Shown: in pieces, positions 1-64,000 of the stretch
How positions within the stretch are numbered: the stretch's first letter is position 1
Layout: every line of letters begins with the position of its first letter
DNA from: Fermentimonas sp.
GTDB lineage: Bacteria > Bacteroidota > Bacteroidia > Bacteroidales > Dysgonomonadaceae
Assembly (NCBI GenBank): GCA_015478775.1
Contig: JADMKP010000007.1
Span: forward strand, 744,001-808,000
DNA length: 64,000 bases
Reading direction: 5' to 3'
Position numbers and translations under genes: made by a program
Notes under the pieces: model-generated
Database searches by the model: none
The model's input: the letters and a program-made list of their open reading frames with translations, nothing else
What the model was told of the DNA's origin: nothing

Positions 1-311
1 CACAAGGGGCGTGTCTTGCAACAGAATATACTACTCGCAATGCTCAGAAGTATGGAGGTGTTGTAGCTTTTACGGGTGGACTAATTGGTAAGGAGATAAA
101 CAGAAACAATTATAGTGGTGATTTTGAACAAACTCCTGTGTTTTTTGGCACTAGCAATCCCGACTTTCATGTGCCTGTTGAAAGGGTATATGCTTCTGCA
201 AATATTGCTCGTGAGATGAATGCAAGTGTTACTGAGAAAGTATATGAAAACAGGGGGCATACTATATCTGAAGATGAAATAAAGATAGTCAATAGCATTA
301 TTTTTAAGTGA
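1..311 (+). CDS. C-terminal part of an alpha/beta-hydrolase (phospholipase/carboxylesterase family)
   Basis: The gene enters from the left edge; reading frame begins at base 3 and about 102 codons remain before TGA. The first visible residues, QGACLATEY, follow the nucleophile elbow (GFSQGA in this family), so the catalytic Ser is just outside the window. Visible are the Asp region (GTSNPDFHVPVERV) and the catalytic-His region (RGHTISEDEI), both typical of the Abhydrolase_2 esterases found beside small cupin genes. It probably hydrolyses a small ester in the cytoplasm; the substrate cannot be told. The cupin gene starts 79 bases downstream on the same strand, so co-transcription is likely. 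Confidence 0.8.
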   Translation, partial: QGACLATEYTTRNAQKYGGVVAFTGGLIGKEINRNNYSGDFEQTPVFFGTSNPDFHVPVERVYASANIAREMNASVTEKVYENRGHTISEDEIKIVNSIIFK

Positions 312-390
312 TTAGCAGCAACTTCTATTTAAACAAAATACTATGCTTAATATTTAAGTGACTAATAACATATATTAAATCAACAGTGAA

Positions 391-741
391 ATGAAGGTTA
401 CAAGAGTTTACAGTGATGAAAATGGCGATTCTCAGTTTGAGGATGTTGATATAGAACTATTTAACAATGGAGAAATTGGTCAACTCTCTGAAAATATTGA
501 TGTGAAATCGCTACAATTTAGAAAGGTTTCGCCCGATTATGATTATGATTTTCATCACGCGCCTCAAAGACAATATATAGTTTTGCTTGATGGTGGTGTT
601 GAAATTACAACTTCACTTGGAGAAACTCGTCAGTTTCAAACAGGCGAAATTCTTCTTATGGAGGACACCACAGGCAAGGGCCATAAGACTAAGAATTTAG
701 AGAGGCGTGAGCGCACTTCAATCTTTATTCATTTGAAGTGA
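391..741 (+). CDS. Small single-domain cupin protein
   Basis: A 116-residue soluble protein without signal peptide. The centre and C-terminal half fit one cupin barrel: a first motif around FHHAPQRQYIVLLDGGVEI (about residues 54-72) and a second around FQTGEILLMEDTTGKGHKT (about 82-100), giving His residues suitable for metal binding. Similar small cupins sit beside Abhydrolase_2 esterases, as here, which suggests a shared pathway, but the substrate is unknown. The 3' end overlaps the convergent TolB-like gene by 17 bases. The fold call is fairly sure; whether it is an enzyme or a sensor is not. Confidence 0.65.
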   Translation: MKVTRVYSDENGDSQFEDVDIELFNNGEIGQLSENIDVKSLQFRKVSPDYDYDFHHAPQRQYIVLLDGGVEITTSLGETRQFQTGEILLMEDTTGKGHKTKNLERRERTSIFIHLK

Positions 742-1675
742 GTTCGGAGTTGGTTACGTCATTAATATATTTAACATAAGCAATACTGTCTCCGTTGGGA
801 GACCAACTATGAACATTTAATGACCCCTGACCGCCATAAAACACGGGGGTTATGTCTAATGTCTCTTTTGTTTCTACATTCAGCATTCTTAGTTTTACAT
901 CTTTACCAAAGGGATGCCCTCCATTTTGGTCCTCAAGATATGATATATAAACAACATCTTTATTATTAGGTGCAGGGTGTGGAAACCAATTATCAAATTC
1001 GTCGAACGTTAATTGCGTTTGCTCACTTCCATCAGGTTTCATTCTGTAAATATGCATTCTGCCAGTACGGTTGCTATTAAAATATATCCATTGGCCATCG
1101 TAACTATATTCTGGTCCATCGTCTAACCCTTCGGCATCGGTTAGCCTAATCTCCTCATCTGTTATAACACGTGATTTGTAAACATCCCACTCTCCATTTC
1201 TCATGGCACAATATGTAACCCATTGGTTATCTGGACTTACCCCATGCCAATAACTAGGATAATTTGCTGTTATTAATCTAGGTACACCACCCGAGGCAGG
1301 TAAAATAAATATTCTGGAATTACCGCCTGGAGAACTTACTCTTGAGTCGTTGTGACTAATTATTAGCCACTTACCGTCAAATGATAGTCCGTGATCATTA
1401 TTGCAATTATCTGCAAACCCAGTGTCTATAACACCAAGATTCTTGCCTTTTAGAGATATTTTTTCAAGCTTTCCTCCAGAATTTATAATTAAAAACTTAC
1501 CATCTCTTGACCAGTTGGGTGCCTCGAAATGACGTTTTTCTCTTAGAATGACCTTCTCTTTTCCTGTCCTTACGTTTAATAGAATCAATTCACTCTCAAT
1601 GTTTTGTTGCGTTTGTCCTATTATAATAAACGAGGAAATGACTAACGACAATAAAGTTAAATATAGACATCTCAT
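725..1675 (-). CDS. Secreted TolB-like beta-propeller (PD40 repeats)
   Basis: A 316-residue protein with an N-terminal hydrophobic signal segment (residues 1-21) followed by repeated WD40-like/PD40 blades. Blade signatures are easy to see: APNWSRDGKFLII, GLSFDGKWLIISHN, GVSPDNQWVTY, EYSYDGQWIYFNSNRTG and SWSPNGDSIAYV, five to six in all. This matches the TolB-type propellers that Bacteroidetes export, often annotated as transporters or biopolymer-transport components without direct evidence. There is no enzymatic domain attached, unlike the DPP4-type peptidases. It is transcribed towards the cupin gene and overlaps it by 17 bases; the other end faces the helicase promoter. Its partner is unknown. 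Confidence 0.75.
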   Translation of the reverse strand: MRCLYLTLLSLVISSFIIIGQTQQNIESELILLNVRTGKEKVILREKRHFEAPNWSRDGKFLIINSGGKLEKISLKGKNLGVIDTGFADNCNNDHGLSFDGKWLIISHNDSRVSSPGGNSRIFILPASGGVPRLITANYPSYWHGVSPDNQWVTYCAMRNGEWDVYKSRVITDEEIRLTDAEGLDDGPEYSYDGQWIYFNSNRTGRMHIYRMKPDGSEQTQLTFDEFDNWFPHPAPNNKDVVYISYLEDQNGGHPFGKDVKLRMLNVETKETLDITPVFYGGQGSLNVHSWSPNGDSIAYVKYINDVTNSELTSNE

Positions 1676-1792
1676 AATTTTATGGCTTTAAACTTAAAAT
1701 AAACCTATTGCTAAAAGAGTTATTTAAAATGCAGACTTCTAGTATCAAAGATAATAAATTACAATTGAGTTGGATACTGATGTGAGCTTAAT

Positions 1793-1823
1793 TTTCTAAG
1801 AACCAAATATTTTTGTAAATTTG
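1793..1823 (+). promoter_or_regulatory. Candidate housekeeping promoter for the helicase gene
   Basis: TAAATTTG at 1816-1823 matches the Bacteroidetes -7 consensus TAnnTTTG. TTTC at 1793-1796, 19 bases upstream, is a near match to the -33 TTTG. Transcription would begin near 1830, about 20 bases before the ATG at 1850. Confidence 0.5.
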
Positions 1824-1849
1824 TTAAAATGTACATCAATCAATAAATA

Positions 1850-3979
1850 ATGTGTATGAATTTCAGCGATCCCTACAAATCCGCCATGGAATTTGCAACA
1901 AATACTGATAGAAATATCTTTATTACAGGTAAAGCGGGTACTGGCAAAACTACTTTCCTTCGCAATTTTCGTGAACAGACAAACAAGCAAATTGCAATTG
2001 TTGCACCCACCGGTGTAGCAGCTATAAATGCGGGGGGAACTACCATACACTCGTTCTTTCAACTACCATTTACACCTTTCAAGCCCACGCCCGAATGGCA
2101 GTCGCAGCTCATATCTCAAATTAAAATGAGTAAAACTCGCCGCAATGTTATACGTGAACTTGAAGTGCTTATTATTGACGAAATTAGCATGGTGCGTGCA
2201 GATGTATTAGATGCAATTGATGTAGTACTGAGAGCTATACGTCATAGGCGGAATGAACCATTTGGAGGTGTGCAGGTGATATTAATTGGCGATATGCACC
2301 AACTTTCTCCGGTTGCCAAAACTTATGAGTGGAGTATAATATCGGATTATTACAAAAGCGTTTATTTTTTCGATAGTCACATAATTCAGAATAATCCTCC
2401 ATTATATCTGGAGTTTGATAAAATATATAGGCAATCTGATGATCAATTTATCAAAGTATTGAATGAGGTTAGAAATAACTCTCTTTCAGTAGAAGGTGCT
2501 AACTTGCTTAAAAGTAGATATAACCCCAATTTTACTCCAACTGCCGACGATCATTATATAACTCTTACAACGCACAATTACAGTGCTGATAATATAAACA
2601 GAATTGAGCTGGATAAACTTACAACCCCTATTCATAAATTTCATGCAAAAGTAAATGGAACCTTTCCAGAAAATGCTTTTCCTCTTGACCAGGTTCTTGA
2701 ATTAAAAGAGGGTGCCAAAGTGATGTTCATTAAAAATGATACAGAAACTCCACGAAGGTTTTATAATGGTAAGATAGGTGTAGTTAGTTCAATTAATGAC
2801 GATATTATTACCGTAGAATGCCCCGGCGATGCTTATGAAATAACAGTATCTACACTAACTTGGGAAAATATACGCTATAATACCAATAAAGAAACAAATA
2901 CAATTGAGGAAGAAATTATTGGCACTTTTGAGCAAATTCCATTGCGTTTAGCTTGGGCAATAACAATTCATAAAAGTCAGGGACTCACATTTGAAAAGGC
3001 TGTTATAGATGCTGATAAAGCTTTCTCGCCCGGTCAGGTTTACGTTGCGTTGAGTAGATGCAGATCGATAGAAGGAATAGTTTTGAAAAGCCTTATCAAC
3101 TCACAGAGTATTAGTGTGGATAAACAGGTAATAGATTTCTCATCATTAAAGCCCGATGAAGCATATGTTAATCATGAATTAGAGCGAGCTCGTAAAGAGT
3201 ACAAGGTCTCAATGCTACTCCATTTATATGATTTTAATCAAATAAATTATACTGCAAAGTCATGGTATAAGGCAACAAATGGAGAGGAGCCATCATTTAA
3301 TGAGGAGACAATACCATTTATAAAGGAGATTAATAAACAATTAGAGCATATTAATGAGATAGGGGATAAATTCAGAATTCAACTAAAGCAAATCTCCGGC
3401 AAAGAGAATGTAGACACTCAGTTTCTTACAGAAAGGTTGTCTTCATCCTCAACTTACTTTACCGAAAAGCTAGAAATACTAATGAACTCATTAAAGAAAT
3501 CGCCTGCTACAACAGATAGCAAAACAAATGCTAAGATATATGATGAGGCTATTTCGACAATATATACAGAGGTTGCTTTAAAAAAACATCTAATTAGTGT
3601 TACATATAATGATTTTAGTGTGGAGTTATATTATCAATCGCGCAATAAATTTAAGATGCCCGATTTCAATGTAAAGTCTTATAGTAGAGGCAAGACCAGT
3701 GTGCAATTGAAATCAAATCACCCCGATTTGTTAAACGAACTCGTGCAGATTCGCAACTACATAAGCGAGAATGAAAATCTGCCCCCATATATAGTTGCTC
3801 AAACAAAAACGCTTGTGCAGATGGCCGATTATATGCCTGAGACTGAAAAAGATCTGCTTAAGATATATGGCTTCGGCAAGAAGAAGCTTGAACGGTTTGG
3901 CGCTCAGTTTCTTGAGGTAATAAACGATTATATATCAGAAAACGATTTGCAATCTGAGATGTTTAATTTTAATAAATAG
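1850..3979 (+). CDS. Pif1/RecD-like superfamily 1 DNA helicase with C-terminal HRDC domain
   Basis: A 709-residue ATP-dependent 5'-3' helicase. Walker A is GKAGTGKT (27-34), Walker B LIIDE (107-111), and later SF1B motifs are visible, including AWAITIHKSQGLTFEKAVID and YVALSRCRS near residues 370-400. The helicase core ends near residue 430; a poorly conserved linker follows and the last 80 residues form an HRDC-like domain (ETEKDLLKIYGFGKKKLERFG). Bacteroides Pif1 proteins share this core and act on G-quadruplex or stalled-fork DNA; the same role here is inferred. The ATG at 1850 is preceded by a promoter match; an ATG two codons later (1856) is also possible. The acpH-like gene follows after 5 bases. 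Confidence 0.85.
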   Translation: MCMNFSDPYKSAMEFATNTDRNIFITGKAGTGKTTFLRNFREQTNKQIAIVAPTGVAAINAGGTTIHSFFQLPFTPFKPTPEWQSQLISQIKMSKTRRNVIRELEVLIIDEISMVRADVLDAIDVVLRAIRHRRNEPFGGVQVILIGDMHQLSPVAKTYEWSIISDYYKSVYFFDSHIIQNNPPLYLEFDKIYRQSDDQFIKVLNEVRNNSLSVEGANLLKSRYNPNFTPTADDHYITLTTHNYSADNINRIELDKLTTPIHKFHAKVNGTFPENAFPLDQVLELKEGAKVMFIKNDTETPRRFYNGKIGVVSSINDDIITVECPGDAYEITVSTLTWENIRYNTNKETNTIEEEIIGTFEQIPLRLAWAITIHKSQGLTFEKAVIDADKAFSPGQVYVALSRCRSIEGIVLKSLINSQSISVDKQVIDFSSLKPDEAYVNHELERARKEYKVSMLLHLYDFNQINYTAKSWYKATNGEEPSFNEETIPFIKEINKQLEHINEIGDKFRIQLKQISGKENVDTQFLTERLSSSSTYFTEKLEILMNSLKKSPATTDSKTNAKIYDEAISTIYTEVALKKHLISVTYNDFSVELYYQSRNKFKMPDFNVKSYSRGKTSVQLKSNHPDLLNELVQIRNYISENENLPPYIVAQTKTLVQMADYMPETEKDLLKIYGFGKKKLERFGAQFLEVINDYISENDLQSEMFNFNK

Positions 3980-3984
3980 AAATA

Positions 3985-4563
3985 ATGAACTATCTCGCTC
4001 ATATATATTTTTCAGGAACAAACCGTAGAGTGGCCGTTGGCAATTTCATAGGAGATTTTGTTAAAGGGAAAAGTTATGAAAAGTACCCTTCTAATTTTCA
4101 AAAAGGAATTCTATTACACAGAAAGATAGACCATTTTACCGATACCCATCCTATATTTCGTGAGACCGTGGATTTAATTCGTCCCTCTTTTGGGCGCTAT
4201 TCAGGAATAATGGCAGATATGTATTACGACTACCTGCTTGCATCTAACTTTGATCGATACAGCAACGGCCTAAGCCTCGGCAAATTCTCCCGTAATTTCT
4301 ATCTTTCGGCACTGATATACTACAGGTGGTTGCCTAAAAAGGTGAAAGGGTTTATTTTCCATTTTATAAGAACCAACCGACTAGAGGAATATGCCACGTT
4401 TGATGGACTGCAATATTCACTCAAAATTATGTCTGTTTACAATAGCTCGGCAATTAATCCCACCCTTGGAATTGAGGTGTTAGCCGCCAACGAAATAGAG
4501 TTAAGAAGGCTTTTCGAGATATTTATGAAGGATGCGCAGAAAGAATTTCCTCATCAAATATAA
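3985..4563 (+). CDS. acpH: Acyl carrier protein phosphodiesterase-like protein (AcpH/DUF479)
   Basis: A 192-residue protein matching the AcpH family over its whole length. Diagnostic stretches are the N-terminal MNYLAHIYFSG, GNFIGDFVKGK (residues 19-29) and GILLHRKIDHFTDTHP (41-56), followed by MADMYYDYLLA. These His and Asp residues form the HD-like metal site. The E. coli enzyme removes 4'-phosphopantetheine from holo-ACP. Bacteroidetes members have not all been tested, so the reaction is taken from the family. It starts 5 bases after the helicase gene and is probably co-transcribed; a bidirectional terminator follows. Confidence 0.8.
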   Translation: MNYLAHIYFSGTNRRVAVGNFIGDFVKGKSYEKYPSNFQKGILLHRKIDHFTDTHPIFRETVDLIRPSFGRYSGIMADMYYDYLLASNFDRYSNGLSLGKFSRNFYLSALIYYRWLPKKVKGFIFHFIRTNRLEEYATFDGLQYSLKIMSVYNSSAINPTLGIEVLAANEIELRRLFEIFMKDAQKEFPHQI

Positions 4564-4643
4564 TACTGCTTTGCTAATCTGTTAATAATATTCTATTTAA
4601 CATATGATCATTTTCCACAAATCAGATAATAACACCCTTTAAA

Positions 4644-4677
4644 AAACGGGAACACCTTTATAAAAGTGCTCCCGTTT
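4644..4677. terminator. Bidirectional intrinsic terminator
   Basis: Stem AAACGGGAACAC (4644-4655) pairs with GTGCTCCCGTTT (4666-4677), 11 of 12 positions paired, around a 10-base loop. An A-tract precedes it and T residues follow, so it can end both the acpH transcript and the convergent GH3 transcript. Confidence 0.8.
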
Positions 4678-4706
4678 ATATAAAATCCTGTAGAGGATTG
4701 TTTAAT

Positions 4707-7049
4707 TTATTTATTTGGAGTTTCCCAAACCTTTGTTTGTGTACAAACAATATTTGCAGTCTGGTCACCCAATTGCAACATAAACTCACCCTCTTCTAAA
4801 GTCCATTTACCCTTCTCGTTTACAAAAGCTAGGTCTTCGCCTTTAATATCAAAGGTAACAGTTTGTACCTCTCCAGGCCTTAGAGACACTTTTTCAAATC
4901 CTCTTAGCCTACGAACATCAGGAGACAAAGAAGCAATCAAATCGCTGCTGAACAGCAATACCGACTCTTTTCCATTTACTTCACCAGTGTTAGTAACGTC
5001 TACAGAAACTCTAATAATATCATCTGATGTAAAGCTACTCTTATCAACAGATATATTTGAATAGCTGAAAGTAGTATAACTTAATCCAAAACCAAATGGA
5101 AATTGAACCGATGTTTGTGCTCCATAATCATATGCACCCTCCATTTTACCTTCTATATTTTGTCCTGGTTTATGATCATAAGTGATTAAACCCTGCTCAA
5201 ATTTTGGATATGTATATGGAAGTTTACCACTAGGATTAATATCTCCACTTAAAATATCAGCTAATGCATCGCCACCAAAGTTGCCAGGAAGATAAGTCTG
5301 TAAAATTGCAGCAGCACCTGGTTCTATTCTTTCAATTAGGCGGGGGCGACCTTCATTTAATACTAATACTACTGGTTTACCTGTTTTTTGTAATGCCAAA
5401 GCAAGGTTAGTTTGATTTTCAGATAATGCAAGCTCATCGAGATTACCCGGTGTTTCGCAATATGAGTTTTCTCCAATACAAAGTACTATATAGTCGACAC
5501 CCGATGCAGCCCTGACAGCTTTTTCTATTTCAGGCTCATTCTCTTCATAATATTGCCCTTCCATATTATATGTAACACCTGGCTCATAAAGAACATTAGA
5601 GGCTCCAAATTTATTTTGCATTGCTTCTAAAATTGTATTGTATTGTTCCGCAAACTCCTCCGTCTTTTCGCCCTGCCAAGAATAGCTCCATCCTCCATTG
5701 AGAGTGCGCATTGAGTTGGCATTGGGTCCTGCAACCAGTATACGGCTATTGGCACTTATGGGTAGAACATCACCCTCATTCTTTAACAAGGTGATTGATT
5801 CGTCGGCAGCATACTTAGCTAAATCCTCATGCTCCGTACTTCCGAAATCAGGATATTCACTTCTAGACCAGTATGGTTTTTCAAAAAGACCAAGTCTGTA
5901 TTTCAAGCGTAAAACTCTTCTTACAGCATCATCAATTCGTGCTTGCGATACTTCACCTTCCTCAACAAGTTCTAGTAATGTAGTACAAAAAGCAAGATTA
6001 TATGGCTCCATTACCATATCAATACCTGCATTAATTGCTGCTTTCACTGCACCTTTATAATCCTCTGTAGTATAATCTCTTGAATATAAATTCTGAACAT
6101 CGGCCCAGTCGGTTACAATTACACCATCAAAATTAAGATCCTCTTTAACCCATTCTGTCATCAATCTGTAATCAGCATGTGTTGAAACTCCATTTATGAT
6201 ACCTGAATTAACCATCAGCGATAATGCGCCACCCTCTACAATTGCTGCTCTAAACGGCTCAAAATGCTTCTCACGCAGCTCAATTTCACTAATAACTGCT
6301 GGTGTGCGGTCTTTACCTGATACAGGCACTCCGTATCCCATAAAGTGTTTTATGCATGCGGCAAGATTACTATTATGCACATTGTTTTTATTATCTCCTT
6401 GATAGCCTCGCACCGCGGCCACACCCATTTCAGCATTCAGGTAACTATCTTCACCATAGCTCTCCCATTGTCTAGACCATCGTGCATCTCTACCAATATC
6501 CATTGTTGGTGAAAACACCCATGGAGTATTGCTTGCTCTTGTTTCATAGGCAGTTATATGTGCTCCCTCTTTAACTATTTCGCGATTGAATGTTGCAGCC
6601 ATCCCAATCTCCTGAGGAAAAAATGTTGCGCCTGCCGTATAAGTAGCGCCATGAATAGCATCAATTCCATAAATTATAGGAATACCTGTTTCTTCAATTG
6701 CTCTTTTTTGAATTGTGGATATTATATATTCCCACATTTCGGTGGTTTGTGCTCTTGTATTGCTCGCATTAAGTATTGACCCAACTTTATACTTACCAAT
6801 AACCGTATCAAGCATAACAGGATCAATTTCAAAAGGCTCATCGCTAAAAAAAGCATTACCCCCTTTACCAACTATATCCACTGTAAATTGCGACATTTGC
6901 CCAATCTTTTCCTCGATTGTCATTTGAGCTATGATGCTATCGATCTTGCCCTCTATGGCAGGATCTAGACTTTTTCCCACTCTACCATTTCCAATATTAC
7001 ATGAGAATATAAATGGCAATAATAAGATTAAAATATTATACTTCTTCAT
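4707..7049 (-). CDS. bglX: GH3 beta-glucosidase lipoprotein (BglX-like)
   Basis: A 780-residue glycoside hydrolase family 3 exo-beta-glucosidase. The N-terminus is a lipoprotein signal with lipobox Cys17 (FIFSC). The TIM-barrel domain carries the KH motif of the substrate site (Lys234-His235 in IKHFMGYG) and the nucleophile Asp314 in VIVTDWADV. The alpha/beta sandwich domain follows, and the last 130 residues are a fibronectin-III-like domain typical of BglX. It is the last gene of the minus-strand beta-glucan locus, behind GH16, so the likely job is to release glucose from oligosaccharides made by the GH16 enzyme, in the periplasm or at the outer membrane. Linkage preference (beta-1,3 versus 1,6) cannot be read from sequence by eye. 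Confidence 0.9.
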   Translation of the reverse strand: MKKYNILILLLPFIFSCNIGNGRVGKSLDPAIEGKIDSIIAQMTIEEKIGQMSQFTVDIVGKGGNAFFSDEPFEIDPVMLDTVIGKYKVGSILNASNTRAQTTEMWEYIISTIQKRAIEETGIPIIYGIDAIHGATYTAGATFFPQEIGMAATFNREIVKEGAHITAYETRASNTPWVFSPTMDIGRDARWSRQWESYGEDSYLNAEMGVAAVRGYQGDNKNNVHNSNLAACIKHFMGYGVPVSGKDRTPAVISEIELREKHFEPFRAAIVEGGALSLMVNSGIINGVSTHADYRLMTEWVKEDLNFDGVIVTDWADVQNLYSRDYTTEDYKGAVKAAINAGIDMVMEPYNLAFCTTLLELVEEGEVSQARIDDAVRRVLRLKYRLGLFEKPYWSRSEYPDFGSTEHEDLAKYAADESITLLKNEGDVLPISANSRILVAGPNANSMRTLNGGWSYSWQGEKTEEFAEQYNTILEAMQNKFGASNVLYEPGVTYNMEGQYYEENEPEIEKAVRAASGVDYIVLCIGENSYCETPGNLDELALSENQTNLALALQKTGKPVVLVLNEGRPRLIERIEPGAAAILQTYLPGNFGGDALADILSGDINPSGKLPYTYPKFEQGLITYDHKPGQNIEGKMEGAYDYGAQTSVQFPFGFGLSYTTFSYSNISVDKSSFTSDDIIRVSVDVTNTGEVNGKESVLLFSSDLIASLSPDVRRLRGFEKVSLRPGEVQTVTFDIKGEDLAFVNEKGKWTLEEGEFMLQLGDQTANIVCTQTKVWETPNK

Positions 7050-7101
7050 AAATTATTACTTCCTACATTTTATTACAATTGCCTATTTTATTTACAATTG
7101 T

Positions 7102-8220
7102 TTACTTTTGATATACCCTCACATAATCAATCTCATAAGTTGCGGGCAATGCCGATTCATCAACTCCTTGAGCTCCTCCCCAGTCTCCTCCCCAAGCAAG
7201 ATTTAGTTTTAAATAAAAAGGAGAGTAAAATGGCCATGTATGTTTATTACCTGTTCCATCATTATCAAATCTGAAATACTCAACACCATCAACAAAACCT
7301 TTTATGTATTCTGCTGTCCATTCAACAGCGTAGATATGAAACTCAGTCTCTGCATTCTCAATATTCTTTGTGCCAGTTTTCTGAGTGCCAATTGAATGAT
7401 AGTACGATTGCGTATGAATAGAAGAATGTACAACATTCTTATTAAAACCAACATACTCCATTATATCAATCTCTCCATCCAAAGGCCATGAATTGAAATC
7501 TTTAGGCATCATCCAGAAAGCAGGCCATGTGCCTTTACCACCCGGAACTCTTAATCTGGCTTCAAAATAACCATATGTCCAAGCTTCAATTGTGTTAATT
7601 CTTGCTGAAATTATATCACTCCCACTTTTTTGAGCAATTATTTTCAATGTACCATCGTGAATTGCCGCAACAGTATCATTTCCACGAAACCCACCAACAT
7701 AAGTCTGAAGCTCATTGTTTACTGCACCTTTAGGTAGATTTTCGTACCACCACTTTTCCGTATCAGGAAGTGCAGGCTTGCCACTGCTTGTTCTTTCTGC
7801 GTTAAACTCTTCATTCCATACCATTTTATACCCCGATGGCACATAGTCTTCAATTTCACCAGCACCCTGAACAACACTGTATTTATGGTTGTATTCACCC
7901 GATACAAACAGCAGCTCAGCCGTTCTGGCCTCCTCAACACTATTCTTCGCTGCGGTTACTTTTACAACAGTTTGTCCATTTCCACCACTATTGGGAGCAA
8001 TTGTACACCAATCTTGGTCAGATGTAACCGTCCAATTACCATTAGCATCAACTATTATGCTTTTTGTATCCCTTGACGAATTAAAGTTTAATGATGCAGG
8101 AGACATCTCCCATTTTATCACCACTTCGGCCTCGGGAGCATTAGGAAGCGGACTATCACTACCACCACATGCGGCGAGCATGATTGCCAGAGATATTAAG
8201 ATTGTGTTCATTTTTATCAT
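7102..8220 (-). CDS. GH16 endo-beta-glucanase (laminarinase-like) lipoprotein with BACON domain
   Basis: A 372-residue protein with lipobox Cys18 (MLAAC), so probably cell-surface anchored. Residues about 36-120 form a BACON-type Ig-like domain (SLNFNSSRDTKSIIVDANGN, WTVTSDQDWCTI). The catalytic domain (about 130-372) has the GH16 signature EIDIMEYVG with nucleophile Glu250, Asp252 and acid/base Glu255. The extra Met between Ile253 and Glu255 is the form seen in laminarinases and beta-1,3(4)-glucanases rather than lichenases. It should cut beta-1,3-glucan into oligosaccharides for SusC/D import. Start: the ATG at 8220 gives MIKMNTILIS; the second Met, three codons in, is equally possible. Confidence 0.9.
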   Translation of the reverse strand: MIKMNTILISLAIMLAACGGSDSPLPNAPEAEVVIKWEMSPASLNFNSSRDTKSIIVDANGNWTVTSDQDWCTIAPNSGGNGQTVVKVTAAKNSVEEARTAELLFVSGEYNHKYSVVQGAGEIEDYVPSGYKMVWNEEFNAERTSSGKPALPDTEKWWYENLPKGAVNNELQTYVGGFRGNDTVAAIHDGTLKIIAQKSGSDIISARINTIEAWTYGYFEARLRVPGGKGTWPAFWMMPKDFNSWPLDGEIDIMEYVGFNKNVVHSSIHTQSYYHSIGTQKTGTKNIENAETEFHIYAVEWTAEYIKGFVDGVEYFRFDNDGTGNKHTWPFYSPFYLKLNLAWGGDWGGAQGVDESALPATYEIDYVRVYQK

Positions 8221-8311
8221 ATAGATTAGGGGAATTTAAAAAAGAGATTAGGAGATATATAAAAGAGAGAGTTATGAATATGTAAAAGATAGACTAGTGA
8301 ATAGATAAAAT

Positions 8312-8347
8312 ATTGAGGCTGCTAAATTTCATTCTAACAGCCTCAAT
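8312..8347 (-). terminator. Intergenic hairpin between the glycan-binding lipoprotein and GH16 genes
   Basis: Perfect 10-bp stem ATTGAGGCTG / CAGCCTCAAT around a 16-base loop. Only a mixed A/T tract follows on the minus strand, so it may be a partial terminator or an mRNA 3'-end stabiliser that lets SusC/D/SGBP accumulate above the enzymes. Confidence 0.55.
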
Positions 8348-8359
8348 AAATCATTTTAA

Positions 8360-9868
8360 TTATTTGTTGAATTCAAAATCATCAAGATAGAAGAATCCCG
8401 ATCCTCCGTGACCTTCAGCTCCAAACTGAATTACAATACGGTCGTAATCTTCTCTACCAGCAACATCAGAGAAATTGAACTCAAGCTCATGCCACTTGTT
8501 TAGTTCAAGATCAGCTTTCACTATTTCGGTTTGTCCTTCCCACGGAGCAGGATGGTCGCTATCTTGAAGTTTAATTGCCAGTTGAGGCAATAACTTCTTG
8601 TTGGCAATCCAATCCCCTGCCACAGCATTTTCTGTAGAATAATCATTGAAAGAAGGTATAAACACCTTCACTCTAATCTTATTTTGGGTAGTTAGATCGA
8701 ATTTATAATTTGGAGCAGTGAATGACAAGTTGCTATAAAATCCGTTAGATTTCCAGTAACGAAAAACATTCAATGATTCGTTTATAGGAAGTGGCACAGG
8801 GTTACCAATTACAGCACTCTTAGCAGCACCGCCCATATCGTCCTGGCTTAACACAAGATATTCATCACCTTCAAAGTCTTCGAATAGAGGTACTGCTTTT
8901 AATGTTTTAGGTGCAGGAGGAGCTTCAACATTTAGCTCTTCTAGAGTATAAACAAATACCCAATCTTGACTTTCAACAGTATTGTTTGCTCTTAATGCCA
9001 TTACTTCCTCAGTCTGATATATAATTTCATATTCTTGAGTACCGGCATAGTAACCCATATATGCATTTCCAGATAAAGTTAGAACAGGATATTCGCCAGA
9101 CTCTTCAAGTGAGAAAGTATATTCACCTCCTGAATATGTAAACATAGCGTCATCACCACTTGTTGCATGCACGTTAAAACCGCCCACACTTGCTGAACTT
9201 GCAACCCTTCCATATCCTTCATTACCATCTTTCTCTATTATTAGCTGCACGCCATTTTGAATAAAGGTGAATTTTGAAGAATACATCTCCTGATCAGCTT
9301 TTTCATTAGGACCAGCTGCCCACCATTCTTGGCTGCGAGAACCTTGGGGTCCTAAGCCCATATGTCCGTTAACATTAAATCCTGCTGCTTTAACCTCAGC
9401 TGCAAAATTATTGTATTGATCAAAGACCCAAGTCTTACCCTCGGCATTATCAGCACCACCAGTTAAGTTATTATATGCAGGTGTATCTACCAGACTAAAA
9501 TCGTTCACAGAAAAGTTTACCACAATACTCCTTTTGGCTACAGATCCGTTAGCCGAATGAATAGAAAGAGTAACAGTATATTCTCCTGCAAAAGGATAAA
9601 TACCAGTTGCAGTTGGCCTGCTTCCAGAAGCGCCATTGCCCAAATCCCAGCGTATTGCATAAACACCGTCACTTGGCAAGTCTGTTGTGTTTGTGTACGT
9701 TATTACGTTATCACTATTAGGAGAAACAGACTGTGTAAATGACACCATATCATCTGTTATAGTTGGCACCTTCGAAAGGGAATAATCATCCATCTCTTGT
9801 GGACTACATGCCGATATAGCAACAAGCAGCATTAATATCCACGATAATTGTTTTATTATATTCATCAT
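8360..9868 (-). CDS. PKD-domain surface glycan-binding lipoprotein (SGBP-like)
   Basis: A 502-residue lipoprotein (lipobox Cys21, AISAC). Residues about 40-120 look like a PKD domain (IRWDLGNGASGSRPTATGIYPFAGEYTVTLSI). Residues about 150-320 form a Trp-rich beta domain containing TWVFDQYNNF and EYTFSLEESGEYPVLTLSG. The last 170 residues resemble a carbohydrate-binding jelly roll ending in FFYLDDFEF, as in CBM4/6/11-type modules. No catalytic residues were recognised. The position directly after susD fits the SGBP-B slot of a polysaccharide utilisation locus, so its role should be capture of beta-glucan at the cell surface. The assignment rests on domain layout and context. Confidence 0.75.
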   Translation of the reverse strand: MMNIIKQLSWILMLLVAISACSPQEMDDYSLSKVPTITDDMVSFTQSVSPNSDNVITYTNTTDLPSDGVYAIRWDLGNGASGSRPTATGIYPFAGEYTVTLSIHSANGSVAKRSIVVNFSVNDFSLVDTPAYNNLTGGADNAEGKTWVFDQYNNFAAEVKAAGFNVNGHMGLGPQGSRSQEWWAAGPNEKADQEMYSSKFTFIQNGVQLIIEKDGNEGYGRVASSASVGGFNVHATSGDDAMFTYSGGEYTFSLEESGEYPVLTLSGNAYMGYYAGTQEYEIIYQTEEVMALRANNTVESQDWVFVYTLEELNVEAPPAPKTLKAVPLFEDFEGDEYLVLSQDDMGGAAKSAVIGNPVPLPINESLNVFRYWKSNGFYSNLSFTAPNYKFDLTTQNKIRVKVFIPSFNDYSTENAVAGDWIANKKLLPQLAIKLQDSDHPAPWEGQTEIVKADLELNKWHELEFNFSDVAGREDYDRIVIQFGAEGHGGSGFFYLDDFEFNK

Positions 9869-9907
9869 ATTATTTTCAATTTAAAGCAATTTGCTCAACA
9901 ATCATTA

Positions 9908-11437
9908 TTAATTATATCCCGGGTTCTGCTGCAATGCAAACTCGGTACCTGCAGTTCTGTCTATTTCCGACTGTGGAATAGGCAAATACTTCCAGTTATC
10001 ATTCCAAGTGCGCACACTATTGTACTCAGGCAAGTTTTCAGTTAGAATTGAAGTATCACCCCATCGAACTATATCCCAGAAACGCATTCCTTCACCAACA
10101 AATTCACGCCTGCGCTCAAGCTTAATGTTGTCGGCAGTTGCAGGAATTGGGTTTGAAGTTCCAAAAGCACGCTCGCGTACCATATCAAGGGCAGCTTGCG
10201 CTGTTAATGAACCTACGGGCGACTGTCCATGCATTACAATCATCTCGGCATAGTTTAACAGTGTCTCTGCATAACGGAACAATCTGATATTGTTAGCATA
10301 GTTTAAATCGACGTCACCTTGAGGATTATATCCCATACGAGCAGCATACTTTGCCATGAATAGACCAGTATCTTGAAAACGCACCGAGTAATTATCTGGG
10401 CTAAATCTATTTATAGAACCTTCGCGACGGCTATCACCCTCTTCATAAATATCCCAAGTAGTTTGACGAACAGGTCCAAATCCCCATCCACCTTTAAAGT
10501 CTCCCAATTTACTTCCACCTATAAGCTCACTTGGAGAAATAAATGCAGGAAGGTTTGTTCCGTAGCCCTGCCATCCATTATCCCAAATCTTACCTTCTGG
10601 AAGATGATTCACTTCAAAAATAGATTCTTTGCTAAACTCATTTTGGTCTAACCACATATCAGCAAAATCCTCAAACAGCTCAAATTCATTACTATTAATT
10701 ATCTCTGCCATATCTGCAGTAACCTCTGCATATCTGCTTTGATCTTTCTGATACATAACAACACGAGCTTTAAGCATAAGTGCAGTTGCTTTATTCACTC
10801 TACCCAAATCACTTCCAGTAGAATTCATATCTAACCAACCATCAGTTGTAGCTACATCAATATCTTCCATAATCTCAGCATACACCTCATCAGCAGTATA
10901 CTGTCTTGTCATATAAGGAGCTTCGGTCAATGGTTCTTCAAAATAGGGTACATTTCCCCAAAATTTCCATAACCAATGAGTATAGTATGCACGAAGATAA
11001 TGAGCCTCGGCCTTATATTGATTAAGTTTATCCTCATCCACATCAACCGCATTCTCACAAGCACTTATGGCATTATTGCTTCGTGCAATTCCTGTAAAGA
11101 AGATACTCCACAACCCATCAAGCGATTGCTGAGGAGTTGTAGTATATAAAGATAAGAGATAAAGTTGATGCTGGTCTCCCGCATCACCACCACCCTTAAA
11201 AATATCATCAGAGCGCAGATCCGACATAAATGGAATACTGCTATAATTCTGAGCGGCATAACTATCAAACAGCATAATCTGATATGTTGATGCAAGGTTA
11301 GCTAAAATTGCTCCCTCATATGCAGGCGCACCCGCCTCTTGTTTCTCAGTGGATGAAGCACTCAGGAAATCGTCACTACATCCGTTCACTCCTAAAATAA
11401 GGAGAGCTGTTACGAGTATATATATTGTTTTTTTCAT
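9908..11437 (-). CDS. SusD/RagB-family outer-membrane glycan-binding lipoprotein
   Basis: A 509-residue SusD homologue. The signal ends in lipobox Cys20 (LGVNGC|SDDFLS). The N-terminal TPR-like region includes LKARVVMYQKD and AEAHYLRAYYTHWLWKFWGNVPYF, and the conserved C-terminal SusD motif RRREFVGEGMRFWDIVRWG is present. SusD proteins form the lid of the SusC channel and bind the polysaccharide or oligosaccharide. The gene lies 18 bases downstream of susC, in the usual order. The neighbouring GH16 and GH3 genes make beta-glucan the likely ligand; this is inferred from context. Confidence 0.92.
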   Translation of the reverse strand: MKKTIYILVTALLILGVNGCSDDFLSASSTEKQEAGAPAYEGAILANLASTYQIMLFDSYAAQNYSSIPFMSDLRSDDIFKGGGDAGDQHQLYLLSLYTTTPQQSLDGLWSIFFTGIARSNNAISACENAVDVDEDKLNQYKAEAHYLRAYYTHWLWKFWGNVPYFEEPLTEAPYMTRQYTADEVYAEIMEDIDVATTDGWLDMNSTGSDLGRVNKATALMLKARVVMYQKDQSRYAEVTADMAEIINSNEFELFEDFADMWLDQNEFSKESIFEVNHLPEGKIWDNGWQGYGTNLPAFISPSELIGGSKLGDFKGGWGFGPVRQTTWDIYEEGDSRREGSINRFSPDNYSVRFQDTGLFMAKYAARMGYNPQGDVDLNYANNIRLFRYAETLLNYAEMIVMHGQSPVGSLTAQAALDMVRERAFGTSNPIPATADNIKLERRREFVGEGMRFWDIVRWGDTSILTENLPEYNSVRTWNDNWKYLPIPQSEIDRTAGTEFALQQNPGYN

Positions 11438-11455
11438 TTGTTTGAAATATTAAGA

Positions 11456-14400
11456 TTAGAATGTAATGTTAGCTCCAACCGAAACTGTTCTAGACTGAGG
11501 ATAGATACCACGGTCTATACCAATAGTAGTGTAACCTCCCGAAGCAATCTCAGGATCAAAACCATCATAAGAAGTAAATGTGAATAAGTTATCTGCCGAT
11601 ACATAAACTCTCAATCTTTGAACAGCAAATCTTCTGGTAACATCAGCAGGCAGAGTATATCCTAACTGAGCCGATTTAAGTCTCATATAAGACCCATCTT
11701 TTACATATAAATCAGATGAACGCCAGTTACCGTTAGGATTGGCAGAAGTCATTCTTGGAATATGGTTAGATGTTCCTTCACCATGCCAGCGATCTAAGAT
11801 CCATGCCGGACGGTTATTCAAAGGAATATCACCACGTTGCGAGAAGTCGTAAACATCATTACCAATAGTTCCCTGAAAGAAAAGATTCATATCAAGACCT
11901 TTCCAATCGGCCGATAATGTAAGTCCATATGTCCAGTCGGGCATACCTTTACCAATCTTTGTTTTATCCGCATCACTAATAACACCATCATTATTAAGAT
12001 CCACAAAACGAACATCACCAGGTAAAGCAGCAGCTTGAAGTTTCTCACCATCAGCACTTGTATGTGCTTCAACCTCAGCTTGATTTTGGAAAATGCCATC
12101 AGTTACAAATCCGTAGAAGTATGGAAATACCTCACCATTCATACCCTTCACATAACTTCCAACACCCGATGCTCCGGCGCTCTCATAAATTTGTTCACCT
12201 GTTTCGTTACCCAAATTGATAAGCTTATTCTGTAAGTACGAAGCATTTGCTGTAATAGAGTAATTAAAATCACCAATATTATTAATCCAGCCAGTTTCAA
12301 ATTCAATACCCCAGTTCTCCATATCACCAACGTTTGCAATAGGAGCACCAATACCCACATAAGAAGGAATTGGCTGATACATCAACATATCTATAGTCTG
12401 TTTCTTAAAATAGTCTACAGAAAATGTAAGAGCACTTCTCAAAAAGCGAGTATCAATACCGATGTTAATCTGCGAAGACTCTTCCCATTTAACATCCGGA
12501 TTAGGAATATATCCCGGAGAACTTCCATACTGCATCTGTCCCGAATTCTCTCCAACTTTACTAAGATCTTCAACAACATCATAACCACCACCAAAATAGT
12601 AGTTCTGACCACCATTCATAAGAGAAGTATAAAGGAACTGTCCAATCCGGTCGTTACCATTCTTACCCCAACTAGCACGAACTTTCATATAATCAAACCA
12701 CTCGGGTCTGCCACCCATAAACTCTTCGTTAGTAACATTCCAACCAGCAGAGAAAGAAGGGAAAACACCCCACTTATTACCTGGTCCAAAAACTGAAGAA
12801 CCATCACGACGAACAGTAGCCTGAACCATATACTTCTCGTCATAGTTATAGTCTATCCTACCAAAATAAGAAGCCCTTGCGGTGAAGTTATAACCACCCG
12901 TTCCTCCCCATACACGCTCATCTTTTGGATCGGCAATAGCATAATTTATATTAGCCTTACTAGGATCATTCTCTAGCAAATCCCTATCATTTCCACCTAA
13001 ATTACGATAGCTGTATTTAGAAGCCGATTGCCCCAATACAAATGACAAGTTATGAACATCTTCAAAAGACTTATTGTAAGAGAAATAATTCTCAACCTGC
13101 CATGTATAACCTCTGTTCATTTCACTCTGAACAGTACTAAACTGCTGGTCTTTACCTTGAGTAGCTAAGAAATATGGGAAAGAATAAGCATCGTATCCCC
13201 AGAAAGCCATGTCGAAACCATAACTGCTTCTGAATTTCAATTCAGGTATAATAGTAAGCTCTGCCCATAAAGATCCAACCAGCTTGTCAGAATTATTTAA
13301 ACCAGCAGTAGGCTGATGCAACATGCCCACGGGGTTTGCAATTTCCTGAAAACCAGATGGAGGTATAGAAAACACCCTATCACCATTACGTACAGCATGA
13401 GGATATTGCGCTAAAATAGAAGCAGAAGTCGCTTCATCAGCATAAACAGGCACAAGAGGAGAGAACGAAAGTGCACTACCTAAAATAGAACCATACTCAG
13501 AGTTAGTTTCAATACCGGTAGATTTATCTCTCGAGTAACCCACATTAACCCCAAGATCAACATTATTTAAAAACGATCTCTCAAGAGTTTCAAATATATT
13601 ATAAGTAGAGTTTGAGCGTAAACTATAACGACTATAATTAGATCTGTCGAAATTACCCCCAACAATACCCGCTTGATCAAAATAACCAAAAGAGAGGAAA
13701 TAGCTGGCCTTTTCAGTACCACCCGAAACGCTTACCTGATGATTCTGAACAGGTGCATTAAAATAGAATGTTTCCTCTTGCCAGTCCGTGCCGTTACCTG
13801 CAGAAGACATTTGCTCGGCGTTGAATAAAGGCAGGTTGCCATCATTCAATCTCGATTCATTCATGATAACCATATATTCGCCGGCATTCAAAATTTCTCT
13901 TTTCTTCCATGGATTTTGCCAACCATAGCTAACATCATAATTGATAGTTGCTTTACCTGTTGCACCCTTCTTTGTAGTAACAAGAATAACACCGTTAGCA
14001 GCACGCGATCCATAAATTGCAGCAGAAGCAGCATCCTTAAGAATTTCAACCGATGCAATATCAACAGGATTAAGGTAGCTAATACCACCACCAACTTCCA
14101 TTCCGTCGACAATATATAAAGGCTCACTATTATTAATTGTACCAATACCTCTAATCCTAACTTTAGAGTCGGACCCTGGTTGTCCCGAGCTTTGAGTAAT
14201 CTGCACACCCGATACCTTACCTTTCAGAGCATCCTCAACGCGCGTTGGGCGAGTAACATTAAGCTCCTCAGCAGTTACCTGACTAATAGCAGCTGTTACA
14301 ACACTCTTACGCTGAACACCATAACCCACTACAACCAACTCATCAAGTAGCTCAGAATCCTCACTTAACCTTACATTCAATGATGTTTGATTAGATATAG

Positions 14401-14926
14401 TAAACTCTTGATCAACATATCCAATAAACGAGAATCTTAAAGAAGAACCTCTTGGAATAATCATACTATAATTACCATTTACATCAGTAACAGTACCAAT
14501 AGTAGTGCCCGGAACCACAATATTAGCACCAATAATAGGTTCCCCCTCATCGTCTAATACCGTTCCCCTAAGTGTAACCTCCTGCTGTTGCCCTTGACCC
14601 ACCTGATTAGTAGCCTGAGGCCTATCAAAAATATAAATCTTATTGTCCCTGACCTCATATCCAATATTTCTGGAAGTCAGCAACTCATTTAAAACCTGCG
14701 ATAAATCAGCATCCGTTACATTAATAGATACTGCATCACTTAAATCCACCGCTTCCTTGCTATATGCCAAGGAATAATCTGTCTGTTCAGTTATACTTTC
14801 CAAGACAGTTCTCAAATTTTGCCCACTAAAATTCAGACTAACCTTTTGCGCAGAGCTAAACATAGTGCTCAACACAAAAAGTGTAATCAGAAATGTAAAG
14901 CGCTTTCTAGTTGGAAATCTTCCCAT
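11456..14926 (-). CDS. SusC/RagA-family TonB-dependent transporter with N-terminal STN domain
   Basis: A 1156-residue outer-membrane transporter. After the signal peptide (about residues 1-26), residues 28-100 form an STN (secretin/TonB short N-terminal) domain: VSLNFSGQNLRTVLESITEQ. Next come a carboxypeptidase-regulatory-like domain (TLRGTVLDDEGEPIIGANIV), a TonB-box region (DELVVVGYGVQRKS), the plug with SusC signatures (VRIRGIGTINNSEPLYIVDG, AASAAIYGSRAANGVILVTTKKG) and a 22-strand barrel ending in aromatic SVGANITF. STN-bearing SusC proteins usually signal to a FecR-type anti-sigma factor; a FecR/ECF pair lies 7 kb upstream on the same strand. The import substrate is probably a beta-glucan oligosaccharide. 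Confidence 0.93.
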   Translation of the reverse strand: MGRFPTRKRFTFLITLFVLSTMFSSAQKVSLNFSGQNLRTVLESITEQTDYSLAYSKEAVDLSDAVSINVTDADLSQVLNELLTSRNIGYEVRDNKIYIFDRPQATNQVGQGQQQEVTLRGTVLDDEGEPIIGANIVVPGTTIGTVTDVNGNYSMIIPRGSSLRFSFIGYVDQEFTISNQTSLNVRLSEDSELLDELVVVGYGVQRKSVVTAAISQVTAEELNVTRPTRVEDALKGKVSGVQITQSSGQPGSDSKVRIRGIGTINNSEPLYIVDGMEVGGGISYLNPVDIASVEILKDAASAAIYGSRAANGVILVTTKKGATGKATINYDVSYGWQNPWKKREILNAGEYMVIMNESRLNDGNLPLFNAEQMSSAGNGTDWQEETFYFNAPVQNHQVSVSGGTEKASYFLSFGYFDQAGIVGGNFDRSNYSRYSLRSNSTYNIFETLERSFLNNVDLGVNVGYSRDKSTGIETNSEYGSILGSALSFSPLVPVYADEATSASILAQYPHAVRNGDRVFSIPPSGFQEIANPVGMLHQPTAGLNNSDKLVGSLWAELTIIPELKFRSSYGFDMAFWGYDAYSFPYFLATQGKDQQFSTVQSEMNRGYTWQVENYFSYNKSFEDVHNLSFVLGQSASKYSYRNLGGNDRDLLENDPSKANINYAIADPKDERVWGGTGGYNFTARASYFGRIDYNYDEKYMVQATVRRDGSSVFGPGNKWGVFPSFSAGWNVTNEEFMGGRPEWFDYMKVRASWGKNGNDRIGQFLYTSLMNGGQNYYFGGGYDVVEDLSKVGENSGQMQYGSSPGYIPNPDVKWEESSQINIGIDTRFLRSALTFSVDYFKKQTIDMLMYQPIPSYVGIGAPIANVGDMENWGIEFETGWINNIGDFNYSITANASYLQNKLINLGNETGEQIYESAGASGVGSYVKGMNGEVFPYFYGFVTDGIFQNQAEVEAHTSADGEKLQAAALPGDVRFVDLNNDGVISDADKTKIGKGMPDWTYGLTLSADWKGLDMNLFFQGTIGNDVYDFSQRGDIPLNNRPAWILDRWHGEGTSNHIPRMTSANPNGNWRSSDLYVKDGSYMRLKSAQLGYTLPADVTRRFAVQRLRVYVSADNLFTFTSYDGFDPEIASGGYTTIGIDRGIYPQSRTVSVGANITF

Positions 14927-15069
14927 GGTTGTTTGTATTACATGTTAAATTAATAATTAGGTTTCTCTCTCAATATTATTTTATCGAGTATCTAACTATT
15001 GACACAGGAGATTATAAAAAGTATTAGTAAAAGTTGATTTTTAACAATTTAAATATTTATTTTAATATA

Positions 15070-15077
15070 CAAACATA
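15070..15077 (-). promoter_or_regulatory. Candidate -7 promoter element for the susC operon
   Basis: On the minus strand the bases read TATGTTTG, matching TAnnTTTG, about 145 bases upstream of the susC ATG. No TTTG is found at the expected -33 spacing. Instead a perfect palindrome GAAGCGCTTC (15083-15092) lies between the -7 and -33 positions, compatible with an activator or an alternative sigma factor. Confidence 0.4.
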
Positions 15078-15164
15078 GATCAGAAGCGCTTCACATTGAT
15101 TTTACGCTCTTTTACGGCAATCTCAAAATCGTCGAGTTTTGATAATTTTGTTGCCTTTATTTAA

Positions 15165-17987
15165 TTAATCATCTGTTTTCTGTGCAAAGAACTTCTTTAC
15201 GTTTATTTGTCTCGTTTTCACAACAATATCAAATGGCTCCAATTTCACAACTCCACCACCTTCAATAATAAAGCCTTTCACCGTATTTTCAATTTCTGTG
15301 TGCTCAGGAAGAGTTCTCACATCCAATGTAATAGAGTATTCACCTGTTGGGAGGAAAGTAATGAAGTTGCCCTGACCATCTGAAACAGCCGTCTGCCTCA
15401 GCTTCCCATCATTACTAGTTATAGTAAATCTGAACCCTTCATTTCTTTGTTTTATTTCAATACTATTCTCACCCACTATATAACGAATACTACCTTGCAA
15501 AGTGCCGCTCTGTCGCAACGGTATCTCTACACTCGTTTTGTAGCTATTAACCTCAATTTCCTGACGGCTAAACGACCACTCACCGGCCTGTAACTGCTTC
15601 ACATCATAACTACCAAAAGGCACCGAACTATATTTCACCTCCCCTTTCTCACCAGAGATAAAAGCCTTACGATCAATCTCAACCAAATAACCCTCAGCTG
15701 GCGCATCGCCCTTATCATATATGCCATTAGCGTTATAATCGTAATATACCTTAGCAATAATAGAACTTTTTCTTCCTTTTAGAGGTACACCACGCGAAAA
15801 ATTATATCTTACTCCCCCCTCAACATTAAAAATCTCCCTATTCCCCTGATTAGGATACTTATACCAGCTGCCCGTAAGTATAAATGACACCCTATTACTA
15901 GGAGTATAAGTAGTATTAAGATTAACAGACGGAATAGCACCCTGATAAACATCATTAGAGAAATTAACACCAGATGATATTCTAAATTTATTCGATAACT
16001 GATGATTAACCGACGCCGATGCCGTAAACCTAGTAAAAACCTTCTCTTGTCGTTGCGCCATCACCTGCTCAAACAAATAATAAGCACCCTGTTGCCAAGA
16101 AGTACCCATAGTAATCCATTTATAAGAGAAGCTTAGAGAAGCTTTCCCTTGCGAAACAATATCCTTGCTAATAGGATTCTTAAAAAACCCACCCTCAATA
16201 GTACCAAATAAAGAGTACTTCCAAGCAGGATTCTGCCATCTCCACTGCCACCCCATTCTATGAGACGTCATATTTAAATTAGCCCCATCATTATCATCCC
16301 CAACAAGATAAGAATAAGAAGACGAACTCTCCCTTTGATGTTGATAATTTAAAGAGTTATTGAAATTTTTAATTGAAGGCAACGAGATAGATATATTGCC
16401 ATTCTGATTTTCAGAATTATAATTATAATCGTAGCTATACGATTTAGGATTAGACCGATTATAGCTATAAGATAAATTCAGATTCATCCTATCAGATAAA
16501 CTCACACTACCATTTTGCATTAAAGAAAGCACCCCTTTTCTATTACCCGGAAAATAAGGGTCGCTATAAAAAGCCGAACCATTCAACTGAAGTTTATCTT
16601 CAACCCTCCCACTATATTTCATTTCCGCCGCACCAGAGTAGTGATTTTCACCAATCTCACTATAACTACCAGTGGCACCATGAGCAGCTAATTCCATATT
16701 CCAAGTATTACTAAAACGATATCTCCACTCCAAACTACCTAAATTAAAGATCGCCTTCTCATACGGATTCTTCTGATATACATATGTCGCTACAAGTCCG
16801 TTTTTCACATTATTGGCCCCCAGCTCACCCTTCACAAAATAAGAGTAATAGTCATCAAACCAAGGCCTCTCATCAACAAGGTTATAATTCTGATCAATAG
16901 CACCCACCGTAAACCTCTTACCCCCTTCTTTATCAGAAAAAAGAGCCTTCGCTCCCCTTCCATAAAGCGATAACTGAGTCTGCTCCTGCACATTTCCTAC
17001 CACAAACTGACTCTCATTTAATTGGTAAGTCAAAGAAGTATTAGAAACATACGGAAGAGGTTGAGTATTATATTTATATACGTTTCCTTTCAGATGCAGA
17101 TAACCCGCGGGCAAATCTAAGTATCCTCCTCCCTGTAGCTGCATTGTTTGCGAATTGAAGTTATACGTACGATAGCTCACTAAAACACCATTATCCAATG
17201 ACCCCTGACCCATAGAAAAAGCCTGATCCCTTAAAAAGCTATTGTAATTTCTATTAGAAATAATACTATGCACATTAACCGTCCTGGTCTCAACAATTTG
17301 CTTGTCCCTCCCCTTCAAAACCGATACCCTTACATCAAAACGCTCAGTAGCCAGGAGGTTGCTGCTTACCAAAAAAGAGTGTGTAAAATCACGTTGCTCA
17401 CCAGGATGCAAAGTAGCTGTCAGCTCAGTAAAAGGAGAAGCACCCTGTAGATTAGGCACATTAAAAACAATGTATACATCCTCAGTAATATTCCCACTAT
17501 TTCGCAGCGTCACGTTTATGCGAACCGAGTCATCCGGATTAGTTAAAAGATTAGACCTGTTATCAACCATCAGTAACAGCTGCTCACGCCTTTCAATCTG
17601 CAAAGAAGTGCCAGTACTATCTATAAATGCACCCTCATTATCCAGCAAATTATAAAGAACCTTTTTCTCAACAAAGTCCAAATTCTTAGTAAGAACAAGT
17701 TTAAAAGAAACAAAAGTGCTATCACCCGGCATCAAGTTAATTAATCTTTCGTTCTGAGACAGAGATCGTATACCTTCAGGGATATCCACCTTAACCCCAC
17801 CTTTAAAAATATCTTCAGATAAGTTGGTCACTATCAGCACATGACTAACCATTTGCCCCGTATTCGAGCTGTTAATAAGTTCAATAGATATCGGATTACC
17901 AGAAAACAAGCTCATCCCTCCACTAACAAGCAGAGATAACATTAAAAATCTAAATTTACAATTATTGTTTTTGGTAAAATGTGCCAT
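15165..17987 (-). CDS. Large outer-membrane barrel protein, usher-like, last gene of a pilus-like locus
   Basis: A 940-residue protein with an N-terminal signal ending near residue 30. Residues about 32-130 and 132-240 look like two Ig-like domains (MVSHVLIVTNLSEDIFKGG; VRINVTLRNSGNITEDVYIV). Residues about 245-745 are a run of alternating amphipathic strands rich in Tyr, Trp, Asn and Ser, as in a large beta-barrel. Residues about 745-830 are a carboxypeptidase-regulatory/SdrD-like Ig domain (YYDYNANGIYDKGDAPAEGY), followed by another Ig-like domain. Class 5 ushers also combine a barrel with D-N-N-G-type Ig domains, and this gene directly abuts the tip-like gene and follows a PapD-like chaperone. 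Usher function is inferred; no close family was recognised and no classical usher N-terminal domain is obvious. Confidence 0.6.
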   Translation of the reverse strand: MAHFTKNNNCKFRFLMLSLLVSGGMSLFSGNPISIELINSSNTGQMVSHVLIVTNLSEDIFKGGVKVDIPEGIRSLSQNERLINLMPGDSTFVSFKLVLTKNLDFVEKKVLYNLLDNEGAFIDSTGTSLQIERREQLLLMVDNRSNLLTNPDDSVRINVTLRNSGNITEDVYIVFNVPNLQGASPFTELTATLHPGEQRDFTHSFLVSSNLLATERFDVRVSVLKGRDKQIVETRTVNVHSIISNRNYNSFLRDQAFSMGQGSLDNGVLVSYRTYNFNSQTMQLQGGGYLDLPAGYLHLKGNVYKYNTQPLPYVSNTSLTYQLNESQFVVGNVQEQTQLSLYGRGAKALFSDKEGGKRFTVGAIDQNYNLVDERPWFDDYYSYFVKGELGANNVKNGLVATYVYQKNPYEKAIFNLGSLEWRYRFSNTWNMELAAHGATGSYSEIGENHYSGAAEMKYSGRVEDKLQLNGSAFYSDPYFPGNRKGVLSLMQNGSVSLSDRMNLNLSYSYNRSNPKSYSYDYNYNSENQNGNISISLPSIKNFNNSLNYQHQRESSSSYSYLVGDDNDGANLNMTSHRMGWQWRWQNPAWKYSLFGTIEGGFFKNPISKDIVSQGKASLSFSYKWITMGTSWQQGAYYLFEQVMAQRQEKVFTRFTASASVNHQLSNKFRISSGVNFSNDVYQGAIPSVNLNTTYTPSNRVSFILTGSWYKYPNQGNREIFNVEGGVRYNFSRGVPLKGRKSSIIAKVYYDYNANGIYDKGDAPAEGYLVEIDRKAFISGEKGEVKYSSVPFGSYDVKQLQAGEWSFSRQEIEVNSYKTSVEIPLRQSGTLQGSIRYIVGENSIEIKQRNEGFRFTITSNDGKLRQTAVSDGQGNFITFLPTGEYSITLDVRTLPEHTEIENTVKGFIIEGGGVVKLEPFDIVVKTRQINVKKFFAQKTDD

Positions 17988-18959
17988 TTAATTGGTTGTC
18001 ATCTCAAACATCAACTGTGTAGTAAAAGTCTCTTGATTGTTGATTATTAGATATTGATCTTCAATTGGCTTGGCTTTATATATCATATCATACTCCACAA
18101 CATTACCATTAGTTGAAGCACCTTGCAGAATTAATTGATTTTCTGTAGAAATGTTGACAGGTTGCTGAGTACCGTTTCCACCGCCCAATTGCAATGAAAC
18201 CAAATCAAGTGGCAAAGTACGACTACTAGTTGTAGAAGTAAATTGACTAGTATGAGATTTAACCCTAACCTCATAATTACCTGTTGAAGCAACTTTAAGT
18301 CCTTTATCGTAATTTTTGGTAATACCATTCATATAGCCATCAATTGTATTAAATTCAAGAAATACATCAGGTAAAACAGTGATGGAATAAACGGGTACTT
18401 GAGAATCGGGATCTATGTTAAGAAAAATTTCGCCAGCAGTATCTTTAATCATCTTTTCTTCTTTCTTACCATTGTTAGTATATAACCTATATTCTACATC
18501 AAATTTAACTGTTGTCCATCTGGGAAAGTCTCTTAAATAATTGCCTCCCTGCACTTGCAAGTTAAAGTTGAAGTTTAAATTTTGATAACCATCTTGATTA
18601 GATGACATGAAGTTTAATATTTCAACCTCATTATTTAAACTCAATGGATAGCTAAAACCATTTGTAGCAGTTACATTAGATGTACCACCTTTTGATACAT
18701 ATATAAAGCTCAACATATTCGCTGGGAAATTAGGGGTCATACTTGTTACTTTAGCTGTAATTTTCCAGTCTGTCTGTTTCATTTTTTGTGACTCCAGTAA
18801 TAGCATTAAATAGGCTGATTCTGAAGTCTTTCCATTAAAACTAAGCACTTGAATATGCCTACTACCTCCAAAACCATGGAGATTATATGTATTGTTTTGA
18901 CCAAACATAAAATGTATAGACGCAATAGACAATAAAAATAACAATAAAAACCTAGTCAT
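17988..18959 (-). CDS. Two-domain secreted protein, candidate pilus tip adhesin
   Basis: A 323-residue protein with a Sec signal (cleavage near FMFGQ|NN). Residues about 22-190 form an unrecognised beta-rich domain. Residues about 195-323 align by eye with the small subunits encoded upstream: VFLEFNTIDGYMNG / LKVASTGNYEVRVKS here versus VLLEYKTASDYNNG / LLVNSTGPFTVTVKT in the 178-residue subunit, then a closing hydrophobic strand (TTQLMFEMTTN). It lacks the N-terminal alternating segment (SANVTI) of the subunits. That is what is expected of a tip protein, which accepts a donor strand but gives none. It overlaps the chaperone gene by 8 bases and abuts the barrel gene, implying translational coupling. 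The role is inferred. Confidence 0.6.
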   Translation of the reverse strand: MTRFLLLFLLSIASIHFMFGQNNTYNLHGFGGSRHIQVLSFNGKTSESAYLMLLLESQKMKQTDWKITAKVTSMTPNFPANMLSFIYVSKGGTSNVTATNGFSYPLSLNNEVEILNFMSSNQDGYQNLNFNFNLQVQGGNYLRDFPRWTTVKFDVEYRLYTNNGKKEEKMIKDTAGEIFLNIDPDSQVPVYSITVLPDVFLEFNTIDGYMNGITKNYDKGLKVASTGNYEVRVKSHTSQFTSTTSSRTLPLDLVSLQLGGGNGTQQPVNISTENQLILQGASTNGNVVEYDMIYKAKPIEDQYLIINNQETFTTQLMFEMTTN

Positions 18960-19764
18960 AACGGAATTCCAATTCTGCAGCCTCTAAAATAGTCTCATCA
19001 CCATAATCAAGCATTACAGTGGCAGTATATTCACCTTTCTCAAGATCCTCACCTGGTGAAATCATAACCTTTCGAACATTACCTGGCATAGTAAAGAAAG
19101 GCGTATCACTCAAAGAAGTCTCTTTACCAGTAGTACGATTAAATATTGTAGTCTTTATCACACCATCCGTCCAAATATTACCATTATTATTAAAAGCCAG
19201 TACAATATTCTTACTCTCACGGTTAAAAGTCATATCAGTTATCTCCAACGCTCTGCGCTCACCTGCAAGACCCTTTCTATAAATCTTAATGCCCTGCCTC
19301 ACGTTAATGCGTATAGCTGCACCCTGAGCATCCACACCATCCACAGGGTTCATCTGAGTTACATATAACATGGCAGTTTGCACATTATCACCAGAAGGCA
19401 CAATGCTAGGCACACTCATTATCACTTCCACCTCACGACTCTCACCAGGCTGAAGAGTAAGATAAGTTCCTTCGGGTAGAGAAAGCCAAGAAGCACAAGA
19501 ATTATCCAGACTATCGGGATTAAACATCACATTGTTGCCATACTCATCATACTCCCAATCACCAAACGTGATTGCAAGATCTAATGGATGATCTTTACTG
19601 ATGTTGTTAATAAGTAAATTCTGAGTACCACTCTCACCTTCTGCGATAGAATAGTATACTCTAGGTGGTGATACGGATAAGCCAACCTGTGCTGATGCGA
19701 TATTTGTAGTTGCAATAAAGAGAAGAGTAAAAAGTGCAAGTATTATGTAAATTCTAACTTTCAT
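18952..19764 (-). CDS. PapD-like periplasmic pilus-assembly chaperone
   Basis: A 270-residue protein with a Sec signal (cleavage near NIASA|QVG). It shows two Ig-like halves. The first reads GLSVSPPRVYYSIAEGESG ... QNLLINNISKDHPLDLAI, then CASWLSLPEGTYLTLQPGES and a P-x-G-turn strand (SGDNVQTAMLYVT). This is the order of PapD and archaic or class 5 fimbrial chaperones: a P-x-R start strand, an N-x-S/D turn, a W-L-x-x-P segment and an F1-G1-like region. The second half (LEITDMTFNRESKNIVLAFN ...) is a second beta sandwich. It sits between the subunit genes and the tip-like gene. An alternative is a DUF916-like Ig lipoprotein partner, but there is no lipobox or transmembrane anchor. Confidence 0.65.
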   Translation of the reverse strand: MKVRIYIILALFTLLFIATTNIASAQVGLSVSPPRVYYSIAEGESGTQNLLINNISKDHPLDLAITFGDWEYDEYGNNVMFNPDSLDNSCASWLSLPEGTYLTLQPGESREVEVIMSVPSIVPSGDNVQTAMLYVTQMNPVDGVDAQGAAIRINVRQGIKIYRKGLAGERRALEITDMTFNRESKNIVLAFNNNGNIWTDGVIKTTIFNRTTGKETSLSDTPFFTMPGNVRKVMISPGEDLEKGEYTATVMLDYGDETILEAAELEFRYD

Positions 19765-19839
19765 ATTATAAGCTGTGTAGGAATTATGACAAGTTGTTGA
19801 TGAAGGAATAAAAATAAAAGGATTTCCGTAGAAACAAAA

Positions 19840-19874
19840 AAAGGGAGGACATTGCTTTTAATGCGTCTCCCTTT
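19840..19874 (-). terminator. Intrinsic terminator after the first pilin-like gene
   Basis: AAAGGGAG (19840-19847) pairs perfectly with CTCCCTTT (19867-19874). On the minus strand the stem is followed by a run of seven T. It lies 25 bases past the pilin stop and before the chaperone gene, so it should make subunit mRNA more abundant than chaperone, tip and barrel mRNA. Confidence 0.8.
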
Positions 19875-19898
19875 GTATAAATTAACATCTAGTTTATA

Positions 19899-20435
19899 TT
19901 AACTAGCAGTTATTTCGTAAGTTACATCTGCTTTGTAATCTCCAGCTCTTTTGGTAAATGCTTCGCCATCTTTAAATTTATGATTGTAATTAACATCATA
20001 TTTTAAATCAAATCCACCTTTTGTAGAAGTTATTAAATTAGTTGCAGTCTCATTTAATACTACTGTTGAGAGAGAACCTGGAGAATTATCAGTCCTTGTT
20101 GCTGTTATTTTAACCTCATCTTTTGAGATTGAGTTATCTTCATCTTTTTTGAAATCAGTCAGTGTTTTTACAGTTACAGTAAATGGGCCTGTAGAATTTA
20201 CGAGTAAATGTTCCGACATTGTTTTATTTACACTACCGTTATTATAATCACTTGCAGTCTTGTATTCCAGCAGTACAGTTGGTTCTTGTACTACGATACT
20301 TAGTATTTCATGTAATCTTATTGTCACATTAGCTGTACTTTGAGTTGCAATAGGATCTGCCGCCATCACACCATTCACTGAAAAAAGAGCCACAATTAGA
20401 AGAGCACCTGTTAAAAGAAAGTTTTTTGTTTTCAT
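19899..20435 (-). CDS. Pilin-like secreted subunit A
   Basis: A 178-residue protein with a Sec signal (cleavage near GVMA|ADP) and a mature part predicted all-beta, without Cys. The mature N-terminus has an alternating hydrophobic stretch, STANVTIRLHEILSIVV, the pattern of a donor strand in class 5 pilins. The C-terminus closes with AGDYKADVTYEITAS, comparable with the final strand of CfaB-type pilins. It is a paralogue of the product at 21220-21771; shared features are SANVT, DY..G, HL.V.STG.F.V.V, VKITA/VLITA, GG.DLKY.V.Y and VTY.IT. Its own promoter and strong terminator suggest a major subunit. No named family was recognised, and type V (Mfa/Fim) pilin features such as a lipobox are absent. 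Confidence 0.65.
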   Translation of the reverse strand: MKTKNFLLTGALLIVALFSVNGVMAADPIATQSTANVTIRLHEILSIVVQEPTVLLEYKTASDYNNGSVNKTMSEHLLVNSTGPFTVTVKTLTDFKKDEDNSISKDEVKITATRTDNSPGSLSTVVLNETATNLITSTKGGFDLKYDVNYNHKFKDGEAFTKRAGDYKADVTYEITAS

Positions 20436-20641
20436 TAGAAATTTTTTATTAAGCTTGTTATTTTAAAAATATTTTGTTTTTATTTTTGCGTACTTATTGT
20501 ATTTAATACAGTACTTGAAAAAGTCTACTTTTATCTCACCGTATGAATTTCGTTTTATTAAAATTTCTGCTTTGTTTAAGTTTTTATTTTGCTGTGAGTA
20601 CTTTTGGATAATTAAAGAAATATTTCCTTATTAATCCGCGA

Positions 20642-20672
20642 CAAAAGTAATACATAATTTCAAACTTGCAAA
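20642..20672 (-). promoter_or_regulatory. Promoter of pilin-like gene A
   Basis: On the minus strand TTTG (20672-20669), a 19-base spacer and TACTTTTG (20649-20642) match the Bacteroidetes -33/-7 consensus exactly. Transcription would start near 20635, leaving a leader of about 200 nt before the ATG at 20435. Confidence 0.7.
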
Positions 20673-20940
20673 TATGAGACAATTATTTTAATTTTATTTA
20701 ACTAAGTAAACGTTTGAAGTTTTCTAACCACCCTTAATCCTCTGTGTACCATTATATTACAATATATATTTGTTAAACTATTTAATCGTTTTGCTCTATA
20801 CAATCGAGTGCAGGTATACAAATTGTCGTTTATTTTAAAGTTTATTTTAATTCTGCTTCAAAGTATTTTTTGATTATATAAATGTTGGTGTTTTTTTGTA
20901 GATTTTAATCTTTTTGCACCCCCTCTTCAGATAACGGCGC

Positions 20941-20971
20941 CAAAGGTAATTCTATTTTTCATACTTGCAAA
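20941..20971 (-). promoter_or_regulatory. Second, near-duplicate promoter upstream of pilin-like gene A
   Basis: On the minus strand TTTG (20971-20968), a 19-base spacer and TACCTTTG (20948-20941) again match the consensus exactly. The surrounding 40 bases are about three-quarters identical to the promoter at 20642-20672. Its transcript would carry a leader of about 500 nt before pilin gene A. Confidence 0.6.
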
Positions 20972-21219
20972 TAAACGACATGTATTTAATATTTATTAAC
21001 TAACTTATAAAAAATCATCTAATTATATATTCATGCAATCACCTGATTCATTGCATATTATGGCACATTATATTAAAAGATATACTAAACAAAACCTTGT
21101 ATTAATCAGCGAAAAATCTTTTTAAATCGTATTTTTCTGCAATATGATCTATATTTACCAAACTAATATTTTAAATTTTCTGGATTTAATTGATAAATTT
21201 ATTTAATAAAGTAAAGGCG

Positions 21220-21771
21220 TTATTTTGAGGTAATTGTGTATGTCACTTCTGAAGTAAAAATTGATTCCGTGTCTTCCGAGGTCATGTTTACATACTTATC
21301 AGAACCACCGGCGGTATTATCATAGGTTACATTGTATTTAAGGTCCATTCCCCCCGTTCCAGATCTTATAAGAGATTCTGGATTGGTAGATAACAAGACA
21401 TTGTCAAATATGGGGGATAAATCATTATCAGAACCGTTTGCAGCTGTAATTAAAACATCGCTCACGGGAATAGATTTGTCTGAGCCTAATTGGGTAAAGT
21501 TATCCTGATTTGATGCTACGTTAACCTGAAAACCGCCTGTGCTAGTAACAGAGAGGTGATCATCTAATGTTGCAGAAACGCCTTGCTCGTAGTCTTCTAT
21601 ATTAAGATATTGCAAGTTAACATCTTTATGTGAGGTGTTTACTGCTATAGTTTGGATAGGATGCAATATTATATTAACAGTAACATTAGCTGATTTTGAT
21701 TGGCCATAAGAGCACTCCACATTTGCTAATGCGGTCAATATCAACGATAATATGATAATGAGTGCTTTCAA
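21220..21771 (-). CDS. Pilin-like secreted subunit B
   Basis: A 183-residue protein with a Sec signal (cleavage near CSYGQ|SK). The mature N-terminus again has an alternating stretch, KSANVTVNIILHPIQTIAV, and the C-terminus a closing strand, FTSEVTYTITSK. The body aligns with subunit A: LQYLNIEDYEQG, DHLSVTSTGGFQVNVAS, VLITAANGS, LIRSGTGGMDLKYNVTYD. It is therefore a diverged paralogue, perhaps a minor or adaptor subunit. It stands alone, about 240 bases after the fecR stop and 784 bases before subunit A. No consensus promoter was found directly upstream. A lipoprotein reading is unlikely: the Cys at residue 20 is not in a lipobox (ANVEC). Confidence 0.6.
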   Translation of the reverse strand: MKALIIILSLILTALANVECSYGQSKSANVTVNIILHPIQTIAVNTSHKDVNLQYLNIEDYEQGVSATLDDHLSVTSTGGFQVNVASNQDNFTQLGSDKSIPVSDVLITAANGSDNDLSPIFDNVLLSTNPESLIRSGTGGMDLKYNVTYDNTAGGSDKYVNMTSEDTESIFTSEVTYTITSK

Positions 21772-22008
21772 AGCAGTAATCTTTAATTAACATTCTTGTT
21801 ATTTTCGTTTGCAATTTATAAAATATTTTTTTATCAAACAAACAATTCTAGATAATATATAGTTAAATTTAGCTATTTAACAGCAAGTGTTATTTTATCT
21901 TATATAGCACAAGATTCATTAATTTAAAACAAAAGGGTTTAATTATTATGGTAAAACGGATGATTTTATAATAAAAAGACCAGATGATAGTAGAAATGCT
22001 CTTATTTT

Positions 22009-22989
22009 CTAAAGAGTAACAAAAATATTTTTCTCTTTCTGATCAAACCTAACCGGAGCAATCTTTTGTAATTCTGCTAATATAGATTCTAAATCTGAGT
22101 GTTTTGTAGTTAAGGTATAGCTATATTCTAAGGCATTGGTTGCTTGTAAATGAAACTTTACATCATATTTTCTTTCAAGCACCTTTAAAACTTCCGCAAG
22201 AGGTGTATCGTAAAAGTAAATCATGTTATCTTTCCAAAGCGATGCATTAGCTGGCTTTGAAAGGTTGTAAAGAATTGTTCTCCCAGTGGTTTTATTGTAT
22301 TCTAACTGTTGACCGGGAGTCATTGAGTAATTGTTATTCTGTACATGAAAAGATGTTTCACCTTCGTCCAGTACTACTTTAATGATTTCACTATCGCTAT
22401 AAGCATTAAGATTAAATGAGGTTCCTAAAACTCTAACAGACGTATTTTGGGCATTTACTATAAATGGTCGTCTACTATTAGATGCAACATTAAAATAGGC
22501 TTCCCCATCTAAAAATATTTCTCTTTGTCTAATTCCAAATCTCTCGGGATAGCGAATTCTGGTACCTGAGTTTAAATAAACTTCTGTACCGTCTTGAAAA
22601 AATATTCTTGCATCCTCACCATGTGGAATATAAAGCTCGGTATATTTTACTCCTTCAAAAATTGAAGTTTGTTTGTTGAAATAGAAAGCCAATAGAGAAA
22701 CAATAAATATAGGTAGAAATACAGCTGCAACTTTTAGACTGGTTCTTCTAAATGATTTTTGATAAATCTCACGATCAATCTTTTTAAAAAGTTTATCCGA
22801 CTGAACAGCAGAAAATGTCTTATCGCTAAATGCATCATTTTCCATCATGTATGCATCTTTATCCAACATATCTGCCAGGTGTTGCTGACCCTCTATTGTA
22901 GATGAAAACCATTCAACAACTTCCTGTGCATCTTCTTTTGTTGAGACCTCACCAACTACCCTATTTATCATATTTCTTTTTACCGACAT
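22009..22989 (-). CDS. FecR-family anti-sigma factor with DUF4974 domain
   Basis: A 326-residue inner-membrane regulator. The cytoplasmic N-terminus (1-84) should bind the sigma factor, and one transmembrane helix lies at about 86-106 (VAAVFLPIFIVSLLAFYF). The periplasmic FecR domain spans about 115-215 (IPHGEDARIFFQDGTEVYLNSGT; GEAYFNVASNSRRPFIV; VRVLGTSFNLNAY). The C-terminal DUF4974 domain (about 250-320; DNMIYFYDTPLAEVLKVLERKYDV) is the part thought to contact the STN domain of a TonB-dependent transporter. The ECF sigma gene lies 84 bases upstream. The STN-bearing SusC at 11456-14926 is the obvious partner in this window. Confidence 0.92.
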   Translation of the reverse strand: MSVKRNMINRVVGEVSTKEDAQEVVEWFSSTIEGQQHLADMLDKDAYMMENDAFSDKTFSAVQSDKLFKKIDREIYQKSFRRTSLKVAAVFLPIFIVSLLAFYFNKQTSIFEGVKYTELYIPHGEDARIFFQDGTEVYLNSGTRIRYPERFGIRQREIFLDGEAYFNVASNSRRPFIVNAQNTSVRVLGTSFNLNAYSDSEIIKVVLDEGETSFHVQNNNYSMTPGQQLEYNKTTGRTILYNLSKPANASLWKDNMIYFYDTPLAEVLKVLERKYDVKFHLQATNALEYSYTLTTKHSDLESILAELQKIAPVRFDQKEKNIFVTL

Positions 22990-23073
22990 GAATTTTTACT
23001 TACATAAGTATATCTCTTATTCTTTATAGACACATAATTGAGCAAAAGATATTAGTTAAACTTCATAATATTT

Positions 23074-23646
23074 TTACTTAATCTTTATCTGATCAAAATA
23101 TAAGCGCAACATTTTAATGGATTCTTGATAATGCGATTTAACAGTATTTATTGAAATTCCCATTTTCTCTGCAATTTGTTGGTTACTATCGGTAGTCTCA
23201 AGTTTCCGTAAGCATATCTCCTTTTTTTGTGGTGGCAACGATTCAACACCCTGATAAAGAAAAATGCGCATTTGCTTATCATCCATAGCCTTTATAACAT
23301 CTTCCTGGCCCGGAATATCCATTTGTGCATTTATATAATTTAATGAAATCTCATCTTTGCGGTCGCGTATCTGATTAAGAATATAATTCTTTGTCATTGT
23401 ATAAAGATAATTCTTGAGATTAATTTCGATATGAATATCAGATGTGCTTTCCCAAAGCTTCACAAACACATGCTGAACGGCGTCTTCTGCCATCTGAGAG
23501 TTTTTGAGATACTTTAAAGCTAAAGAATAAAGATAACGATGATATTTTTTATAAATTGCAGAAAATGCCTCTTTATCCCTCTTTTTTAATAGAATAAAGA
23601 GAGTGTGATCTTCATTGACGGCAAATTCTTGCAAATCTTTTTTCAT
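23074..23646 (-). CDS. ECF-type RNA polymerase sigma-70 factor
   Basis: A 190-residue sigma factor. Region 2 lies at about 25-92 (FSAIYKKYHRYLYSLALKYL, AEDAVQHVFVKLWES). Region 4 lies at about 125-180 with a helix-turn-helix (LPPQKKEICLRKLE, QQIAEKMGISINTVKSHYQ). The order sigma then fecR is that of Bacteroidetes FecIR pairs coupled to SusC transporters. A TATATTTG element (23666-23673, minus strand) is placed to drive it. Likely targets are the susC promoter near 15070 and perhaps the pilus-like genes between; that is inference from position. Confidence 0.92.
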   Translation of the reverse strand: MKKDLQEFAVNEDHTLFILLKKRDKEAFSAIYKKYHRYLYSLALKYLKNSQMAEDAVQHVFVKLWESTSDIHIEINLKNYLYTMTKNYILNQIRDRKDEISLNYINAQMDIPGQEDVIKAMDDKQMRIFLYQGVESLPPQKKEICLRKLETTDSNQQIAEKMGISINTVKSHYQESIKMLRLYFDQIKIK

Positions 23647-23665
23647 TTATCTTTAGATATAAAGA

Positions 23666-23673
23666 CAAATATA
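23666..23673 (-). promoter_or_regulatory. Candidate -7 element for the ECF sigma/fecR operon
   Basis: The minus strand reads TATATTTG, matching TAnnTTTG, 20 bases upstream of the sigma start codon. The -33 position has only a weak TTTC with 22-base spacing. Confidence 0.4.
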
Positions 23674-23724
23674 GTTCTTTTATTGATTTAATTTTGAAAT
23701 GGTATTCTAATCCAACTTATAAAC

Positions 23725-24939
23725 TTAGCTAAACATAGATACAATTCTTTTCAATCCGACAAGAAAAAGGTCAATTTCTTCTTTGGTATTATAAAATGCA
23801 AAAGATACACGTGCGGTGCCATCTATACCCAACTCTTTCATAAGCGGTTCGGCACAGTGATGACCAGTTCTAATAGCTATTCCCATCTTATCTAAGAGAG
23901 TACCCATATCATATGGGTGTATATCACTAACAAGAAATGAAATCACACTGCTCTTTTTCTTAGCAGTGCCTATGATCCTCATTCCAGGAATTTGTAGCAT
24001 CTTTTCAGTTGCGTATTTCAACAACTCATCTTCGTGGCGGGCAATATTTTCAAGCCCTATTGAAGTTACATAATCTAACGCAGTTGCAAGAGCGGCAGTG
24101 CCCACAAAATCGGGCGTACCGGCCTCAAACTTAAATGGCAGTTTATTAAAAGTAGTCTTTTCAAAAGACACGCTAGAAATCATCTCCCCTCCACCTTGAT
24201 AAGGAGGTAGCTCATTAAGCCATTTCTCTTTACCATATAAGACACCCACACCAGTTGGTCCGTAAACCTTATGAGAAGAGAATACCAGGAAGTCGCAATC
24301 AAGATCCTGCACATCAACTTTAGCATGCTGAACACTCTGTGCAGCATCAATTAATATTGGCACATTATACTTATGCGCTATTTCAATAAGCTTCTTTATA
24401 GGATTTATTGTTCCAAGTACATTAGATATATGAGTTACTGCAATGAGCTTAGTGTTGGCACTAATCTTTTTCTCAAACTCATCAATAATTAGTTCACCTT
24501 CACTATTTATAGGTGCCACTTTTAATTTCAAACCCAGTTCTTCTGCCTGAATCTGCCACGGAACAATATTTGAATGATGTTCCATGGCAGTTATCAGAAT
24601 TTCATCTCCTTCTTTGCAGAATTTATGGCAGAATGATGAAGCAACTAGGTTTATAGATTCTGTTGCTCCACGGGTAAATACTATTTCATTTGGCGAAAAA
24701 GCATTAATAAACTTCTGAACGGTTGTTCTTGCAGCTTCGTGCTCATCGGTGGCGGCCTGACTAAGATAATGCACTCCCCTGTGAACATTAGAGTTTACAG
24801 TAGTATACATTTCAGCAATTTTATCTATCACACATTGCGGTTTCTGCGATGTGGCAGCATTATCAAAATACACCAATGGCTTACCATACACTTCTCTAGA
24901 AAGTATGGGAAAGTCGGCACGAATCTTAGCTATATCCAT
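23725..24939 (-). CDS. sufS: Cysteine desulfurase SufS
   Basis: A 404-residue PLP enzyme of the class II desulfurases. It takes sulfur from L-cysteine to form a persulfide for iron-sulfur cluster assembly. The PLP lysine is Lys224 in SSHKVYGPTG; MEHHSN (119-124) gives the cofactor-stacking His, and the active-site Cys362 sits in RTGHHCAEP. The length is typical. It is the last gene of the sufC-sufD-sufS run, 16 bases after sufD, and is cytoplasmic. No SufE or SufU partner is visible in this window. Confidence 0.93.
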   Translation of the reverse strand: MDIAKIRADFPILSREVYGKPLVYFDNAATSQKPQCVIDKIAEMYTTVNSNVHRGVHYLSQAATDEHEAARTTVQKFINAFSPNEIVFTRGATESINLVASSFCHKFCKEGDEILITAMEHHSNIVPWQIQAEELGLKLKVAPINSEGELIIDEFEKKISANTKLIAVTHISNVLGTINPIKKLIEIAHKYNVPILIDAAQSVQHAKVDVQDLDCDFLVFSSHKVYGPTGVGVLYGKEKWLNELPPYQGGGEMISSVSFEKTTFNKLPFKFEAGTPDFVGTAALATALDYVTSIGLENIARHEDELLKYATEKMLQIPGMRIIGTAKKKSSVISFLVSDIHPYDMGTLLDKMGIAIRTGHHCAEPLMKELGIDGTARVSFAFYNTKEEIDLFLVGLKRIVSMFS

Positions 24940-24955
24940 TCAAATCAGTTATATA

Positions 24956-26296
24956 TTATTTACATACATCGCAATTACCACAACGCATCAGCTCACCACG
25001 GAATCTCTTTTCTATTAAAGTCATTAACCTATCCTGTAGCGTTGGAATACGTATAAGCTCTACTACATCACTTGTAAAAGCAACTAGTAGCAGTAAACGA
25101 GCCTCCTCTTTTGCTATACCTCTTGATCGAAGATAAAAAAGCGCCTCATCATCCAGATGTCCGGTTGTAAGTCCATGTGAACATTTCACATCATCAGCAT
25201 AAATCTCAAGCTGAGGTTTAGCAAACATCTGTGCCGAGGTTGAGTTAATAAGATTTCTGTTGGTCTGATATGCCAAAGTCTTTTGCGCATCTTTCTCAAC
25301 CAATATTTTTCCACAAAATACTCCAGTTGCCTTATCGTCCAATACAGTTTTAAACAGCTCGTCGCTCAAACAGTTGGGCTTAGAGTGATCAAGAAAAGCA
25401 AAATTATCGATATGTTGCTCCTTATCACAAATTGCCAAACCTCCTGCATGCGCTTCGGCATGCTCACCCAATAAACGAAAGCGGATATTATTTCTTGTAT
25501 ATCCATTATGAAGTGTAATACTGCTGGTAACCACCTTAGAGTCATCCAGCTGCTCACTATAAAGATTATTTAAGCGTGTTACTTTCTCTGAGTTCTCTTC
25601 TAGCTCATAAATATCTACCTGTGCATATTTGTCGGCAAACACTTCAGTTACATGTGTAACCACAAAATTCACATCATCTACTGTATGATCGCATACAAGC
25701 AACTTCACATGTGCATTTTCTTCAGCAATAATCAGAACTCTTCTGTTTACATTCAGATCTACCTCACTGCGAAGAATATTTATAAGTTGTAGAGGTTTCT
25801 CTATCTCCACATTTTTGGGTACATACACCACAAACCCATCCTGAGCAAACATAGTGTTATAAGCCACCAAGCCATTCTCTTGGTTGTCGGCTATCTTAGC
25901 ATAATGCTTGTCGAATATATCAGGATACTGTTCTGCAAACTGCCTCATGCTACCTACGAATACGTTTTCTGGCAGACTTTCCTTCTGTTCAACTTTATTA
26001 TAAAACTTATCATTGATAAGAAAATAAGTAAACGTATTAAGGTTAGGCACATCACATTTAAAAGTTTCATATGGATTAACCGGAATTTCTATATTCTTTA
26101 TATTTAATCCAAAGTTTGCATCAAACTGACGTGCTATATTAGAATGTTTATAATCCTCTAGTTTTGATGTAGGAAAACCAATCTGCTTAAACTTTTCAAA
26201 AGCGTTATCACGATGCTTGTTCATTCCGTATGCCGAGTTTGAATCAATCTCGCTACGGAAGTGTTGAAACAGATCTATATATTGTTGTTCTATCAT
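24956..26296 (-). CDS. sufD: Fe-S cluster assembly scaffold protein SufD
   Basis: A 446-residue member of the SufB/SufD family, assigned to SufD by length, its divergent N-terminus and its position after sufC. The conserved C-terminal beta-helix and tail read LEIYADDVKCSHGLTTGHLD and ALFYLRSRGIAKEEARLLLL. The final residues are RCGNCDVCK, a CxxCxxC-like tail that could bind metal. SufD normally joins SufB and SufC in the SufBC2D complex; no sufB lies nearby. Spacing is 13 bases from sufC and 16 to sufS. Confidence 0.9.
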   Translation of the reverse strand: MIEQQYIDLFQHFRSEIDSNSAYGMNKHRDNAFEKFKQIGFPTSKLEDYKHSNIARQFDANFGLNIKNIEIPVNPYETFKCDVPNLNTFTYFLINDKFYNKVEQKESLPENVFVGSMRQFAEQYPDIFDKHYAKIADNQENGLVAYNTMFAQDGFVVYVPKNVEIEKPLQLINILRSEVDLNVNRRVLIIAEENAHVKLLVCDHTVDDVNFVVTHVTEVFADKYAQVDIYELEENSEKVTRLNNLYSEQLDDSKVVTSSITLHNGYTRNNIRFRLLGEHAEAHAGGLAICDKEQHIDNFAFLDHSKPNCLSDELFKTVLDDKATGVFCGKILVEKDAQKTLAYQTNRNLINSTSAQMFAKPQLEIYADDVKCSHGLTTGHLDDEALFYLRSRGIAKEEARLLLLVAFTSDVVELIRIPTLQDRLMTLIEKRFRGELMRCGNCDVCK

Positions 26297-26309
26297 TTTA
26301 ATCTTATGG

Positions 26310-27059
26310 TTACGGATTTATGAGCCATTCGTAGCCTTTCTTTTCGAGTTCCAAGGCGAGGTCGGCCCCTCCTGATTTTATTATCTGTCCGTCACTAAGT
26401 ACATGTACAAAGTCGGGCTTAATATACTCAAGCAAACGCTGATAGTGAGTAATCAATATGGTAGCATTCTCTTTTGTCTGCAGCTTGTTTACTCCTGAAG
26501 CGACAACTCTCAGTGCGTCAATATCCAAACCCGAATCGGTTTCGTCCAGAATTGCAAGTAGAGGATTAATCATCGCCATCTGAAAAATCTCGTTCTTCTT
26601 TTTCTCACCACCCGAGAAGCCTTCGTTAACCGAACGGCTCACAAGCTGACTGTCCATACCCAGCAATTGTCTCTTATCGCGCATCAGCTTTAAGAAATCT
26701 GTTGCAGATATAGGCTCTTCTTGTCTATATTTTCTTTGTTCGTTTAATGCCGAACGCATGAAATTTACCATACTCACTCCGGGAATCTCAACCGGATACT
26801 GGAAGCTTAAAAATAGTCCCTCACGAGCACGGTCTTCTGGCTCCATTTCAAGCAAATCCTGACCTTTAAATTCAATACTTCCTCTAGTTACCTCAAATTT
26901 GGGGTGACCCGCAAGAACAGATGCCAGTGTGCTTTTGCCAGAACCGTTTGGTCCCATCACAGCATGTATCTCGCCTGGATTAACCGTAAGATTAACCCCT
27001 TTTAATATTTCTTGCTTTTCAACAATTGCATGCAAGTTCTTGATTGTTAACATACTCAT
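26310..27059 (-). CDS. sufC: Fe-S cluster assembly ATPase SufC
   Basis: A 249-residue soluble ABC-type ATPase. Walker A is GPNGSGKS (36-43), the signature region GFSGGEKKKNEIFQMA lies near 148-163, and Walker B/D-loop is LAILDETDSGLDIDAL near 168-183. The KKNE and DETDSGLD forms are characteristic of SufC rather than transporters. It powers the SufBCD scaffold. Unusually, the gene upstream is mlaF (29-base gap), not sufB, so the suf genes may be transcribed with the mla genes. Confidence 0.94.
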   Translation of the reverse strand: MSMLTIKNLHAIVEKQEILKGVNLTVNPGEIHAVMGPNGSGKSTLASVLAGHPKFEVTRGSIEFKGQDLLEMEPEDRAREGLFLSFQYPVEIPGVSMVNFMRSALNEQRKYRQEEPISATDFLKLMRDKRQLLGMDSQLVSRSVNEGFSGGEKKKNEIFQMAMINPLLAILDETDSGLDIDALRVVASGVNKLQTKENATILITHYQRLLEYIKPDFVHVLSDGQIIKSGGADLALELEKKGYEWLINP

Positions 27060-27088
27060 TTTTAAATATATTTATGTTGCGGGTGTAG

Positions 27089-27868
27089 TCACCCTTTTTT
27101 ATCTTCTGTAATTATATCGTCTGCTACTTTTATTTTCTTAAATAAATCTGAAGCAAAAACAAAATCATTCACCTTATCATTTTTTGAATCCATCACTTGA
27201 GACTTCGATCCCTCCCACTCTTTAATTCCCTCGTTCAAAAAGATAATTTTATCACCTATATTGATAACAGAATTCATATCGTGCGAGACAACAATTGTTG
27301 TCATCTTAAATTCCTCTGTTATATCTTTTATAAGATCATCTATCAGTTGTGCTGTTTTAGGATCGAGGCCCGAATTGGGCTCATCACAAAACAGATACTT
27401 AGGATTAAGTGCAATGGCTCTGGCAATGGCCGCTCTTTTCATCATACCCCCGCTAATTTCAGAGGGGTAAAGATTTGCTGAATTAGAAAGCCCCACTCTT
27501 TCAAGACAAAACTCTGCTCGCTTTTTTCTTTCTCTCAAGTTAATCTTAGAGAACATATCAAGCGGAAACATCACATTACCCAGAACAGTTCTTGAATCAA
27601 ACAGCGCCGAACCTTGAAATAACATACCTATATCGCGACGAAGACGTCTTACCTCACTCGTTTTCATTGCAAGTAAATTGCGATTATCGTACATTATCTT
27701 TCCCGAAGAAGGAGAAATCAGACCTACAATACATTTAAGCAGTACGGTTTTGCCCGATCCACTCTTACCTATAATCATATTAACAAGACCCTTTTCAAAC
27801 GTCGCGTTAATATCATTAAGGATTATATCCTCATCAAACTTCTTATCAAGACTCTTTACCTCTATCAT
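27089..27868 (-). CDS. mlaF: MlaF-like ABC transporter ATPase (phospholipid trafficking)
   Basis: A 259-residue ATPase with Walker A GKSGSGKT (34-41), Q-loop GMLFQGSALFDSRTVLGNV, signature EISGGMMKRAAIARAI and Walker B YLFCDEPNSGLDP. The phrase SALFDSxTVxxNVxFPL and the MMKR signature are typical of MlaF/Ttg2A. With MlaE it forms the inner-membrane complex that moves phospholipids between membranes. It begins 12 bases after mlaE. The MCE-domain partner (MlaD) is not in this window. Confidence 0.88.
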   Translation of the reverse strand: MIEVKSLDKKFDEDIILNDINATFEKGLVNMIIGKSGSGKTVLLKCIVGLISPSSGKIMYDNRNLLAMKTSEVRRLRRDIGMLFQGSALFDSRTVLGNVMFPLDMFSKINLRERKKRAEFCLERVGLSNSANLYPSEISGGMMKRAAIARAIALNPKYLFCDEPNSGLDPKTAQLIDDLIKDITEEFKMTTIVVSHDMNSVINIGDKIIFLNEGIKEWEGSKSQVMDSKNDKVNDFVFASDLFKKIKVADDIITEDKKG

Positions 27869-27880
27869 TTACTCTATTCC

Positions 27881-28630
27881 TTAACCCATGGCCAACTGTG
27901 TGAAAACCAAGTCGGTTACAAGAATTAATATACTATTTATAACTACCGAGTCGGTGCTGGCTTTACCAACATCTAGTGCTCCTCCTTTTACATTATAGCC
28001 AAAATATCCTGCTACGGATGCTATTATAAAACCAAAAAGCATAGATTTTGCTATTGAATACCAGACAAACGACTCTGTAAAAAATGCCTGAATACCATAA
28101 ACATATGTCTCAACTGAAGGTGTACCTAAAACAAGACAAATTATATACCCGCCAAACAGACCCATAAACATGCTAAAGATCACAAGTACGGGCATAAATG
28201 CAACAAACGATGCAATCTTTGGGAGTATCAAATAGTTGGCAGAGTTAACTCCCATAATATCCAACACATCCACCTGCCCCGAAATTCGCATGCTGCCTAT
28301 CTCCGATGCAATATTTGAGCCCACTTTACCCGAAAGTATAAGGCACATAATTGTTGATGAAAACTCCAGCAAAATAATTTCTCGAGAGACCACACCAACA
28401 GTAAACCGAGGCAACATGGGTGAATCGATATTTACCGCAATTTGTAAAACAATAACTGCTCCAATAAAAAACGATATGATAATCACTATCCATATCGAGT
28501 TTACCCCCAGCTGATAAACACCTTTAAAGAACTCCTTCAAGAATTCCCGCATCCTGTCGGGGATAGCGATTACTCTCCTCAACAGTAATGCATATACTCC
28601 AACATTTTCTATTGATCTAAAGAAGTTCAT
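27881..28630 (-). CDS. mlaE: MlaE-like ABC permease
   Basis: A 249-residue MlaE-family permease with five hydrophobic segments. Family stretches include SIWIVIIISFFIGAVIVLQ, SREIILLEFSSTIMCLILSGKVGS, IGSMRISGQVDVLDIMGVN and FGFIIASVAGYFGYNVKGGA. It sits in the inner membrane and pairs with the MlaF ATPase encoded 12 bases downstream. A TATCTTTG element (28660-28667) upstream may start the mla-suf transcript. Confidence 0.9.
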   Translation of the reverse strand: MNFFRSIENVGVYALLLRRVIAIPDRMREFLKEFFKGVYQLGVNSIWIVIIISFFIGAVIVLQIAVNIDSPMLPRFTVGVVSREIILLEFSSTIMCLILSGKVGSNIASEIGSMRISGQVDVLDIMGVNSANYLILPKIASFVAFMPVLVIFSMFMGLFGGYIICLVLGTPSVETYVYGIQAFFTESFVWYSIAKSMLFGFIIASVAGYFGYNVKGGALDVGKASTDSVVINSILILVTDLVFTQLAMG

Positions 28631-28659
28631 GTGGTTTGTTCTTTATCTAACATAAAGTA

Positions 28660-28667
28660 CAAAGATA
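28660..28667 (-). promoter_or_regulatory. Candidate -7 element for the mlaEF-sufCDS transcript
   Basis: The minus strand reads TATCTTTG, matching TAnnTTTG, 30 bases before the mlaE ATG. A -33 TTTG at 19-21 bases is not present; the nearest weak match (CTTG) has a 22-base spacer. Confidence 0.35.
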
Positions 28668-28674
28668 AATAAAA

Positions 28675-30198
28675 TTACAAATCTTTCAGCAAGACATCTT
28701 TATCACTTTCGTAGATATACATGCGATTGTCAACCAACGCTTTCCAATGATTACGAAAGATACCCTGAGTATCAATCATAAAATCTTCCGAACCGTGCTG
28801 GTCTATCTTTGACATCAAATAATTTACTGTAATTAGTTGAATATCAACAGCCGGTTGAAAAGCTACCTCTCTCTCATCAATTTGAGAAATAGTGGCAGAA
28901 ATAACACCTATCTCCAACAATTTATCAAGGATATTGTTCGTTAACCTCGAAGGCGACTTGCACTTTTCTGAAATCTCTTCTGCTGTAAGTGGGGGTTTCT
29001 CGTTGGCAAAGCGTCTAACAATCTCAGATGCTATTATAATAGTAAAAAAGTCTTTATACCTCCTGCTAATTCGTCGCGTCTCTTTTTCAAACGAAAATTT
29101 ACCAACATTTTGTGCCGCATAAGAAATCTCAGCTCCTATAAGCGTTAAGAACCACGAGAACTGAATCCAAAGCAGCATTAATGGAATAAGAGCAAATGTA
29201 CCGTAGATTGCATTGTATTTGGTTATCCATAATTGTCCGCTCAAAAATATCATTTGAAATATTTGAAAAGAAACACCAGCTATAATTCCTGCAATAAGTG
29301 CATTTTTAAACTTAACTTTTGTGTTGGGCACAAACTTATATAATATCGTAAACAGCGTTATAATTACTATATACGGCACAATACCCATTAACTGAGGTAT
29401 AAAAGGATATAGTATATATATTATTTTAAGAGTCTGATTTTGAGGATAGCTTAATATATTTAATGCATTGGCTATAATAAAAAAGACAGGCATAAGAAGC
29501 ACCATGGCAGTGTAGTCTGTAACTTTCCTACCAATGCTCCTGCCCTTTCTAACCTGCCAAATCTGATTGAAATTTTTCTCTATATCATTAAAAAGTAGAA
29601 GTATTGTATACAACAATAACATAATTCCAATACCAGCAAAAATGCCACCTCCCTTGGCCTGTTCTAGAGAATTATTAATTAATTGAAACAGCAAGTCCAT
29701 TAATTCCCTAAACCTCCCTTCAGCAGTTGTTTCCTCAGCAAACAGTATCCCCTCTTGTTCATAAGCGACTAGTGATTCGGGTGTTGCGGAACCTGAATCA
29801 GCTTGTGCAAACTGCTCAGCCGAGAGCGATAATGTATCGGTGGTGGTTGCATAAGCAACAGTTGCCTCTGTTTCGGCAGTATTAGCGGAAAATATATTAA
29901 AGATGCTGCTTTCTAGAATATTCTCAATTCCAAATCCTCTTGCAATAGCAAAGAGCACTGCAAGTAGTGGAACAATAGAGAGGAGGGTTCTAAAAGTAAG
30001 AGATCTAGCGCTGGCTGGTATATTAAGATCGCGTATATTCCTTACTGTTAAGATTATAGTTTTAGTGGCATTATATAGTACATTTCTCTTATTAGAAATT
30101 GTATCAGGATCAGATCGCCAGATACCATAAGTTAGAAAATATATCAATTCTCTGACTTTTGTACCCCATCGTTCTATTCTTTCCCCAAATTTTGCCAT
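28675..30198 (-). CDS. YihY/BrkB-family inner-membrane protein
   Basis: With the start at 30198 the protein has 507 residues. The YihY/BrkB core has six membrane segments (LTFRTLLSIVPLLAVLFAIA; IFAGIGIMLLLYTILLLFND; YTAMVLLMPVFFIIANAL, and others) and the family motif NFNQIWQVRKGRSIGRK. A hydrophilic insert near residues 105-160 and a C-terminal winged-helix-like cytoplasmic tail (TAEEISEKCKSPSRLTNNIL) make it longer than E. coli YihY (about 290). The ORF stays open to 30270, but those 24 extra codons would lie in the 3' end of rnpB and are not membrane-like, so the internal ATG at 30198 is preferred. The function of the family is unsettled; older RNase BN annotations are wrong. Confidence 0.85.
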   Translation of the reverse strand: MAKFGERIERWGTKVRELIYFLTYGIWRSDPDTISNKRNVLYNATKTIILTVRNIRDLNIPASARSLTFRTLLSIVPLLAVLFAIARGFGIENILESSIFNIFSANTAETEATVAYATTTDTLSLSAEQFAQADSGSATPESLVAYEQEGILFAEETTAEGRFRELMDLLFQLINNSLEQAKGGGIFAGIGIMLLLYTILLLFNDIEKNFNQIWQVRKGRSIGRKVTDYTAMVLLMPVFFIIANALNILSYPQNQTLKIIYILYPFIPQLMGIVPYIVIITLFTILYKFVPNTKVKFKNALIAGIIAGVSFQIFQMIFLSGQLWITKYNAIYGTFALIPLMLLWIQFSWFLTLIGAEISYAAQNVGKFSFEKETRRISRRYKDFFTIIIASEIVRRFANEKPPLTAEEISEKCKSPSRLTNNILDKLLEIGVISATISQIDEREVAFQPAVDIQLITVNYLMSKIDQHGSEDFMIDTQGIFRNHWKALVDNRMYIYESDKDVLLKDL

Positions 30199-30218
30199 AT
30201 TAAAAGTAATATAAAAAA

Positions 30219-30549
30219 GCAGCCGGTCTGTAAGCCGGGTTCTGTGCCCAATAAATCGGGTGTCTGTCATTTATCTAAGCGGCCTACCCCTCGGCGTCGG
30301 ACGAGCAGCCCTACTTATCCGATATACATGGCCTTGCAACCCATAATGCGTACGGCATGCTGTGTTGCCACAACACCCGGTGGGCTCTTACCCCACCTTT
30401 TCACCCTTACCCCATTTAAAAAACAGGGCGGTTATTTTCTGTTACGCTAATCTGCCCTCACGAACAGCTTCCCGTTAGGAAACATGGTGCTCTGCGTTGC
30501 CCGGACTTTCCTCCCTCCTTTTACAGAGAGCGACAAACCGACCTGCTGC
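30219..30549 (-). ncRNA. rnpB: RNase P RNA, class A
   Basis: Read on the minus strand, the RNA starts near GCAGCAGGTCGG and contains the universal GGAGGAAAGTCCGGGC block (P4 5' strand, complement of 30498-30514). It ends with ACAGAACCCGGCTTACAGACC (complement near 30228-30248). The termini pair as helix P1 (GCAG/CTGC and GGTC/GACC). A T-run (TTTTTT) follows the 3' end, giving termination. The length of about 331 nt is usual for Bacteroidetes. It is the catalytic RNA that trims tRNA 5' leaders. End positions are estimates to within a few bases. Confidence 0.95.
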
Positions 30550-30678
30550 AACTGCAAAAGTAGTAATAAGTAACGACTTACAACTACTTTAAGTTTAATA
30601 AAAACAGTTAACTTATAGAACTTATGGATATAAAATGATGTTTATAAATCGTGTTTAACATTAAAAAATACAGTAAAT

Positions 30679-32136
30679 ATGCATATAAACGGAATAATGT
30701 TTCAGTACTTCGAGTGGTTCTTACAAGATGATGGAAGTCTTTGGAAAAAACTTAAGGACGATGCTCAGCATCTTAAGGAAATTGGAGTTACAAGTGTTTG
30801 GCTTCCACCGCCTACAAAGGGTACTGGCTCAAATGATGTGGGTTATGGTGCTTATGATTTGTATGATCTTGGTGAGTTTGACCAGAAGGGTACGGTGAGA
30901 ACAAAATATGGTACTAAGCAAGAACTGCACGAAGCTATAGACGCTCTTCATGAGATTGGTATAGCAGTTTATGCCGATGTTGTCATTAATCATAAAGGTG
31001 GTGGTGATGAGCTTCAAACATTTACTGTGGTGGAGGTTAATCCCGACGATAGAAACGAAATTATCTCCGAGCCTTTCGAGATAGAAAGCTATACAAGCTT
31101 CACATTTCCGGGTAGAGATAATAAGTATTCAGATTTTAAATGGAGCTGGGAGCATTTCTCTGCTACCGATTATAACCATAGAGATCCCAAAGATGCAATA
31201 TATGTAATTGAAGGTGAAAACAAAGGTGTTGACCCCGAAGATAGGTCGGTTGGGCAACAGTTTGGCAATTTCGATTTTCTTCTTTACAACGATATCGATT
31301 TTAAACATCCCGATGTACGCGAGGAGTTAAAAAGATGGATAAGTTGGTTTATAAAAGAAACTGGTATTGATGGGTTTAGACTTGATGCAATAAAGCACAT
31401 AAGCGACTGGTTTATAAAGGAGTTTATTGAACATGTAAGGGGTGAGTTTGGCGATCAATATTACATAGTTGGCGAGTATTCGTATTACGATGATATGGAT
31501 ATGGATCCTTTCTTGCAAAATGTGGAGCATAGAATTGATCTTTTTGATGTTGCTCTTCACTACCATTTTAGAATCTGTAGTCTGGACGGACCTGGTTATG
31601 ACATGAGCACTATATTCGACGATACCATTGTAGCCAAATACCCGCAGCTTGCTGTTACTTATGTAAACAACCACGATTCGCATTTGCATGATGATGATCT
31701 TTATGTATTAGATTGGTTTAAGCCACTTGCATATGCTTTAATTCTGCTTAGGAAAGATGGATACCCATGTATATTCTTTGGAGATTATTATGGTATTGAG
31801 GGGCCAGATGCCAGAGAAGGACAGCAATGGATAATTGATCAGCTGCTGGATATTAGGCGCGACTTTGCATATGGCGATCAGGAAGATTATTTTGATCACG
31901 AAAGCATTGTTGGTTGGATAAGACGAGGAGATGAAAATAATCCCGATGGATGCGTTGTTGTAATGAGTAATGATGAAGCTGGTGAAAAAAGAATATTTGT
32001 GGGCACCGACTATGCAGGCTCAGCTTGGTATGACAAATTGGGTCATATTGAGGATGATATCATTGTTGAGGAAGATGGACATGCTAACTTCCCTGTAAAT
32101 GAAGGTTCTGTATCTGTGTACCTGAAAAGGGTTTAA
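30679..32136 (+). CDS. Cytoplasmic alpha-amylase, GH13 (GH13_5-like)
   Basis: A 485-residue alpha-amylase without signal peptide. The (beta/alpha)8 barrel shows the GH13 conserved regions: DVVINHK (100-106), nucleophile Asp236 in GFRLDAIKH, acid/base Glu266 in YIVGEYSYY and the third acidic residue Asp333 in YVNNHDSH. The start MFQYFEWFLQDDGSLWKKL is that of the GH13_5 cytoplasmic enzymes (AmyS type). It probably degrades stored glycogen or imported maltodextrin. It is a single gene: rnpB is divergent upstream and the LytTR gene is convergent downstream. The His residues after Asp333 (HDSHLH) differ from the common HDTQ. Confidence 0.92.
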   Translation: MHINGIMFQYFEWFLQDDGSLWKKLKDDAQHLKEIGVTSVWLPPPTKGTGSNDVGYGAYDLYDLGEFDQKGTVRTKYGTKQELHEAIDALHEIGIAVYADVVINHKGGGDELQTFTVVEVNPDDRNEIISEPFEIESYTSFTFPGRDNKYSDFKWSWEHFSATDYNHRDPKDAIYVIEGENKGVDPEDRSVGQQFGNFDFLLYNDIDFKHPDVREELKRWISWFIKETGIDGFRLDAIKHISDWFIKEFIEHVRGEFGDQYYIVGEYSYYDDMDMDPFLQNVEHRIDLFDVALHYHFRICSLDGPGYDMSTIFDDTIVAKYPQLAVTYVNNHDSHLHDDDLYVLDWFKPLAYALILLRKDGYPCIFFGDYYGIEGPDAREGQQWIIDQLLDIRRDFAYGDQEDYFDHESIVGWIRRGDENNPDGCVVVMSNDEAGEKRIFVGTDYAGSAWYDKLGHIEDDIIVEEDGHANFPVNEGSVSVYLKRV

Positions 32137-32176
32137 TCTGAGTGCATAGAAGAGCTATACTTAGCACATAAAAGGG

Positions 32177-33034
32177 CTAAACTGAATACATCGAGAACTT
32201 ATCCATAAACGACTGATAATAAGTTTTAGAAACAGGTATATCGGGTGTGCTTTCGGCATCTAGCTCCAGCATTATGCCATTTTTCTCTTTCTTAAGTATC
32301 TTTACTTTGTCGAGATTTACAATATATGAGCGATGGCATCTTATGAGTGGAGTATCCATTGCAAGATTCTCTTCCATCCATTTTAGTGAATTGCGAATCA
32401 TGTAATGCGATTTGCTCGATTTATTAATGTAGTATATGGTAGCATAATTATCGGCCGACTCAATATAGAGAAGATTCTCAAGCATAACAGAAATCTTTAA
32501 TTCGCCTTTCTCATCCGGAAATGCAATTAGTGTTTTTGATGCTTTATTTTGAATGTTTTCTTGTTCTATATTTTCTAATAGTTGGCTCTTTTCTTTCCAC
32601 GAAAGATACAACCAGCTAATTGAGTATGGAAGCAATAACACCAATGCAGTATTATACAGGCTTTGCTCAAAAACTTCTCTAATCTCTCTTTCGATGCCAT
32701 CTTTTGGTATCAGTATAGAAAAAAGTGTATAAAAGATAGCCATGGCAAAAATTTCACATAAAATCCAAATTGCATAATGCCAGTAGAGTAAAGTGTTCTT
32801 TTTTGCGCTGGAAACTAAAATTACCCTGCTAATAACTACAACCAGCATTCCGGTGAGTATGATAATGCTCGAAAAAACGAAGTATTTGGTGTCTGAAATA
32901 TTTGGATACCAGTTTCTAGATCCAAAGGGTTGAAAAAGGTTGATAAAAAGCAATGCAAAGAGTGCCGTGAAAATTATTATTCTCACATTATTCTTCTTAT
33001 TGTACAAATACTCAGCCAATTTATTACCCATCAA
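32177..33034 (-). CDS. Membrane-anchored LytTR-family transcription regulator
   Basis: A 285-residue protein with four membrane segments in residues about 18-150 (IIIFTALFALLFINLFQPFG; VFSSIIILTGMLVVVISRVI; YAIWILCEIFAMAIFYTLFS; NTALVLLLPYSISWLYLSW). A short linker leads to a C-terminal LytTR DNA-binding domain (about 175-285; LLYIESADNYATIYYIN, IRCHRSYIVNLDKV). There is no response-regulator receiver domain, so a signal is probably sensed in the membrane. Its promoter is a perfect consensus match and has two tandem 13-base repeats upstream that are spaced like a LytTR site, suggesting autoregulation. Confidence 0.88.
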   Translation of the reverse strand: MMGNKLAEYLYNKKNNVRIIIFTALFALLFINLFQPFGSRNWYPNISDTKYFVFSSIIILTGMLVVVISRVILVSSAKKNTLLYWHYAIWILCEIFAMAIFYTLFSILIPKDGIEREIREVFEQSLYNTALVLLLPYSISWLYLSWKEKSQLLENIEQENIQNKASKTLIAFPDEKGELKISVMLENLLYIESADNYATIYYINKSSKSHYMIRNSLKWMEENLAMDTPLIRCHRSYIVNLDKVKILKKEKNGIMLELDAESTPDIPVSKTYYQSFMDKFSMYSV

Positions 33035-33065
33035 ATTTTATTTTAGTTATATCGTACAGACTCTA

Positions 33066-33097
33066 CAAATTTAGATTTTAAATGATGATAAACCAAA
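33066..33097 (-). promoter_or_regulatory. Promoter of the LytTR regulator gene
   Basis: On the minus strand TTTG (33097-33094), a 20-base spacer and TAAATTTG (33073-33066) match the Bacteroidetes consensus exactly. Transcription would start near 33060, about 25 bases before the ATG. Confidence 0.7.
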
Positions 33098-33102
33098 AAA
33101 TA

Positions 33103-33135
33103 TTCATCCCTATATAGCTCATTTCATCCCTATAT
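33103..33135. promoter_or_regulatory. Tandem 13-base repeats, candidate LytTR operator
   Basis: TTCATCCCTATAT occurs at 33103-33115 and again at 33123-33135, a 20-base period (two helical turns), immediately upstream of the LytTR gene's -33 box. LytTR regulators bind pairs of direct repeats about two turns apart, so this is a plausible autoregulatory site. It could also serve the divergent gene at 33218. Confidence 0.6.
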
Positions 33136-33217
33136 TTTAAATTCTACCACATTTCAACTGCACTTTTCCCTTTAATTTGCATGCCTATGAAATAGCCTGT
33201 TTATTTGAATATAATAA

Positions 33218-34351
33218 ATGGGTTTTATGATTTATAACGAAAGATATTCTACTCTGTGCAGCAACTTTAAGCAAGGCACAAACATTTACTTAAGCGAGAC
33301 AAATGTTGAGATTAAATTCTTTAATTTCAATAGTGTGTATAATGAATGCGACAATGCGCTACTTGCAACCGACAACAGCATTAGCGAAAACAGATCTTTC
33401 TTATATCCCGTTTTTATACCAGGCAAAAGCAAAAGAAAGAATTACAATGGTGCTATAGTTTTATTGCATGGATTAAATGAAAGAAGCTGGGAAAAATATC
33501 TAACCTGGGCAGAGTATTTATGCGTCAATAGTGGTAGACCGGTAATATTGTTCCCAATTGCATTTCATATTAACAGAGCTCCTTTATCATGGTCTAACCC
33601 ACGTAAAATGATGACCTTGCTTAACTTCAGAAAAGAGATGTATGTTGAAGACCGATCTATGAGTTTTGCAAATGTAGCATTAAGCGATAGGCTGAGTCAC
33701 AACCCCGAGCGGTTTTACTTGTCGGGAAGGCAAACGTGGGCCGACTTGACCTCTCTTTTTGAAATGATTAAAAATGGCAGTCACACTTTATTTAAAGAGG
33801 ACACTAAAATAGACATATTTGCATATTCAATAGGAGCATTCTTGTCGCAAGTTGCACTCATAGCAAATCAGAAAAACCTTTTCTCAAACACCAAACTTTT
33901 CATGTTTTGTGGTGGTAGCATATTCAACTCAATGCAGGGAGCCTCAAGAAGCATTATGGATAGGCCTGCATTTCAAACAATTAAAGACTATTATATCAAC
34001 ACCTTTGATGAAGAAAAACATGCATCTTCTCTTAGATGGATTAGAGATAAAGCCTTTAATGCGTTTAATAGCATGATTTCGGCAGATAGGCATAAGTTAG
34101 AACGTGAAGAAGCATTCTTTAAACTTAGTAATCAAATTAAGGGCATCACACTCCAACAAGATGAAGTAATACCCCATAGTGGTGTTTTAGAGGCAATGGG
34201 CAAAAAAAATGCTATGTCAAATATAACCTTGTTAGACTTCAACTTCCCCTATAGTCATGAAAATCCGTTTCCTGTGAAAACCAAAGACACAACCCTGTTA
34301 AACAAATCTTTTAAAACTGTTTTTAATAATGCAGTAAATTTCTTTTCGTAG
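33218..34351 (+). CDS. Alpha/beta-hydrolase-fold protein (possibly DUF6051)
   Basis: A 377-residue protein without a clear signal peptide. The hydrolase fold shows an oxyanion-type HGLNERSWEKYLTWAEYL region (about 85-102) and a nucleophile elbow with Ser in FAYSIGAFLSQ (near residue 205). A candidate acidic residue lies in QDEVIPHSGV, and a possible His in YSHENPF near the end. Length and wording recall DUF6051, but that name is from memory and unverified. It is divergent from the LytTR gene and shares the intergenic region with the repeat operator, so it may be a regulated target. An ATG three codons downstream is an alternative start. Confidence 0.55.
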   Translation: MGFMIYNERYSTLCSNFKQGTNIYLSETNVEIKFFNFNSVYNECDNALLATDNSISENRSFLYPVFIPGKSKRKNYNGAIVLLHGLNERSWEKYLTWAEYLCVNSGRPVILFPIAFHINRAPLSWSNPRKMMTLLNFRKEMYVEDRSMSFANVALSDRLSHNPERFYLSGRQTWADLTSLFEMIKNGSHTLFKEDTKIDIFAYSIGAFLSQVALIANQKNLFSNTKLFMFCGGSIFNSMQGASRSIMDRPAFQTIKDYYINTFDEEKHASSLRWIRDKAFNAFNSMISADRHKLEREEAFFKLSNQIKGITLQQDEVIPHSGVLEAMGKKNAMSNITLLDFNFPYSHENPFPVKTKDTTLLNKSFKTVFNNAVNFFS

Positions 34352-34391
34352 GAATAATTAAAATATTTATGAATTATTGTTCATATAATTG

Positions 34392-34399
34392 TAAATTTG
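34392..34399 (+). promoter_or_regulatory. Candidate -7 element for the sulfatase gene
   Basis: TAAATTTG matches TAnnTTTG, 36 bases before the sulfatase ATG. No TTTG is present at the -33 position. Confidence 0.35.
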
Positions 34400-34435
34400 T
34401 AATTCATCTATTATTTCAGAAGAAAGTAAAATCTT

Positions 34436-36028
34436 ATGAAGCATATTCTTATAAACTCAGCAACACTCCTAGGTGTTGGATCAATGGCATTGCTGGCGGC
34501 GTGTCAGACACAAGAAAAAGAACAACAGCGACCTAATATTATTTTTATCATGAGCGACGATCATGCTTATCAGGCAATTAGCGCTTATGGGCATGGTTTA
34601 AACCAGACTCCTAATATCGATAGACTTGCCAATGAGGGTGCAATGTTTACTAGGTCAACTGTTACTAACTCAATAAGTGCCCCAAGTAGGGCTGTGCTAT
34701 TAACTGGCAAACACAGTTTTGTTAATGGTAAGGTTGATAATCTTCAGCCGTTCGACTGGGATCAGCCCAACTTTCCTAAACTGATGCAGGCCAATGGTTA
34801 CCAAACTGCAATGATTGGAAAGATTCATCTTGATGGTATCCCTCAGGGGTTCGACTACTCTATGGTGCTTCCAGGCCAGGGCGAGTATTATAATCCCGAC
34901 TTCTTTATCGATGGTGAGAGAGTTAGAAGAGAAGGTTATTGCACCGAGATTGTTACGGAAGAGACTATCGATTGGATAAAGAATAAGCGAGATCCTAACA
35001 AGCCGTTTGCTGTTTTGTATCACCAAAAAGCGCCTCATCGTAACTGGTTGCCTGCACCTAAATATCTGGATTTGTATGATGATGTAACTTTTGAGCTTCC
35101 CGAGACTTTCTTTGATGACTATGAAGGAAGGGGAAGAGCTGCAAAGGAACAAGAGATGCAGGTACATGGCCATGCAATGTGGGGGCATGATTTTAAGTTT
35201 ATTGTTGATCCAAATGGAGACAGCACCGGGTTTCATCATCAACTAGATAGGATGACGCCTCAGCAGAGGGAAGATTGGATGGCTGCATATTCTTCGGAGA
35301 ACGAAGAGTTTATAGCTAATTATAACGATATGACCAATGAGGAGATTGCTCTTTGGAAATATAACCGATATATAAAAGATTACTTGCGCACAATAAAGTC
35401 TGTTGATGATGGTGTGGGCGAACTTCTAGATTATCTGGAAGAATCGGGACTTGCCGAAAATACCATTGTTGTTTATACTTCCGATCAAGGATTTTATCTT
35501 GGTGAGCATGGTTGGTTCGACAAACGATTTATGTATGAAGAATCGTTCAGAACGCCTATCCTTATGCGATATCCTAAAGAAATTAAGGCTGGCACCGTGA
35601 TTGATAAGCTTGTGCAGAATCTCGATTTCGCACCCACTTTTCTAGATTATGCAGGTATTGATGCACCCGAAGAGATGCAGGGCGAATCGTTCCGCAAACT
35701 TGTATCAGGTAAAACTAAAGAATGGCGTGATTTTGCCTATTATACCTATTATGAATATCCTGCCGAGCATATGGTAAAACGCCATTACGGTGTTACCACA
35801 GATAGATATAAGCTGATACATTTCTATTACGATATTGATGAGTGGGAATTATACGATCTCGAAACTGATCCAAAAGAGTTGAATAATCAGTATAACAACC
35901 CCGAATATGCCGAAGTTAGAGAGATGATGCATAAAAAGCTGAAAGATACCCGCACGCACTATGGCGATAGCGATGAGCTTAACCAAATGTATCTTCTGAA
36001 GTTTCTAGATCATAGAGCTGGCAGATAA
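34436..36028 (+). CDS. Serine-type sulfatase lipoprotein (S1 family)
   Basis: A 530-residue sulfatase with lipobox Cys23 (LLAACQ). The maturation motif is Ser81-Ala-Pro-Ser-Arg85 in SISAPSRAVLLTG. Ser replaces Cys at the formylglycine position, so the radical-SAM maturase anSME is needed; its gene is not in this window. Metal ligands are visible in FIMSDDHAYQ (Asp41, Asp42) and later in YTSDQGFYLGEHGW. It probably removes sulfate from a sulfated glycan in the periplasm; the exact S1 subfamily and substrate are not resolved. No SusC/D pair is adjacent; the fucosidase and GH43 genes follow after lysO. Confidence 0.9.
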   Translation: MKHILINSATLLGVGSMALLAACQTQEKEQQRPNIIFIMSDDHAYQAISAYGHGLNQTPNIDRLANEGAMFTRSTVTNSISAPSRAVLLTGKHSFVNGKVDNLQPFDWDQPNFPKLMQANGYQTAMIGKIHLDGIPQGFDYSMVLPGQGEYYNPDFFIDGERVRREGYCTEIVTEETIDWIKNKRDPNKPFAVLYHQKAPHRNWLPAPKYLDLYDDVTFELPETFFDDYEGRGRAAKEQEMQVHGHAMWGHDFKFIVDPNGDSTGFHHQLDRMTPQQREDWMAAYSSENEEFIANYNDMTNEEIALWKYNRYIKDYLRTIKSVDDGVGELLDYLEESGLAENTIVVYTSDQGFYLGEHGWFDKRFMYEESFRTPILMRYPKEIKAGTVIDKLVQNLDFAPTFLDYAGIDAPEEMQGESFRKLVSGKTKEWRDFAYYTYYEYPAEHMVKRHYGVTTDRYKLIHFYYDIDEWELYDLETDPKELNNQYNNPEYAEVREMMHKKLKDTRTHYGDSDELNQMYLLKFLDHRAGR

Positions 36029-36048
36029 TTTAATTCTTATAACACTAT

Positions 36049-36318
36049 ATGTTTATAGTTATAGCTTTTATGTTCATAGGAGGTATACTCGGTTACATTC
36101 TCAGACGTAGAAACACTGGGTATACCTCTAAAGTTATAATGATATTGATATGCCTGTTACTTCTACTTTTAGGTATTGAAGTTGGGCAAAACCCCGAGAT
36201 AATTAATGGTATTTCAACAATTGGAGTTGAAGCCCTAACCATCACTATTGCAGCTGTAGCAGGAAGCGCAATAATGTCACTTTTACTTTGGAAGTATATT
36301 AAAAGTAGAAAAAAGTGA
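36049..36318 (+). CDS. LysO-type lysine exporter, N-terminal part as a separate small protein
   Basis: An 89-residue protein of three membrane helices (FIVIAFMFIGGILGYILR; VIMILICLLLLLLGIEVGQN; ALTITIAAVAGSAIMSLLL). It corresponds to the N-terminal third of E. coli LysO (YbjE, about 300 residues), including the conserved LGIEVGQ turn. The 200-residue remainder is encoded 4 bases downstream. The two together make 289 residues, so the transporter is probably assembled from two chains. It exports lysine and toxic analogues across the inner membrane. Confidence 0.75.
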   Translation: MFIVIAFMFIGGILGYILRRRNTGYTSKVIMILICLLLLLLGIEVGQNPEIINGISTIGVEALTITIAAVAGSAIMSLLLWKYIKSRKK

Positions 36319-36322
36319 GCTT

Positions 36323-36925
36323 ATGAGAACCAGCATTATCATTGTCTCCTTCTTTATTGTTGGTATAGCAGTGGGATATTTTGATATCATCCCAATGGAA
36401 ATGTTTAACACCAAACTTAGTTTCTACGTGTTATGCGCCCTTATGCTTTGCGTGGGAATAAGTATTGGTAGCGACTCAAAAACCCTTAAGAGCTTCAAAA
36501 GAATAAACCCCGTATACTACCTATTACCTTTATCTACTATAATAGGCACTCTTGGCGGCTGTGCTTTAATATCATTTATGTTGCCCGAACGCACCATTGC
36601 CGAGATAATGGCCGTAGGAAGCGGCTTTGGATATTATTCACTATCAAGCATCTTTATTACCGAGTATAAAGGTGCAGAACTTGGCACTATCGCTTTATTA
36701 TCTAATATTATACGTGAAATAATTGCCCTACTGTTTGCCCCATTCTTTGTAAAGTATTTCGGCAAACTTGCACCCATAGCAGTGGGTGGTGCAACAACCA
36801 TGGATACCACCCTTCCGGTGATACTTAAATTTTCGGGAAAAGAATTCTTGGTGGTTTCTCTATTCAGTGGGTTTGTACTCGATTTAAGTGTGCCGTTTCT
36901 TGTAATTTTCTTTTGTACTATATAA
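36323..36925 (+). CDS. lysO: LysO-type lysine exporter, C-terminal part
   Basis: A 200-residue membrane protein of the DUF340/LysO family. Conserved stretches are CALMLCVGISIGSD, AVGSGFGYYSLSSIFITEYKGAELG, ALLSNIIREIIALLFAPFF and VGGATTMDTTLPVI. Its GSGFGYYSL and TTMDTTLP segments carry the polar residues expected for substrate handling. It begins 4 bases after the stop of the 89-residue partner with its own ATG. Both ORFs are clean, so this is a normal two-gene arrangement rather than a fresh frameshift. Confidence 0.85.
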   Translation: MRTSIIIVSFFIVGIAVGYFDIIPMEMFNTKLSFYVLCALMLCVGISIGSDSKTLKSFKRINPVYYLLPLSTIIGTLGGCALISFMLPERTIAEIMAVGSGFGYYSLSSIFITEYKGAELGTIALLSNIIREIIALLFAPFFVKYFGKLAPIAVGGATTMDTTLPVILKFSGKEFLVVSLFSGFVLDLSVPFLVIFFCTI

Positions 36926-37241
36926 ATGTTAAAACGGAGAAGTTAAGTTATTTTGAATTGGTATAATTGAAAACGTTTTTTTAGTTCTTAAACAGTAGCC
37001 TAAACACACCTGAATAGTTTACCATTTTAAGAAACCAACCTTCATTGAATATAAATGCAGCTACCTTCATAAAGCTATGTACCATCAAGGCTATGCACGC
37101 ATTAGATCCTTTATCGTCCTGATATTAATGGTTCTATTTCATTTTAGTTGAAAACCTCCATCTCTATCTAAGAAGTTATCTGAGTCATCATCCGATATAA
37201 AATATCACAAAGTTCCACTGCAACTAAATTGAAGAAGAACC

Positions 37242-37325
37242 ACCTATTTCAGGTGTGTCGTCCTGATTTTTGTTTAGATATTGTGTAAACCTATTTCAGG
37301 ACTAGACACCTATTTCAGGACTAGA
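37242..37325. repeat. Tandem direct repeat, 18 bases, period 19
   Basis: ACCTATTTCAGGACTAGA occurs at 37289-37306 and 37308-37325 without mismatch. The first 12 bases occur once more at 37242-37253. Two and a half copies are too few and too closely packed for a CRISPR array. Confidence 0.85.
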
Positions 37326-37354
37326 AATACGGACAAACTCCCTACCAAGTCCGT

Positions 37355-37404
37355 ACCAACTCCTAATCAACACTGTATAAATACGAGGAAACTTAGGAGT
37401 TGGT
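37355..37404. repeat. Perfect 12-base inverted repeat
   Basis: ACCAACTCCTAA (37355-37366) and TTAGGAGTTGGT (37393-37404) are exact complements around a 26-base loop. The flanks also contain CCAAGTCCGTACCAAC, a GTTGG/CCAAC-rich type of sequence that suggests an intergenic repeat family. No T-run follows, so it is not an ordinary terminator. Confidence 0.8.
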
Positions 37405-37546
37405 TAAGACTTAGTGAAGGTTTGGTCTCTTTGTATCTAATGCTTTCTTCACACGATTAATTTAGTACGATTATTGCAGTTAACATTTAAAATTTGTTAC
37501 TTTGAATTTGAAAGGAATGAATTAACTACAGAAAATACTAAACATC

Positions 37547-38917
37547 ATGAGAAGATATTTCCTGCTGTTTATAGTTGGAACAATGTTTTGTGCATATCTT
37601 TTTCCTCAGGAATCAATATGGAACGAAACTGAAGAAGCTAAATATGAGAGGCTTCAATGGTGGACAGACGCTAGGTATGGAATGTTTATCCACTGGGGAA
37701 TATATTCTCAGCCGGCTCGACATGAATGGGTAAAAAAAAACGAACGTATTTCTGATGCCGACTACCTCAAGTATTTTGAGTTATTTAATCCTGATCTTTA
37801 TAACCCTACAGAATGGGCAAAGAAAGCAAAGGCTGCAGGTATGAAGTACGCTGTAATTACTACAAAGCATCATGACGGCTTTTGTATGTTCGAATCGGAT
37901 TATACTGATTATAACATCATGAATACACCCTATGGAAAGGATGCTATCAAACAATGGGTTGATGCTTTTAAAGCAGAGGGTTTAAAAGTTGGCTTTTACT
38001 ATTCGCTTTTAGACTGGCATCATCCTCACTATACAATAGATAGGGTTCACCCTCAAAGTGCTTTAACACAAGAAGAGTACAACAATCTGAATAAAGGACG
38101 CAATATGGATATCTACAGGCAGTATTTAAAAGATCAGGTGAAAGAGATCTTAACAAAATATGGAACTATTGATATTCTTTGGTTGGACTACTCTTTTCCG
38201 GGGGAGTTTGGGAAGGGTAGAGACGACTGGGATGCAGTTGAACTTGTAAAAATGGTTAGAGAGCTGCAGCCTAACATTATCTTAAATGATAGGGCAGATT
38301 TAAAAGATTATTGGGGAGGATGGGATTTTACTACCCCCGAACAATTTAAAGTGCAGAGTTGGCCTGAGATAGATGGAAAGAAAATTGCATGGGAAACCTG
38401 TCAGACTTTTTCCGGTTCGTGGGGATATTATAGAGATGAACTCACATGGAAGAATAACCGCCAACTACTGGGCCTACTTATTGAGTCGGTAAGCAAAGGA
38501 GGAAACTTATTGCTTAATGTTGGTCCCACAGCGAGAGGTACATTAGATCCGCGTGCTGATAAGGCATTAGCAGAAATGGGCGATTGGATGAGGTATCACA
38601 GTCGTTCAATTTACGGTTGCACTCAAGCTCCCGAAGAGTTTGATGTACCTGAGCATTCAATTCTAACATATAACCCAAACACAAAAAGGCTGTATATCCA
38701 TCTTCTCGACTATCCAATAACAAATTTCAGACTAGCAGGATATAAAGGAAAAGTGAAGTATGCTCAATTTCTTCATGATGCCTCTGAAATTAGAATAACT
38801 GCACCATTTGGTCATCATATGCAGGGTAGCATTGCTACTGAAAATGATTTAAACTTACTTTTACCTATGATAAAACCTGATGTGGAAATTCCGGTAATTG
38901 AATTAATTCTAGAATAG
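37547..38917 (+). CDS. GH29 alpha-L-fucosidase
   Basis: A 456-residue secreted enzyme with a Sec signal (about residues 1-20; no lipobox). The family opening RYGMFIHWGIYSQPARHEWV, the His pair TTKHHDGFCMFES and the nucleophile Asp214 in IDILWLDYSF are all present. The catalytic barrel ends near residue 345; a beta-sandwich domain of about 110 residues follows. It hydrolyses terminal alpha-L-fucose. With the GH43-like and sulfatase genes nearby it could act on fucosylated or sulfated glycans from algae, mucin or plants. The GH43-like gene follows within 30 bases. Confidence 0.92.
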   Translation: MRRYFLLFIVGTMFCAYLFPQESIWNETEEAKYERLQWWTDARYGMFIHWGIYSQPARHEWVKKNERISDADYLKYFELFNPDLYNPTEWAKKAKAAGMKYAVITTKHHDGFCMFESDYTDYNIMNTPYGKDAIKQWVDAFKAEGLKVGFYYSLLDWHHPHYTIDRVHPQSALTQEEYNNLNKGRNMDIYRQYLKDQVKEILTKYGTIDILWLDYSFPGEFGKGRDDWDAVELVKMVRELQPNIILNDRADLKDYWGGWDFTTPEQFKVQSWPEIDGKKIAWETCQTFSGSWGYYRDELTWKNNRQLLGLLIESVSKGGNLLLNVGPTARGTLDPRADKALAEMGDWMRYHSRSIYGCTQAPEEFDVPEHSILTYNPNTKRLYIHLLDYPITNFRLAGYKGKVKYAQFLHDASEIRITAPFGHHMQGSIATENDLNLLLPMIKPDVEIPVIELILE

Positions 38918-38944
38918 ATAATGATTATTTTTAAAATATATAAA

Positions 38945-39937
38945 ATGAAAAAAACACTGTTGGTAATTATTGCAGGAATATTATTATTATCTTGTAAATC
39001 TGCACAAAAAAACTTTCAAACTGTTGAGGTTGCATACTCATCAAATCCCGTTTTAGATGGCTGGTATGCCGATCCCGAAGGGATTATTTATGGAGATAAA
39101 TATTGGATATTCCCTACCTTCTCTGATTATTATGAAAATCAGATTTTATTTAATGCCTTTTCTTCGCCTGATTTGGTTAACTGGACAAAGCATGAAAACA
39201 TATTAGATTCATCTGAGGTGAAATGGGCACATAAAGCAATGTGGGCACCTGGAGTTATTGAGAAGGATGGCAAATATTACTTCTTTTTCGCAGCCAATGA
39301 TATACAAAACAATGATGAAGTTGGGGGTATTGGAGTTGCTATTAGTGATAAACCTGAAGGACCCTATAAAGATCTATTGGGCAAACCGCTTATCGACAAA
39401 ATAGTAAATGGAGCACAACCCATCGATCAGTTTGTTTTTAAAGAAAACGATAGTACGTACTATATGTATTATGGTGGATGGAGGCATTGTAATGTGGTAT
39501 TGCTCAAGAATGATTTTACTGGTATCAGACCGTTTCCTGATGGAGAGTTATACAAAGAAGTAACTCCTGAGGATTATGTTGAGGGACCTTTTATGTTTAA
39601 AAAAGATGGCAAATACTATTTCATGTGGTCTGAAGGTGGTTGGGGTGGACCAAACTACAAAGTGGCTTATGCTATTACAGATAATCCACTTGGTCCTTTT
39701 AAACGCATAAACACAATACTTGAGCAGGACCCTGAAGTTGCTACTGGAGCGGGTCACCACTCTGTCTTTCATAACAAAAGAACTGATAGTTGGTATATAA
39801 TTTATCACCGCAGACCTCTTGATGAAACTCATCATAATCATCGTGCAACAAGTATAGATATTATGGAGTTTGACGAGAATGGTTTTATTAAACCTGTTAA
39901 AATGACATTTAAAGGCGTGGCTCCAAATCCATTGTAA
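38945..39937 (+). CDS. GH43-like five-bladed beta-propeller glycosidase, lipoprotein
   Basis: The ORF opens at 38921, but the ATG at 38945 gives a proper lipoprotein signal (MKKTLLV ... ILLLSC, Cys17), so it is preferred; 330 residues. The three GH43-type acidic residues can be placed: Asp43 (YADPEG, base), Asp161 (PIDQFVF, pKa modulator) and Glu213 (VEGPFMFK, acid). The propeller ends in GHHSVFHNKRTDSWYIIYHR. Family members act on arabinosides, xylosides or galactosides; the substrate here is open. It is probably co-transcribed with the fucosidase gene and ends at a strong bidirectional terminator. Confidence 0.82.
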   Translation: MKKTLLVIIAGILLLSCKSAQKNFQTVEVAYSSNPVLDGWYADPEGIIYGDKYWIFPTFSDYYENQILFNAFSSPDLVNWTKHENILDSSEVKWAHKAMWAPGVIEKDGKYYFFFAANDIQNNDEVGGIGVAISDKPEGPYKDLLGKPLIDKIVNGAQPIDQFVFKENDSTYYMYYGGWRHCNVVLLKNDFTGIRPFPDGELYKEVTPEDYVEGPFMFKKDGKYYFMWSEGGWGGPNYKVAYAITDNPLGPFKRINTILEQDPEVATGAGHHSVFHNKRTDSWYIIYHRRPLDETHHNHRATSIDIMEFDENGFIKPVKMTFKGVAPNPL

Positions 39938-39963
39938 GAAACACACAAATATGAAGCTTAAAA

Positions 39964-39998
39964 AAGCCCGATATGTAAATTTAAAACATATCGGGCTT
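39964..39998. terminator. Strong bidirectional terminator
   Basis: AAGCCCGATATGT (39964-39976) pairs perfectly with ACATATCGGGCTT (39986-39998) over a 9-base loop, flanked by an A-run on the left and T-run on the right. It separates the convergent GH43 and DUF4091 genes and lies 6 bases from the stop codon of the latter. Confidence 0.9.
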
Positions 39999-40004
39999 AT
40001 TTTT

Positions 40005-41783
40005 TTACTTATTCAAAAGCATCTTTGCTTCATTTAGCTTTTCATTCCAATCGTTTGGTGGTTCTAGAGTATTAAAGTATTTAATAGTCTCTTCTAGCTC
40101 ATTGAGTTTAGAAAGCGACTCTGCACTGTTTTCATCACTATACTGTTTGCGAAGGACTCTAATCTTTTCTGCATCCTGAATACCTTCCACTAGTCGTTCA
40201 AACCTTATTGAACTGCGTGCATCGGGGTAAACTATGTAGGTATCGCCGGCAGGCCAAGTTCTGTAACGAGAGTCGGTGAGTGGATTCTCTACCCATGAAT
40301 TGTATGACCAGCGCAACATTCCGTCAAAATCTCCGGCAACTGTGCGCCATGCAGAGTAAACGGCTTCTGCAGACTCTGAAAATGTGAAAGTATTTGCAAA
40401 TGGATCGGAACAACATACATACCATGTTGTAACCAAACCGTTTTCTCTTCTTGCAGCAATGTCTTCTACATCCACAACGCTGCCTGCACCTGCACTAATA
40501 TCTTTGATTCCTGGATACTCTTTATAGCTTTTGTGATTGTCGGCAAGTGATATTCCTAACTCTGGTGCGGCATCATTTAAGACTTTTAATGCTGCTTGCA
40601 TATCGGCGGGCGAACGTTCATCCATTGCAATATTGGTTATTTCGAGCCATCCTTTTTCTTTGAGGTGGTGGGTGAAATCTGTAAGAAAGATTGTCCAAAT
40701 TTCTGTGTATTCGGACGACTGTGCAGGTAGCTCAAGTGTTACAAGCTCTTTTTTCTCCATATCATTATAGTGGAGTTTATTGTTCCAGGTTAGAAGAGAG
40801 TAACAGTTGATCATGTCATTTACACCCAGATCCATCATAAACTCAACCCATTTATCGAATACGGTATAATCGAAAATCCAAGTTTGATCTTCGTTCTTTG
40901 TCCAAATAATCATATCTGAATAAGCATCAAAGGATTGATTATTCCATGGATCGATATTTAATGTTGCAGTAATTACTTTCTGACCCGCATCTGCAAGCAT
41001 CTTCATTAGTGGTCTCATTTTATCAAAATGAGCATCGCTCCACATTTCGAGATTATGCACACGCGCCACTGCTGATGGGTGTTGCCATAAATCGAGGTGA
41101 TATACCCATTCTGAGGGATTGGGAAGAAGTTGATCTACCACTTCGATCTCAATTTCAAACTCTTCTGCAAAGTTTCTATCAGCGTATAATTTAAGATTTC
41201 CTTTATATACTCCCGCTACAGCATCGGCTGGGATTGAAAATGTAAGCCAAACTGGTCTTATAGTTTTTGCATCGATATTGAAATTATCTAAGTTGTCCAG
41301 CATATCGGGGGCTAATGATGCGGCGTAATCTTCGGGTTTGCGATGGCCACAACCTTCGGCAAACTCATCGGTCATTACGTAACGCACAAACCTTGCTTGG
41401 GCGATGGAAGCAGGCAAGGTGCTTGCTTCTGACGTGAAGCTATCGAATTCTAGCTCTACCTGATTTACATTGCTTGCCGACCAAAGCAGTAGTTGCCCTG
41501 AAAGTTTTTCGTTTTTCCATCCTGTTACTTTAATACTCTTTGAGGTTGTTACCTGAGGGGCAACCGACTTGGGCATTTTGTCATCTATTGATATAAAAGA
41601 TGCTTGTAGTCCTTCTGGAACATTTGACCAGTCGGAAATCGTATCACTAGTTGGATCTTGCAACTCTTGAAAAGTATTAAATTCTTTTTCAGATCGTTTG
41701 CTATCGCAAGAAAAAAGTGAGGTAAATGCTATACCCAACACGAGGCAAAGCAAAAACAGCCTGCCAAAGTTTTTTAAAGACAT
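40005..41783 (-). CDS. DUF4091-domain lipoprotein, GH123-like
   Basis: A 592-residue lipoprotein (lipobox Cys26, TSLFSC). Residues about 60-220 form a beta-sandwich and residues about 225-470 a TIM-barrel-like region with an Asp388-Glu389 pair (NIAMDERSP). That pair matches the catalytic D-E pair of GH123 N-acetylgalactosaminidases, which use substrate-assisted catalysis. The C-terminal part (about 475-575) is DUF4091: GMLRWSYNSWVENPL, YIVYPDARSSIRFERLVEGI. Function as a glycosidase is inferred. It is a single gene, transcribed towards the GH43 gene. A TATATTTG element (41843-41850) lies upstream. Confidence 0.75.
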   Translation of the reverse strand: MSLKNFGRLFLLCLVLGIAFTSLFSCDSKRSEKEFNTFQELQDPTSDTISDWSNVPEGLQASFISIDDKMPKSVAPQVTTSKSIKVTGWKNEKLSGQLLLWSASNVNQVELEFDSFTSEASTLPASIAQARFVRYVMTDEFAEGCGHRKPEDYAASLAPDMLDNLDNFNIDAKTIRPVWLTFSIPADAVAGVYKGNLKLYADRNFAEEFEIEIEVVDQLLPNPSEWVYHLDLWQHPSAVARVHNLEMWSDAHFDKMRPLMKMLADAGQKVITATLNIDPWNNQSFDAYSDMIIWTKNEDQTWIFDYTVFDKWVEFMMDLGVNDMINCYSLLTWNNKLHYNDMEKKELVTLELPAQSSEYTEIWTIFLTDFTHHLKEKGWLEITNIAMDERSPADMQAALKVLNDAAPELGISLADNHKSYKEYPGIKDISAGAGSVVDVEDIAARRENGLVTTWYVCCSDPFANTFTFSESAEAVYSAWRTVAGDFDGMLRWSYNSWVENPLTDSRYRTWPAGDTYIVYPDARSSIRFERLVEGIQDAEKIRVLRKQYSDENSAESLSKLNELEETIKYFNTLEPPNDWNEKLNEAKMLLNK

Positions 41784-41842
41784 AATTAATTGATTTATTT
41801 TTTGATTTCTATTTCCAAATTGTTTGACATTTAAACAATAGA

Positions 41843-41872
41843 CAAATATAGCGGTTATAGTTCACTTATAAC
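41843..41872 (-). promoter_or_regulatory. Candidate -7 element and inverted repeat upstream of the DUF4091 gene
   Basis: The minus strand reads TATATTTG at 41850-41843, matching TAnnTTTG, about 60 bases before the ATG. Next to it, GTTATA (41854-41859) and TATAAC (41867-41872) form an inverted repeat with a 7-base spacer in the -15 to -33 region, a possible operator. Confidence 0.4.
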
Positions 41873-41915
41873 GAATCGATTTTTAAAATAAATCAAAGAA
41901 AATTGTAAGGAAAGC

Positions 41916-41933
41916 ATACCACATTTGTGGTAT
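41916..41933. promoter_or_regulatory. 8-2-8 inverted repeat, candidate operator
   Basis: ATACCACA-TT-TGTGGTAT is a perfect inverted repeat with 8-base arms, 60 bases upstream of the leader-peptide -7 box. The position (about -70) suits an activator. The CACA/TGTG core recalls but does not match the CRP/FNR site. It lies between divergent transcription units and could serve either. Confidence 0.5.
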
Positions 41934-41967
41934 TTTGTTATCTAAATGAATAATTTCCTTATAATTT

Positions 41968-42000
41968 GTTGCAGGACTGAAGAATTATAATTTATCTTTG
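41968..42000 (+). promoter_or_regulatory. Promoter of the cysteine-leader operon
   Basis: TATCTTTG at 41993-42000 matches the -7 consensus. GTTG at 41968-41971, 21 bases upstream, is a one-base variant of the -33 TTTG. Transcription would start near 42007, about 40-60 bases before the leader peptide. Confidence 0.55.
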
Positions 42001-42065
42001 TTTCGATAAAAGAGGTAAATAGTTTATAAAAAATAAAATAAATAATAGTGAAAGTATTTACAAAA

Positions 42066-42128
42066 ATGTGTTGTTGTGGAATGGACATGTGTATGACCAT
42101 AAGAAATTGCTGTATCGGAAAAGTTTAA
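42066..42128 (+). CDS. Cys/Met-rich leader peptide (attenuator ORF)
   Basis: A 20-codon ORF starting MCCCGMDMCM and ending NCCIGKV-stop: six Cys and four Met in 20 residues, in runs of three and two Cys codons. An in-frame GTG at 42048 would add six residues. Such a composition is extremely unlikely by chance in this AT-rich genome. The ORF lies between a promoter match and an intrinsic terminator (42153-42188), upstream of a five-gene operon, which is the classic layout of ribosome-mediated attenuation. The last Cys codons lie within TGTATCGG (42111-42118), which can pair with CC-T-GATACA (42161-42169) at the terminator's left arm and loop. Stalling at Cys codons could therefore favour read-through. 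Confidence 0.7.
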   Translation: MCCCGMDMCMTIRNCCIGKV

Positions 42129-42152
42129 ATAAATATGTGCGAATAAAAGTTG

Positions 42153-42188
42153 AAAACTCTCCTGATACAAAATTGGGAGAGTTTTTTT
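42153..42188 (+). terminator. Intrinsic terminator/attenuator in the leader of the binding-protein-SusCD operon
   Basis: AAAACTCTCC (42153-42162) pairs perfectly with GGAGAGTTTT (42176-42185) around a 13-base loop, with seven T at 42182-42188. It stands 24 bases after the leader-peptide stop and 25 bases before the next ATG, so it acts before, not after, the structural genes. Confidence 0.85.
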
Positions 42189-42213
42189 GTAAGAACATTT
42201 AAAAGAAATCACG

Positions 42214-43128
42214 ATGAAAAGTTTTAGGTTAATTCAGTTATCGGTTTTAGTTATATTTACTGTGGGTACAATTCAGAATATTAGTGCAGAATCAATTGAA
42301 TCTTCGAGCAATAAAGAAGTTATAACAATTAAAAGCACCAGGTTTGCTATTCCACTTGTAGAGAAATGGGCAAATGAGTATGAAAAAGTATATCCGGGAG
42401 TGGATATTGTTATTGCTAATAGCAAGGATTTGAAAGATGCTGCCGATTTGAGTTTAGAAAGTTTAATAGGTTTTGATGATTCTAACAAAAAGGAAGATAA
42501 TTTGATTAATGCTGCAAGGTTTGCATTACTACCAATTAGCAATTCAGAAAATCCTTATCTTAAAGAGCTAAACAAGAAAAGGCTAAATTCTAAGGGAATT
42601 AGAGAGTTGTTTTTTGAAAATGGCGAATTTGGAGAGAGCACTGATTCAAAAAAGAAATTGGATTATGAGGTGACCATTTATTCGGGTAATAACTCCGATT
42701 CTTTTGCAGAGGCATTTGCTTCACACTTTGGATATATAAAGGCCGACTTAAAGGGTCGCAAAATCTCAGGAGACGATATTTTTCTTATTGATGCAATTCA
42801 AAAAGACAATGAAGGAATCACGTTTAATAACCTCAGCTATATATTTGATATTAATACACGTAGCTTAAAGAATGGTGTTGCTATTATTCCTCTGGATATA
42901 AGAAAAGATCAGCGGGAAATACTGGAAGAGGCGGATGTAGATAAAACCATAACACTTCTTGAGAATGAAAAAATACCTCTTATCCCTATAGAGAATATTG
43001 GTTTTATTTCTGAATCGAATAACCCGGAAGCTGAAAAGTTTATAGAATGGGTATTATCTGAGGGACAGAAATATAACCGTGAGTTTGGATTTTTAAAAGC
43101 GGAGTATGAACAACTGGCAAATAATTAA
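42214..43128 (+). CDS. Periplasmic PstS/sulfate-type substrate-binding protein
   Basis: A 304-residue secreted protein (signal cleavage near NISAES; no lipobox). The start of the mature domain, EVITIKSTRFAIPLVEKWANEYEKVYPGVDIVIANSK, and the later LNSKGIRELFF and FGESTDSKKKLDYEVTIYSGNNSDSFAEAFASHF fit the PBP-like fold of phosphate, sulfate and molybdate binding proteins. No ABC permease or ATPase is adjacent; instead SusC and SusD follow. The upstream Cys leader suggests the ligand is a sulfur compound, but that is inference. A weak hairpin follows the stop codon. Confidence 0.65.
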   Translation: MKSFRLIQLSVLVIFTVGTIQNISAESIESSSNKEVITIKSTRFAIPLVEKWANEYEKVYPGVDIVIANSKDLKDAADLSLESLIGFDDSNKKEDNLINAARFALLPISNSENPYLKELNKKRLNSKGIRELFFENGEFGESTDSKKKLDYEVTIYSGNNSDSFAEAFASHFGYIKADLKGRKISGDDIFLIDAIQKDNEGITFNNLSYIFDINTRSLKNGVAIIPLDIRKDQREILEEADVDKTITLLENEKIPLIPIENIGFISESNNPEAEKFIEWVLSEGQKYNREFGFLKAEYEQLANN

Positions 43129-43138
43129 CAAAAAAGTA

Positions 43139-43182
43139 TAAGCACCCCCATTAACCAATTGCAGAAGGATACGGGAGTGCTT
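43139..43182 (+). terminator. Weak hairpin between the binding-protein and SusC genes
   Basis: AAGCACCCCC (from about 43139) can pair with GGGAGTGCTT (up to about 43182), nine of ten positions, but only CTTATAAC follows, not a T-run. It is more likely an mRNA processing or stability element than a full terminator. Confidence 0.4.
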
Positions 43183-43202
43183 ATAACTAAATAAAATAGA
43201 TC

Positions 43203-46200
43203 ATGACAAATATATTGTTTTTTTTCAAGAACAACCAATGGTTCTTGTGTTTAAATAGAACTGTTTACATTTTATTAATTCTCTTTTTATTTAATTTCAC
43301 TACTTATGCTCAAGAGATTATACGTGGAACAGTTGTTGACAGGGCGAATGAGCCCATACCGGGTGTAACGGTTTTTATTAAATCAACCTCATCTGGTACA
43401 ACCACCGATATTGATGGTAATTTTAGTATAACAACAGATCAGGAGCTGCCACTAACTCTAACAATTTCGTTTCTTGGATTTAGATCTACTGAGATTGATG
43501 TGTATGAGGCGGATGAGAATGTGGGTATTACTCTTACAGAAGATATAAATTTTCTGGATGAAGTGGTAGTTGTGGGATACGGAACAGCAAAGAAATCGAG
43601 TTACACCGGTTCTGTAGCTGTTGTTGGAGCCAAGGAGTTGGGTAAACTTGAGATAACCTCGGTAGGAAAAGCTTTGCAGGGTGTAGTACCTGGCTTGCAG
43701 TCAGTTTCATCAGCTGGACAACCAGGAAGTGACGCTTCACTCTATATACGAGGAATCGGGTCTGTTAATGCATCCACCTCACCACTATTTGTTGTTGATG
43801 GTGTTCCTGGTGCAAATCCAAACCAGATTAGCGGTAAAGATATCCAATCCATTTCAATTCTAAAGGATGCTTCAGCTAGTGCACTTTACGGGTCACGAGG
43901 AGCTAATGGGGTTATTATTATTACTACTAAATCGGGTAATCTCAACTCTAAGCCTGTGGTAAACTTTTCTTCGAGTATTGGATTTATAAGTCGTGCTGTA
44001 AAAGATTATTTATACTTATCGACCAATGATTACTACGAACTGCAGTGGGAAGCAATAAGAAACACACAGTTAGATCAGGGGAAATCGGCAGCTGAAGCAG
44101 CTGAATATGCTAGTAGTTATCTAGTGGATGGAGCGCTTAAAGTAAACATTTACGGGCCGCAATACCCTGTTCCTGTAGGCACTGATGGAAATTTAACTGC
44201 TGGTGCAACACCTCTTTGGAATGACGATTGGGGCAAAGCTATATCTCGTACAGGTATAAGGCAGCAGTATGACTTGAGTATTAGTGGTGGTAGTGCAAAT
44301 ACAAGATACTTTGTTTCGGGAGGTTACCTGAATGAAGAGGGATGGATTAGAACTGCTGAATTTGAAAGGATTAATATTCGTACAAATATTCAGTCGAAAG
44401 TAAACAATTGGCTCGAAGCTGGTGCAAACGCATCAATATCCTCAAGTTATCAAAAATCACCTAATCAGAGTGATAGCAACACAGGTAATTTTGCAAACTT
44501 CCAGCGTCTTATATCAAATATATATCCTGTTTACGAACGAAATCCAGATGGAAGCTACCTGTTAGATGCTGATGGTAATAAAAAATGGGATTACGGAATT
44601 TGGCGACCAACTACTGCTATAAGTGGCGCTAATATTCTTGGAAGTGCTGAACATGCTATATCAGGTAATAAAACTGAAGCGGTATTGTTAAGTACTAATA
44701 TGACAATTACATTTTTACAGGGGCTGCTGCTTAGGACTACTGCAAACGCTGATTACAGGTCTTGGAACTCTCACTCTTATTCACACTCATACTACAGCAC
44801 AGGTGTAATTTCGGAAGGTGCAGGAACTGCAAGCAGGGGTTCTAGCAGAACACTAAATTATACTGTAAATAGTTTTCTAGATTATTCTCTTAACATATCT
44901 AATAGACACTCTTTTAATTTACTTGCAGGACCTGAAATTTATGTAAATAATATATCGTCTTTATCGGGTAACAGAACAGGGTTTCAAGTGTTAGGAAAAA
45001 CGGAACCTTCTGCTGGTTCTACTATTGGCACATTCGTGGGCTCTTCAGATAACTACAGACTAGCTAGTTGGCTAACGAAAGTGGATTATAATTATCTAGA
45101 GAGATATCATTTATCTGCAAGTTACAGAAGAGATGGCTCATCAAGATTTAGCAAAGAATCTAGATGGGGCGACTTCTGGTCGGTCGGTGCTTCTTGGAAC
45201 CTGAAAAAAGAAGATTTTCTAAAAAGTGTTCGGGACATTGATAATCTTAACCTTCGATTTAGTTATGGTGCCCAAGGAAATGATAACGTTGGCAACTACG
45301 CCTATGGTGGTTTTTATTCAATTTATAATAGTCTTGATCTGCTTGGTCTTCTTCCATCTGATTTACCTACACCTGAACTCAAATGGGAAACTAATTTGAA
45401 TTTCAATATTGGTGCAGATATATCACTTTTTGACAACAGGCTAATTGCACAAATTGATGTTTATAACAGACAATCTAAAGACTTATTATTTGAAAGACCC
45501 CTATCTCCCTCAACTGGATATAGTGGAATAAATGCTAATATAGGTTCGTTAAGTAATAGAGGAATTGATGGTCAGATAACTGCGACTCCAATAAGAAATA
45601 GGAATTTTAATTGGGACGTAAGCCTTAATTTTGGTCATTACACTAATAAAATAACCAAACTGCCACAAGAAGAGATACTTACTGGCTCTATTGGGCAATA
45701 TGGTAATACTAAAAAAATGGTTGAAGGAGGTTCGGTGTTTGATTTTTATATTAAAGAATGGGCTGGAGTGAAGCCTGAAAATGGAAAGGCTACTTGGTAC
45801 AAAGATATTGTTGATGAAAGTGGTAATGTAACAGGAAGAACTACTACGGAAAACCATACTGAGGCAACTCAATATTTTCAGGGAAGTTCATTACCTGATT
45901 TTTATGGAGGGTTGAACAACTATTTCTCTTATAAGAATTTTGAACTCTCATTTTTGTTTTCATTTAGTATAGGTGGAAAGATATTTGACGGAGATGAACC
46001 AATGATAATGCATTTGGGTTATGCTCCAGGACGCAATTGGTCGCATGAGGCACTTACACGCTGGACTCCTGAAAATCGTGAAACTAACTTTCCGCGTTTG
46101 TCGTATGTTTCAGACCCATGGAATACTATTCCTTCTACAAGGTTTTTATTTGATGCAACATATGCACGATTAAAAAATATTGTTTTTTCATATTCACTAC

Positions 46201-46379
46201 CAGCTAATTTGATATCTAACTGGAATTTGAGCGATGTAAAAATGCAAGTTACAGGTGATAATATACTTACATTCTTTGGTCACAAAGGATTAGACCCAGA
46301 ACAAACTGTAACAGGGTCAACTTATTATCGCTATCCGGCACAGAAATCGTATTCTATAGGTGTTAATGTATCATTCTAA
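43203..46379 (+). CDS. SusC/RagA-family TonB-dependent transporter (no STN domain)
   Basis: A 1058-residue outer-membrane transporter. After an N-terminal signal (about residues 1-36), a carboxypeptidase-regulatory-like domain begins IIRGTVVDRANEPIPGVTVF. Then come the TonB-box region (DEVVVVGYGTAKKSSYTG), the plug (LYIRGIGSVNASTSPLFVVD; SASALYGSRGANGVIIITT) and the barrel ending SYSIGVNVSF. It lacks the STN domain of the other SusC in this window, so it does not signal through FecR; control by the upstream leader is more likely. Neighbours point to peptides or organosulfur compounds rather than polysaccharide as cargo, because no glycosidase is present in the operon. Confidence 0.92.
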   Translation: MTNILFFFKNNQWFLCLNRTVYILLILFLFNFTTYAQEIIRGTVVDRANEPIPGVTVFIKSTSSGTTTDIDGNFSITTDQELPLTLTISFLGFRSTEIDVYEADENVGITLTEDINFLDEVVVVGYGTAKKSSYTGSVAVVGAKELGKLEITSVGKALQGVVPGLQSVSSAGQPGSDASLYIRGIGSVNASTSPLFVVDGVPGANPNQISGKDIQSISILKDASASALYGSRGANGVIIITTKSGNLNSKPVVNFSSSIGFISRAVKDYLYLSTNDYYELQWEAIRNTQLDQGKSAAEAAEYASSYLVDGALKVNIYGPQYPVPVGTDGNLTAGATPLWNDDWGKAISRTGIRQQYDLSISGGSANTRYFVSGGYLNEEGWIRTAEFERINIRTNIQSKVNNWLEAGANASISSSYQKSPNQSDSNTGNFANFQRLISNIYPVYERNPDGSYLLDADGNKKWDYGIWRPTTAISGANILGSAEHAISGNKTEAVLLSTNMTITFLQGLLLRTTANADYRSWNSHSYSHSYYSTGVISEGAGTASRGSSRTLNYTVNSFLDYSLNISNRHSFNLLAGPEIYVNNISSLSGNRTGFQVLGKTEPSAGSTIGTFVGSSDNYRLASWLTKVDYNYLERYHLSASYRRDGSSRFSKESRWGDFWSVGASWNLKKEDFLKSVRDIDNLNLRFSYGAQGNDNVGNYAYGGFYSIYNSLDLLGLLPSDLPTPELKWETNLNFNIGADISLFDNRLIAQIDVYNRQSKDLLFERPLSPSTGYSGINANIGSLSNRGIDGQITATPIRNRNFNWDVSLNFGHYTNKITKLPQEEILTGSIGQYGNTKKMVEGGSVFDFYIKEWAGVKPENGKATWYKDIVDESGNVTGRTTTENHTEATQYFQGSSLPDFYGGLNNYFSYKNFELSFLFSFSIGGKIFDGDEPMIMHLGYAPGRNWSHEALTRWTPENRETNFPRLSYVSDPWNTIPSTRFLFDATYARLKNIVFSYSLPANLISNWNLSDVKMQVTGDNILTFFGHKGLDPEQTVTGSTYYRYPAQKSYSIGVNVSF

Positions 46380-46396
46380 TATAAAAGTAAATAATT

Positions 46397-47899
46397 ATGA
46401 AACTATACAGATTATATATATTATTGGCTTTGGCATTATTAAGTTCATGTAATGATGCTTTTTTCGAAACCACTCCTCCTACTCAGATTTCTACTTCGGA
46501 AGTTTTCTCGTCGGAGAATAATATTGATGCTTTTATCAATGGTGCGTTACGATATTTAATGGAAAATAGTACATCTCAAGATAATCCTGGACTACCAGCA
46601 ATATTTCTCACACATGAGGTGATGGGTGAGGATGCGTTTGCCAGAGATGGAAGATATGGATATAGAGATTCTTACCCTTATCGTGATCCGTTTGATAATA
46701 CAACAAGACGTGCTCTGTTTTTTTGGACTTTACAATATACATCTATTGATCATGCCAATAATATTATTGCTAATATTGAATTAGATGCAAATAGCAGTAC
46801 TAGGCTAAAACACCTTAAGGGACAAGCATATGCTTTGCGCGCATACAATTATTTGAATCTGGTGCGTCAGTACCAGTTTACATATTCTAAAGATTCTAAT
46901 GCACTAGCTGTTCCTGTATATACTGAACCGACTAATCCTGCAACGGTTCCTAATCCTTTGTCATCAGTTAGTTCAATTTATGATTTGATTATTGACGATC
47001 TTAGTGAGGCTGAGAACTTATTACAGGGTTTTGAACGTTCAATAAAAAATCGCCCGAATTTAAACGTTGTTTATGGTCTATTTGCTCGTGCATACCTTAC
47101 ACTTGAAAATTGGACGTTAGCCTCTGAATATGCGAACAAAGCAAGGCAGGGTTTTCAGATAATGACACCAGCTCAGTATGGTGAAGGTTTTAATGATGTT
47201 AGCAATAGAGAATGGATATGGGGACATCCGCAAACTCAAACTCAAAATAAGGGTGGTGCCTCATATTTAGCTTATATTGAAACAACACCTTATACAACAA
47301 ATGCTAACGGTACAAATCTTTATTATGGCTATAACAGTATAATTCCAGATCCTAATTTTGTTGATCTTTTTGAAGATGGAGATATTAGAAAATCTCTTTT
47401 TGAGGTTGCATCACAGCCTGCAGAAGCATTATATGCTCATTACAGATATAAGAAGTTCAGGAATAAATACCCCAATCACGATGGCCATATTATATTAATG
47501 CGCTCTTCTGAGATGCTTTTAATTGAAGCGGAAGCTTATGCGAGGTTGAATAATATTGGAGATGCAGTGCAAACTCTTAATGAATTACGAACAAATAGAA
47601 ATTTATCAAATCTTGATGCTTCTGATTTTAATAATGTGAGTATATTAGATGAAATTTTGCTGGAACGTAGACGAGAACTGTGGGGAGAGGGTTTTCGTTT
47701 GTATGATATTCTACGCCTTCAAAATGCTCCAGTTCGTTTAGAATCCACACACACATTTGTAGACGATGAGGACAAAACTGTTCGAGTTAGAGGTCACTGG
47801 ATTACAAGATTCCCAGATGGATCTGCCTTAGTACCTAATAGCAAGTACTTTCTTTTCCCTATCCCACTTAATGAAATTAATAATAATGATAATTTATAA
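46397..47899 (+). CDS. SusD/RagB-family outer-membrane lipoprotein
   Basis: A 500-residue SusD homologue with lipobox Cys18 (LALLSSC|ND). It has the family pattern LKGQAYALRAYNYLNLVRQYQ near residue 140 and the C-terminal LLERRRELWGEGFRLYDILRLQ. It pairs with the SusC encoded 17 bases upstream to form the lid of the import channel. Like RagB of Porphyromonas gingivalis, which takes up oligopeptides, it is linked to a peptidase gene rather than to glycosidases. Confidence 0.92.
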   Translation: MKLYRLYILLALALLSSCNDAFFETTPPTQISTSEVFSSENNIDAFINGALRYLMENSTSQDNPGLPAIFLTHEVMGEDAFARDGRYGYRDSYPYRDPFDNTTRRALFFWTLQYTSIDHANNIIANIELDANSSTRLKHLKGQAYALRAYNYLNLVRQYQFTYSKDSNALAVPVYTEPTNPATVPNPLSSVSSIYDLIIDDLSEAENLLQGFERSIKNRPNLNVVYGLFARAYLTLENWTLASEYANKARQGFQIMTPAQYGEGFNDVSNREWIWGHPQTQTQNKGGASYLAYIETTPYTTNANGTNLYYGYNSIIPDPNFVDLFEDGDIRKSLFEVASQPAEALYAHYRYKKFRNKYPNHDGHIILMRSSEMLLIEAEAYARLNNIGDAVQTLNELRTNRNLSNLDASDFNNVSILDEILLERRRELWGEGFRLYDILRLQNAPVRLESTHTFVDDEDKTVRVRGHWITRFPDGSALVPNSKYFLFPIPLNEINNNDNL

Positions 47900-47925
47900 T
47901 ACAACTCATTTAAAATAGAACAAAG

Positions 47926-48915
47926 ATGAAGAAAAATTTAATCTTACTGTTAATTGCAATAATTGCAATTTCATGTAACCAAAAACAAGAAGAGAGTGTA
48001 CTACTTACAGGTAGAGTTGAAGGTGTGGAATCGGGTACTGTGTATCTGCAGAAGTTTCGCAATAAAACGTTTGATATTATTGACTCATCTGAGATAGTTA
48101 ATGGTGAATTTAGCTTCGCAAAGGATGTTGAGTTGCCTGAGATATATGGACTCTCATTAGATTCTACAAAGGGTTCTTTTCTTTTGTTTTTGGATGAGAA
48201 TCAGGCAAATGTTGTTCTTGACTCGGCCAATTATTACAGAAATACAACGGTTGAGGGCTCGGAGCTGCATAACCTTTATGTAGATTATAAGAGCCAAAGG
48301 AATGTTGAAATAGATTCGTTTATCAGACAACATCCTTCTTCATTGGTGTCGGCTTATGCTTTGTATCGCGATTATTCATATCGTTTGACTCCTGAGCAAA
48401 TTAGATCTAACATTGATTTGCTTGATCCGTCTTTAAGGAATACTCCATATGTTGAGACTCTTGAAGAGTTAATTCCTACTCTTGAAGAGGTGTCAGTGGG
48501 TAATGAAGCTCCTAATTTTACTGCAACTGATACTAATGGTAATAGTGTGGAGTTTGCAAACCATATTGGTAAGAGCAAATATGTTTTTCTCGATTTTTGG
48601 GCTTCGTGGTGCGGACCTTGCAGAAGAGAAAATCCTAACATCGTAAGGGCTTATGAAGAATATAAAGATAAAGGTTTTGATATTTTTGCAGTATCGCTAG
48701 ATCATAGCAAAGTGGGATGGCTGGCTGCTATTGAAAAGGATAAACTGACTTGGACTAATGTTACGGATTTAAAGCACTGGGATAGTGAACCGGCTAAACT
48801 TTATGGTGTGAGGGCTATTCCGTCTAACTTCTTGATTGATGAGAATGGGGTTATTGTTGCAAAGAATTTGAAAGGTGAGGATTTGCATAATACGCTCAAT
48901 GATTTATTAAACTAA
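47926..48915 (+). CDS. TlpA/ResA-like thioredoxin-fold lipoprotein with DUF4369-like N-terminus
   Basis: A 329-residue lipoprotein (lipobox Cys17, IAISC). Residues about 25-115 resemble DUF4369 (LTGRVEGVESGTVYLQKFRN). Residues about 190-329 are a TlpA-like thioredoxin domain with active site WCGPC (Cys229, Cys232) in FLDFWASWCGPCRREN and a cis-Pro in GVRAIPSNFLID. It should carry out thiol-disulfide exchange in the periplasm. In this operon it could reduce disulfide-bonded peptides or cystine-type substrates brought in by the SusC/D pair. Confidence 0.88.
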   Translation: MKKNLILLLIAIIAISCNQKQEESVLLTGRVEGVESGTVYLQKFRNKTFDIIDSSEIVNGEFSFAKDVELPEIYGLSLDSTKGSFLLFLDENQANVVLDSANYYRNTTVEGSELHNLYVDYKSQRNVEIDSFIRQHPSSLVSAYALYRDYSYRLTPEQIRSNIDLLDPSLRNTPYVETLEELIPTLEEVSVGNEAPNFTATDTNGNSVEFANHIGKSKYVFLDFWASWCGPCRRENPNIVRAYEEYKDKGFDIFAVSLDHSKVGWLAAIEKDKLTWTNVTDLKHWDSEPAKLYGVRAIPSNFLIDENGVIVAKNLKGEDLHNTLNDLLN

Positions 48916-49012
48916 TCTCAATTTAACACTCTTGTTTTCAGTTATTTAAAACATGTATCTATATGTGTTTAGGGGGTGTTGTATGTATTTGTATTTAAGA
49001 TAAACAACTTGT

Positions 49013-51529
49013 ATGAAACTATTTATATCAATTTTAGTAGCCTCTATTTTGGCTTTTAATTCACTTGTAATTAAAGCAGAAGGGCTAGATTATTACTTCC
49101 CAGATGAAATAAGTGTTGACTCTGCAATTCCTACTCCTGAAGAGTTTTTAGGGTATGTTGTTGGAACCAGAGTTACTGAGCATAGCAGGATTAATGCGTA
49201 TTATGAGAAGCTTGCAGAGCTGTCTGACAGAGCTGAGCTAATTGAGATTGGAAAAAGTCATGAGAGCCGACCGATATATGTATTGGCTATATCATCTCCT
49301 GAAAATATAAATAATTTAAATGAACTTAAAGTGTTGAGGCAAAATGTGAGAAAGGGGTCGAGGGTTAATAGTCCACTAATTATATTTCTTGGTAATACTG
49401 TGCATGGCAACGAGATATCTGGTTCTGAATCTTCTTTATTCTCTGCTTACTATTACATAGCTTCACAAAGTGAAAAGATAATTAATCAGCTGAATGAGAG
49501 TGTGATATTTATCGATCCTGTTCGTAATCCGGATGGACAAGAGAGGTTTGCATCGTGGATAAACTCCAATATTAGTTTCAATAGAAACAACACATCTCAA
49601 TATGACAGAGAGCATAGCGAAGGTTGGCCAAGAGGGCGTGGTAATCATTATTGGTTTGACCTGAATAGAGATTGGGTAAATATTGTGCACCCAGAAAGCA
49701 GAGCTCGTGTGGCTTTGTATCAGGATTGGCTTCCTCATGTTCAGGCCGATCATCATGAGATGGGTACCAACACTTCCTTCTTTTTTGAGCCAACTGATCC
49801 GGAAGGAAATGAGAGTCATCTTATTCCAAAATCAAATTACAAGCTTAACCAATTATTTGCAGAATATTTTGCAGATGCACTTAATAAGATTGGATCTTTC
49901 TATTACACTAAAGAATCTTATGATAATAAAAACCCAAACTTCGGTTCTACATATCCAGATTTTAATGGAGGAGTAGGTATTTTATTCGAACAAGGCTCTT
50001 CTAGGGGCTTGGTTCAGGAGTCAGACAATGGACATCTAACCTTGCCCTTTACTATTCGCAATCAGTTGGTAACAACAATTGCTACTGTTGATGCAGCACA
50101 CGGAAACAAGGATGCTCTTTTTGATTTACAAAATGAATTTTTTACAAAACCATCTGCTAGCATGGATAAAAGAAGGTCTTATATTATTGGTGATGCTTAC
50201 GATTCGGAGCGCTTGAATAAGTTTATTGAATTGCTACTAACGCATAGATTGGAGGTTTATGAGAACGATAATGATGTAGTAATAGATAGTGTTACTTATT
50301 ATAGTGGTAAATCGTATATAATACCTGCCGTTCAGCCCAACAGTGCACTTGTAGGAATAATATTTGATGATAAAATCGACTTTGATGATGAAAGTAAATT
50401 AGGGTATGGTGCAGGTTTTTCTATTGCGCATTCATCTGGTTTATCTAATGGAATATCAAACTCGGTGAATAGAGGAAACAGAGTAGAATCGGTACCAAAT
50501 ATCTCTAATAATGGTTTTCAGAAATCTGATTACGCATATTTGATTGATTTCCGTAATTCGGGTAGTCAGAAATTGGTCTTGAATCTTCTGGAAAATGATA
50601 TAAATGTGAAAACGGGTACAAAGACTTTCTCAATAAACAACCAATCGGGGGAGAAAGATTTCTCATATGGAAGTCTGCTAATTCCTGTGAGCACACAAAA
50701 GATTGGCTCTGATGAACTATATGAAACACTTAAGAATCTTTCGGCTCAAAGTAGTGTTGAAATTATACCCGTTAATTCGGGCTTTAATTTTAAAGGTGTT
50801 GATTTAGGAAGTAGCTCATTTAGGAATATTGATAAGCCGAAGGTACTTATTGTTACAGGTGCAGATATTTCCTCAACTGAGGCAGGTGAAGTGTGGCATT
50901 TGTTTGATCAACAGCTTCATTATCCACTTACTAGGGTAAATGCAGAGAATTTTAGACGAGTGCCTCTAAATGAATTCAATCGCATTGTGCTGGTTAGTGG
51001 AAGTTACGATTTTTTAAACGAATTGCAATTAGATGAACTTAAAGGCTGGGTAAAAGGTGGAGGTACACTCATTACAATTAATGGAGCTTCGCAATGGGCG
51101 ATAAATAACAAGATATCATCTGAAAGCATTGTCGCCCAAAATGATAGTAATGCCAATAACAACAGAAATAGCAATGGCAGATCTTCAAGACAGCCAACAT
51201 CAATTTTTATGTCTACGATAGACTTAACAAATCCGCTTGCATTTGGGCTAACCTCTGAAAGATTGCCTGTGATAAGGGAAAGCAACCTCTTTATTGCATC
51301 AACACCAAATAGTATTGCAACTTATGATGAGAACCCACTTCTTAATGGTTTTATATCTGCTGATAATTTAAATCAACTTACTCAATCTTCGTCAATTACA
51401 GCAAACAGATCAGGACGAGGTAATGTGATTCAATTTGCAGATAACCCTCTGTTTAGAGGAATATGGCATGGAACAAGCAGAACATTTGTAAATGCTGTGC
51501 TTTTTGGTAACTTAGTTAATGGTAGATAA
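49013..51529 (+). CDS. Secreted M14-family zinc carboxypeptidase
   Basis: An 838-residue secreted peptidase (Sec signal about 1-22). Zinc ligands His131 and Glu134 are in NTVHGNEISG and the third is His247 or His248 in QADHHEMG. The substrate-binding Asn-Arg type residues are in DPVRNPDGQERF, and the catalytic Glu326 is in GILFEQGSSRG. The catalytic domain ends near residue 370; the remaining 470 residues are extra beta-rich domains, including a GATase-like region (KVLIVTGADISS; RIVLVSGSYDFLNE; LKGWVKGGGTLITINGAS). This is the large M14 type of Bacteroidetes. It would trim peptides in the periplasm, fitting a peptide-uptake operon. Confidence 0.88.
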   Translation: MKLFISILVASILAFNSLVIKAEGLDYYFPDEISVDSAIPTPEEFLGYVVGTRVTEHSRINAYYEKLAELSDRAELIEIGKSHESRPIYVLAISSPENINNLNELKVLRQNVRKGSRVNSPLIIFLGNTVHGNEISGSESSLFSAYYYIASQSEKIINQLNESVIFIDPVRNPDGQERFASWINSNISFNRNNTSQYDREHSEGWPRGRGNHYWFDLNRDWVNIVHPESRARVALYQDWLPHVQADHHEMGTNTSFFFEPTDPEGNESHLIPKSNYKLNQLFAEYFADALNKIGSFYYTKESYDNKNPNFGSTYPDFNGGVGILFEQGSSRGLVQESDNGHLTLPFTIRNQLVTTIATVDAAHGNKDALFDLQNEFFTKPSASMDKRRSYIIGDAYDSERLNKFIELLLTHRLEVYENDNDVVIDSVTYYSGKSYIIPAVQPNSALVGIIFDDKIDFDDESKLGYGAGFSIAHSSGLSNGISNSVNRGNRVESVPNISNNGFQKSDYAYLIDFRNSGSQKLVLNLLENDINVKTGTKTFSINNQSGEKDFSYGSLLIPVSTQKIGSDELYETLKNLSAQSSVEIIPVNSGFNFKGVDLGSSSFRNIDKPKVLIVTGADISSTEAGEVWHLFDQQLHYPLTRVNAENFRRVPLNEFNRIVLVSGSYDFLNELQLDELKGWVKGGGTLITINGASQWAINNKISSESIVAQNDSNANNNRNSNGRSSRQPTSIFMSTIDLTNPLAFGLTSERLPVIRESNLFIASTPNSIATYDENPLLNGFISADNLNQLTQSSSITANRSGRGNVIQFADNPLFRGIWHGTSRTFVNAVLFGNLVNGR

Positions 51530-51601
51530 GAAATTTAAACATGGTATTAACAAAATCATAAATAAAAGTCACTATATATTTCACTTTATCAATTATTACT
51601 A

Positions 51602-51609
51602 TAACTTTG
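51602..51609 (+). promoter_or_regulatory. Candidate -7 element of the threonine operon
   Basis: TAACTTTG matches TAnnTTTG. Transcription would start near 51616, just before the leader-peptide ATGs at 51628 and 51637. No TTTG is present at the -33 spacing. Confidence 0.5.
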
Positions 51610-51627
51610 CATCAAATTTACATTTAG

Positions 51628-51702
51628 ATGCTTGATATGCAGAGATTGTATTCAACATATTTCACTACTACAATGACGATGACCCCTTGGGGGGTTATGT
51701 AA
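51628..51702 (+). CDS. Threonine operon leader peptide
   Basis: A 24-codon ORF (or 21 codons from the ATG at 51637) with STYFTTTMTMT in its centre: six Thr codons of mixed type (ACA, ACT, ACG, ACC) within 10 positions, then PWGVM-stop. It lies between a -7 promoter match and thrA, so it is the leader peptide of a ribosome-mediated attenuator answering to charged tRNA-Thr. Hairpins follow it: AAGCAG/CTGCTT (51717-51731) and ATGCTA/TAGCAT (51735-51758). A T-run at 51794-51799 is present, but I could not pair a convincing terminator stem next to it. Confidence 0.75.
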   Translation: MLDMQRLYSTYFTTTMTMTPWGVM

Positions 51703-51825
51703 ATTTTCACGTCCGTAAGCAGTCACTGCTTGTTATGCTAACTAATCGGTTATAGCATTAAGAATCAACATTATTATTAAAAATAAACGACCGTTTTTTA
51801 TCAATACGGTGTAAGTAATATTCAG

Positions 51826-54270
51826 ATGAAAGTAATGAAATTTGGTGGTACCTCGGTAGGTAACCCCGAAAGTTTACAATTGGTTAAGAAAATAATTGAG
51901 AGTGAAAAAGAACCTGTAATTGTTGTTGTATCTGCATTAGATGGAATTACAGACAGGTTATTGCTTGCTGCAGATTTTGCATTAAAAAACAATCAGGGTT
52001 ATAAATCTTTATTAGATGAACTGGTTGAAAGGCATCGAAATGTTATTGAAAAAACAATAACCTCAAATGTTGCTAAAGAGGAAGTTACCATAAAAGCGGA
52101 TCAGCTTTTTGAGGAGCTTCGAAATATATTACGTGGTGTATATTTGATTGGTGATCTGTCGCAAAAAACTTCTGACAAGATTGTTAGTTATGGTGAGCGC
52201 CTATCGTCACTTATTGTGAGTAAGATGATTGATGGGTCGCAATTATATGACTCTACAAAGTTCATTAAAACAAATAAGCAGTTTAAAAATCATATACCCG
52301 ACCTGAATCGCTCTAATGAGCTTATAAAAAAGACTTTTTCTGAAATGCCGCCTCCAAATGTGGCTATAGTTCCGGGGTTTATCTCGTCGAGCATTGAGGA
52401 GAACGATATTACAAATATTGGTAGAGGTGGTTCTGATTACACTGCGGCAATCATTGCTGCGGCAATGAATGCTTCGATGTTGGAGATTTGGACAGATGTG
52501 GATGGATTTATGACCGCTGATCCTAAAATCATTAACTCGGCATATGTTATCGACGAGTTGTCTTTTACAGAGGCTATTGAGCTTTCTAACTTCGGTGCAA
52601 AAGTTATATACCCGCCAACAATATTTCCGGTTTACCATAAAAATATTCCCATATATATAAGGAATACTTTCAGTCCTGAATCGAAAGGAACACTAATTAA
52701 AGATATTAAACCCACTCGTGATGGTAAAATAATTAAGGGTATATCTTCTATTAACGATACTGCACTTATAACAATAACCGGGCTTGGTATGGTGGGTGTT
52801 ATTGGTGTAAACAAACGAATCTTTACGGCCCTTGCCGACAATGGAATAAGTGTGTTTATTGTTTCACAGGCATCTTCAGAAAATAGTACATCATTTGGGG
52901 TAAGGGTGCAGGATGCAAAGCTATCGCAAAAGGTACTGAATAAGGAGTTTGCCCATGAGATTGGTATGGGTAGCATAAATGCAGTTATTGTGGAGTATGA
53001 TTTGGCGACAATTGCGATTGTGGGTCAAAACATGAAACAAGTACCGGGTATTGCGGGTAAGTTTTTTGGAGCTTTAGGTAGAAATGGTATTAGTATAGTT
53101 TTGCTGGCACAGGGTGCAGGTGAAACAAATATTTCATGTGTGATTTCTAAATCAGATTTAAAGAAATCACTGAATGTTATTCACGATTCATTCTTCTTAT
53201 CTCCTTATAAGGAGCTTAACTTATTTGTTATCGGAATTGGCACTGTTGGGAGCAAACTCCTGGAACAGATTCGTTTACAGCAATCTACTCTTAAAGATCA
53301 GAACAAACTTAGAATAAATATAGTTGGTATTGCCAACGGTAGAAAAGCTCTTTTTAACAGAGAAGGAATACCCCTTGAAGGTTATTTAGATGTTTTAATG
53401 GAGAATGGTGCTAAGAGTTCTCCAGATTATATCAGAGATGAAATTCTGAAAATGAATATATTCAACTCGGTCTTTGTAGATTGCACTGCAAGTGCCAACA
53501 TAGCTAAAATTTACGGTGAACTAATGGCTAAGAATATTTCTGTAGTTACTGCAAACAAGATTGCAGCTTCTTCAGATTATGAGAATTACAGCTATTTAAA
53601 AGATACCGCACGAAAGGCAGGGGTAAAATTTTTATTTGAAACAAATGTTGGAGCTGGCCTACCTATCATCAACACGATGAATTCTCTCATTAACTCTGGC
53701 GACAAGATTGTGAAACTGGAGGCTGTTCTTTCGGGTACTCTGAATTTCATATTCAATACATTAAGTGAAGAGATTCCTTTTAGCAAAGCAATTAAAATGG
53801 CGGTTGATGCCCAGTTTGCAGAACCTGATCCTCGTATAGATTTGAGTGGCCTGGATGTTACGCGTAAGCTTGTTATTTTGTCGCGTGAGGCTGGAGCAGC
53901 TGTAAATCAATCGGATGTTGATAAAAAACTCTTTATTCCACAAAAGTACTTTGATGGCACTCTTGAAGAGTTTTGGAAGAACATACATGAAATGGACGCC
54001 TCTTTTGAAGAACGGCGCAAGGAACTAGCAAAGGAGGGTAAGAAACTTCGATTTGTTGCATCTTATAATAAAGGTGAATGTGAAGTGGGCTTGCGAGAAG
54101 TTGAAAGCGGTCATCCCTTTTATGATCTTGAAGGAAGCAATAATATCATTATGATTTCAACCGAGCGATACAACGAGTATCCTATGGTAATTAAAGGTTA
54201 TGGAGCTGGTGCAAGTGTTACTGCTGCGGGAGTATTCTCTGATATTATATCGATTGCAAATATTAGATAG
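51826..54270 (+). CDS. thrA: Bifunctional aspartokinase / homoserine dehydrogenase
   Basis: An 814-residue fusion enzyme catalysing the first and third steps from aspartate to threonine and methionine. The aspartokinase domain opens MKVMKFGGTSVGNPES and holds GRGGSDYTAAIIAAA near residue 200. Two ACT-type regulatory domains follow (about 300-450; TITGLGMVGVIGVNKRIF, IAIVGQNMKQVPGIAGKFF). The homoserine dehydrogenase part starts near 463 with NAD(P)-binding LFVIGIGTVGSKLLEQI and carries FVDCTAS, GAGLPIINTMNSL and VLSGTLNFIFN. Threonine feedback through the ACT domains is expected. It is the first structural gene after the Thr leader peptide and is followed by apgM-like and thrC genes. Confidence 0.95.
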   Translation: MKVMKFGGTSVGNPESLQLVKKIIESEKEPVIVVVSALDGITDRLLLAADFALKNNQGYKSLLDELVERHRNVIEKTITSNVAKEEVTIKADQLFEELRNILRGVYLIGDLSQKTSDKIVSYGERLSSLIVSKMIDGSQLYDSTKFIKTNKQFKNHIPDLNRSNELIKKTFSEMPPPNVAIVPGFISSSIEENDITNIGRGGSDYTAAIIAAAMNASMLEIWTDVDGFMTADPKIINSAYVIDELSFTEAIELSNFGAKVIYPPTIFPVYHKNIPIYIRNTFSPESKGTLIKDIKPTRDGKIIKGISSINDTALITITGLGMVGVIGVNKRIFTALADNGISVFIVSQASSENSTSFGVRVQDAKLSQKVLNKEFAHEIGMGSINAVIVEYDLATIAIVGQNMKQVPGIAGKFFGALGRNGISIVLLAQGAGETNISCVISKSDLKKSLNVIHDSFFLSPYKELNLFVIGIGTVGSKLLEQIRLQQSTLKDQNKLRINIVGIANGRKALFNREGIPLEGYLDVLMENGAKSSPDYIRDEILKMNIFNSVFVDCTASANIAKIYGELMAKNISVVTANKIAASSDYENYSYLKDTARKAGVKFLFETNVGAGLPIINTMNSLINSGDKIVKLEAVLSGTLNFIFNTLSEEIPFSKAIKMAVDAQFAEPDPRIDLSGLDVTRKLVILSREAGAAVNQSDVDKKLFIPQKYFDGTLEEFWKNIHEMDASFEERRKELAKEGKKLRFVASYNKGECEVGLREVESGHPFYDLEGSNNIIMISTERYNEYPMVIKGYGAGASVTAAGVFSDIISIANIR

Positions 54271-54321
54271 TTTTGATTTGAGATAAACAGTTGAAGGATT
54301 TTTGTTCTAAATACAACAAAA

Positions 54322-55530
54322 ATGAAGTACATAATAATTCTGGGAGATGGGATGGCAGATGAACCAATTGGTTCGTTAGGTAATAAGACTGTAATTCAGG
54401 CTGCTCATACGCCATACATGGATATGCTTGCAAATAAAGGGAGAAATGGGTTGCTGGACACAATTCCAAAGGGATTCTCTCCTGGGAGTGAGATTGCTAA
54501 CCTGTCGGTATTGGGATATGATGTACCAGCAGTGTATGAAGGCAGGGGTGTGCTTGAAGCCGCTAGCATGGGCGTTGATATATACGAAAGTGAAATGGCT
54601 ATGCGTTGTAATCTTGTATCGATTGATGGTGAAATGCTTAAGAACCACTCTGCTGGGCATATATCCACCGAAGAAGCATCAGAATTGATTCATTTTTTAG
54701 ATGATAATTTAGGTGGTGAATTGTTCAGTTTTCATTCAGGAGTTTCGTATCGGCATGTTTTGAAAATGAGAGGTGGCAATAAGTTTATTAAATGCACCCC
54801 TCCTCATGATATACCTGAGAAACCGTTTAAACCTAATTTGATAAGATCTGAAACACCGGAATCTAACTATACAGCAGAGGCATTAAATGATTTGATATTA
54901 AAGTCGCAAGAGATACTTAGGGATCATCCTATCAATTTAAAAAGAATTGCTGAAGGGAAAGATCCCGCTAATAGTATTTGGCCCTGGTCTCCTGGTTTTC
55001 GCCCCAACATGAAACCACTTTTTGAAATGTATCCAATTAAAAGCGGATCTGTAATTTCTGCAGTTGATCTTATTCGCGGTATTGGTGTATATGCCGGACT
55101 TGAAGTTATTATAGTGGAAGGTGCAACAGGGTTATATGACACAAATTATGAGGGTAAAGCAGAGGCGGCTTTGGAAGCATTGAAAGAAAAAGATTTTGTT
55201 TATCTCCATATAGAAGCTAGTGATGAAGCGGGGCATGAAGGGGATGTGCCACTAAAAGTAAAGACGGTTGAGTATCTAGACAATCGTATAGTGAAGCCTA
55301 TATATGAGGTGATTGTGAACTGGGATGAGCCGGTTACTATCGCTATACTTCCTGATCATCCTACACCATGTGCAATTCGCACCCATACCAGAAACCCGAT
55401 ACCATTTTTGATTTGGCACAAAGATATTGAGCCGGATGGTGTGCAGACTTATGATGAGTTTGCTGCAAAAAATGGTGGTTATGGTTTACTGCATAGTAAT
55501 CAGTTTATGAACACTTTATTTAATATATAA
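54322..55530 (+). CDS. ApgM-type phosphoglycerate mutase homologue, proposed homoserine kinase
   Basis: A 402-residue member of the cofactor-independent phosphoglycerate mutase (ApgM) / alkaline phosphatase superfamily. It shows metal ligands in ILGDGMADEP, the phospho-acceptor Ser (probably Ser56) in SPGSEIANLSVLGYD, the GRGVLEAASMG segment and the second metal site in IEASDEAGHEGD and LPDHPTP. Bacteroidetes encode this protein between thrA and thrC and lack an adjacent ThrB, so it has long been proposed to phosphorylate homoserine. The position here, 51 bases after thrA and 1 base before thrC, supports that role, which remains inference. A mutase role in glycolysis is the alternative. Confidence 0.85.
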   Translation: MKYIIILGDGMADEPIGSLGNKTVIQAAHTPYMDMLANKGRNGLLDTIPKGFSPGSEIANLSVLGYDVPAVYEGRGVLEAASMGVDIYESEMAMRCNLVSIDGEMLKNHSAGHISTEEASELIHFLDDNLGGELFSFHSGVSYRHVLKMRGGNKFIKCTPPHDIPEKPFKPNLIRSETPESNYTAEALNDLILKSQEILRDHPINLKRIAEGKDPANSIWPWSPGFRPNMKPLFEMYPIKSGSVISAVDLIRGIGVYAGLEVIIVEGATGLYDTNYEGKAEAALEALKEKDFVYLHIEASDEAGHEGDVPLKVKTVEYLDNRIVKPIYEVIVNWDEPVTIAILPDHPTPCAIRTHTRNPIPFLIWHKDIEPDGVQTYDEFAAKNGGYGLLHSNQFMNTLFNI

Positions 55531-55531
55531 G

Positions 55532-56854
55532 ATGTTGTTTTATAGTACAAATAAAAAAGCACCAAAAGCATCGTTGCAGGAAGCTGTTATAAAAGGATTA
55601 GCTTCGGATAGTGGATTATTTATGCCTGAGCATATTCCTCATCTATCAGAAAACTTCTTTAATGAGATAGCTGATAAAAGCTTGGTTGAGATTTCGAAAA
55701 CTATTGCAGAAGCATTTTTTTGTAATGATATCCCCAAAGAGAAACTGGATTCGATTATTACTGATACACTGAATTTTGAAATTCCACTTGTTGAGATAGA
55801 AAAAGATATATTTGTACTTGAGCTGTTTCATGGTCCCACCTTTGCATTTAAAGATGTAGGTGCAAGGTTTATGGCTCGAATGTTATCCTATTTTGTTAAA
55901 GAGCGTAATCAGGATGATGTTAAAGTTCTTGTGGCTACATCTGGTGATACAGGTAGCGCCGTTGCAAATGGATTTCTGGGTGTGGAAGGTATTCAGGTAT
56001 TTGTATTATACCCGTCTGGTAAAGTGAGTGAGATGCAAGAAGCTCAGTTTACTACATTAGGACAAAACATTGTTGCTCTTGAGGTTGATGGAACATTTGA
56101 TGATTGTCAGGCATTGGTTAAATCGGCATTTATGGATGAGGAGCTTAACCATAAGCTTAATTTAACTTCGGCAAACTCAATAAATGTTGCTAGGTTTCTT
56201 CCTCAATCATTCTATTATTTTTATGCTTATGCACAGCTTGCTAAATTGAATTCTTATAAGAAAACTGCATTGAATGGAAATCTAGTTTTTTCGGTGCCAA
56301 GTGGCAATTTAGGAAATCTTACTGCTGGATTGTTTGCCAGTAAAATGGGACTCCCCATCAAACGTTTTATTGCAGCTAACAATAACAATGATGTTTTTAC
56401 TAAGTATCTGCAAAACGGGGTTTACTCTCCAAGATTATCAGTGCAAACAATTGCCAATGCCATGGATGTGGGCGCACCCAGCAACTTTGAGAGAATATTT
56501 GATCTTTTTGATGGTTCGTATGATGATATTAAGAGCGCTGTAAAGGGTTTTGCATATAATGATATTCAAATAGCAGAATCAATTAAAGATCTGTATAATA
56601 GAACAGGATATTTGGCAGACCCTCATAGTGCATGTGCATATTTAGCACTTAGAGAGGATAAAAAAGAAAATGAAATTGGCGTGTTCCTTTCCACAGCTCA
56701 CCCTGCCAAATTCATAGAAACAGTAGAAGGTTGTATAGAAAATGAAATAAGTATACCAGCTGGTCTGGCAAAGTTTATGGAGCTGGAAAAACAGACTTAT
56801 TCTATATCAAATGACTTCAATCAATTTAAAAAAACTTTAATGAGCCTCTCTTAA
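55532..56854 (+). CDS. thrC: Threonine synthase
   Basis: A 440-residue PLP enzyme converting O-phosphohomoserine to threonine. The PLP Lys107 lies in HGPTFAFKDVGARFMARML. The start MLFYSTNKKAPKASLQEAVIKGLASDSGLFMPEHIP is that of class II (E. coli/yeast-like) threonine synthases; ATSGDTGSAVANGF and SVPSGNLGNLTAGLFA bind cofactor phosphate. It starts one base after the apgM-like stop, so translation is probably coupled. Together with thrA and its leader it makes a complete threonine branch if the apgM-like protein is the kinase. Confidence 0.95.
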   Translation: MLFYSTNKKAPKASLQEAVIKGLASDSGLFMPEHIPHLSENFFNEIADKSLVEISKTIAEAFFCNDIPKEKLDSIITDTLNFEIPLVEIEKDIFVLELFHGPTFAFKDVGARFMARMLSYFVKERNQDDVKVLVATSGDTGSAVANGFLGVEGIQVFVLYPSGKVSEMQEAQFTTLGQNIVALEVDGTFDDCQALVKSAFMDEELNHKLNLTSANSINVARFLPQSFYYFYAYAQLAKLNSYKKTALNGNLVFSVPSGNLGNLTAGLFASKMGLPIKRFIAANNNNDVFTKYLQNGVYSPRLSVQTIANAMDVGAPSNFERIFDLFDGSYDDIKSAVKGFAYNDIQIAESIKDLYNRTGYLADPHSACAYLALREDKKENEIGVFLSTAHPAKFIETVEGCIENEISIPAGLAKFMELEKQTYSISNDFNQFKKTLMSLS

Positions 56855-56939
56855 GTTTCTTTTTACTATTTTTGCTGCTTATTAATGCATTAATGAGTAG
56901 TTTTGCGTGAGAGAACCATACGCAATCTGTATTACCCGG

Positions 56940-59843
56940 ATGAGTCGACTTTTTCGTTCTATATTTCTGCTTTTAGTTCTGGCAATTTTTTATCAATGCT
57001 CCTCTGTCCAAAAGACAACTGTTGCAACAATTGCCATACCTGAAGTTATACCCGATATTGCGCAAGTTGATACCACACTATTAGTTGATTCTGAGTCAAC
57101 TATAATTATCCCCGATTCCACAATTATTGATTCTGAGTTTGCTGATCTAGAGGGAGATTCTACAATTATTAATCCAGATTCGTTACTCGCCGCTGGACAA
57201 GACTCCTTAATTATTGATTCAGATTCAATCAATTTAGCAGACTCTGTTGCTACTCCCGTTACGAGTATGTTAGAAGCTCCTGTTCAGTATAGTGCACAAG
57301 ACTCAATTATTTTTACTGCTAACAATATGGGATTTCTTTATGGAGAAGCAGATGTAAAATATGGCGAAATGGGTATATCTGGAGAGTTCATCACCATGAA
57401 TATGGATAGTAGCCTTATTTCTTCAACTTTTGGACTAGACTCTTTGGGAGTTGAATTTGGTCACCCAGTATTTATCGAAGGTGGCACAGAATACGAAATG
57501 AAGGGTGTTAAATATAATTTCGAGACAAGAAAAGCTTTTATACATAATGTTATAACTCAGCAAGGTGAGGGTCATATTGTGGCTAATGAAGCCAAAAAGA
57601 ATGCGGACAACTCATTTTATATGAGAAATGCAAAATACACTACTTGCGATAGACATGATCATCCTCACTTCTATTTAAACCTCTCTAAAGCGAAAGTAAG
57701 ACCCGACAAAGATGTTGTAACTGGCCCGGCATGGCTTGTAGTTGCAGATGTTCCGTTGTTTCCTATTGTACTGCCCTTTGCATTCTTTCCCTTCACTACT
57801 ACATACTCTTCGGGTATTATTATGCCAAGTTATGGGGATGAGATGAATAGAGGATTTTATCTTCAGAATGGAGGTTACTACTTAGCTATTAGTGATTACA
57901 TCGACCTTTCAATTACCGGAGAAATTTACACCAAGGGTTCGTGGGGATTGGGTACTCGTTCAAACTACCGAAAGAGATATAAGTATTCAGGTAATTTTAA
58001 TGTTTACTATTTAAATACGGTTACAGGAGAAAAAGAATTGAAGGATGTTGCACCTGAAGCCTATTCTGTAGCCAAGGACCTTAGAATTAACTGGACACAC
58101 TCTCAAGATCCTAAAGCAAATATGTATCGTACACTTTCTGCAAGTGTTAACTTCTCGACAAGTAGAAATAACCACAACGACCTCAGCAGATTGTACTCTC
58201 GTGAAGCATCTAATAACACTAAAAGCTCTAGTGTAAATATCACTCAGCGTTTTCCTGATTCACCATGGAGCTTATCGGCTACAATGAATATAAATCAGGT
58301 ATCGAGAGACTCAACCATCGCTGCTACTCTTCCTAATATATCAATGAATATGAGTCGTATCTACCCTTTAAAAAGGAAAGATGCAGTGGGCGAAGAAAGG
58401 TGGTATGAGAAGATATCTATGAGCTATTCGGGTGAGTTCCGCAACTCAATTACTACTAAGGAAGATAAATTTCTTAAAGCAAACTTGGTAAGGGATTGGA
58501 CAAATGGCATGCGCCATAATATTCCGGTTAGTGCTACATTCACTCTATTTGATTTTATTCAGGTATCTCCTTCTTTTAATTATACAGAAAGATGGTATAC
58601 AGGGCAGCATAAGGAAGCATGGGATCCGGTTGCAAAAAGACATGTTCCAGTTGATACTATTCATGGATTCAATAGAGTTTATGACTATAGTACATCTTTA
58701 AGTGCACAAACAAAATTGTATGGTATGTACACTCCCTGGAAGATGTTTGGCGATAAAATTCAAGCAATACGACATGTATTATCTCCAAGTATAAGCTTTA
58801 GTTATCGTCCCGACTTTGGTGATCCAAAATATGGGTTCTATGAGACTTACAGCTACAAAAATGAATTTGGGGAAGATGTTGATTATACATATTCTCCTTA
58901 CTCATCTATGATGTTTGGTACAGCATCGAGAGGTAAAAGCGGAAGCATTGGTTTTGATTTCAAAAACAATCTTGAAATGAAAGTGCTCACAGATAAAGAT
59001 TCAACGGGTGTTAAGAAAGTAAGCCTTATTGATGATTTGGGCATCAACTTCAATTACAATATGATGGCCGACTCAATGAAGTGGAGTAACATCAACACAA
59101 ACCTTCGATTAAAGCTTACTAAGTCATATACGTTAAGCCTCAATATGGTTTGGGATCCATATACTTATGAACTGGATCAAAACGGTAGGCCAACCAGGGT
59201 TGACAAACTAAGAGTATTAAATGGTAGAGGATTTGGTAAACTAATGAGCACAGGAACTTCTTTTTCATATTCGCTAAATCAGGATACATTTAAAAAACTT
59301 TTTGGTAGAGGAGATGATGATACTGAAGGTGAAGATGATGGTGATCCCGACCCAAGTAATCAGCTTCCTGATGATGGCACTATAGGGGAAAATCCATATG
59401 AAACGGCCGGAAGGAATGCTATGTTCGACGATGGTGATGGCACAATGGGTGAATTTGATCAAAACGGGTATCTTAAGAATGCAGTCAATTGGAATTTATC
59501 TTTCAATTACTCATTGAGATATGGATATGGAGAGTTCGATACTGATATAATGGAATATAAAGGAGCATTGACACACAATTTTGGACTTAGCGGATCTTTA
59601 CAGCCAACAAAGAATTGGAATCTTACTTTTAATACAGATTATAACTTCGACTTGAAGAAATTCACTAATATAAACTGTACTCTTACTCGTAATCTGCACT
59701 GCTGGAGTATGTCGGCAAGCTTCATTCCTATTGGTCCTTATAAATCTTATAACTTCACCATCAGAGCCAACTCATCGATGCTGCAGGATCTTAAGTATGA
59801 ACAAAGAAGTTCGCCATACGACCAAGGAATGGGTTGGTACTAA
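56940..59843 (+). CDS. lptD: LptD-like outer-membrane LPS assembly protein
   Basis: With the start at 56940 (ATG, MSRLFRSIFLLLVLAIF) the protein has 967 residues and a signal peptide; an in-frame GTG at 56907 is the alternative. The mature N-terminus is Asp/Ser/Ile-rich (repeated DST-II and DS-II units over about residues 40-105). An OstA/LptA-like periplasmic domain follows (about 115-240; MGFLYGEADVKYGEMGISGEFI; ARKAFIHNVIT-type strands). The rest is a large barrel (FPFTTTYSSGIIMPSYGDEMNRGFYL, the LptD signature) ending SSPYDQGMGWY. An acidic Asp/Glu/Gly-rich loop lies near residues 785-835. It delivers lipopolysaccharide or lipooligosaccharide to the cell surface. A TATTTTTG element at 56867-56874 may be its promoter. 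Confidence 0.85.
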   Translation: MSRLFRSIFLLLVLAIFYQCSSVQKTTVATIAIPEVIPDIAQVDTTLLVDSESTIIIPDSTIIDSEFADLEGDSTIINPDSLLAAGQDSLIIDSDSINLADSVATPVTSMLEAPVQYSAQDSIIFTANNMGFLYGEADVKYGEMGISGEFITMNMDSSLISSTFGLDSLGVEFGHPVFIEGGTEYEMKGVKYNFETRKAFIHNVITQQGEGHIVANEAKKNADNSFYMRNAKYTTCDRHDHPHFYLNLSKAKVRPDKDVVTGPAWLVVADVPLFPIVLPFAFFPFTTTYSSGIIMPSYGDEMNRGFYLQNGGYYLAISDYIDLSITGEIYTKGSWGLGTRSNYRKRYKYSGNFNVYYLNTVTGEKELKDVAPEAYSVAKDLRINWTHSQDPKANMYRTLSASVNFSTSRNNHNDLSRLYSREASNNTKSSSVNITQRFPDSPWSLSATMNINQVSRDSTIAATLPNISMNMSRIYPLKRKDAVGEERWYEKISMSYSGEFRNSITTKEDKFLKANLVRDWTNGMRHNIPVSATFTLFDFIQVSPSFNYTERWYTGQHKEAWDPVAKRHVPVDTIHGFNRVYDYSTSLSAQTKLYGMYTPWKMFGDKIQAIRHVLSPSISFSYRPDFGDPKYGFYETYSYKNEFGEDVDYTYSPYSSMMFGTASRGKSGSIGFDFKNNLEMKVLTDKDSTGVKKVSLIDDLGINFNYNMMADSMKWSNINTNLRLKLTKSYTLSLNMVWDPYTYELDQNGRPTRVDKLRVLNGRGFGKLMSTGTSFSYSLNQDTFKKLFGRGDDDTEGEDDGDPDPSNQLPDDGTIGENPYETAGRNAMFDDGDGTMGEFDQNGYLKNAVNWNLSFNYSLRYGYGEFDTDIMEYKGALTHNFGLSGSLQPTKNWNLTFNTDYNFDLKKFTNINCTLTRNLHCWSMSASFIPIGPYKSYNFTIRANSSMLQDLKYEQRSSPYDQGMGWY

Positions 59844-59903
59844 TTGGGTTAATCAATATTCGGTTTAAGAAAACTCTACAATATTAATAATCTAACAATA
59901 ATA

Positions 59904-61175
59904 CTATTTCTCTTCTCCCCACAGCTTTTTCATCCATTCGCTCATTTTACTCTCTGCAGGAGAATTTTGAGCTTCCCAAAAACGACTACTTTTTATCTCT
60001 TTTGGCAAAAAATCTTGTTTAACAAAATTATTCTCATAATCGTGTGAATATTTATACTCTTTACCATAATCGAGTTCCTTCATTAATGTAGTAGGAGCAT
60101 TTCGAAGATGAAGTGGTACAGGCAGGTTACCTGTCTGCTCAACTTTAGCTATGGCTTTATCAATTGCAAGATATGCAGAGTTGCTTTTTGGTGAAGTTGC
60201 GAGATATATTGTTGTTTCGGCAAGCACTATACGACCTTCGGGCCAACCAATTTTTTGTAAGGTTTCGAAGCATGCATTGGCAAGCAGAAGAGCATTGGGA
60301 TTTGCCAAACCAACATCTTCGGCAGCAGAAATAACAAGTCGTCGCGCAATAAACTTAGGATCCTCTCCCCCCGCAACCATCCTTGCCAACCAGTAGATAG
60401 CTGCATCCGGATCACTTCCTCTAATCGATTTTATAAAAGCAGAGATTATATCATAATGCATCTCTCCGCCTTTATCATAGGCTGCTGGATTTTCCTGTAA
60501 CCGTTCAGTAACCAATTGATCGGTAATAACTATATCCTCCTCTTCACCAAATGATGCAATATTTAGATCAAGTATATTAAGAAGTTTACGGGCATCTCCT
60601 CCCGAGAACCTGAAAAGTGCAGTGTTTTCTTTTATTTCAATTTTCCTATCTTTAAGAATATAGTCTTCTGTTAGAGCTCTTTGGAGGAGGTTCTCAAGGT
60701 CTTTTTTCTCCATAGATTTAAGAACATATACCTGACATCTGGAAAGAAGGGGCCTAATAACTTCAAAAGAGGGATTTTCTGTTGTTGCTCCAATTAAAGT
60801 TACAGTGCCTGTTTCAACTGCATTTAAGAGCGAATCCTGCTGTGATTTGCTAAATCGATGTATCTCGTCAATAAATAAAATCGGTGCCGCAGAATCGAAG
60901 AAACGAGTACTCTTGGCCTTTTCTATAACCTCTCTTACATCTTTTACTCCAGAATTGATAGCGCTTAGTTTATAAAACGGGGCTTTTATGGTATTGGCTA
61001 TGATATTTGCAAGAGTTGTTTTACCAACACCTGGAGGCCCCCAAAAGATAATTGAAGGAATTCTTCCCGATTCAATCATTCTTCGTAATACAGCCCCATT
61101 ACCGACCAAATGTTCTTGTCCGATAAATTCATCCAGATTCTGTGGTCTTAGTCTTTCTGCTAAGGGAGTACTCAT
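59904..61175 (-). CDS. rarA: Replication-associated recombination protein RarA (MgsA), AAA+ ATPase
   Basis: A 423-residue AAA+ ATPase of the clamp-loader group. Walker A is GPPGVGKT (46-53), Walker B/DEIH is ILFIDEIHRF (99-108), sensor 1 TLIGATTENPS, arginine-finger region LLSRCQVY, and sensor 2 FSGGDARKLLN. The C-terminal tetramerisation part contains HYDIISAFIKSIRGSDPDAAIYWLARM and PLHLRNAPTTLMK. It acts at stalled replication forks. A single gene, with no close neighbour on its strand. Confidence 0.94.
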   Translation of the reverse strand: MSTPLAERLRPQNLDEFIGQEHLVGNGAVLRRMIESGRIPSIIFWGPPGVGKTTLANIIANTIKAPFYKLSAINSGVKDVREVIEKAKSTRFFDSAAPILFIDEIHRFSKSQQDSLLNAVETGTVTLIGATTENPSFEVIRPLLSRCQVYVLKSMEKKDLENLLQRALTEDYILKDRKIEIKENTALFRFSGGDARKLLNILDLNIASFGEEEDIVITDQLVTERLQENPAAYDKGGEMHYDIISAFIKSIRGSDPDAAIYWLARMVAGGEDPKFIARRLVISAAEDVGLANPNALLLANACFETLQKIGWPEGRIVLAETTIYLATSPKSNSAYLAIDKAIAKVEQTGNLPVPLHLRNAPTTLMKELDYGKEYKYSHDYENNFVKQDFLPKEIKSSRFWEAQNSPAESKMSEWMKKLWGEEK

Positions 61176-61502
61176 AATAAATTATCTAGGATTCAATTTA
61201 ACAACATACGTTCTATCTACTTACAAATATAATCAATCTGATTCAATATTGGTAATGCGACATAATTAGATAAGCATTCTTTTAGATTGTTAATATAGAA
61301 GCATAGATGTGGTGCATAGTCTGAAAAGTTTTTCATATCCTTAATATTAACATTAATGTTCAATAGAGAAGATAGACAATACGGAAGCATAAACAAACCA
61401 GTAAGATGATTAAATATTATTTTAATGCGAACTACTGAATAGTAAGAAATGGGTGTAAATAATATATTTTAGTAACTTTGCGCCTTAAAATCAATCAGTC
61501 AG
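61176..61502. other. 327-base gap between divergent rarA and transporter genes
   Basis: No ORF of substance. It holds the transporter promoter (61473-61480) and a perfect 12-base palindrome AACATTAATGTT (61349-61360), which may be chance in AT-rich DNA. The rarA promoter must lie near its left end; no exact consensus was seen. Confidence 0.5.
61473..61480 (+). promoter_or_regulatory. Candidate -7 element of the BASS transporter gene
   Basis: TAACTTTG matches TAnnTTTG and is followed by GCGCC; transcription would start near 61487, about 15 bases before the ATG. No TTTG is present at the -33 spacing. Confidence 0.45.
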
Positions 61503-62471
61503 ATGGAGATAACACCTTTATTATCCCTATTCGGGGATATGAGTCAGCTCGATTTTGTAAAGCTGAGTTTTAATCAAGAGAGTGTAAATATGATGAATTT
61601 AGCTATCGCTTTCATCATGTTTGGAGTAGCTCTAAGTATAAGACCGGGGCATTTTAGAACCGTTTTTTTAAACCCTAAACCTGTAGTAATTGGAGCTGTA
61701 ACTCAGTATGTTATTTTACCCGCACTAACCTACTTACTCGTATTAATAATACGCCCTTCAACACCTGTTGCACTTGGAATGATATTAATAGCAGCATGTC
61801 CTGGTGGCAATGTATCTAATCTTATATCTTCAGTTTCAAAAGCAAATGTTACATTATCGGTAAGTCTTACAACTATTACAACTGTTATGAGCCTCATCAT
61901 GACTCCTTTTAACTTTGCTTTTTGGGGTGGTCTCTATGCGAAACATTCACCTTTGTTGGTGCCAATTTCCATTGATCCGTTAGAGATGTTTCGCACCGTA
62001 TTTTTAATTCTTGGTATACCTGTTATCTTAGGAATGTTTATAGGAATGAGATTTCCAAAATTCTCTAAAAGAATGGACAAGCCAATACAAGCTGCGTCAG
62101 TTATTTTCTTTGTAGGTTTTATTGTGGCGGCGTTAGCGGGCAACTTCAGCATATTTTTGAAGTATATTCATCTTATATTTATTTTAGTGTTACTGCATAA
62201 CGGAATGGCTTTTTTAAGTGGATATTCCTTGCCAAAGTTGTTTAAGATAAATGAAATAGACTGCAGAACTATTTCCATTGAAACAGGTATACAGAACTCG
62301 GGATTAGGACTTGCACTTATATTTAATCCAAGAATATTTCCACCTGAACTGAATTTAGGAGGTATGGCTATGGTAGCTGCGTGGTGGGGAATTTGGCATA
62401 TATTGGCAGGACTAATTCTTGCTACTTACTGGAGGAAACGTAAGGTTAAAGATATAGCAACTGCTAATTAA
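61503..62471 (+). CDS. Bile acid:sodium symporter family (BASS) transporter
   Basis: A 322-residue inner-membrane protein with nine or ten hydrophobic segments. Family motifs are the crossed-helix CPGGNVSNLISSVSKANVTLS (around residue 100) and ETGIQNSGLGLALIFNP (about 258-274), which form the sodium sites in characterised homologues, plus NLAIAFIMFGVALSIRPGHF near the start. The substrate in free-living or gut Bacteroidetes is not known; pantoate, keto acids and sulfated sterols are used by relatives. The PlsC-like gene begins 68 bases downstream. Confidence 0.88.
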   Translation: MEITPLLSLFGDMSQLDFVKLSFNQESVNMMNLAIAFIMFGVALSIRPGHFRTVFLNPKPVVIGAVTQYVILPALTYLLVLIIRPSTPVALGMILIAACPGGNVSNLISSVSKANVTLSVSLTTITTVMSLIMTPFNFAFWGGLYAKHSPLLVPISIDPLEMFRTVFLILGIPVILGMFIGMRFPKFSKRMDKPIQAASVIFFVGFIVAALAGNFSIFLKYIHLIFILVLLHNGMAFLSGYSLPKLFKINEIDCRTISIETGIQNSGLGLALIFNPRIFPPELNLGGMAMVAAWWGIWHILAGLILATYWRKRKVKDIATAN

Positions 62472-62539
62472 TTTAGATATAATTAGCTGTTAAAAACATG
62501 AGATTGATTTCTGTCTTCTGATAACTTACAAATTGAACT

Positions 62540-63850
62540 ATGCTTTATAACTACGACTTTCGAATTACATTGGTGAAAATTCCTATTAAATCAGCTTTAA
62601 GACTTAACTTCAGGAAAATGGTCTTTACTGGTAGAAAAGAAAATGTATCTAAAAAAAAACCAATTATATTTGCCGCTAACCACAGAAATGCTTTACTGGA
62701 TGCTCTTTTGCTTGTTTATGCAGGGTATCATTTTAAGCAGGTAGTATTTCTTGCACGTGCAGATATATTTAAGAAGAAGTTTGTTGCATGGATGCTTAAA
62801 GGTATGCGCATTATCCCGGTTTTCAGAATTCGTGATGGAAAAGACAATCTTGATAAGAACAAAGATATATTTAGTAGTGCTGCCCGTATTCTTAAAAAAA
62901 ACAACCCAATAGCCCTGTTTCCAGAGGCAAGGCATAACCCTAAACAATCGTTATTACCAATACAGAAGGCCGTACCTCGCATAGTATTGCCAACCGAGGC
63001 ATCGCTTAACTTCGAGCTAAATAGTCAGATAGTACCAGTATCTATATATTATCGCGATGTCTTTGGTTTCCTAACTGATGTATACATTACATTTGGCAAA
63101 CCCATAGAAGTTTCTAAATACAAAGAGGTGTATGCTGAGAATTCAAATCTTGCCACCAATCAGCTCCGTCTGGATTTAGAAACTAGTTTAAAGTCGTTGG
63201 TAGTGAACATCTGGAACGATGAGTTTTATGAGGAGTATAAAGATGCCATCGACTGGAATGGCGACCGACTAGCACTTGAGAAATTCTCTCACAGAAAGGA
63301 TGACTATCTGCAAGCATCACTAGAGATAGTGAGAAGTTTAGACAACCTTTATAAAAATAACCGCGAGGAGTTTAATGATAAAATTAATGACTTTCGTGAG
63401 GCTAAAACGATATTAAAGGAACATCTGCTTAGTACTAAAGACAAAGTTTGGAAACCGGCATCGAAAAGAAATATATATAGCCGATTTACAGGTTTAATCT
63501 TAACCGCACCAATAATGTTGTTCGGTTATCTCAATGCAATTTTTCCACTTCTAATCAATAAAAAACTGCTTAGTCTGTTTAAAGATAACCAGTTTATACC
63601 CTCTGTAAGATACGTATCTGGACTAATATTTATACCAATATTCGATCTTATACAATCGCTTATTATTGGCTCGGTGACTAAAAACTGGGAGGTTGCACTT
63701 AGCTATTTCTTTTTAATGCCAACAACATTCTACTTTGCCCTATACTGGCGCAAATGGTGGAATTCTGCAAATAGAGACTTAAAAGTAAGTAAGTTTAAGC
63801 AGGAGTTTAAAGCTAAATGGGAACGTTTAGTTCAGCTGATAAAACTATAA
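62540..63850 (+). CDS. PlsC-like membrane glycerol acyltransferase
   Basis: A 436-residue acyltransferase. The catalytic block is NHRNALLDALL (His48, Asp54), the later glycerophosphate motif is ALFPEARHNP near residue 128, and block IV-type VPVSIYYRDVFG follows. The acyltransferase domain spans about 20-210; a helical segment and two to three membrane helices occupy the C-terminal 130 residues (LILTAPIMLFGYLNAIFPLL; YVSGLIFIPIFDLIQSLIIG; VALSYFFLMPTTFYFALYW). It probably acylates lysophosphatidate or another lipid acceptor at the inner membrane. The H-X5-D spacing (NHxNALLD) is that of a Bacteroidetes subgroup rather than the textbook H-X4-D. Confidence 0.82.
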   Translation: MLYNYDFRITLVKIPIKSALRLNFRKMVFTGRKENVSKKKPIIFAANHRNALLDALLLVYAGYHFKQVVFLARADIFKKKFVAWMLKGMRIIPVFRIRDGKDNLDKNKDIFSSAARILKKNNPIALFPEARHNPKQSLLPIQKAVPRIVLPTEASLNFELNSQIVPVSIYYRDVFGFLTDVYITFGKPIEVSKYKEVYAENSNLATNQLRLDLETSLKSLVVNIWNDEFYEEYKDAIDWNGDRLALEKFSHRKDDYLQASLEIVRSLDNLYKNNREEFNDKINDFREAKTILKEHLLSTKDKVWKPASKRNIYSRFTGLILTAPIMLFGYLNAIFPLLINKKLLSLFKDNQFIPSVRYVSGLIFIPIFDLIQSLIIGSVTKNWEVALSYFFLMPTTFYFALYWRKWWNSANRDLKVSKFKQEFKAKWERLVQLIKL

Positions 63851-64000
63851 ACAAAAACGTTTGTTTCTGATTACATAACTCTTATAGCTATATCCCTAAA
63901 ACTCTAACTAATTTATAAAGTTTAATTAGTAGATGTAAAATAAATCATTTAAGATTTTAGATCTATTATAATAATTTATCTCTTGTTCCTAAGATAGAAA

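Follow-up and report, generated by a model that had tools for sequence, protein, structure and literature searches.

In the classical trp and his attenuators a codon cluster is followed by an antiterminator strand, a terminator and the genes, while in mycobacteria leaderless polycysteine uORFs have reportedly been described, by Canestrari et al. in 2020, as cysteine-responsive attenuators. The leader described here precedes a SusCD operon in the window (the whole 64-kb stretch of DNA analysed, from a 2.9 Mb genome that, judging by its SusCD genes and type of promoter, probably belongs to the Bacteroidota). It shares the part order of the trp and his attenuators but would read two sulfur amino acids together, is aimed at uptake, and occurs as tandem units in several relatives. 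With the mycobacterial uORFs it has in common a short ORF with Cys codons upstream of genes and, as predicted here, their Cys response; it differs from them in its Met codons beside Cys, in its intrinsic terminator and antiterminator, in the transporter operon behind it and in belonging to another phylum. SusCD systems are mostly regarded as glycan importers, and to our knowledge most of them have no known substrate.

Leaders predicted for cys operons of Actinobacteria have runs of Cys codons near the stop and no conserved terminator, and Rho was proposed for them (PMC1262725). As portrayed there, they are much like the leaders of sister genera described below, whereas the genus of the window has complete intrinsic-terminator attenuators and an outer-membrane importer as target. 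CruR (PMC9426467) has 145 residues, DUF2946, and CXXC and RAPP motifs; it too is a uORF with Cys before a TonB-dependent transporter, and its Rho output resembles the supposed form in the sister genera. The window leader is without DUF2946, CXXC and RAPP and has 26 residues against those 145. In the same phylum as the window, the available sections on Flavobacterium psychrophilum (PMC9723704) contain hints of attenuation by leader peptides before operons for amino-acid biosynthesis and report, as importer control, a cobalamin riboswitch before a TonB-dependent transporter; they name no Cys leader. For B. thetaiotaomicron, long 5' UTRs with short ORFs are described in general (PMC7366714). The literature searched, which covered few subscription papers, yielded no account of Cys/Met leaders ahead of SusCD operons in the Bacteroidota.

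Leader, terminator and operon

The elements of the locus and its surroundings are as follows:

30215-30549, reverse strand: RNase P RNA, class A (Rfam RF00010)
40005-41783, reverse strand: GH123 gene, divergent, upstream neighbour of the leader region
41916-41933, no strand: 18-bp perfect palindrome ATACCACATTTGTGGTAT ahead of the promoter, candidate site for a regulator
41993-42000, forward strand: putative promoter element TATCTTTG, Bacteroidota-type -7, by motif match; transcription would start near 42007
42048-42128, forward strand: leader peptide gene VKVFTKMCCCGMDMCMTIRNCCIGKV, GTG start favoured, ATG 42066 also in frame
42066-42095, forward strand: putative sensor cluster MCCCGMDMCM, four Cys and four Met in ten codons
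42111-42118, forward strand: candidate antiterminator strand TGTATCGG, starting 15 nt past the last cluster codon
42154-42188, forward strand: intrinsic terminator, 13-bp stem of 42154-42166 with 42172-42184, loop 42167-42171, U tract to 42188
42214-43128, forward strand: PstS/solute-binding-like protein, first structural gene, 304 aa, no match above family cut-off
43203-46379, forward strand: SusC/RagA TonB-linked outer-membrane transporter (TIGR04056, E 1.7e-244)
46397-47899, forward strand: SusD/RagB lipoprotein (PF07980)
47926-48915, forward strand: DUF4369 and TlpA/ResA-like thiol-disulfide protein (PF14289, PF00578)
49013-51529, forward strand: M14 zinc carboxypeptidase-like protein, with which the conserved operon ends (PF00246)

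The Cys-rich leader ORF of the preliminary description is real: from ATG 42066 to the TAA at 42126-42128 it encodes MCCCGMDMCMTIRNCCIGKV, 20 codons with six Cys and four Met, consecutive Cys codons (CCC) occupying codons 2-4. An in-frame GTG at 42048 extends it to 26 codons and looks likelier as the start, because the N-terminus thus gained is common to relatives (VKVY.., VKIF.., VRIF.., LKTF..). With Cys plus Met counted in ten codons, the window leader scores 8, and 7 of 5,800 shuffled upstream regions score at least 5. The 26-residue ORF has no Pfam match and no RAPP motif. The string ATGTGYTGY occurs at 79 places in its own genome and is not specific, and an exact degenerate pattern of the peptide core gave five matches in the contig collection, none in Bacteroidota by record title.

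Also confirmed was the intrinsic terminator claimed before the structural genes, although a generic terminator scan did not list the stem at 42154-42184. The stem (AAACTCTCCTGAT/ATTGGGAGAGTTT, two G-U pairs) encloses the loop ACAAA and is followed by U. An alternative pairing between a strand overlapping the last Cys codons and the terminator arm and loop had been drawn with a bulge; the pairing stands, and TGTATCGG with CTGATACA (42162-42169, covering part of the terminator 5' arm and the loop) forms eight contiguous pairs, one of them G-U, so that no bulge is needed. The fold of the 200-nt leader was equalled by none of its 200 shuffles (z -2.98), and the antiterminator duplex energy of the window copy alone was reached by 10 of 500. 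The minimum-energy fold also has a 5' helper helix between 42001-42008 and the antiterminator strand; since L016 has other bases there and the helix probably lies partly before the transcript start, it was dropped.

Upstream, TATCTTTG is presumably the Bacteroidota -7 promoter motif; its position implies about 40 nt of transcript 5' of the GTG, with the start placed from the motif. The element TAnnTTTG is also present in L016, L021, L022 and other loci. A scan for sigma-70-type promoters gave no site at 41993-42000 and found six overall, against 7.9 in shuffles, and an Rfam search of the 64-kb window returned RNase P only.

Behind the leader, SusC and SusD are present as had been described, but the first gene encodes the solute-binding-like protein and not SusC. 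The order binding protein, SusC, SusD, TlpA and M14 is kept in several relatives, and an aspartokinase-homoserine dehydrogenase gene lies 3' of the operon. The binding protein had no match in a PDB sequence search. In the nearest relative, L061, it is 82% identical, while the SusC N-terminal part is 62% and the barrel about 22% identical; L059 and L063 present a picture resembling that of L061. It looks like SusC has been exchanged behind a constant leader and binding protein.

Conservation and geometry of the units

Homologues of the binding protein were found at 29 places in 27 of 101 family genomes, the window genome included. A leader ORF with at least six Cys and Met in ten codons lies upstream at 18 of the 29 loci, and weaker leaders were recognised by eye at three more (L028, MRMSMCCF; L031 and L032, MRMHCC). 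The eight loci with no leader comprise a contig end (L029), an unclear case (L033) and the distant homologues L038-L043, with 28-37% identity. As a control, 206 ORF upstream regions in 20 stretches were scored: 14 reached at least 6, namely 13 before the binding protein and one before SusC, and seven more reached 4 or 5, one being a second SusC leader (MRMCC) and the rest apparently chance. At homologue places in other families of the order, no leader was seen at 29 of 50, two of these having <200 nt upstream.

If the peptide matters, Cys codons should be kept while their surroundings vary, as the preliminary description had pointed out, and this pattern was found. The window leader and that of its nearest relative L016 (82% protein identity) differ in 5 of 27 codons, four of them non-synonymously at codons other than Cys and Met and one synonymously at a Cys codon. 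Likewise, the cluster is kept in all 14 units of the genus, with drift in order and length.

These 14 units are the distinct leader-terminator units of nine genus loci, aligned with L017 standing for L018, whose leader is identical; L018 and six later units away from the binding protein were left out. Tandem pairs of units occur in five of the nine loci. The terminator stem measures 11-14 bp in every unit, and in 6 of its 13 aligned pairs both partners have changed. Every unit also has an upstream strand able to pair with the terminator 5' arm and loop. The antiterminator strand is paired in 92.9% of cells, a value reached by 8 of 500 column shuffles; sliding it by 1-3 columns lowers this to 30-51%. 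Changes on both sides affect three of the eight antiterminator pairs, which 54 of 500 column shuffles equal; the double-changed cells are equalled by 20 and the covariation score by 33 of 500. Because of these counts we regard the covariation support for the antiterminator as weak to moderate. Across single units the duplex energy is modest, being reached by 0 to 188 of 500 shuffles, the highest count being that of L021. One reading frame gives C-I-G or R-V-G for the strand, another gives I-V-L-D or N-V-S-G. What is conserved in the strand is therefore the bases, and in the cluster the amino acids.

With the cluster defined as Cys/Met codons at most three codons apart, from the first Cys pair on, the antiterminator strand begins 15 nt past the last cluster codon in seven units, 14 nt past it in five and 12 nt past it in two. 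The stop codon follows 15-19 nt past the start of the strand (13 units). Ahead of its A site a ribosome covers about as much as the gap from cluster to strand. With this footprint, the spacing fits attenuation in that a stalled ribosome would free the antiterminator strand and a finishing one would cover it. The last two Cys codons of the window leader overlap the strand and are not conserved as Cys (CRIG, CRVG and IVLD in relatives); given the ribosome geometry, they look like RNA structure and not sensor, which is more likely formed by the first ten codons from the ATG. What the aligned units show directly is the set of parts, how it is conserved and that its spacing is nearly constant.

A search of the genus with a model of the units (R1) gave matches in 29 of 39 genomes at E 0.1 or better, and at 1e-5 in 22 places in 11 genomes, 16 of them at model-source loci or their twin. 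In the window genome the unit was found once only. Of the six units away from the binding protein, a tandem pair stands before a SusC-SusD-TlpA operon in L108 and a single unit before another SusC in L071; L111 has one at a contig end, and L109 and L110 have one each. The weaker matches G071, G073 and G081 are plain terminators without leaders and were rejected.

Predicted mechanism and signal

We consider it very probable that the unit is a ribosome-mediated transcription attenuator reading the supply of charged tRNA-Cys and probably of tRNA-Met. The leader peptide would be translated while RNA polymerase is entering the leader. If Cys and Met suffice, the ribosome would pass MCCCGMDMCM and cover TGTATCGG as it finishes the ORF, and the terminator would form before the operon. 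In a Cys/Met shortage it would stall on a cluster codon with its leading edge just short of TGTATCGG; the freed strand would pair with the terminator 5' arm and loop, no terminator would form, and the import operon for the binding protein, SusCD, TlpA and M14 would be transcribed. We infer translation, stalling and termination, the molecule that is sensed and the import of a sulfur source.

The first idea of an attenuator governed by charged tRNA-Cys was largely right, the parts being conserved in 14 units. It was too narrow in naming Cys alone: since Met codons are about as frequent as Cys codons within the cluster, the signal is probably sulfur amino acids. The contrast drawn between import and biosynthesis is true at the window but does not extend to relatives, which have leaders before Cys/Met-metabolism genes. 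Within the genus, a complete unit in L109 and L110 precedes a PLP enzyme of Cys/Met metabolism (best model methionine gamma-lyase, below cut-off). A strict MCMCC-stop pattern had one match in 395 genomes of the class and none in the control. This match precedes serine acetyltransferase- and cysteine synthase-like genes, both with best models below cut-offs and the latter cut by the locus end. The 41 genomes of its genus have 24 serine-acetyltransferase-like places in 22 genomes; a Cys-rich ORF tail was found at four of these, the original included and one ending in CCCCC, and none at the other 20. At L176, an ORF with five terminal Cys codons lies 127-199 nt upstream of the serine-acetyltransferase-like match.

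Similar leaders were found in other families. In two genomes of one family, about 295 nt separate an ORF ending in RMCMCC from a downstream TonB receptor, behind which comes a fused siroheme synthase/TauE sulfite exporter (Pfam was run on one of the two). In another, an ORF with TCCCGQHLMRMCMCMC precedes a SAM riboswitch and then a metY-metX-like operon that encodes a Cys/Met PLP enzyme, an alpha/beta hydrolase (metX-like by position) and homoserine dehydrogenase. A phylum pattern matched 12 times in 395 genomes, against four for its control, and three of the matches only are leader-like (L045, L046, L053). At L053:1500-1701, a Cys/Met-rich ORF directly before a SAM riboswitch places two sulfur sensors in a row. 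In a sister genus, family models place the binding protein and peptidase of L069 beside cystathionine-type enzymes and MetQ, and a second genome (L070) resembles it by eye. Because such leaders precede sulfur genes elsewhere, the supply of Cys and Met is most likely the signal, rather than copper or redox.

An attenuator answering to the supply of Met, or of Met and SAM, with the Cys codons secondary, is unlikely. It would agree with the share of Met in the cluster, with the one related leader before a SAM riboswitch and methionine operon, and with MetQ beside the binding protein in the sister genus, but other leader tails are purely or mostly Cys (MRMCCC, MRMHCC, CCCCC) and one leader precedes serine acetyltransferase and cysteine synthase.

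We also find it improbable that the nascent peptide senses copper or thiol/redox state through its Cys and Met side chains, like CruR in Bordetella. Cys/Met-rich motifs are typical copper ligands, and the window operon includes a TlpA-like thiol-disulfide protein. The CruR uORF precedes a TonB-dependent transporter and acts through its CXXC motif and stalling (PMC9426467). The order, number and spacing of Cys and Met in the leaders, however, vary widely (MCCCGMDMCM, CCMTMCCCMAMCM, MRMSMCCC, CCPYMRMCMPC, MRMHCC), which fits codons better than a ligand site. In addition, the window leader is without a RAPP-like arrest motif, and the leaders of relatives precede cysteine and methionine genes.

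There is very little to be said for an RNA signal in the TGTATG/TGTTGT bases, such as a protein-binding site, with the ORF incidental: alternating Cys and Met codons do give rise to UG-rich repeats, but the units use both Cys codons (63 TGT to 21 TGC, one unit read out of frame included), the sole difference from the nearest relative at a Cys codon is synonymous while codons next to the Cys codons carry amino-acid changes, the distance of 12-15 nt from cluster end to antiterminator strand fits a ribosome, and the sister-genus tail lies at or just before the ORF stop codon. A chance ORF was rejected as the main reading.

Sister-genus leaders and the upstream palindrome

At 11 loci of sister genera, the Cys/Met tail is found at or just before the stop codon of the ORF. 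No strong terminator was seen behind these leaders, the best hairpin (-10.5 kcal/mol) lying inside the ORF, compared with terminator hairpins of -14.8 to -23.1 kcal/mol in the nine genus loci. C exceeds G in at least 73% of 78-nt sequence windows in 10 of the 11 (32% in L037), against 0-21% in six genus leaders and a median of 33% over 110 upstream regions. Ten of these 110 lie before the binding protein, and seven of the ten rank in the top 16 by C-minus-G; the other nine of the 16, including the top one, belong to other genes. As the sister-genus leaders are mostly C-rich and G-poor and have no strong terminator, this composition suggests Rho as their output, at a site that would be shielded by a ribosome stalled at the stop, an idea also raised for the cys leaders of Actinobacteria (PMC1262725). 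When 12 genomes were searched with a pattern for the sister-genus tail, 13 matches turned up in 9 of them and none with the control: six before the binding protein, five before SusC genes and two by chance. The sensor seems to have been kept while the type of terminator changed between the genus and its sister genera.

For the Bacteroidota as a whole, we lean towards the view that the Cys/Met leader family is a common sulfur-amino-acid sensor before SusCD importers and Cys/Met genes, with an exchanged output (intrinsic terminator and antiterminator versus, probably, Rho), and that it marks SusCD systems for a sulfur source and not for a glycan. The leader would then offer a hypothesis on the substrate that needs nothing but sequence, and a handle for finding other such SusCD systems. 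If true, it would also illustrate clearly how one sensor persists while the mechanism of termination behind it is exchanged.

The palindrome ATACCACATTTGTGGTAT hints at a second, protein-based layer of control. Of 29 homologue loci, 19 have its form ATACC-N8-GGTAT at most 900 nt before the binding-protein gene, six of these 19 without a leader (L033, L038, L039, L041-L043). The genus loci L017-L024, mostly with tandem leaders, do not have it; it may be the site of a regulator, perhaps a sulfur regulator, and leader units may have taken over part of its role in the genus. The palindrome was rejected as marker of a regulon in its own genome, with one other exact match, which is intragenic, and five control matches. 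The palindrome also stands before three SusC leaders (L144, L150, L151) and not before two others (L154, L155). In most loci where TAnnTTTG follows, it starts 39-40 nt before that element, compared with 77 nt in the window. At L039, which is the same place as L075, the palindrome occurs without a leader and adjoins cysD, cysN and cysH. Beside these three genes, L075:3051-11375 encodes PstC/PstA-like permeases together with a distant binding-protein homologue; this transporter, of the phosphate type by models, may carry sulfate.
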